The position numbers were made by a program, and so were the translations under genes. Shown here piece after piece: positions 1 through 22,979 of a stretch of DNA of 22,979 nt. Numbering within the stretch: position 1 is the first letter of the stretch; each line of letters opens with the position of its first letter. The notes beneath the pieces are model-generated. The model did not search any database and was not told the origin of the DNA. It saw nothing but the letters and a program-made list of their open reading frames with translations. This DNA comes from a virus: the IMG/VR virus record IMGVR_UViG_3300035181_002277, positions 1 through 22,979 of that record, one strand, 5' to 3'.

Positions 1-26
1 TATCATTACACAATCACCTTATCAGG

Positions 27-82
27 GTGTCCTAGAGGACTCGAACCTCTGACCGATGCCCTTTCATCTGAGCTAAGGACAC
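27..82 (-). pseudogene. tRNA remnant lacking its anticodon arm (Arg-like)
   Basis: On the minus strand a perfect 7-bp acceptor stem (GTGTCCT/AGGACAC), a D-arm (GCTC...GGGC) and an intact T-arm (AGAGG TTCGAGT CCTCT) are present in only 56 nt. The anticodon stem-loop is missing. The remaining parts resemble an Arg(TCT)-type tRNA, which is inference. No CCA is encoded. The junction GCATCGGTCAGAGG is where an anticodon arm should sit. Confidence 0.7.
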
Positions 83-91
83 ATATGATAA

Positions 92-150
92 GTTAGGATC
101 TACTCTAAGTAGCTAAAATTTTATAGCACTTAGTCTAAACACTTCCTAAC
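92..150 (-). other. Hairpin-rich element next to the tRNA remnant
   Basis: A perfect 7-bp terminal stem (GTTAGGA/TCCTAAC) encloses 45 nt that can form an inner hairpin (CTACT TAG AGTAG) and a second AT-rich one. The layout recalls a degraded tRNA without a recognisable T-loop or anticodon. The rest of 151-310 shows only short hairpins and very short open frames; I see no gene there. Confidence 0.3.
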
Positions 151-328
151 TTACTATGTGATGGTATTTCATTTTACCAACTGATTAGATACCTTCCAAT
201 TAGTAGTATCCGTGAGAGATTACAACCTCAACTACAATTAATGAGTTCATACACCCATGTTATTGTTTTATTAACTCTTCTTTAGTCATCTAGTTTTCAT
301 TCTTTCAACATATTCTTTTGATACAATA

Positions 329-352
329 ATTATATCATATTAATCTTAAAAT
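329..352 (-). promoter_or_regulatory. Repeated phage promoter, copy A
   Basis: Minus-strand extended -10 TGATATAAT with box ATTTTAAG 10 nt upstream. It is identical to the promoters before the genes starting at 1089, 2876 and (box one base different) 4416. Downstream, 298-310 keeps a fragment like the leader of the 2508-2876 gene (ATGTTGAAAGAA) but runs into a stop, so this copy now drives no clear gene. Confidence 0.6.
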
Positions 353-360
353 AATATTAA

Positions 361-410
361 TATTATTAATTAATATACCTGAGATGCTTTTTGGATAACA
401 ATGGGTTTTC
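361..410 (-). repeat. Remnant copy of a gene 3' end beside a promoter
   Basis: The minus strand reads KTHCYPKSI in one frame, matching KTHCYSKSI at the C-terminus of the 4492-5256 protein. The nucleotide block GATGCTTTTTG, then GTAACAATGGG or GATAACAATGGG, is shared. It lies immediately upstream of promoter copy A, as the intact gene end lies upstream of promoter copy D. It is probably debris of a duplicated module. Confidence 0.5.
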
Positions 411-459
411 TTCGCTTTCAATTCATTTTATCTTTCTTTTTGAGATTATTTTTTATCTA

Positions 460-1089
460 CTATGGCCCTACATATCCAGTTGGTACTGCAGGTGACATTT
501 CAATGATCTGGAAGATGATTGTTTTCCATTTAGTCCACCATTCCAGCTCACAATCAACCATGCTTTTGATTTCTTCATCATCAAAATTTTTCCATTGTTC
601 AATTTCATATGTATGACAACCGATGTTCAAAATAGAATCAGTATATGAAACCATATATTTTTCAAGTTGAAATGAACGTAGTGATCTCATCTCTCCAATG
701 GTATAGCGCAAGTCGGCATAATGCAAATTGGTAGAGCGTAGGTCGGTAGATCTCATATCAGCATAACTCATATCAGCATAGCGCAAGTCGGCATAATGCA
801 AATTGGTAGAACGCAAGTTTGTAGAACGCAGGTTGGCATAACTTAAGTTTGTAGAACGCAGGTTTGCAAAGCTCATATCAGCATAACGCAAGTCGGCATA
901 ACTTAGGTCGGAAAAGCTTAGGTCAACAAAGCTTAGGTTGATATAGCTCAAGTTAACATTTCTCAAGTTGGTATAGCTTAGGTCGGCTTTAATACCACCC
1001 TTTTCATTATTTAACCATTTTGTATGAAGTTTCAAAATCTTTTTCAGCTCTTCAGCTGAATAAGTTTTTAAGCCATTTTCTTCTGTCAT
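460..1089 (-). CDS. Pentapeptide-repeat protein
   Basis: 209 aa. Residues about 35-130 are uninterrupted five-residue repeats of the A(D/N)LxY/ST type (for example YADLR, RSTNL, SYADM), which predict a right-handed square beta-helix. The helix is preceded by a short charged helical cap with KILKLHTKWL. It is followed by a C-terminal domain containing the stretch CHTYEIEQWKNF and a Trp-rich tail, an arrangement common in tailed-phage pentapeptide proteins. The function is unknown; some family members mimic DNA and inhibit gyrase, but nothing here shows that. Start ATG 1089 has AAGGA 6 nt upstream and promoter copy B just beyond. The DNA encoding the repeats is itself internally repetitive, so copy number could change by recombination. 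Confidence 0.85.
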   Translation of the reverse strand: MTEENGLKTYSAEELKKILKLHTKWLNNEKGGIKADLSYTNLRNVNLSYINLSFVDLSFSDLSYADLRYADMSFANLRSTNLSYANLRSTNLRSTNLHYADLRYADMSYADMRSTDLRSTNLHYADLRYTIGEMRSLRSFQLEKYMVSYTDSILNIGCHTYEIEQWKNFDDEEIKSMVDCELEWWTKWKTIIFQIIEMSPAVPTGYVGP

Positions 1090-1119
1090 TTTCTATCCTT
1101 CTTTTCTTTTGATACAATA

Positions 1120-1143
1120 ATTATATCATATTAATCTTAAAAT
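1120..1143 (-). promoter_or_regulatory. Repeated phage promoter, copy B
   Basis: TGATATAAT preceded by ATTTTAAG at 10-nt spacing, 31 bp upstream of the ATG of the pentapeptide-repeat gene. It shares more than 40 bp of near-identical flank with copies A, C and D. Confidence 0.65.
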
Positions 1144-1213
1144 AACATTAATAATAGCCTCTTTTATACGCTTTGTTTTACTCTTTTAAAAATTCTAAAA
1201 GAGTAACATATTA

Positions 1214-1461
1214 TTAACCCTTTAAGTGGTTTGACAAATCTCCAGTAAATTTAGAGAAATTAACCCAGAACTAGCATCATTAGCTATACAGGCTCTACAC
1301 TTCTACAAGATTAAGCTCTTTTCCATATACATACTCACCATTCTCTGTAAAATTTATTATAGAACCATCAGCATACATACAAAATAATAGGATGTTCAGT
1401 AAAAGGTCTATCAATGCATAATATTCGCACCGACTTTCCATTAATTGTATATTTTATCAAC
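1214..1461 (-). pseudogene. Decayed copy of the RILCTDR/W-E-P domain family
   Basis: Reading the minus strand in shifting frames gives fragments that match the neighbouring paralogues in order: SVRILCIDRPFTEHP, then ADGSIINFTENGEYVYG and ELNLVEV, then NFSKFTGDLSNHLKG followed by a stop. Compare RILCIDRNHERYP, DDGSIAHFTINGVCGYG, and CTKFTGELPNQLKG in the intact genes. At least two frameshifts and an internal deletion of the GEWCLFW segment are needed. It lies just downstream of the Cys-rich gene, at the end of the same operon. Confidence 0.75.
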
Positions 1462-1555
1462 TGAGATTAAAATCTCGGTTCTCCCATTTGTTTTTGTAAC
1501 TACCAATAAATGTATATAGTATTCTAATAATACTTCCTTTTAAGTTTAATTTTCT

Positions 1556-1942
1556 TTAATATTCCCCTGCAAGTTCATTGTTATATTTGGCAATCAATAC
1601 GCACATACTATGGAACGCAGGGGACTCTATGTCACTATGTAATTTAATATCCCTGTCTAGACAGTATTTAACATAGCTTTGCCATGTATTATCGTGTTTT
1701 TCATGAAAGGAACATCTATTTCCTGCTAGACCCATAGGACACATAACACAATGGTCACATGCATTTAAGCTAGAATAACCTACACAATATGGGCAACTTC
1801 TACTTGTTGTAGCATTGCTTAACGGCTTACACAAATTTTGTGGCAAATCTATAATTTGCTCTTCAGGGACTAAATCAAAGTTTAGTCCAATTGTATCCCG
1901 TAGGATACAATTCTTTTGACGTAAGAATTCAGAAGTAGTCAT
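1556..1942 (-). CDS. Cys-rich hypothetical protein, probable zinc binding
   Basis: 128 aa, not recognised. The centre (residues about 50-80) carries CPYC, then CDHC, CPM and NRC followed by FH, a spacing suggestive of one or two zinc sites. The N-terminal third is ordinary soluble sequence; no signal peptide or membrane segment is visible. The ATG follows directly after the stop of the upstream paralogue gene (TAAATG), with AGGGG about 8 nt upstream, so the two are translationally linked in one minus-strand operon from promoter copy C. It could be a small DNA- or RNA-binding or host-takeover protein, but that is guesswork. Confidence 0.7.
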   Translation of the reverse strand: MTTSEFLRQKNCILRDTIGLNFDLVPEEQIIDLPQNLCKPLSNATTSRSCPYCVGYSSLNACDHCVMCPMGLAGNRCSFHEKHDNTWQSYVKYCLDRDIKLHSDIESPAFHSMCVLIAKYNNELAGEY

Positions 1943-2518
1943 TTATATCCCCTTTAATTGGTTTGGAAGTTCTCCGGTGAATTTAGTGCAATTCTTCCAA
2001 CTAATTCCGTGCCAAGATTGAAATGTTCCATCTGGAAGCACTTTATTAAGTTTACTTAAAACAATAATAGATAGAACACCATCATCCCAAAATAAACAAA
2101 ACTCACCAACTAATGGATTCAATACTTCGACAAGATCGTATGCATCACCATATAGTTCATCGCTATAGACGTATCTTCCGTTCTCTTCAAAATACATTAT
2201 ATCACCATTATCACTGAGTCCTATAACTGGATATCGCTCATGATTTCTATCAATACACAGAATACGAATTGGATCTCCACCAGATGTGTACTTCTTGCTC
2301 ATTGATATTTTCGTATCTGCTTTATCTTCTTGTTGTTCACACACTTCAATAAGATCATATTTTGGACCAAGAAAACACAAACCATCATTTTTAAATGACA
2401 ATATCGCTCCATCGTCACGTAAACCTACTACAGTGTAATCTTTGTCGTTTCTATCTGTACATAAAATTCTAATAGGTTCCCCATTTGAAAGGTAAGTTTT
2501 ACCAACTTCAATTTTCAT
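1943..2518 (-). CDS. Two-copy RILCTDR-domain protein
   Basis: 191 aa from ATG 2518. That start is chosen because GAGGAA lies 7-8 nt upstream and the ATG overlaps the upstream stop by 11 nt; a longer frame to 2608 would lie mostly inside the neighbouring gene. The N-terminal half repeats itself: residues about 1-70 (GKTYLSNGEPIRILCTDRN) and about 77-140 (KKYTSGGDPIRILCIDRN) each run to (Y)DL(I/V)EV. The protein ends with the family C-terminal part GEFCLFWDD and TFQSWHG, then KFTGELP. The family is unnamed. It looks like a small SH3-like beta domain, known to me only as phage hypothetical proteins. The tandem duplication is within one gene; single-copy paralogues are at 2508-2876 and 3365-3718. 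Confidence 0.8.
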   Translation of the reverse strand: MKIEVGKTYLSNGEPIRILCTDRNDKDYTVVGLRDDGAILSFKNDGLCFLGPKYDLIEVCEQQEDKADTKISMSKKYTSGGDPIRILCIDRNHERYPVIGLSDNGDIMYFEENGRYVYSDELYGDAYDLVEVLNPLVGEFCLFWDDGVLSIIVLSKLNKVLPDGTFQSWHGISWKNCTKFTGELPNQLKGI

Positions 2519-2876
2519 TGGTAAGTTCCTCAAGATGTTTGGGAAGCGTTCCATCAAATTTTTTACAATATTTCCAACAAGGTCCATCCCAAGATTGAAA
2601 TGTTCCATTAGTTTGCATTTTGTAAAATCTGCTCAAAATAATACTATTTTGGTCATTATTGTCCCAAAATAGACACCATTCTCCAAGCTCTGGTTCCCAT
2701 ACCTCAACAAGGTCATATTTTGAACCATACCCACATACTCCATTGATTGTAAAGTGGGCTATTGAACCATCATCTCCAATACCAATAACAGGATATTCGG
2801 TATTGTTTCTATCAGTACATAGGATACGAATTGGCTTTCTGTTACTTGTGTATTTTTTGTTCATTTCTACTTTCAT
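2508..2876 (-). CDS. RILCTDR-domain paralogue, single copy
   Basis: 122 aa. The preferred start is ATG 2876 (MKVEMNKKYTS) because AAGGA sits 8 nt upstream; an upstream ATG at 2897 has no ribosome site. The domain runs KYTSNRKPIRILCTDRN, DDGSI, KYDLVEVWEP, GEWCLFWDN, FQSWDG and KFDGTLPKHLEE. The many aromatic and Cys residues at fixed positions recur in the paralogues. It is first in the operon behind promoter copy C and overlaps the next gene by 11 nt. Function unknown; no catalytic motif is visible. Confidence 0.8.
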   Translation of the reverse strand: MKVEMNKKYTSNRKPIRILCTDRNNTEYPVIGIGDDGSIAHFTINGVCGYGSKYDLVEVWEPELGEWCLFWDNNDQNSIILSRFYKMQTNGTFQSWDGPCWKYCKKFDGTLPKHLEELTNEN

Positions 2877-2914
2877 TTCTAATCCTTCTTTCAACATATT
2901 CTTTTAATACAATA

Positions 2915-2938
2915 ATTATATCATATTAATCTTAAAAT
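2915..2938 (-). promoter_or_regulatory. Repeated phage promoter, copy C
   Basis: TGATATAAT with ATTTTAAG 10 nt upstream, 39 bp before ATG 2876. It would drive the operon 2876 to 1556. The leader shares TTCTTTCAACATATTC (plus-strand reading) with copy A at 300-315. Confidence 0.65.
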
Positions 2939-2940
2939 AA

Positions 2941-3000
2941 CATTAATACTATTTTAACATACAATGATATGCTTTTTGAATAATAATGACTACATTACGA
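2941..3000 (-). repeat. Second remnant of the duplicated gene 3' end
   Basis: The minus strand reads SHYYSKSISLYV, similar to THCYSKSIEWYV at the end of the 4492-5256 protein, and lies directly upstream of promoter copy C. It is more diverged than the copy at 361-410 and no longer continues a gene. Confidence 0.45.
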
Positions 3001-3364
3001 TATTTACAGTTACGCTAATCAATTTTACCTACAATCTTAATATAGAAATGTATCACACACCCTCTATAGATGTAGATATCTGATTAAATACTCAATCAAT
3101 TAAAAATTGATTTCATAGGTAAGAATAAACTCTTTATAGTGATACATAGTAGCGTATAATGTGAAGGAGTGGTGTAAGAATCGATGATGCAAGATTCTCC
3201 GAAAGCGAAAGATGACATAGTTGGGTGTAGCTCCTAAGCGCTTATGATAAAACTAGAAAATAAAAACCCATATTAACCTGGATATACACAGAAATGGAAA
3301 ATGAAACCAAAGTCGGAATGCACTCCTATTTGGATGTTTGATATTAATTTGATTCTTGGATTTC
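3001..3364. other. Gene-free interval with a possible plus-strand signal
   Basis: No convincing gene. On the plus strand GCGTATAATG (near 3153) is followed by GAAGGAG and, at 3184, a 17-codon frame; the spacing is poor. An inverted repeat AGAATC/GATTCT (about 3178-3199) and the GCGAAAGATG stretch after it could belong to a small RNA. The part 3250-3364 is AT-rich downstream sequence of the neighbouring gene. Confidence 0.25.
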
Positions 3365-3718
3365 TCACACTTGCAAATGCTCAGGTAATGTTCCATCAAA
3401 TTTTGAACAATATTCCCAAGTAATTCCGTTCCACGATTGGAACGTCCCATCAGACTGCATTTTATAAAATCTACTTAAAGCAGCACCATTTTGTTTATTT
3501 GAATCCCAAAAAAGGCACCACTCACCATGCTGTGGTTCCCAAATTTCAACTAGATTGTAGTCTTTGTTACTCTCACATTTACCATCTTCTGTATAAAACA
3601 AAATCTTACCAGTACTATCCATTCCAATAACTGAATACTTATTATCAGGTCTATCTGTGCATAATATTCTAATATCTCCCTTTAGAGATGTATATTTCTT
3701 TTCCATTAAAATTTTCAT
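3365..3718 (-). CDS. RILCTDR-domain paralogue, single copy
   Basis: 117 aa. Same domain order as the 2508-2876 protein: KYTSLKGDIRILCTDRPD, STGKILFYTEDGK, YNLVEIWEP, GEWCLFWDS, LSRFYKMQSDGTFQSWNG, then KFDGTLPEHL. The Cys of RILC and of the YC(S/K)KFDGTLP part are kept. The start ATG 3718 has AAAGGA 7-8 nt upstream. It is separated from the next upstream gene by about 105 bp and may be read through from the promoter at 4455-4478. Function unknown. Confidence 0.8.
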   Translation of the reverse strand: MKILMEKKYTSLKGDIRILCTDRPDNKYSVIGMDSTGKILFYTEDGKCESNKDYNLVEIWEPQHGEWCLFWDSNKQNGAALSRFYKMQSDGTFQSWNGITWEYCSKFDGTLPEHLQV

Positions 3719-3825
3719 TACAATCCTTTCAAATTATCGGGAAGTTCCCACCTATTTTTTATTCAACCATCAGTAAAACTATCACTTCAAATAGTGACTC
3801 ACCCTTGAGTTTTCATCATGTATAT

Positions 3826-4416
3826 TTAAATTTGTGAATCATCACCTAACCACGCAGAACCATATACATGTGCGGCGCCATATACATGAGCTTTACCACT
3901 CACCCTTGAGTTTTCGCACACATGTGCTCTTTCATATATTAATGCATTTTCATATACTAATGCATTATCGTATATACGTGAGTTACCAGACACACATGCA
4001 TAACCATATACATTTGCATTATTATATACTCTTGCGCTACCATATACTAATGCATTACCATATACATTTGCATTATCATATACTCTTGCATTATAAAATA
4101 CTTGCGCTCTGTCTCTTATGATTGCTTTACCATATACATTTGCATTATCATATACTCTTGCATTACCATATACTAATGCATTGTCATATACCCATGCATT
4201 ATAGTATACTTGTGCATTATCATATACTTGTGCATCACCGTATACTTGGGCTTCATCATATACCCAAGAATTACCATCTTGTGCTAGATTGGATTCGCTT
4301 TCGACCCATCCGCCGATGTCGCCAATGGATACATCACCAAAATTTTTAAGCGCAACTACTCTATATAGAGTACGCCCATCAAATTGTTTGCTCTCACCAA
4401 GACTATATTTTTTCAT
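3826..4416 (-). CDS. YdcK-like left-handed beta-helix protein
   Basis: 196 aa. After an N-terminal segment (residues about 1-50) with DVSIGDIGGWVESESNLAQD that resembles E. coli YdcK, the rest is hexapeptide repeats of the form (N/D)A(x)VY(G/D) that predict a left-handed parallel beta-helix as in acyltransferases and LpxA-fold proteins. No transferase catalytic His or loop is identifiable, so a binding or structural role is as likely as an enzymatic one. ATG 4416 has AAGGA 6 nt upstream and promoter copy D upstream. Just after the stop, 3797-3814 repeats 18 nt of the coding sequence (3898-3915), so a repeat has been lost or shifted out of frame at the 3' end. Confidence 0.8.
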   Translation of the reverse strand: MKKYSLGESKQFDGRTLYRVVALKNFGDVSIGDIGGWVESESNLAQDGNSWVYDEAQVYGDAQVYDNAQVYYNAWVYDNALVYGNARVYDNANVYGKAIIRDRAQVFYNARVYDNANVYGNALVYGSARVYNNANVYGYACVSGNSRIYDNALVYENALIYERAHVCENSRVSGKAHVYGAAHVYGSAWLGDDSQI

Positions 4417-4454
4417 TTTCTATCCTTCTTTTCTTCTTTTCTTTTGATACAATA

Positions 4455-4478
4455 ATTATATCATATTAATCTTAAAAC
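4455..4478 (-). promoter_or_regulatory. Repeated phage promoter, copy D
   Basis: TGATATAAT with GTTTTAAG 10 nt upstream, about 40 bp before ATG 4416 of the beta-helix gene. It lies 14 bp past the stop of the 4492-5256 gene. Confidence 0.6.
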
Positions 4479-4491
4479 AGCATTAATATTA

Positions 4492-5256
4492 TTAACTAAC
4501 ATACCATTCGATGCTTTTTGAGTAACAATGGGTTTTTACCTCATCGTCCCAATCTTCATTGGAAATATATTGACGGACATTTACTCTATCTTTTGAATGA
4601 GCCATTTTTTGCCCGTATTTTCTACGTCGTCCATCATTCCAATAAGTTTTCCAGAAAGATCCTTTGTTTATTGGTTTACCGTACAAGAATATGGTTTGAT
4701 TATAAAGATTAAAATCGCGAATTTTTTCATCTTCTTTTTTTGCAGCTTCCCAATCAAGTTCAACTTTATCGTAAGTATCACTTAGTTTGTGAACTTCAAT
4801 TGGATTTCTCCAAGTTATTCCTAGAACATCTAGGAGTGCATTTCTAGTTTCAAAATCAAAATATCCGTGGCGATAAATGTCATTATAAATTTTCATTTTC
4901 TTATGATGATAATGAGTACTTTTTTTTCTTACAAGAACTTCATATTTAGACCCATCCATGAAATCTCGTTCCACATATACATCTTCATAAGAATATGTTC
5001 TCCAAGTAACTAATGCTTTGAAAACATCAGCAGTTTTTTGATATGTTTTATTATTTTCAAAAACTTTGACCAATTTATTTTCCAAACGATAAACATCTGG
5101 TCTTATGCGAGTATCATTGTTATGTGTTCTTTTACCATCAAAAATTCTGTAAACTGCTTTAGCTTTATCTTTCAAGAAGTTTTTGCGAGTCTGTTTTTTG
5201 CGTCTAGTATCTTTATGATTCCACCCGCTTACATAATTTTTCCATTGTCCTTGCAT
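4492..5256 (-). CDS. Hypothetical protein, 254 aa
   Basis: Not recognised. A basic N-terminal region (RRKKQTRKNFLKDKAK) is followed by a mixed helical protein rich in aromatic and charged residues, with a basic HYHHKKMK stretch and a Lys/Arg-rich GRRRKYGQK near the C-terminus. No signal peptide or membrane segment. A TTG at 5268 would add four residues; I prefer ATG 5256, although neither start has a strong ribosome site. The basic composition suggests nucleic-acid contact, which is inference. Its 3' end (KTHCYSKSIEW) recurs as out-of-context fragments at 361-410 and 2941-3000. Confidence 0.6.
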   Translation of the reverse strand: MQGQWKNYVSGWNHKDTRRKKQTRKNFLKDKAKAVYRIFDGKRTHNNDTRIRPDVYRLENKLVKVFENNKTYQKTADVFKALVTWRTYSYEDVYVERDFMDGSKYEVLVRKKSTHYHHKKMKIYNDIYRHGYFDFETRNALLDVLGITWRNPIEVHKLSDTYDKVELDWEAAKKEDEKIRDFNLYNQTIFLYGKPINKGSFWKTYWNDGRRRKYGQKMAHSKDRVNVRQYISNEDWDDEVKTHCYSKSIEWYVS

Positions 5257-5376
5257 TTTTTCATCCAAGATGTTATAAATTTAACTTAAGTCAAGACAAC
5301 TTAGGTTCAGTTTTCGCTTTCATATTAAACCTTAAATATTTATTATGAAGTGTCACAAGAACCTTCATTTGAAAAT

Positions 5377-5771
5377 TTAATTTATTTCATTAAGTTTTTT
5401 ATAAAGATAGAAAAATATTCTATCAAGAATTAAATCTTTATTTTCATCATCTATCAAGGAATCTTCAATTTTAGATAAAGTATTAGAAATTTTCCATTGT
5501 TTCTCTATTGAGTAATCAATGTAATCACACCAATCAATAACAGAATTATTTTGTTTAAGTTCATCTAATACAAATATTAGAGGAATTCCTATACAATCTG
5601 TAAATTTACCAATACCTTTAACTACAATCTTTCCATCATTAGTTCTTCCAGATTGTGTTAAAATATGATTACGAATTCTTTTCTTTACACTAGATTTAGG
5701 TCGGCGTTTAGCTGTGAACTATCAACCTCTCTTCCTACAGGTAGCATTATTGGGTTATCTAGATTCATCAT
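5377..5771 (-). pseudogene. Frameshifted hypothetical gene
   Basis: From ATG 5771, which follows the previous stop by one base, the frame gives 28 codons (LDNPIMLPVGREVDSSQ) and stops at 5685. A long open frame in the -1 register runs from about 5720 to a stop at 5377 and reads KRRPKSSVKKRIRNHILTQ, then KFTDCIGIPLIFVLDELKQ, IDWCDYIDYSIEKQW and FYLYKKLNEIN. It has no start codon of its own. Joining the two near GATAGTTC would give about 130 aa. I see no classic slippery heptamer, so a one-base indel (natural or sequencing) is more likely than programmed frameshifting. The upstream gap 5257-5376 holds nothing else. Confidence 0.65.
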
Positions 5772-5772
5772 A

Positions 5773-6078
5773 TTATTTACCTTTGGTTGGGTATTTAGAA
5801 TCTAATTCATCAATGTAAGCCAATGGACTAGTTCCAGGTTTAAGATCATGAATTTTTTCAAATCCATTTTCAGAAGTAATTACAGATTCTTCACTTTCGA
5901 TTGACCCTTTATTTTTCTTCCAACCTTTTTTGACCATAAATTTTCCGTCTGAAGGATTTATAGATCCCCATTCAACATGTGAATCTCCAATTGCTTCTAC
6001 AAAATACTTTTTTCCGGTTCGCATTGAGGTTACTATAAACCTTCCAGTGTCAGAAGATATTTCAAATTTATTTTTCAT
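5773..6078 (-). CDS. Conserved T4-type hypothetical protein
   Basis: 101 aa. It contains GRFIVTSMRTGKKYFVEAIG, then SHVEWGSINPSDGK and TSENGFEKIHDLKPGTSPL, a pattern I recall from conserved hypothetical proteins of T4-like myoviruses; no function is known. The ATG lies 2 nt after the stop of the upstream gene, whose end (AGAGGAG) supplies the ribosome site, so the pair is co-translated. Soluble, no membrane segment. Confidence 0.75.
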   Translation of the reverse strand: MKNKFEISSDTGRFIVTSMRTGKKYFVEAIGDSHVEWGSINPSDGKFMVKKGWKKNKGSIESEESVITSENGFEKIHDLKPGTSPLAYIDELDSKYPTKGK

Positions 6079-6080
6079 TT

Positions 6081-6434
6081 TTATACTCCTCTACAATTAT
6101 GATAATCAATGGGTCTTCCATTGATAGTTTCTGTTACATCTTCATTATATTCACTCATACCATGTTCAGTAAAAACTTGTTTTAGTGTTTTTGTATTAGG
6201 TATTTTGTTTTCTTTTTCAGCCAAAAATTCTGAGGCTCTAACGGCTTCAATTTGTTTGCGAATATAACGCATGAAAATCATTGCCTTGTCTTGTTTAAGA
6301 AATGTTCCATCACCTGTGTCCTCTACAGGAACGGGGAACATAAAGCCATCTGTGGTTTTGTACCAAAGTTCACCTTTTCTGTAAAACTCAAAGGTGACTT
6401 GTTTGTTATCTTTCACCATTTCTTTAATATTCAT
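6081..6434 (-). CDS. Conserved T4-type hypothetical protein
   Basis: 117 aa. The N-terminal part (VTFEFYRKGELWYKTTDGF, MFPVPVEDTGDGTF, DKAMIFMRYIRKQ) matches a conserved small protein I recall from many T4-like phages; its role is unknown. The C-terminal third, ending ETINGRPIDYHNCRGV, is less familiar. It is followed after 2 nt by the 6078 gene. Upstream lies tRNA-Arg(TCG). Confidence 0.75.
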   Translation of the reverse strand: MNIKEMVKDNKQVTFEFYRKGELWYKTTDGFMFPVPVEDTGDGTFLKQDKAMIFMRYIRKQIEAVRASEFLAEKENKIPNTKTLKQVFTEHGMSEYNEDVTETINGRPIDYHNCRGV

Positions 6435-6457
6435 TGTTTTTCTTTATTTTTAGTTTT

Positions 6458-6528
6458 TGGAGCCCCATATGCGAGTCGAACACATTCATCAAGCTTCGAA
6501 GGCTCAAGTCTAATCCCTTAGATGGGGC
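6458..6528 (-). tRNA. tRNA-Arg(TCG), compact
   Basis: Acceptor GCCCCAT/ATGGGGC, T-arm ATGTG TTCGACT CGCAT, anticodon loop CTTCGAA with T33 and anticodon TCG, CCA encoded. The body is only 67 nt: the D-stem has three pairs, there is no base 26, and positions 8-9 are CT. The discriminator is T. It stands alone between two protein genes. Confidence 0.75.
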
Positions 6529-6538
6529 ATATTGAGGC

Positions 6539-6973
6539 TTACGCCCCTTTTAACATTTCTTCTAGTGAATATTCACCATTAGAAGAAACTTTAATAATAT
6601 TGTCCATCCAATCATAATCAAGAATAGGGCGAGTTTCTGAACCGGTAATACGAACTTTAATAATACTAGCACATGAGAATGGATATGTAATGCAATCATT
6701 TAATACATATACATCGAAAGTTTCGCCCGTATCTCCAGTATGGTAGATAATCTTATCTGCTTCAGTTACGGGACATGCCCATATACCTTCACCATTACCT
6801 GATTTGAAGTTTTTCTCTGAATCAGGAAGATTTACTTTAATGTAATCTTCTTCATTGAGATTCAATTCACCTGAATAAAACTCTTTTGCTTTAGAAATTA
6901 ATCCTAAACTTTTTTGATTCTTCACAATATTAGCAATTTCTTTCAATTGCTCTGATGTTAATTCTCTTTTCAT
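6539..6973 (-). CDS. Hypothetical protein, 144 aa
   Basis: Not recognised. A short N-terminal helix (LTSEQLKEIANIVKNQK) precedes a beta-rich domain with GNGEGIWACPVTEADK, HTGDTGETFDVYVLNDC, and FSCASIIKVRITGSETRP, and the protein ends SLEEMLKGA. It has four Cys residues without zinc-like pairing. No signal peptide or membrane segment. Upstream, TGTATAATG at about 6999-7007 could be an extended -10, without the box seen in the repeated promoters. It is followed by tRNA-Arg(TCG). Confidence 0.75.
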   Translation of the reverse strand: MKRELTSEQLKEIANIVKNQKSLGLISKAKEFYSGELNLNEEDYIKVNLPDSEKNFKSGNGEGIWACPVTEADKIIYHTGDTGETFDVYVLNDCITYPFSCASIIKVRITGSETRPILDYDWMDNIIKVSSNGEYSLEEMLKGA

Positions 6974-7073
6974 GTAAGTCCTTCATATTGATATGTAACA
7001 TTATACATAAATGAACATTAATACAACATAAAGTTCTTATATTACATCTTCAATAAAATTTAATATAAGACCT

Positions 7074-7149
7074 TGGTACCACCTGAGGGACTCGAACCCC
7101 CATAGCCGGTTTCGTAGACCGGTGCTCTATCCCGTTGAGCTAAAGCGGC
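7074..7149 (-). tRNA. tRNA-Arg(ACG)
   Basis: Acceptor GCCGCTT/AGGTGGT (with G-T pairs), D-arm GCTC/GAGC, anticodon stem CCGGT/ACCGG with loop CTACGAA, T-arm GGGGG TTCGAGT CCCTC, A73 and encoded CCA. The A34 would need deamination to inosine to read CGC and CGA. Confidence 0.9.
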
Positions 7150-7336
7150 AAGAAGATGTTTTTGTCAGATTTTATTTTTTATTGAGGCAGTTTACCCTTT
7201 CGGAACATCATAACCCATTCTGCCTATTCCCTCTGTTTGCTATAGTTGAGACTTCTACGGTTCCCGCTAAAGTGCTGGTTACTAATCGTTTTTTGACTGA
7301 GCGGGTTATACGAATAAACCCATAAAAACAATCAAA
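7150..7336 (-). ncRNA. Structured non-coding interval, candidate small RNA
   Basis: Between the stop at 7337 and tRNA-Arg(ACG) no minus-strand frame is open, but stems are evident: GGGTT/AACCC, CCCGCT/AGCGGG (mutually exclusive with the first), and AGGCAG/CTGCCT enclosing CC-GAAA-GG, a GNRA-type tetraloop. The stretch GCAAACAGAGGGAATAGG between them is single-stranded-looking. It is not a tmRNA, and no group I intron core was found by eye. It may be transcribed from promoter copy E. Confidence 0.4.
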
Positions 7337-7534
7337 TTAACGGTTAATTTTTTTAACAAATTCCGTGAAATATACTGAACTTCGTTTTCCATTTATGGCT
7401 TCTACAGTAACATATCCTGAAGGTCTTGAATTTATGGCTAAAACAATATCTCCATTTTTAAGTAAAAAACTATTAGGATAATTAGCTTCCCTTAAAATTT
7501 TCTTTTTATGGTTTTTCAATTCAATCTCTGTCAT
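7337..7534 (-). CDS. Small hypothetical protein, 65 aa
   Basis: A short basic N-terminal helix (KNHKKKILREA) is followed by a compact beta pattern (LLKNGDIVLAIN, SGYVTVEAINGKRSSVYF), which could be an SH3-like or KOW-like fold; this is inference from pattern only. ATG 7534 has AAGGA about 7 nt upstream and promoter copy E beyond. Function unknown. Confidence 0.7.
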   Translation of the reverse strand: MTEIELKNHKKKILREANYPNSFLLKNGDIVLAINSRPSGYVTVEAINGKRSSVYFTEFVKKINR

Positions 7535-7561
7535 AATTAATCCTTCTTTTTTCTTACAATA

Positions 7562-7585
7562 ATTATATCATAATAAACTTAAAAA
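7562..7585 (-). promoter_or_regulatory. Repeated phage promoter, copy E
   Basis: TGATATAAT with TTTTTAAG 10 nt upstream, about 28 bp before ATG 7534. The flanking sequence differs from copies A-D, so the two boxes stand out as the conserved part. Confidence 0.6.
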
Positions 7586-7594
7586 GAATATTAA

Positions 7595-8047
7595 CTATTT
7601 TTTGCTTTTTGTATATCTATCTGCAACATGTGAAGCACACCATGCATCTGGCTTACAGACTGGCTCTACACCAATAATACCCCAGATCATACCTTTAGCG
7701 GCACTGTATGCAACATTAGATCCTTCATTTTCATCTGGATTAACATCAAGATGTACTTCAAAATCTCTTTCAATCAATACATCTTCTAACATAGAATACA
7801 ATTCTGAAACTAGATGAACTTCTTTCATCATACGATTGAAAGGTTTAGATAGTTTAGCATCCATTATTTTTTCATAATAAACATTTTTAAAAATTTTTGA
7901 TTTATCTTTTTGATAAACAACCAAGACTGTTACAAATCTAACATTCTTGTGCTTAGCTCTCTGAGAGTCACATCCCAAATAGATTTTAGCATTAGGATTA
8001 TCAGAAATGTAATTTATCATTTCTTGTAACTCTTCATTACTAAACAT
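7595..8047 (-). CDS. YkuK-like RNase H-fold protein (DUF458 family)
   Basis: 150 aa, close to the usual length of the YkuK/DUF458 family. IYLGCDSQRAKHKNVRFVTV at residues about 22-41 is the first beta-hairpin of an RNase H-like fold, with Asp27 where the first metal ligand is expected. VHLDVNPDENEGSN (about 98-111) and KPDAWCASHVADR (about 132-144) supply further acidic residues. A role in RNA-DNA hybrid or structured-RNA cleavage is plausible from the fold; no activity can be read from the sequence. AAGGT lies about 7 nt upstream of the ATG. The stop is about 10 bp upstream of promoter copy E. The gene lies downstream of the main tRNA array and could be read from it. Confidence 0.75.
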   Translation of the reverse strand: MFSNEELQEMINYISDNPNAKIYLGCDSQRAKHKNVRFVTVLVVYQKDKSKIFKNVYYEKIMDAKLSKPFNRMMKEVHLVSELYSMLEDVLIERDFEVHLDVNPDENEGSNVAYSAAKGMIWGIIGVEPVCKPDAWCASHVADRYTKSKK

Positions 8048-8217
8048 TTGTTTACCTTTTTATTTAATTTCTTTCTGATTTTGTTCTATATATCTCTAAG
8101 GATTTAAAGATAGAATCTATTCTCTGTGTTTATATTCAAAAATGAGAAAACTTAGTTTCATTAAAATTTTTAATTACTTACATCTTATACCGCGTGAAGG
8201 TGTTTCTCTTATAAGAC
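8048..8217. other. Short non-coding interval after the tRNA array
   Basis: It holds a palindromic AGAATAGATTCTAT and an AT-rich leader before the YkuK-like gene, with no promoter matching the two families in this window. The YkuK-like gene may therefore be transcribed with the tRNAs. Confidence 0.3.
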
Positions 8218-8289
8218 CAGGGAATCGGGGAATTGAACCCACGACCTTCGGGTTTGGAATCCGATATTCTACCATTATACTAATTCCCT
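8218..8289 (-). tRNA. tRNA-Trp(CCA)
   Basis: Acceptor AGGGAAT/ATTCCCT, loop TTCCAAA (anticodon CCA), G73 as in tRNA-Trp. The T-stem is weak: GTGGG against CCCCG pairs only at three inner positions. The last anticodon-stem pair is A-C. No CCA end is encoded. Confidence 0.75.
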
Positions 8290-8291
8290 AT

Positions 8292-8369
8292 TGGTACCTG
8301 CGGTGGGATTTGAACCCACACCTGGATGGATTTTAAGTCCAATGCGTCTTCCAATTGCACTACACAGGC
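8292..8369 (-). tRNA. tRNA-Leu(TAA), short variable loop
   Basis: Acceptor GCCTGTG/CGCAGGT, Leu-type D-arm (GCAATTGGAAGACGC), loop CTTAAAA, T-arm GTGGG TTCAAAT CCCAC, A73, CCA encoded. Only about six bases (CCAGGT) replace the long class II arm. The outer anticodon-stem pair is T-T. Confidence 0.8.
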
Positions 8370-8378
8370 TTATTTGAA

Positions 8379-8454
8379 TGGTTCGGGAAGCAGGGCTCGA
8401 ACCTGCAATATACGGCGTCAAAGGCCGTTGGCATGCCAATTTGCCTATTCCCGA
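8379..8454 (-). tRNA. tRNA-Gln(TTG)
   Basis: Acceptor TCGGGAA/TTCCCGA, anticodon stem ACGGC/GCCGT with loop CTTTGAC, T-arm GCAGG TTCGAGC CCTGC, A73 and CCA encoded. It reads CAA/CAG. Confidence 0.9.
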
Positions 8455-8465
8455 ATATGAAATTT

Positions 8466-8541
8466 TGGTACCCAGAGTCGGATTTGAACCGACACTTGAT
8501 AGGTTCTTAGCCTATTGCCTCTGCCGTTGGGCTACCTGGGC
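8466..8541 (-). tRNA. tRNA-Leu(AAG), class I
   Basis: Acceptor GCCCAGG/TCTGGGT, D-arm GCC/GGC, stem ATAGG/CCTAT with loop CTAAGAA, T-arm GTCGG TTCAAAT CCGAC, CCA encoded. The variable loop has five bases and the D-arm is not Leu-like, unlike the other Leu tRNAs here. Confidence 0.85.
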
Positions 8542-8546
8542 TTGTT

Positions 8547-8633
8547 TGGTACTTCAGGAGGGCTTCGATCCCTCAATCCCTTGCGGGCCATGGTTTCTAA
8601 AACCATGATGTATGCCATTTCCAACACTGAAGC
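8547..8633 (-). tRNA. tRNA-Leu(TAG), class II
   Basis: Acceptor GCTTCAG/CTGAAGT, stem CATGGT/ACCATG with loop TTTAGAA, a long variable arm with CCC/GGG, CCA encoded. The T-loop is ATCGAAG, so T54 is replaced by A. Confidence 0.85.
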
Positions 8634-8645
8634 ATAAATTTATTT

Positions 8646-8723
8646 TGGTAGTCATGATGGGATTTGAACCCATACCTGGACAGTTTTTGAAACTGATGCG
8701 TCTGCCAATTGCACTACATGACC
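8646..8723 (-). tRNA. tRNA-Leu(CAA), short variable loop
   Basis: Acceptor GGTCATG/CATGACT, Leu-type D-arm (GCAATTGGCAGACGC), loop TTCAAAA, T-arm ATGGG TTCAAAT CCCAT, CCA encoded. It shares the CCAGGT variable loop and T-T outer pair with tRNA-Leu(TAA), so the two are sister genes. Confidence 0.85.
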
Positions 8724-8725
8724 AT

Positions 8726-8800
8726 TGGTGCGGAATAAGGGACTCGAACCCTTAACTAAACGTTGGCAACGTTTTATGATAACCATTTCACTAATTCAGC
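8726..8800 (-). tRNA. tRNA-Gly(GCC)
   Basis: Acceptor GCTGAAT/ATTCCGC with a T-C mismatch at pair 3-70, loop TTGCCAA, T-arm AAGGG TTCGAGT CCCTT, CCA encoded. Confidence 0.85.
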
Positions 8801-8803
8801 ATT

Positions 8804-8878
8804 TGGTGCGTCTATTCGGACTCGAACCGAAATCTCCTGGTTGGAAGCCAAGTATGCTAACCATTGCACTATAGAAGC
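8804..8878 (-). tRNA. tRNA-Gly(TCC)
   Basis: Acceptor GCTTCTA/TAGACGC with the same T-C mismatch at 3-70 as the adjacent Gly tRNA, loop CTTCCAA, T-arm TTCGG TTCGAGT CCGAA, CCA encoded. The shared mismatch suggests common origin. Confidence 0.88.
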
Positions 8879-8885
8879 ATTTGTC

Positions 8886-8961
8886 TGGAGCCGAATGAGA
8901 GAATCGAACTCATCATCTACGGGTTTGCAATCCGTTATACTAGCCATTATACTAATCCGGC
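8886..8961 (-). tRNA. tRNA-Cys(GCA)
   Basis: Acceptor GCCGGAT/ATTCGGC, loop TTGCAAA, T73 as expected for Cys, CCA encoded. Two outer T-stem pairs are mismatched and the last anticodon-stem pair is A-C, both as in the tRNA-Trp at 8218. Confidence 0.85.
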
Positions 8962-8965
8962 ATTT

Positions 8966-9042
8966 TGGTGCTTGATGCAGGAATCGAACCTGCTCAGTTC
9001 ACCTTGTAGGGGTGACGAAATCCCACTCTTCTTCAATCAAGC
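8966..9042 (-). tRNA. tRNA-Val(TAC) with C33
   Basis: Acceptor GCTTGAT/ATCAAGC, stem TCACC/GGTGA with loop CCTACAA, T-arm GCAGG TTCGATT CCTGC, CCA encoded. Position 33 is C instead of the near-universal T, and the D-arm is AT-rich and weak. From 9043 to 9123 there is only AT-rich spacer. Confidence 0.75.
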
Positions 9043-9123
9043 ATTTTGACATTTTGTAATCGACTTGCATTCATAACATCAACTTAAGATATTTGAATAC
9101 TCAAGCTAATCAACATATATTTT

Positions 9124-9198
9124 TGGCTCTCCTACCTGGGATCGAACCAGGGACTCTCGGTTAACAGCCGAGGATTTGTACCGCTAAACTATAGGAGA
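9124..9198 (-). tRNA. tRNA-Asn(GTT)
   Basis: Acceptor TCTCCTA/TAGGAGA, loop CTGTTAA, T-arm CCTGG TTCGATC CCAGG, G73, CCA encoded. A normal class I tRNA. Confidence 0.92.
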
Positions 9199-9292
9199 AT
9201 GAATATTCATTAGGAACATAACCTAAAACTTTCAATTCAAAATCGAAATATCACTGTTAGATGATATAACCATATATTTCATAAACACTCAG

Positions 9293-9378
9293 CTCCCCAC
9301 TCTGGAATCGAACCAGACATCGGATTTCTCACGCCAAACGATTAACAGTCGCCTCGCACACCTTGCGCGCTGTGGGGA
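9293..9378 (-). tRNA. Class II tRNA with Asn(GTT) anticodon, Ser-like scaffold
   Basis: Acceptor TCCCCAC/GTGGGGA, D-arm CGCG/TGCG, anticodon stem GGCGA/TCGTT with loop CTGTTAA, T-arm TCTGG TTCGATT CCAGA, G73, no CCA. A variable region of about 19 nt is as long as that of the tRNA-Ser(TGA) at 11630. The loop differs by one base from a Ser(GCT) loop (CTGCTAA). Flanking bases extend the acceptor helix (CAG/CTG). Identity is ambiguous between Asn and Ser. Confidence 0.75.
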
Positions 9379-9484
9379 ACTGAATGTTCATTAGACAAAT
9401 ATAGGTTTAGAATTTTGAATAATTAAAAGTTCTTAACTATATTAAGGTAAAATTTGATTTTTTTAAATGAATTTTAGTTTGTCA

Positions 9485-9513
9485 TTTAAAGGGGAATCAA
9501 ATTCCCCTTTAAA
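9485..9513 (-). terminator. Perfect hairpin downstream of a tiny gene
   Basis: A 13-bp perfect stem (TTTAAAGGGGAAT/ATTCCCCTTTAAA) with a 3-nt loop starts 6 nt after the stop of the 47-aa gene. There is no clean T-run on the minus strand after it, so it may be a terminator, an RNA-stabilising hairpin or an RNase site before the tRNAs. Confidence 0.5.
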
Positions 9514-9519
9514 GAAAAC

Positions 9520-9663
9520 TTAGATTGAAGTGTTCTGTAAAGAAGAATTATTTAACCATTGTTGGCATTGCCCCAACCCAGCTAAATTTAGTAGATTATT
9601 GCGGAGCACGTTATTACGATTTGCTGCGTTGATATTAACGATGTTGTTGTTTACGTTATACAT
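9520..9663 (-). CDS. Tiny Asn-rich protein, 47 aa
   Basis: ATG 9663 has a strong AAGGAG site 7-8 nt upstream and promoter copy F beyond; the stop is followed at once by a perfect hairpin, so promoter, ribosome site, frame and hairpin make a complete small transcription unit. The protein begins MYNVNNNIVNINAANRNN and ends GLGQCQQWLNNSSLQNTSI. It is very Asn-rich and has one Cys. Not recognised; it could be a host-takeover peptide. The same layout recurs at 12559-12684. Confidence 0.65.
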   Translation of the reverse strand: MYNVNNNIVNINAANRNNVLRNNLLNLAGLGQCQQWLNNSSLQNTSI

Positions 9664-9729
9664 TTACGTGCTCCTTATTTTTATTTTATTTATTGTTTGA
9701 AAAATTACTTTTTCTTTTTATGTATATGT

Positions 9730-9754
9730 ATTATAACACAATATACCTTAAAGT
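9730..9754 (-). promoter_or_regulatory. Repeated phage promoter, copy F
   Basis: TATAAT preceded 11 nt upstream by ACTTTAAG, 67 bp before ATG 9663. The -10 is TGTTATAAT rather than TGATATAAT. Confidence 0.5.
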
Positions 9755-9836
9755 TGGATTAAATTTATTAACTTTTGTGAAAGACTTTTCATTTAAGAAA
9801 ATATTGCCCTTCATAAAAATTAATTAAAGGTTTGTT

Positions 9837-9909
9837 GCTAGACGGAATTGCACTGTATCTGGAGTGTCCAATGTGCTCTCCTATTTTACTATTATAACTA
9901 CAAGCAACA
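9837..9909 (-). pseudogene. Degenerate tRNA-like element
   Basis: Between 9760 and 9916 the only structure is a TTGCTTG/CTAGCAA-type terminal stem, a plausible D-arm (GTTATAATAGTAAAAT), a GGAG/CTCC stem with a non-canonical loop, and a T-arm-like GTGCAATTCC that hardly pairs. No standard anticodon can be assigned. It is probably a decayed tRNA. Confidence 0.45.
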
Positions 9910-9916
9910 TATCAAA

Positions 9917-10000
9917 TGGTGGGTATGGTTGGACTTGAACCAACAGTCAGAAAGAACGGTTTTACAGACCGCGCGGCTACCAATTACCGGTTACACACCC
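9917..10000 (-). tRNA. tRNA-Tyr(GTA), copy 1
   Basis: Acceptor GGGTGTG/CATACCC, stem GCGGT/ACCGT with loop CTGTAAA, an extended variable arm of about 11 nt typical of bacterial Tyr, T-arm GTTGG TTCAAGT CCAAC, CCA encoded. Confidence 0.9.
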
Positions 10001-10157
10001 ATATAAAACTTCATCTTGTGCAACATAGGAATGTGAACGTTGAACGTTATAGCCTCATTCCAAGCACATAAGCCTTGCAGAAGATATGATAGTTTCATCA
10101 CTGCAATGACTTCAAAGTTTTAATAATAATATTCTAAAATGTCATTATTAAAACTTT
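10001..10157. other. Spacer with a long imperfect inverted repeat
   Basis: ATCTTGTGCAA (about 10012-10022) pairs with TTGCAGAAGAT (about 10075-10085) with one mismatch and encloses a GAATG/CATTC stem. It may be a second degraded tRNA or a processing hairpin between tRNA-Ile(TAT) and tRNA-Tyr. No gene. Confidence 0.3.
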
Positions 10158-10231
10158 TGGTGCTCGTACCCAGAGTTGAACTGGGGTTACGCCGTTATAA
10201 GCGGGGCGCTCTACCATTAAGCTATACGAGC
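10158..10231 (-). tRNA. tRNA-Ile(TAT)
   Basis: Acceptor GCTCGTA/TACGAGC, D-arm GCTT/GAGC, loop CTTATAA, T-arm CCCAG TTCAACT CTGGG, A73, CCA encoded. One C-C mismatch in the anticodon stem. A direct TAT anticodon for AUA is unusual; many bacteria and phages use a modified CAT instead. From 10232 to 10364 I see no gene. Confidence 0.8.
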
Positions 10232-10364
10232 ATATAAAATGTTTCGTATATCAGATATGTCTGTTTCCATCATATGCTCCTTTTGTTTTTTAATTACTTT
10301 TTATGTACAAATATTAAGAATATAATCCAACTTAAAGTTGGTATATTCAAAAAGAATTTCTAAA

Positions 10365-11252
10365 TCAATCGTACCATTTATCTCTTGTACTTGATACGAT
10401 TAATATGTCTTTATCTAGCTTAAAACTTGTCTTATTATCGCCGAAAACTAGTTTTACTGCATACATTACATCATCTTCACCATATTTAGTTATTAGCTTT
10501 TTAAGGTTAAATTTAGTTGTTATATATGTACGTGTACCTGATACATATGGTGATGATGGAATTGAACTTGATGATGCATCAGAACTAATAGGTTTCAATT
10601 TTTTAAGTTCACGTATAATTTCCGTAGAAGATAATTCTTTAGAAAACACTTCTGAAAATTTTTCTTTAGCGTCTTTAAATGCTTTGAATTTATTATCAAT
10701 ATCATTTATTAGCGCATTTGCTATAACTCCATCAAAATTACCTTTTGCAAACACTTCCAATTCAGTAGAAGTTCCATTGTCAAAGATGACTTTTCCATAC
10801 ACCCCTGATACATAAGTACTGTCCTTAACATTATTCCTTAAATTTTCTACTTTTTTAATTGATGTATATGCTTTCTTATCCAAAGCATTAATAATCAAAC
10901 CTTTTCTGAACGTTGATACGTACTCATTCCATTCAGGAATTTTATATGATTTTGATTCTTTTACATCAAGTGAGTTGTTGTTTTCGGTGTATAATCTTAC
11001 CAACACTTCCATATTATCTGTAATATATATAGATAGGATAAACGGAAGGTTATTAATCCTAACCTTAAAGTAAGTTACCCTTCCTTTGTTTTCTGTGAAA
11101 TATATACCTGACCAATATCTATCACCTATCCAAGGATGTAAACTAACTTTGTCCTTGATACCCCACGCACTTTTATTACTGAAATTAACATTTTTCAATG
11201 CATCATCGATAAATGTATTGCTCTCTTCAAATAGTTCTTTAAATTGCATCAT
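10365..11252 (-). CDS. Hypothetical late protein, 295 aa, inside the tRNA array
   Basis: Not recognised. The N-terminal half is beta-rich with WIGDRYWSGIYFTENKGRVTYF and FILSIYITDNMEVLVRLYTE. The centre has helices rich in Lys and Glu (NKFKAFKDAKEKFSEVF). A Ser-rich linker (SSDASSSSIPSSP, residues about 223-235) leads to a C-terminal segment ending FKLDKDILIVSSTRDKWYD. No signal peptide or membrane segment. An exact late box TATAAATA lies 19 bp before ATG 11252, so it is a late gene and perhaps a virion component. The second ATG (11249) is better spaced from AGGG and may be the real start. Confidence 0.75.
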   Translation of the reverse strand: MMQFKELFEESNTFIDDALKNVNFSNKSAWGIKDKVSLHPWIGDRYWSGIYFTENKGRVTYFKVRINNLPFILSIYITDNMEVLVRLYTENNNSLDVKESKSYKIPEWNEYVSTFRKGLIINALDKKAYTSIKKVENLRNNVKDSTYVSGVYGKVIFDNGTSTELEVFAKGNFDGVIANALINDIDNKFKAFKDAKEKFSEVFSKELSSTEIIRELKKLKPISSDASSSSIPSSPYVSGTRTYITTKFNLKKLITKYGEDDVMYAVKLVFGDNKTSFKLDKDILIVSSTRDKWYD

Positions 11253-11270
11253 TATCCCTAATTTTATGAT

Positions 11271-11278
11271 TATTTATA
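11271..11278 (-). promoter_or_regulatory. T4-type late promoter box
   Basis: Exact TATAAATA on the minus strand, 19 bp before ATG 11252, the same distance as for the gp14-like gene. In T4 this box is read by the gp55 sigma factor with the gp33/gp45 system. Confidence 0.7.
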
Positions 11279-11287
11279 ATTAGGCCT

Positions 11288-11363
11288 TGGTTGCTGTTGC
11301 AGGAGTTGAACCTGCTGTCTCTGGGTTATGAGCCCAGCGGCGAAACCGTTTGCCCCTACAGCT
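11288..11363 (-). tRNA. Initiator-type tRNA-fMet(CAT)
   Basis: Anticodon stem CTGGG/CCCAG with three G-C pairs next to loop CTCATAA, an unpaired A1-A72 acceptor end (AGCTGTA/AACAGCA) and a 3' end GCAACCA as in bacterial initiator tRNAs. T-arm GCAGG TTCAACT CCTGC. Pair 7-66 is also A-A. The three G-C pairs and the open 1-72 position are the initiator hallmarks. Confidence 0.85.
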
Positions 11364-11375
11364 ATATAAAATTTT

Positions 11376-11450
11376 TGGTCCTCGATGATTGAATCGAACA
11401 ATCATTTTGCGATTATCGGTCGCATGTACTAACCGTTGTACGAATCGAGG
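11376..11450 (-). tRNA. tRNA-Ile(GAT) with C33, copy 1
   Basis: Acceptor CCTCGAT/ATCGAGG, D-arm GTAC/GTAC, stem TGCGA/TCGCA with loop CCGATAA, T-arm GATTG TTCGATT CAATC, CCA encoded. Position 33 is C instead of T. Confidence 0.8.
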
Positions 11451-11455
11451 ATGAA

Positions 11456-11538
11456 TGGTGGTTAGGTGTGGTTTCGATCCACTCCCGTAAAGACAGGTTT
11501 TACAGACCTGTTGCCAGAGCCACTGGCTTTACCTAACC
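11456..11538 (-). tRNA. tRNA-Tyr(GTA), copy 2
   Basis: Acceptor GGTTAGG/CCTAACC, loop CTGTAAA, variable arm of about 12 nt, CCA encoded. The T-loop is ATCGAAA, so T54 is A, and the outer T-stem pair is A-A. Confidence 0.85.
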
Positions 11539-11543
11539 ATATA

Positions 11544-11617
11544 TGGTGCCCAATGACTGAATCGAACAGTCGACAACTGATTACAAATCAGTTATTATAC
11601 CTCTTAACTAATCGGGC
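11544..11617 (-). tRNA. tRNA-Thr(TGT)
   Basis: Acceptor GCCCGAT/ATTGGGC, stem ACTGA/TCAGT with loop TTTGTAA, T-arm GACTG TTCGATT CAGTC, A73, CCA encoded. Confidence 0.92.
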
Positions 11618-11629
11618 ATTTTATCTTTT

Positions 11630-11722
11630 TGGAGGGCAATGTCGGGTACGATCCGACAAGAGTTTTTTAGGCTCTGCTAGTTTTCAAGACTAGTGCAATT
11701 ATTCCATTTCTGCCAATTGCCC
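11630..11722 (-). tRNA. tRNA-Ser(TGA), class II, swapped T54/A58
   Basis: Acceptor GGGCAAT/ATTGCCC, stem CTAGT/ACTAG with loop CTTGAAA, long variable arm with GAG/CTC, T-arm GTCGG ATCGTAC CCGAC, CCA encoded. The T-loop has A54 and T58, the reverse of the conserved T54-A58 pair. Discriminator T, whereas bacterial Ser tRNAs normally have G. Confidence 0.85.
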
Positions 11723-11727
11723 ATGTT

Positions 11728-11801
11728 TGGTAGTTCTAGAAGGTACTGACCCTTCGTCTATCCCTTATCAAGGGATTACTCTGCCATTGAGCTATAGAAC
11801 T
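11728..11801 (-). tRNA. tRNA-Ile(GAT), copy 2
   Basis: Acceptor AGTTCTA/TAGAACT, stem ATCCC/GGGAT with loop TTGATAA, T-stem GAAGG/CCTTC, CCA encoded. The T-loop is GTCAGTA, with G at 54 and 58. Confidence 0.88.
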
Positions 11802-11809
11802 ATTTGTTT

Positions 11810-11884
11810 TGGCGATCTTGAGGAATTTTGAAATCCCGACCCTTCCGCTGACAACGGAGCACTCTGCCTCTGAGCTACAAGATC
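11810..11884 (-). tRNA. tRNA-Asp(GTC), copy 1
   Basis: Acceptor GATCTTG/CAAGATC, loop TTGTCAG, G73 as for Asp, CCA encoded. The T-arm GGGAT TTCAAAA TTCCT closes with a T-T mismatch and the outer anticodon-stem pair is C-A. Confidence 0.85.
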
Positions 11885-11895
11885 ATTTAAATTAT

Positions 11896-11972
11896 TGGTG
11901 GAGAATACGGGTTACGCTCCCGTCTTCCTACGTTGCAAGCGTAGAGTAATCAACCTAATATACTAATTCCCC
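11896..11972 (-). tRNA. tRNA-Ala(TGC), swapped T54/A58
   Basis: Acceptor GGGGAAT/ATTCTCC, stem CTACG/CGTAG with loop CTTGCAA, T-stem ACGGG/CCCGT, CCA encoded. T-loop AGCGTAA has A54, G55 and T58. The acceptor lacks the G3-U70 pair that alanyl-tRNA synthetase normally needs; instead G3 faces T70 as written (GGG/CTCC), so the wobble may in fact be present at 3-70. Confidence 0.82.
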
Positions 11973-12132
11973 ATTTTTAAATTTCATTTTTACGACCCTT
12001 AAGACAACCTAAATTTTTTCATATTCAGGAAAAGATTCTTTTTCTTTATTTTCTTATTTCAACATTGAATTATTAGTTTCCCATTTAAGGTACTTACAAC
12101 GTTCGCTACGTGAAAGCTAATTCTTGAACGTC
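11973..12132. other. AT-rich spacer with a hairpin
   Basis: No gene. Near the tRNA-Asp 3' end, ACGTTC and GAACGT (about 12098-12131) can pair around a loop of about 20 nt. The rest is T-rich with no promoter of either family. Confidence 0.3.
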
Positions 12133-12204
12133 CGGTCCCACGGGGAATTGAACCCCGATCTCATGGCTGACAACCACATATAATAACCACTATACGATGA
12201 GACC
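12133..12204 (-). tRNA. tRNA-Asp(GTC), copy 2
   Basis: Acceptor GGTCTCA/TGGGACC, stem TGTGG/CCATG with two G-T pairs, loop TTGTCAG, T-arm CGGGG TTCAATT CCCCG, G73. No CCA encoded, unlike copy 1. Confidence 0.85.
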
Positions 12205-12216
12205 ATTTTAAATTTT

Positions 12217-12292
12217 TGGTAACACTAACGGGGCTCGAACCCGTAACATATCCTTGAAAGGGATATAAGATAACCTATTTCTCCATAGTGTC
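12217..12292 (-). tRNA. tRNA-Glu(TTC)
   Basis: Acceptor GACACTA/TAGTGTT, stem TATCC/GGATA with loop CTTTCAA, T-arm ACGGG TTCGAGC CCCGT, A73, CCA encoded. The D-arm GAGA/TCTT is AT-rich. Confidence 0.88.
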
Positions 12293-12302
12293 ATTTAACA
12301 AT

Positions 12303-12391
12303 TGGTGGTCAGTCTTGGAGTCGAACCAAGAGTCCTTACGAAACCGGGTTACAGCCGGTGCACCTATCCAGTTAGTGTTGATTAACTGACC
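12303..12391 (-). tRNA. tRNA-Tyr(GTA), copy 3
   Basis: Acceptor GGTCAGT/ACTGACC, stem ACCGG/CCGGT with loop CTGTAAC, variable arm of about 12 nt, T-arm CTTGG TTCGACT CCAAG, CCA encoded. The D-arm is enlarged. This is the first tRNA of the array in the direction of transcription. The stretch 12392-12520 shows no gene. Confidence 0.85.
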
Positions 12392-12520
12392 ATTCTTTGA
12401 GAAGTTTTAAGTAAACTCTCGTAAAAGACTGCTAATTCAGAACACAATAAACTCGCGTTATATTGTACTTAAAATGAAATAATTGATTGAATTTGTCCGA
12501 ATGGACTGAGGATTCATTCA

Positions 12521-12544
12521 ATGTCTTTCATTTCTGAAAGACAT
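12521..12544 (-). terminator. Perfect hairpin downstream of a tiny gene
   Basis: ATGTCTTTCA and TGAAAGACAT form a 10-bp stem with a 4-nt loop, 14 nt past the stop of the 41-aa gene. There is no strong T-run, as at 9485-9513. Confidence 0.5.
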
Positions 12545-12558
12545 AAATGACTTTCAGA

Positions 12559-12684
12559 TTAGATAATATCTGTCTCCGATGCAATCGCATCCGTTTCAGA
12601 AATAGAGTAGGCATAGGTATAATCAGATGTGTTTACTGATGTATATGATATTACATTTACTGTTGAGTACATTGTGTAAATCAT
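12559..12684 (-). CDS. Tiny Ser/Thr/Tyr-rich protein, 41 aa
   Basis: ATG 12684 has AGGAG about 8 nt upstream, in a leader TAGGAGAAACAAAATG closely like the leader of the next gene at 13162. Promoter copy G lies upstream and a hairpin follows the stop. The peptide reads MIYTMYSTVNVISYTSVNTS, then YTYAYSISETDAIASETDII. It is unusually rich in Ser, Thr and Tyr, with no Lys or Arg. Not recognised. It is either a real micro-protein or the translated leader of the tRNA transcript. Confidence 0.6.
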   Translation of the reverse strand: MIYTMYSTVNVISYTSVNTSDYTYAYSISETDAIASETDII

Positions 12685-12718
12685 TTTGTTTCTCCTATGT
12701 TTCTTTTTATATGTTGTT

Positions 12719-12743
12719 ATTATATCATATGTTACCTTAAAAT
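12719..12743 (-). promoter_or_regulatory. Repeated phage promoter, copy G
   Basis: TGATATAAT with ATTTTAAG 11 nt upstream, 35 bp before ATG 12684. It is the nearest promoter of this family upstream of the tRNA array. Confidence 0.6.
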
Positions 12744-12775
12744 AACATTAAATGATACAAATCTTTTTCTTTTAT

Positions 12776-13162
12776 TTATTGTTTGAAAAATACGTCCGTT
12801 GCAATTTTAGCATACAAATTATAGTTAAGATCTTTCAATTCCAATTGTTCAATAACGTCTAAGGCTTTATTCTTAGTAAGTGTTGGAAACGACAAATCAA
12901 TATTGTTTGCCAAATATTCTTTTATTTCTTCTAAAGAAATTGTAGCGCTGAACTTGCTTGTGTTTTCATTTACTTCTTCATTTAAACGTTCTAATACAAG
13001 TTCACGTCCTACTTTTTTTGAAAACATATCTTTGCTTGAGCAGACTGAACATGCCAGAAACAATGAATCATCATTGTACATCCATCCCAAGGTGACACCG
13101 CCTTTATTACCTTCAAATTGAAAGTGTTTAAATCTTGTATTATCCAATGTCGCTGTTAACAT
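12776..13162 (-). CDS. Hypothetical protein, 128 aa
   Basis: Not recognised. It begins MLTATLDNTRFKHFQFEGNK with a beta pattern (GGVTLGWMYNDDSLFLACSV) and two Cys in ACSVCSSK. The C-terminal half is helical (LEEIKEYLANNI, KNKALDVIEQLEL) and ends LYAKIATDVFFKQ. No signal peptide or membrane segment. ATG 13162 has AAGGA about 7 nt upstream and promoter copy H beyond. It is transcribed away from the neck/fibre cassette, with 82 bp between the two starts. The stop is 33 bp upstream of promoter copy G. Confidence 0.75.
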   Translation of the reverse strand: MLTATLDNTRFKHFQFEGNKGGVTLGWMYNDDSLFLACSVCSSKDMFSKKVGRELVLERLNEEVNENTSKFSATISLEEIKEYLANNIDLSFPTLTKNKALDVIEQLELKDLNYNLYAKIATDVFFKQ

Positions 13163-13191
13163 TTTGTTTCCTTCTTATTTTAAATTATGTT

Positions 13192-13216
13192 ATTATATCA
13201 GCACTTACCTTAAAAT
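13192..13216 (-). promoter_or_regulatory. Repeated phage promoter, copy H
   Basis: TGATATAAT with ATTTTAAG 11 nt upstream, 30 bp before ATG 13162. It abuts the divergent late box at 13219-13226, so the two promoter classes sit back to back. Confidence 0.65.
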
Positions 13217-13218
13217 CT

Positions 13219-13226
13219 TATAAATA
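13219..13226 (+). promoter_or_regulatory. T4-type late promoter box
   Basis: Exact TATAAATA 19 bp before ATG 13245, followed by a strong AAGGAGGG ribosome site. It would drive the neck protein and the fibre cassette late in infection. Confidence 0.75.
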
Positions 13227-13244
13227 AAACAAAAAGGAGGGAGT

Positions 13245-13874
13245 ATGGCTTGGAACTTGAATAATAAAACCAATGAATATATATTACATCGAAACCAATC
13301 TAAAGAATTAATTGATATATATGGCGTCCAATTGAGTTATTTCAAGATAACCAATAAAGGCAAAAATACTGTTTTTCAAGAATATACATACAAAGAATCT
13401 AATCCCAATAATGTTTTTTCAATTATGATGTATCCAGAGAATGTAGAAGCATTTGACAACGCTGGTGATTTATTTAGCAAGTTTGGTATGCAGATTACGG
13501 ATACGATTAATTTGATTGTAAGCACAGAAACATTTAAAGACATATATGACTTAACCGATTTTAAAAATGCATTTCAATCAGTGGGAGATATTATAAAAAC
13601 TCCTAGAGGAAAATTATTTGAAGTAACAGGTGTTGAAGATGAAGTTCCCGGGTTGAGCAATATATTCACATCAAATAACGGAAAAAATGTATTAATGTTA
13701 AAATGTAACATATACAATTATAAACCATCAGACAAGGTTCCAGAAATTGTAGATCCTAGTGAGTATGATTTTTCAAATTTAGATTCCGTCTTTAACGGTC
13801 AGAAAGAAGAACAAGAAGTAGAAACTACAACATATACAGCTCCTAGAGATTCTGTATTTGGAGATTTAGGATAA
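13245..13874 (+). CDS. Neck protein, T4 gp14-like
   Basis: 209 aa; T4 gp14 is about 256. The best marker is LFSKFGMQITDTINLIVS at residues about 77-94, matching FFSKFGMQVQDEVTL of T4 gp14. It is followed by the segment GDIIKTPRGKLFEVTGVEDE, which parallels the T4 GDLIYFP...LFEI region. In T4 this protein works with gp13 to close the filled head and form the tail attachment site. The C-terminal part (PSEYDFSNLDSVFNGQKEE, then a Thr/Ser-rich PRDSVFGDLG) also ends like gp14, with an acidic low-complexity tail. It is the first gene of the plus-strand late operon. It lies apart from the portal cluster, unlike in T4. Confidence 0.85.
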   Translation: MAWNLNNKTNEYILHRNQSKELIDIYGVQLSYFKITNKGKNTVFQEYTYKESNPNNVFSIMMYPENVEAFDNAGDLFSKFGMQITDTINLIVSTETFKDIYDLTDFKNAFQSVGDIIKTPRGKLFEVTGVEDEVPGLSNIFTSNNGKNVLMLKCNIYNYKPSDKVPEIVDPSEYDFSNLDSVFNGQKEEQEVETTTYTAPRDSVFGDLG

Positions 13875-13885
13875 GGAGATAAATA

Positions 13886-14215
13886 ATGACTACAGTTTTA
13901 AATTCTACAATGGGTGTAACTAATTTTACATCTATTCCAACAGCACCTACAGCTACTAAAGGGGATAGTTCACTTAAATTAGCTACTACAGAATTCGTTA
14001 TGAATGCTTTATCAGGCGTAAGTACAACTAAATACAAATTCGTAGCAACAGACGGACAAACTGTATTTAATGCTGGTGCAGTTTTAGTTGACCCAATGGT
14101 TTATCTAAACGGTGTTCTTCAAACAAAAGATTTGAGTTATACATTCACACCTGGTGCAACATCAATAACCTTTTTAGATGCTAGGGTTCTTAACGAAACT
14201 GTAGTAATTGCATAA
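13886..14215 (+). CDS. Small tail-fibre/appendage-type protein, 109 aa
   Basis: The N-terminal segment PTAPTATKGDSSLKLATTEFV is the motif that joins modules in many phage tail-fibre and baseplate appendage proteins. The rest (DGQTVFNAGAVLVDPMVYLN, GVLQTKDLSYTFTPGATS) is a beta-sandwich-like domain also seen in fibre proteins. It is much shorter than a whole fibre, so it is probably an adaptor or a trimeric tip piece that carries the kelch-like proteins coded next; that role is inferred from position. The ATG has AAGGAG 8 nt upstream, and 11 nt separate it from the gp14-like gene. Confidence 0.7.
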   Translation: MTTVLNSTMGVTNFTSIPTAPTATKGDSSLKLATTEFVMNALSGVSTTKYKFVATDGQTVFNAGAVLVDPMVYLNGVLQTKDLSYTFTPGATSITFLDARVLNETVVIA

Positions 14216-14224
14216 GGATTATTA

Positions 14225-15268
14225 ATGTATGAAAATTCAATAGTAGTAGTAAAAAATTGTACATCAACCGGCATAGATGTAATTCCTATTAATTCATTAA
14301 TATTAAATAAAGATACTGGTGATATTTTTTTATTAACAAATAAAACAAACGTATCATCTACTACACAATTTTGTGATGTAGTAGGTAAAGTATTAATCGC
14401 TAGTCTTGTTATAAGTGGAGCATTGTTTTATGGCGGTAGTAATAATATAAATCTAAATTTAGCTACCATGCTATCAGCAACGGCTACATTAGTTCAAGCT
14501 GAAAAGAGTGTAGGTACAGCTAGATATGGATTAGCTGGAGCTAACGTAGGTACAAATGCTTTATTTTATGGTGGATATACTACAACATATGTATCTACCA
14601 CTACTTTATTATCACCAACAATTAATTTAGTACAATCAGAGACTAATGTAGGTACAGCTAGGGCTACCCCAGCTGGGGCTAAGGTTGGTACAAATGCTTT
14701 ATTTTACGGTGGTGCCGTTGATTCAAGCTATTATGGGGTAGATACCGTAACATTACTATCACCAACAGCTACATTAGTTCAAGCTGAAACAAATCTTGGA
14801 ACATCTATGTACTCATTAGCTGGAGCTAACGTAGGTACAAATGCTTTATTTTATGGTGGAGCTAATTATGGAAGCTATAATACAGCTTCTGTAGTATCTC
14901 CATTGGGCGTCTTAGTATCTCAGTCTACTAATATAGGTACAGCTAGATTTGGCCTAGCAGGAGCAAATGTTGGTACGAATGCTTTATTTTATGGTGGAAT
15001 ACAAATCTGGCCCACTGTTCTCAATACAACTACTTTGTTATCACCGACGGCTGTTTTATTACAAGCTGAAACAAGTGTTGGATCAGTAAAATGGTCAAAT
15101 TCTGGAGTTAATGTTGGTACAAATGCCCTATTTTATGCTGGGTGTAATGATGCATCAACAACATTTATCAATACTACTACACTACTATCACCTACCGCAA
15201 CATTAGTACAGCCAGAGACTAATGTTGGAACATCAGGCCGTCATTACTTAGGAGGAGCATTAATATGA
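14225..15268 (+). CDS. Kelch-like six-repeat adhesin, paralogue 1
   Basis: 347 aa. An N-terminal domain of about 65 residues (MYENSIVVVKNCTSTGIDVI) is shared by all four paralogues. Six repeats of about 45-50 residues follow, each with ALFYGG, a variable loop, TLLSPTATLVQAETNVGT, then (A/S)xxxLAGANVGTN. The repeats resemble kelch/galactose-oxidase blades, and six copies suggest a six-bladed propeller closed by the C-terminal half-blade. Variation is confined to the few residues after FYGG and after GTA(R/K). A surface adhesin or fibre tip is the likely role, by position next to fibre genes. AAGGA precedes the ATG; the stop overlaps the next ATG (ATGA). Confidence 0.75.
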   Translation: MYENSIVVVKNCTSTGIDVIPINSLILNKDTGDIFLLTNKTNVSSTTQFCDVVGKVLIASLVISGALFYGGSNNINLNLATMLSATATLVQAEKSVGTARYGLAGANVGTNALFYGGYTTTYVSTTTLLSPTINLVQSETNVGTARATPAGAKVGTNALFYGGAVDSSYYGVDTVTLLSPTATLVQAETNLGTSMYSLAGANVGTNALFYGGANYGSYNTASVVSPLGVLVSQSTNIGTARFGLAGANVGTNALFYGGIQIWPTVLNTTTLLSPTAVLLQAETSVGSVKWSNSGVNVGTNALFYAGCNDASTTFINTTTLLSPTATLVQPETNVGTSGRHYLGGALI

Positions 15269-16383
15269 GTTTTGAAAGACAGTCTCTTGTTGTTTTTAAA
15301 GATGAGTCATCAACTGGAATAAACTTTGTTGCAAATAATAGATTTGTATTTGTGAACTCAACTGGATATATGTATATTAAAGTTAATTCAACTAATATCA
15401 CTACCAATACCACCATAGCACAAGCAATTTCAGGTGCAAATTTAATTTTAATAACTGGAGTTATTCCTGCTCCACCAACAACGACAACAACGACAACAAC
15501 GACAACAACGACAACAACTACTACAACAACGTCAACTAGTTTTACCAAAGCTTTATTTCATAATGGGATAGATAGTTCACCAACAAGTGTATCAACAACC
15601 ACATTGTTATCTTCAACGGCTACTTTAGTTCAAGCAGAAACTTCAGTAGGTACAGCAAAATTTGGCGTAGCAGGAGCCAATGTTGGTACAAATGCATTAT
15701 TTTATGGCGGAACAGATAATTCTTATTATTACAACACAGTTACATTATTATCACCAACTGCGACATTGGTTCAAGCTGAGTCTACTGTTGGGTCAGGAAG
15801 AAGTTATATATCTGGAGCAAATGTTGGTACAAATGCACTATTCTATGCTGGGTACAATTCTGGATATAAGAATACGGCAACAATATTGACACCTACTGGT
15901 TCATTGGTTCAAGCTGAGTCAACTGTAGGAACAGTGAGAACTGGAACGGGTGGAGCCAATGTTGGTACAAATGTATTATTTTATGGTGGAACAAATGGTT
16001 CATATTTTAATACAGCAACACTGTTATCATCAACAGCTACTTTGGTACAAGCGGAATCAAATGTTGGCACAGCACGGTCATATACTGCTGGAGCTAATGT
16101 TGGTACGAATGCTTTATTCTACGGTGGGTATAATGGTTCATACTTAAATACAGCAACACTGTTATCATCAACAGCTACTTTGGTACAAGCTGAATCAAAT
16201 GTTGGTTCTACTAGACTTGGACCAGCAGGAGCTAACGTAGGTACAAATGCTTTATATTATGCTGGGGCTAATAGTGTTAAATTAAATACTGCTACATTAT
16301 TATCGCCAACAGCTACTTTAGTTCAAGCAGAAACTAATATAGGTAGTACACCTAGACATGGACTCGCAGGATCTAGTTTATAA
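15265..16383 (+). CDS. Kelch-like six-repeat adhesin, paralogue 2, with Thr linker
   Basis: 372 aa. It starts with the shared N-domain (SLVVFKDESSTGINFV). A linker of 18 consecutive Thr after APP, at about residues 72-90, is encoded by a 9-bp microsatellite. Then STSFTKALFHNG opens six kelch-like repeats of the same form as the neighbour (ALFYGG, TLLSSTATLVQAESNVGT). It ends RHGLAGSSL, a half-blade as in the paralogues. The start overlaps the upstream stop by 4 nt with GGAGGAG in front. The poly-Thr linker probably separates the N-domain anchor from the propeller and may be glycosylated, which is speculation. Confidence 0.75.
   Translation: MSFERQSLVVFKDESSTGINFVANNRFVFVNSTGYMYIKVNSTNITTNTTIAQAISGANLILITGVIPAPPTTTTTTTTTTTTTTTTTTSTSFTKALFHNGIDSSPTSVSTTTLLSSTATLVQAETSVGTAKFGVAGANVGTNALFYGGTDNSYYYNTVTLLSPTATLVQAESTVGSGRSYISGANVGTNALFYAGYNSGYKNTATILTPTGSLVQAESTVGTVRTGTGGANVGTNVLFYGGTNGSYFNTATLLSSTATLVQAESNVGTARSYTAGANVGTNALFYGGYNGSYLNTATLLSSTATLVQAESNVGSTRLGPAGANVGTNALYYAGANSVKLNTATLLSPTATLVQAETNIGSTPRHGLAGSSL
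15476..15535 (+). repeat. ACA/ACG trinucleotide microsatellite (9-bp unit)
   Basis: Tandem units of ACGACAACA (about four, then ACTACTACAACAACG) encode the Thr tract. Units of 9 bp keep the reading frame, so slippage would change linker length rather than switch the gene off. Confidence 0.85.
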
Positions 16384-16386
16384 ATA
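16379..16386 (+). promoter_or_regulatory. T4-type late promoter box
   Basis: Exact TATAAATA overlapping the stop of the kelch-like gene, 30 bp before ATG 16416. It gives the second half of the fibre cassette its own late start. Confidence 0.6.
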
Positions 16387-16415
16387 TTAAAATATAATAT
16401 GAAAGAAGAGTAAAA

Positions 16416-17054
16416 ATGGCATCACAAGTAAATTCACAATATGCATATCTTAACCTTATTAATGGAGAGACAATTTGGGAGAGATTAAGAATAGTTCGTA
16501 ATTTTATTGAGGATAGAAAAATTGCAAAAAAATTACAAACTACACAAGAACTAAAACATCAAGCATACATTGCTAAAGTTCAAGAAGCTACTAAAGAATC
16601 AGAAAGATTATTTGCTCAAGCAGAGTTAGAAGAATTTGAAGCTCATCAAGAACAGCAAACAGATGGTTATAAAAAGCTTGATGATGAACTTGCTTTCTTG
16701 TTAAAGTATGAAGCGGAATTAGCATCAATTGCTGAACAGTCTCGTATAGAAGGTAAATCAGATGATGAAATGTACCAAATAAATATGGAAACAGAGGTTT
16801 ATTTAAGAAACCTTAAAAAAATTGAAACAGAACAAGTGGCAAGAACCTTAGGTATTTCTCAAGCAACCGCTGAAGAAGCTATGAGAATACCTCAAATGCG
16901 TGTACAGTTGTTAAATACAGCCACAGCAATGATGCTACCTGATACTGATGAGAACAAAGCTAATTTAATAGCAAATGGTATTAACCTTAATAACATACCA
17001 CTAAGTGTTCAAGAGACTCTAAGTATAACCAAATTACTAACACAAGGAAACTAA
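16416..17054 (+). CDS. Coiled-coil hypothetical protein, 212 aa
   Basis: Mostly alpha-helical and charged. Residues about 25-85 (IVRNFIEDRKIAKKLQTTQE, then AKVQEATKESERLFAQAELE) and about 85-145 form long heptad-like helices. The C-terminus (ATAMMLPDTDENKANLIANG) is less charged. No signal peptide or membrane segment. Its place between kelch-like adhesins and a DUF4376-type gene, behind its own late box, suggests a fibre-associated or chaperone-like role; this is inference. The ribosome site is AAAGAAGAG before the ATG, and the next gene starts 2 nt after its stop. Confidence 0.65.
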   Translation: MASQVNSQYAYLNLINGETIWERLRIVRNFIEDRKIAKKLQTTQELKHQAYIAKVQEATKESERLFAQAELEEFEAHQEQQTDGYKKLDDELAFLLKYEAELASIAEQSRIEGKSDDEMYQINMETEVYLRNLKKIETEQVARTLGISQATAEEAMRIPQMRVQLLNTATAMMLPDTDENKANLIANGINLNNIPLSVQETLSITKLLTQGN

Positions 17055-17056
17055 AA

Positions 17057-17572
17057 ATGAAACTCGTAACATGGCTAGCGAAAGATTCAGAAACTCTATT
17101 TGGGAAATTTGACCCAATGTCTAATACGGATACAAGAACTAATGTTCAAATTATAGCAATTGGGCAATTTGAACCAGACGCAAGTCAATACATTGGTCTA
17201 TCTAATGAAGATGTTACCCCAAAAGAATGTGCTGAAATTTTGAATGTTCCCGAAAATACATTTTATAACATATATAGCCCTATTAATGGATATTTTTTAA
17301 CGGATGCTTGGGTTGAATCAATATTGAAAGATTTGCGTCAAAAAGAACTAGATAACTTAACAGTAAAAGTTGAAGATCATGTTTATGATGCTGATGAAGT
17401 ATCTCAAGATCGTATGGCAAGAGCCTATATGATTATTGGTGATACAGGAACCATTGATTGGAAATTAGCAGATAATAAAGTATTTAATGTTTCAGGTGGA
17501 GAGATTAAACAAGCTTTGACACTCGCTGGAAAGGCTCAAACAGCTCTATGGGCTAAATACACACTTAATTAA
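17057..17572 (+). CDS. DUF4376-type tail-fibre-associated protein
   Basis: 171 aa. The C-terminal part from about residue 105 (NLTVKVEDHVYDADEVSQDR, MARAYMIIGDTGTIDWKLAD, GGEIKQALTLAGKAQTALW) matches the DUF4376 pattern common beside phage tail-fibre genes and tail-fibre assembly proteins: VxVxxxxYDADExSQxRMAR, W.LADN, and ELxxALxLAGxxQxxLW. The N-terminal part (MKLVTWLAKDSETLFGKFDP) is not recognised. It is likely a fibre-assembly or fibre-attached accessory for the adjacent kelch-like protein. It is tightly coupled to the upstream coiled-coil gene (2 nt gap). Confidence 0.7.
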   Translation: MKLVTWLAKDSETLFGKFDPMSNTDTRTNVQIIAIGQFEPDASQYIGLSNEDVTPKECAEILNVPENTFYNIYSPINGYFLTDAWVESILKDLRQKELDNLTVKVEDHVYDADEVSQDRMARAYMIIGDTGTIDWKLADNKVFNVSGGEIKQALTLAGKAQTALWAKYTLN

Positions 17573-17584
17573 CAAGGATATAAT

Positions 17585-18667
17585 ATGGGGGCATCACAGT
17601 CTCAGTCTCAAATTTCTGGATTTACCAGAAACCCTATATGGGTGTTTAAGGATGAAACTTCAACTGGGTTAGATAAGATTCCAGTAGGAGAGATTGTCGC
17701 TATTAAATCCAACAAATTACTATATCAATGTGTTAGTAAAGTTGGAGTCACTAGTAGCACACAAGTTGGTTCAGCTACTGGATTATTACCTTATACATTT
17801 AAGGTAACAACCTCTTTTACCAAAGCTTTGTTCTATGGGGGGTGGATATCAACCGTTGTGGCTACCACGACTCTATTATCTTCAACAGCTACTTTAGTTC
17901 AAGCAGAAACCAATATAGGTACAGCTAGATATGGATTATCAGGATCTAACGTGGGAACTAATGCTTTATTCTACGGTGGGTGGATATCAACAACAGCTGT
18001 TTCCACAGCTACTTTATTATCACCAACCGCTACTTTGGTTCAGGCAGAAACAAATGTAGGTACAGCTAGACGTGAAGTAGCAGGAGCAAAAGTAGGTACA
18101 AATGCTTTATTTTATGCTGGATGGGGTTCAACAACAGCTGTTTCCACAGCTACTCTATTATCTTCAACAGCTACATTAGTGCAAGCCGAAACAAATGTAG
18201 GTGTAGCTAGATATGGATTATCAGGAGCTAATGTAGGAACTAATGCTTTATTCTACGGTGGATTTGCCCTTTCAGGAGCTATACCAACAGCTACTCTATT
18301 ATCTTCAACAGCTACTTTAGTTCAAGCAGAAACCAATATAGGTACAGCTAGATATGGATTATCAGGATCTAACGTGGGAACTAATGCTTTATTCTACGGT
18401 GGATATGGCAATAACATAATATCTACCACGACTCTATTATCACCAACAGCTACTTTAGTTCAAGCAGAAACCAATATAGGTTCAGCTAGATATGAATTAG
18501 CAGGAGCTAATGTAGGAACTAATGCATTATTCTATGGTGGAGATACGGGAACTAGCTCTCACGTAGCTGTGAAAACAGCTACTCTATTATCTTCAACAGC
18601 TACTTTAGTTCAAGCAGAAACTAATGTAGGTACAGCTAGATATTACCTAGCAGGAGCATCATTATGA
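17585..18667 (+). CDS. Kelch-like six-repeat adhesin, paralogue 3
   Basis: 360 aa. Residues about 1-80 are the shared N-domain (NPIWVFKDETSTGLDKIPVG) extended by a Ser/Gln-rich start. SFTKALFYGG at about residue 78 opens six repeats, the most uniform of the three genes (TLLSSTATLVQAETNIGTAR, YGLSGSNVGTNALFYGG). Variable residues follow FYGG in each repeat (WISTVVAT, WISTTAVS, FALSGAIP, YGNNIIST). It ends RYYLAGASL. A 110-bp stretch occurs twice without mismatch. AAGGA stands about 7 nt before the ATG. The stop overlaps the start of a truncated fourth paralogue. Confidence 0.75.
   Translation: MGASQSQSQISGFTRNPIWVFKDETSTGLDKIPVGEIVAIKSNKLLYQCVSKVGVTSSTQVGSATGLLPYTFKVTTSFTKALFYGGWISTVVATTTLLSSTATLVQAETNIGTARYGLSGSNVGTNALFYGGWISTTAVSTATLLSPTATLVQAETNVGTARREVAGAKVGTNALFYAGWGSTTAVSTATLLSSTATLVQAETNVGVARYGLSGANVGTNALFYGGFALSGAIPTATLLSSTATLVQAETNIGTARYGLSGSNVGTNALFYGGYGNNIISTTTLLSPTATLVQAETNIGSARYELAGANVGTNALFYGGDTGTSSHVAVKTATLLSSTATLVQAETNVGTARYYLAGASL
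17870..17979 (+). repeat. 110-bp perfect direct repeat, copy 1
   Basis: Identical over 110 bases to 18293-18402. It spans one framework from TLLSSTA to the ALFYGG box. Recombination between copies would remove three blades in frame (423 bp). Confidence 0.9.
18293..18402 (+). repeat. 110-bp perfect direct repeat, copy 2
   Basis: Second copy of the 17870-17979 repeat within the same gene. The blades between the copies are diverged, so the identity looks recent or maintained by gene conversion. Confidence 0.9.
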
Positions 18668-18732
18668 GTTATATAAAACAATCATTAGTAACATTTAATG
18701 ATACATCTGCCTTAGGGTTAGATAAAATTTAA
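18664..18732 (+). pseudogene. Truncated fourth kelch-like paralogue (22 codons)
   Basis: ATG overlaps the stop of paralogue 3 (ATGA), with AGGAG upstream. It reads MSYIKQSLVTFNDTSALGLD then KI and stop, matching the family N-domain (QSLVVFKDESSTGINF; VFKDETSTGLDKIP). After the stop no kelch-like sequence follows, so the body has been deleted or the operon end was cut here. Confidence 0.75.
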
Positions 18733-19047
18733 GATAATATATTATTTTTTAAAGAAAGTAATATAAAAGATAATTCAAATAATTTTCTGTAAAATCATAA
18801 GTAAGTACATTTATTATCAACAATATTATAAATGAAAACCCTATTATAAAAGAAATGAAAGGTTTATTTATGAACATAATAAAATGCTTTAATCTTTCCT
18901 CATTAAAATATATGTTCCCCAACTCATCATTACCTTATCAAAAAATAAAGAACTATTTTAGTTCTTTTATCTTCAATTTAAATTAATCAAAATTATGTTA
19001 TTATAACACAATATTCATAAATCTAAAGTTCTATCTTAGATGGAAAA
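18733..19047. other. Convergent intergenic zone
   Basis: Very AT-rich and gene-poor, between the plus-strand fibre operon and the minus-strand head operon. It holds a plus-strand terminator-like hairpin (18947-18970). A TATAAT on the minus strand (19000-19005) has no correctly spaced box. The only frames are short and unconvincing. Confidence 0.5.
18947..18970 (+). terminator. Terminator-like hairpin for the fibre operon
   Basis: AAAGAACTA TTT TAGTTCTTT followed by TATCTTC. The stem is 9 bp and AT-rich, and the tail is T-rich. It is placed where the plus-strand late transcript should end. Confidence 0.5.
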
Positions 19048-19077
19048 AGGTCCCGATGAAAAAATCATCAAGGACCT
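19048..19077 (-). terminator. Rho-independent terminator after the capsid gene
   Basis: On the minus strand AGGTCCT pairs with GGGACCT, then GATGA with TCATC (one bulged T), closed by a T loop and followed by TTTTT at 19044-19048. It is a strong classical structure 23 bp past the capsid stop. Confidence 0.8.
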
Positions 19078-19092
19078 AAATAAAAGGTAAAA

Positions 19093-19112
19093 CCTTTAGC
19101 TTACGCTAAAGG
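19093..19112 (-). terminator. Hairpin holding the capsid stop codon
   Basis: CCTTTAGC GTAA GCTAAAGG, then TTTTACCTTTTATTT. The capsid stop codon TAA lies in the 4-nt loop. With the next hairpin it makes a tandem terminator. Confidence 0.7.
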
Positions 19113-20405
19113 AGATGTTTTACCTGCTGCTACGGTTGCAAAATTAACACCGAATGTTGCGATGTAATTTTCTGGGTTCAATGGAGTTGTATCCAAAGCG
19201 TAACGTTGTGACAAGATGATTGCTGGTTGACCTGATTCTTGCAATGTAACACGTTGGAATGACGCTGGTACATATGGGCTGAAGAATACAGCTGAATCAC
19301 GACGATCTTGACCTTTGTAAAGGATAGTTGCATAATCGCTTGCTGCGAATGTATCAACAACAACTTTATAACGTCCATCAAATGTTCCTGCTACTGCAGT
19401 TGACATACCATCTACAGTTGATTGAATTGCAGCTGCACTGAATCCACCAAGTGCTTCAAGAGCAACTGATACTTTAGGAGACACTAACAATGTGTTACCT
19501 GCACCACGACGAGTCAAACGATTGATTTTTGAACTTTCATCAGCAAGTTTAATTGCCAACATTCTGTAACGTTCAATTTCCCAACGACCGTCATAACCAC
19601 CAATTGCAGCATCTGCTACTACACGTGCTGTATTGTTAACTTTAGAAATGATCTCACGGTCAATCTCTGCTTGCATTTCATAACTCATGATTCCCATAAG
19701 TTCTTCATCTGCATTCATACCATGTTGAGATTTCAAATCTTGGTACATTTCAAGGGTATATTTACCTTTCAATTTACGTGTACGAGCTTCAACAGTTTTA
19801 CGAGAAAGTTCAAATCCGATTTCGTTCATGTCGTCGCCAAGAATCTCACCATCCGCTGTTGAATATGATCCAGTATAACCTTTAAGTACTTTGTTAAAAG
19901 TAGCTTCATTCGTATAAGTATCTAAAACATGAACGTCTGTAAAAATTACATCACCTTGAGCTTTAGTTGTGCCAGCCCAAAGAACTTTTACAACATTACC
20001 ATCAGTTTCTTTGTAAAGAACGTCTCCGCCAACAATAACTTTTGCATCATCTGCAACTGCAACTACAAGAATTTGTTTTTTATTACTTGGAGCGATTTTG
20101 TTGATACTATTACCAGTATAACGACTTGTCATTGAATAAATGAAACCAGTTGGTCCATTCAACGGTTGAACACCAGCGATTTCGTTAGCGATCAAATTAG
20201 GGTAAACACGACGAACTAAAGGCATAAGGATTTTTGTAAATCCTGCTACGTCAGCAGCTTGTGTACCTTCTTTCAACATATCGCTAATAGCTTTTTCTTG
20301 TTGTTCAAGAATAACTGCCATAGTAGACATATCTTTTTTGCTGATTGATGAGTAGTTTTCACTCAACAATTGCTTTTCAAATTTTTCAGTAAGATTGAAA
20401 TCCAT
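19101..20405 (-). CDS. Major capsid protein, T4 gp23-like
   Basis: 434 aa, shorter than T4 gp23 (521). The family signature is near residues 60-90: LMPLVRRVYPNLIANEIAGV, then QPLNGPTGFIYSM, matching T4 LVRRTHPDLIANEIVGVQPMSGPTG. It would form the HK97-fold head shell. Candidate prohead-protease sites of the T4 type (L/I-x-E) in the N-terminal arm are L14-S-E16 and L44-K-E46, either of which would remove a propeptide at maturation. The C-terminal part includes LSQRYALDTTPLNPENYIAT, also typical. It lies at the end of the head operon, has its own late box upstream and is followed by tandem terminators, as expected for the most abundant virion protein. AAGGA lies about 9 nt before ATG 20405. Confidence 0.95.
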   Translation of the reverse strand: MDFNLTEKFEKQLLSENYSSISKKDMSTMAVILEQQEKAISDMLKEGTQAADVAGFTKILMPLVRRVYPNLIANEIAGVQPLNGPTGFIYSMTSRYTGNSINKIAPSNKKQILVVAVADDAKVIVGGDVLYKETDGNVVKVLWAGTTKAQGDVIFTDVHVLDTYTNEATFNKVLKGYTGSYSTADGEILGDDMNEIGFELSRKTVEARTRKLKGKYTLEMYQDLKSQHGMNADEELMGIMSYEMQAEIDREIISKVNNTARVVADAAIGGYDGRWEIERYRMLAIKLADESSKINRLTRRGAGNTLLVSPKVSVALEALGGFSAAAIQSTVDGMSTAVAGTFDGRYKVVVDTFAASDYATILYKGQDRRDSAVFFSPYVPASFQRVTLQESGQPAIILSQRYALDTTPLNPENYIATFGVNFATVAAGKTSPLA

Positions 20406-20436
20406 AACTTAAATTCCTTTGTTAATTGATTTGATT

Positions 20437-20444
20437 TATTTATA
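20437..20444 (-). promoter_or_regulatory. T4-type late promoter box for the capsid gene
   Basis: Exact TATAAATA on the minus strand, 32 bp before ATG 20405, in the 41-bp gap after the scaffold gene. Confidence 0.75.
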
Positions 20445-20446
20445 TT

Positions 20447-21175
20447 TTAGAAAAAACGTGAACTATCTGCAACTGAAGCAGGTAATACAGAACCTTCTGG
20501 TTCTTTGTTTTCAACAATTGGTGTATGTGTATGTGTTTCTTCAACTTTTGCTGCAGTTACACTCTCTCTCAAAGTTTCTAATTTTTTCAAATATCCACTA
20601 GCATCAGAAGAATTGAATTCTACGATTGCAGCCAATTTGTCAAATTTTTCTTTTTGAATAACACTTAATCCTTCTTTAACTTCAGCGATAAGACCCATTT
20701 TCAAAAGTTCTGCTTTTTGTTTTTTCAAATCCAAATTTTCAACAACTAGTGCATCAATTTTTGCAGTGCTTTCAGCAATTTGAGCTTTCATTTCAGTATC
20801 ATCAAGATTCTCAGCGATTTGTTTGATTTCAACGCCACCAGCTATTAACAATGCGTTAAAGCCTTCTAACAATGATTCAAGTTTTTCACCTTGTACACTT
20901 TCTTCGATAGTGATTTTATTTTCACTGATGTATTCTTCAGCGATAAGACTCAAAAATTCATCTAGGTTTTCAAGCAATTTTTCTTTATATTCTTTTGCTT
21001 CTGTCATGAATTTTTCTGTGATTTCAGTTTCTTTTTCTTCAACGATTGCAGCTACTTTTTCAGCAACTAATGTCTCAACTTTCGCATCAACAGCAGCGTT
21101 AAAAGATTCAGAAATTTCGGCTTTCAACTCGTCTGTAAAAACAGCTTCGTCAAGTTTACTTAGAATTTTTTCCAT
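20447..21175 (-). CDS. Prohead core scaffold, T4 gp22-like
   Basis: 242 aa. Highly charged and almost entirely alpha-helical, with Glu/Lys-rich heptads over residues about 1-210 (for example VETLVAEKVAAIVEEKETEI), as in T4 gp22, the major scaffold of the prohead core that is degraded by gp21 after assembly. Many L-x-E or I-x-E sites (such as IVEE, LLEN, LESL) are available for that protease. The C-terminus is a His/Thr-rich linker (THTHTPIVENKEPEGS) ending ADSSRFF. It lies between the protease and the capsid gene, as in T4. Confidence 0.88.
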   Translation of the reverse strand: MEKILSKLDEAVFTDELKAEISESFNAAVDAKVETLVAEKVAAIVEEKETEITEKFMTEAKEYKEKLLENLDEFLSLIAEEYISENKITIEESVQGEKLESLLEGFNALLIAGGVEIKQIAENLDDTEMKAQIAESTAKIDALVVENLDLKKQKAELLKMGLIAEVKEGLSVIQKEKFDKLAAIVEFNSSDASGYLKKLETLRESVTAAKVEETHTHTPIVENKEPEGSVLPASVADSSRFF

Positions 21176-21205
21176 ATCTAATCCCTTTGTTAATAATTAC
21201 AATTT

Positions 21206-21213
21206 TATTTATT
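21206..21213 (-). promoter_or_regulatory. Late-promoter-like box, one mismatch
   Basis: AATAAATA instead of TATAAATA, about 31 bp before ATG 21175, the same spacing as the capsid box. It overlaps the stop codon of the protease gene. Confidence 0.45.
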
Positions 21214-21892
21214 AAAATGATTTAAACAATTCTTCAAATTTATTTTTAGCACACTCTTGTACAAGTGATTTATTTTCTAAAGTACAACCGCTTTCGCTAC
21301 ATATTGTCACTTTTTCAATATCTCCGGATTCTGATATTGAATAATCAAAATCTTGTACTATACCATTCTCTACAATAAGAGACTCTGCTAAACCATTTAA
21401 GTAACTACCAGGGTTACTTGGGTTATCTACTAGGTCATATGTGATTAATTTGAAATCTTCAACTATACCACCACTCCCTACAGATCCAACTCCACGTGAA
21501 CTAATACCAATTTTAATTCCTTCATCTATAAGATTTTTTAATCTATTTGATTCTGGATTATCTAATAATTTAGCTTTTCCGTAAACAAAATCACCTTCCA
21601 TACGCAGTTCAACAATTTTGATGACTGCCTTCATTGGATCAATTGTAGTTCTTGGTGGATGTTGCCATTCACCAAGCGTTTCTAAACCATTATTTTTAAT
21701 AACTGATTGATATCTTTGAACTTCACGTCTCCATATATTGGAAGGGTAAATTCGTTTGTTAGCGTTTTGCACGTTAGCTGTCGAAAAAACACCTTCTACA
21801 AAATATGACTTCTTTCTTACATTAGAAGACTCATTAAGTTCTTCTACGCAATACCCGTCTAACGGGACAGCTTGCTCTAAAATAAGTTTCAT
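21212..21892 (-). CDS. Prohead protease, T4 gp21-like
   Basis: 226 aa, close to T4 gp21 (212). It belongs to the herpesvirus-like prohead serine protease group. GEWQHPPRTTIDP at residues about 74-86 supplies the catalytic His, and GISSRGVGSVGSGG at about 129-142 the catalytic Ser; DLVDNPSNPGSY near 153-164 is the third conserved block. The N-terminal FVEGVFSTANVQNANKRIYP is also typical. It would cleave scaffold, core and capsid proteins at L/I-x-E sites inside the prohead and then itself. GAGGA precedes the ATG, and the upstream stop is 3 nt away. The Cys-containing C-terminal tail (CSESGCTLENKS) may be the part removed by self-cleavage. Confidence 0.92.
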   Translation of the reverse strand: MKLILEQAVPLDGYCVEELNESSNVRKKSYFVEGVFSTANVQNANKRIYPSNIWRREVQRYQSVIKNNGLETLGEWQHPPRTTIDPMKAVIKIVELRMEGDFVYGKAKLLDNPESNRLKNLIDEGIKIGISSRGVGSVGSGGIVEDFKLITYDLVDNPSNPGSYLNGLAESLIVENGIVQDFDYSISESGDIEKVTICSESGCTLENKSLVQECAKNKFEELFKSF

Positions 21893-21895
21893 TCT

Positions 21896-22123
21896 TTATT
21901 CCTCAGAAGATTTTGGCTCCGGTTCCTTGTCAAGATAAGTTCGTTTGTCTATCTGTGCGAAGATATCTTTAATTCTTGAAAAGTTATCGAGCTCTTCTTT
22001 TTTGTCCTTAATATAAGGGTGTGTTTTTACTTTTTGATCTAACACTGCTTTTACTGTCTGAGCAAAATCGGTAAATTTACCATCATGTGCTTGATCTAAA
22101 ATGTCTGTTGACAATTCCGCCAT
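21896..22123 (-). CDS. Small prohead core protein, T4 gp67-like
   Basis: 75 aa. The start MAELSTDILDQAHDGKFTDF AQTVKAVLDQKV has the pattern of the short helical core proteins (gp67/gp68) that sit between portal and protease in T4-like phages: a helix, a glycine turn, then a second helix ending in V. The C-terminus is charged (KEPEPKSSEE). T4 gp67 is 80 aa and more acidic. Assignment rests on position and size more than on sequence. The ATG has AAAGG about 8 nt upstream, with a late-like box at 22153. Confidence 0.65.
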   Translation of the reverse strand: MAELSTDILDQAHDGKFTDFAQTVKAVLDQKVKTHPYIKDKKEELDNFSRIKDIFAQIDKRTYLDKEPEPKSSEE

Positions 22124-22152
22124 TTTTAAACCTTTCTGTTTTTATTCATATT

Positions 22153-22160
22153 TATTTATG
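22153..22160 (-). promoter_or_regulatory. Late-promoter-like box, one mismatch
   Basis: CATAAATA, 30 bp before ATG 22123. Same spacing class as the capsid and scaffold boxes. Confidence 0.45.
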
Positions 22161-22174
22161 TTTTTTAGAAATCT

Positions 22175-22979
22175 TTAAAAATTGCCTTCATCAGTTTTAT
22201 AAAAAGCTGCATAACGTGGGTCTTTTTTCTCTTTCTCTATTTGTTCACCCATAGCTTTTATATCTTCGTCAGATAATTTCAAAATATTTTTGAATGTAAA
22301 TTCTACTGGGAATACTTTTCCTATTAAATCAGAAACATTATTATACGCTTCGATTTTTTTATTAAACATTTCACTTTCTAGATTTTGAATAAATGTATTT
22401 TCTTTACTAAAATATAAAGTAAAACTATCATAAATTTCATTCCACTCTTGGTTAGTAACTTTACCTTGAGACAATAAATGTCTATACATAAGCTCTTCAA
22501 ATAAAGATAAAAATTTACGTCTTAGTCTTTGTGTATATGCAAAGAATTTAACTTCATCTCTTTGAACGCTAGTAGAGCTAAAATCAAATTCAGCTGAATT
22601 TCCTTCTATTTCATTGTTAATTCGAGACATAGGAATTTTTAACGCTGTGTATAATTTTTTCTTAAAATACATTACATCACCCAATTCACCAAGGTTTCCA
22701 GTCTCATCCAATGTTTCTACGGTCGTGCCCCTTCCTCCAGATCTATTAGGGAACCAATAATCTTCAACCAATGTAGTTACATGATTTTGGTTACTAATTG
22801 TACCTTTTTCAATATCATAAAACTTTTTATACTTGAAGTTTTGTTTTATTTTCTCTAACGCTTGTTCTGCACGTTGAGGATTTAAATCCCCTACGTCTAC
22901 ATTAAAAACCCGTCTTGAAATTGAACGGCTAAATCTCATAGGAATAAGCATGTCTTCTACAGTTTTAAGTTGATTTGCT
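22175..22979 (-). CDS. Portal protein, T4 gp20-like (C-terminal part)
   Basis: 268 codons visible; the gene continues past the window edge, so the internal ATG at 22951 is not the start. Signatures follow T4 gp20 in order: NQLKTVEDMLIPMRFSRS, RRVFNVDVGDLN, EDYWFPNRSGGRGTTVETLD, LKIPMSRI, SVQRDEVKFFAYTQRLRRKF, VTNQEWNE. The C-terminus ends in a charged segment after the DILKLTDE-like NILKLSDEDIKAMGEQIEKE. It forms the dodecameric ring at the head vertex through which DNA enters and leaves, and nucleates prohead assembly. It is first in the visible head operon. Confidence 0.93.
   Translation of the reverse strand, partial: ANQLKTVEDMLIPMRFSRSISRRVFNVDVGDLNPQRAEQALEKIKQNFKYKKFYDIEKGTISNQNHVTTLVEDYWFPNRSGGRGTTVETLDETGNLGELGDVMYFKKKLYTALKIPMSRINNEIEGNSAEFDFSSTSVQRDEVKFFAYTQRLRRKFLSLFEELMYRHLLSQGKVTNQEWNEIYDSFTLYFSKENTFIQNLESEMFNKKIEAYNNVSDLIGKVFPVEFTFKNILKLSDEDIKAMGEQIEKEKKDPRYAAFYKTDEGNF

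Follow-up and report, generated by a model that had tools for sequence, protein, structure and literature searches.

Kelch propellers consist of six repeats of 44-55 aa, and in KLHL3 it is the B-C and D-A loops that give the substrate pocket its shape (PMC9022995). Highly repetitive beta-propellers, Kelch proteins included, have been amplified from single blades (PMC9218822). Among phages, the jumbo phage vB_PcaM_CBB encodes the Kelch-domain proteins CBB_550, CBB_552 and CBB_554, of which CBB_552 was found in the virion (PMC5259590), and a module of tail fibre and chaperone is common to the Alteromonas phages A5 and V22 (PMC10579305). The HNWD receptors of the fungus Podospora show high internal conservation, repeat-number polymorphism and 80-100% identity between repeats (PMC12222747).

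Here we examined a virus record from a T4-like myovirus (the window, meaning the whole analysed stretch of 22,979 bases) that encodes three paralogous repeat proteins, K1, K2 and K3. We read them as virion adhesins, that is, as a kelch-fold host-recognition fibre cassette of the myovirus that evolves by duplication, tract copying and module exchange, and we put the probability of this reading at roughly two in three.

A repeat-gene cassette between head genes

The cassette is bordered on the left by the gene for a gp14-like head closure or neck protein (13245..13874, plus strand; Pfam T4_neck-protein, E 2.5e-11; phrog_679 head closure Hc2) and on the right by that for the major capsid protein gp23 (19101..20405, minus strand; Pfam Gp23, 6.9e-98). 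The minus strand also carries a scaffold protein and gp20, and the window contains 23 tRNA genes. All genes within the cassette lie on the plus strand. After gp14 comes a small tail-fibre-like, DUF4183-like protein (13886..14215; PHROG tail fiber matches, best 4.5e-08), then K1 (14225..15268, 347 aa) and K2 (15265..16383, 372 aa), with the K2 start codon overlapping the K1 stop. These are followed by a gene for a 212-aa protein (16416..17054), one for a DUF4376 or tail-fibre-associated protein (17057..17572; Pfam DUF4376, 2.1e-05; phrog_1141 and phrog_2837 tail), and K3 (17585..18667, 360 aa), whose stop codon overlaps the start of a fourth copy. A promoter scan gave no more matches than did shuffled sequences. 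Repeats of other kinds occur elsewhere in the window, in a pentapeptide-like repeat protein (460-1089) and in a protein that has an array of 18/36-bp repeats (3826-4416).

In each of K1, K2 and K3 a small N-terminal domain precedes the repeats, of which there are exactly six, and the protein closes with a half-blade whose last residues are (G)ASL or similar. In K2, the domain and the propeller are joined by a linker of 18 threonines, encoded by a (CAACAACGA)n tract at 15476..15530 (plus strand); this nine-base tract is a candidate slippage site that would alter linker length, and its length was equal in all four contigs that cover it. Repeats are 41-49 aa long when the blades of relatives are included, with internal repeats of 44-49 aa and a last repeat of 41-47 aa in the six full-length proteins compared, every one of which has six blades. 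The fourth copy (18664..18732, plus strand) is a gene remnant of 22 N-terminal codons and a stop (MSYIKQSLVTFNDTSALGLDKI, then the stop codon). Beyond these codons, a weak relic of the N-terminal domain persists in frame, detectable against K2 only (p 0.01, vs. 0.29 for K1 and 0.86 for K3).

An earlier note made from this DNA had described 14225-18732 as a kelch-like cassette, with three full paralogues of six repeats each, a near-invariant framework marked by ALFYGG, TLLSPTATLVQAETNVGT and LAGANVGTN, a 110-nt perfect repeat inside one gene and a fourth copy cut to 22 codons. All of these elements were recovered. The span itself holds good for the three paralogues, but it also includes two unrelated non-repeat genes (16416-17054 and 17057-17572) that had been missed. 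The same note placed the differences between blades after FYGG; they are indeed concentrated there, but a second variable spot is formed by the two or three residues that follow a conserved arginine (columns 43-45; up to 3.3 bits).

For comparison we used L008, whose blades (R8) belong to the syntenic relative of K3, L009 (R9), L010 (R10) and the sister phage L014. L009 and L010 have phrog_38-type large terminase genes. Both contigs are fragments, and in the stretches fetched from them blastn similarity to the window extends to nothing but kelch sequence and a single block. That block, plus strand, starts at the K2 linker/propeller junction and runs through the 212-aa gene into the start of the next gene, with 73.7% identity over 15539-17210 in L009 and 73.2% over 15539-17063 in L010. 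Their six-blade gene has a different N-terminal adaptor (MPLY.NG.LIPENVAN), and the 212-aa protein beside it is 85-88% identical to that of the window. The same fibre tip and adjacent gene are therefore found in unrelated phages, at 73-74% DNA identity and within the 15539-17210 block only. No significant family match for the 212-aa protein was found in Pfam, PHROG or NCBIfam, and it is possibly a fibre chaperone or accessory. Searches with the N-terminal domain returned the same phages only; in 50,697 phage records, tblastn found no match to K3, the L009 protein or the 212-aa protein, and two scans of bacterial genomes found no relative.

In L014, whose capsid protein is 79% identical to that of the window, the same site holds a decayed blade remnant fused mid-gene into a homologue of the small fibre gene (13886..14215), one more N-terminal stub, and a tail-collar fibre whose end is a Kelch domain that Pfam does recognise. 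Judged from these gene arrangements, the site behaves like a locus at which fibres are exchanged. L014 also encodes a 472-aa protein with seven RCC1 repeats (1796-3214; Pfam RCC1, 1.2e-50), another type of propeller that is probably fibre-borne, and its large terminase gene (3211-6235) seems to be interrupted by an intein-like insert, whereas the L008 homologue (6219-7937) is uninterrupted. A tRNA stretch of the window (11627-11904) is 95.7% identical to L014, compared to only ~75% for the structural genes.

Genes for receptor-binding proteins are looked for in or beside fibre clusters, and that is where the kelch genes lie: directly 3' of a tail-fibre gene in L009 and adjoining tail-fibre genes in L010. 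From this context here and in relatives, K1-K3 are probably located on the virion and bind a receptor. The position between the head genes gp14 and gp23, and a small N-terminal domain without annotated anchor function, would also suit a virion decoration or a cell-surface protein that does not bind a receptor, for instance one that decorates capsid or tail, or one that is exported and modifies the host. We regard such a role as unlikely, since the neighbours and exchange partners of the cassette are tail-fibre genes and L014 has a tail-collar fibre gene in the corresponding position.

Copying between blades and stability across samples

Codon sharing is higher among the blades of one gene (0.61) than between blades of different genes (0.53; 0 of 2000 permutations), and framework nucleotide identity within genes is 0.67-0.84; between genes, blade number carries nearly no information (0.526 vs. 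0.528). Exact tracts of 46 nt in K1, 44 nt in K2 and 110 nt in K3 exceed those in all 500 of 500 simulations in which synonymous codons were shuffled; within K3, the longest in-register identical run was at most 44 nt in 500 such trials. The two copies of the 110-nt repeat (plus strand) form the framework between the loops of K3 blades 1 and 2 (17870..17979) and of blades 4 and 5 (18293..18402), each beginning where one loop ends and stopping where the next begins, and the flanking loops are unrelated. Long exact tracts also occur in R8 and R10, but not in R9. Because blades are alike within a gene and exact tracts in K1-K3 exceed the simulations, the sequences argue that segments have been copied between blades within each gene, and the recombination marks that the earlier note had seen do support exchange between blades.

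K3 is the most recently homogenised copy. Its synonymous divergence is lower in the framework (pS 0.31) than in the loops (0.64), suggesting that the frames were copied more recently than the loops. Compared with R8, K3 weakly keeps its blade order, with 7 of 720 pairings as good, which suggests that turnover is slow; a strong claim that blade orthology is absent was softened in view of this positional signal. Loops at the same position in K3 and R8 are no more alike than loops at other positions (0.166 vs. 0.166), though the capsid proteins are 77% identical.

Four contigs, assembled independently from different samples (the window and three others), show no difference across the cassette, and only three substitutions separate the window from the other three in 13.4 kb, all in its last 91 bases. 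These substitutions (22889, 22910 and 22931) are spaced 21 bases apart and may reflect a contig-end mixture or a strain variant. Since the same cassette was assembled without difference in three further contigs, the 110-nt perfect repeat is unlikely to be an assembly artefact.

Recombination between constant frames could in principle act as an active generator of diversity, shuffling loops or blades so that host range varies within a population. Exact framework tracts between unrelated loops and the more recent copying of the K3 frames are what such a generator would leave, and the fungal HNWD receptors work in this way on WD40 propellers (PMC12222747). However, the four contigs do not differ anywhere in the cassette, blade number is always six, and the partly kept order between K3 and R8 indicates that any shuffling is slow, so that we find this explanation improbable. 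No evidence of blade-number variation or of variation between samples was found. The earlier proposal of an antigen-variation or host-range locus diversified by blade exchange is thus retained for the marks of exchange and a probable part in host recognition; active antigenic variation, or a mechanism acting on blade number, is not supported, given the invariance of the four contigs and of the blade count and the absence of any reverse transcriptase match in ten virus records (see below).

Fold and variable face

The repeats of K1-K3 apparently form a six-bladed propeller of kelch fold, the fold being supported by one model of moderate confidence. Three-blade fragments were stacked into an alignment of 24 rows, and one of five models of three K3 blades folded (pLDDT 65.7, pTM 0.58). 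DSSP assigned it four strands per complete 47-residue repeat, i.e., a four-stranded meander. Its best PDB matches are mostly Kelch domains (KLHL proteins, Keap1 and the Kelch-derived SAKe designs), with E from 2.6e-3 to 2e-2, none reaching 0.001, and TM up to 0.71; a three-blade fragment of Keap1 had TM 0.69/0.70 against the model. The best viral match was BFVD A0A6J7XFV6, and the third-best was a phage protein named Kelch repeat. These matches and the model support the kelch-like fold suggested earlier. A full-length AlphaFold model built from six sequences had pLDDT of ~30 over the repeats and ~80 over the N-terminal domain, and in deeper full-propeller alignments the fragments only re-aligned in their own register. 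The number and length of the repeats agree with the Kelch pattern of six repeats of 44-55 aa, and the C-terminal half-blade would complete a ring. Six repeats in all six full-length relatives suggest that blade number is held constant by a ring-closure constraint.

We call these proteins kelch-fold; they are not filed in the Pfam Kelch family. The Kelch models of Pfam and NCBIfam did not recognise the K proteins, phmmer and profile searches of the PDB gave no significant Kelch match, hhalign of the window proteins to the Kelch proteins of CBB and of the sister phage was non-significant, and so was a profile-profile comparison with the Kelch blades of CBB and NanM. GG is present in 26 of the 36 blades and the second G in all 36, but the Kelch signature of a double glycine after the second strand and a tryptophan in the last was not found, the framework of the 36 blades having no conserved tryptophan. 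This want of a sequence link to Kelch, together with a sole PDB profile match to a hexapeptide beta-helix (E 0.65), would favour a beta fold other than a propeller, such as a solenoid or beta-roll. Such a fold is, in our judgement, distinctly improbable, as the repeats stay fixed at six despite recombination, and the one folded model combines four-strand repeats with Kelch structural matches.

Over the 36 blades, mean entropy is high in the B-C loop (2.22 bits) and the D-A connection (2.07 bits), whereas the C-D turn (0.78 bits) and the A-B turn (0.75 bits) are conserved. By the strand topology of an antiparallel four-strand blade, rather than by measured coordinates, the B-C and D-A loops should lie on one face of the propeller, the one that serves for binding in solved Kelch domains, and the conserved turns on the opposite one; variable residues on one face are what the earlier note had proposed to check for. 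Ordinary Kelch proteins likewise combine variable B-C loops with a constant frame. Framework pN/pS is 0.23-0.41, compared to ~0.9-1.5 in the loops, whose alignments are partly arbitrary; the loop values would fit relaxed or diversifying change, the two not being separated here. Template-directed loop mutagenesis by a diversity-generating retroelement, which usually targets just this pattern of hypervariable sites set in a constant frame, here that of a probable phage adhesin, is very improbable and was rejected, since, in keeping with the earlier remark that neither a reverse transcriptase nor a template repeat was found in the window, RVT_1 was not found in ten incomplete virus records (76- and 78-kb ones included) while positive controls were detected, no further kelch copy that could serve as template occurs in the 76-kb record, and loop lengths vary, which mutagenic retrohoming does not produce.

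Proposed mechanism and comparison with known systems

In the host-recognition cassette as we read it, the N-terminal domain presumably attaches each K protein to the virion, and the B-C and D-A loops would form the variable face that probably contacts a host surface structure, while purifying selection for the fold would hold the framework. Diversity would arise slowly: gene duplication would give rise to paralogues, framework tracts would be copied between the blades of one gene by gene conversion or unequal crossover, loops would change by point mutation and small indels, the propeller and its 212-aa neighbour would be transferred between phages, and old copies would decay to remnants. A bolder and rather unlikely extension is that the frames serve as built-in recombination homology: phage recombination would copy tracts from the frame of one blade to that of another and leave the loops different, and the result would be a receptor-binding repertoire that is combinatorial but slow, carried by three paralogues and passed between phage families along with a dedicated 212-aa partner. 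If the cassette reading is right, K1-K3 represent a kelch-fold family of phage adhesins that standard domain models miss, in which a variable binding face is clearly set apart from a constant frame, paralogues stand in tandem, and propeller and partner gene form a transferable unit that crosses phage lineages. They would then be a natural series of scaffolds on which to ask how a symmetric propeller alters its specificity of binding and how host recognition is traded among phages.

The window resembles CBB in having three stand-alone proteins of six-blade size (265-285 aa in CBB) clustered with structural genes. However, the CBB proteins match Pfam Kelch strongly and those of the window do not, and the blades of the window are far more alike and accompanied by a separate N-terminal domain. 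As in A5 and V22, a host-recognition gene and an adjacent small gene are common to distantly related phages, but the fibre fold is different and the 212-aa protein is only a putative chaperone. With the HNWD receptors the cassette shares propeller repeats homogenised within a gene and hypervariable sites on the binding surface, here a presumed one; those are fungal WD40 proteins, however, and neither their repeat-number polymorphism nor their 80-100% repeat identity was found here, where there are always six blades and framework nucleotide identity is lower, at 0.67-0.84. Within-gene blade similarity and disrupted copies are also features of the amplified propellers (PMC9218822), but the paralogues described here lie in a phage fibre locus, and the text of that study names no phage. 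The closest match among viral models, A0A6J7XFV6 (E 1.1e-5, TM 0.74, 34% identity), is an uncharacterised protein of an uncultured Caudovirales phage. The locus combines features known separately, in proteins that escape Pfam and are read as a variant of the phage Kelch proteins already known.
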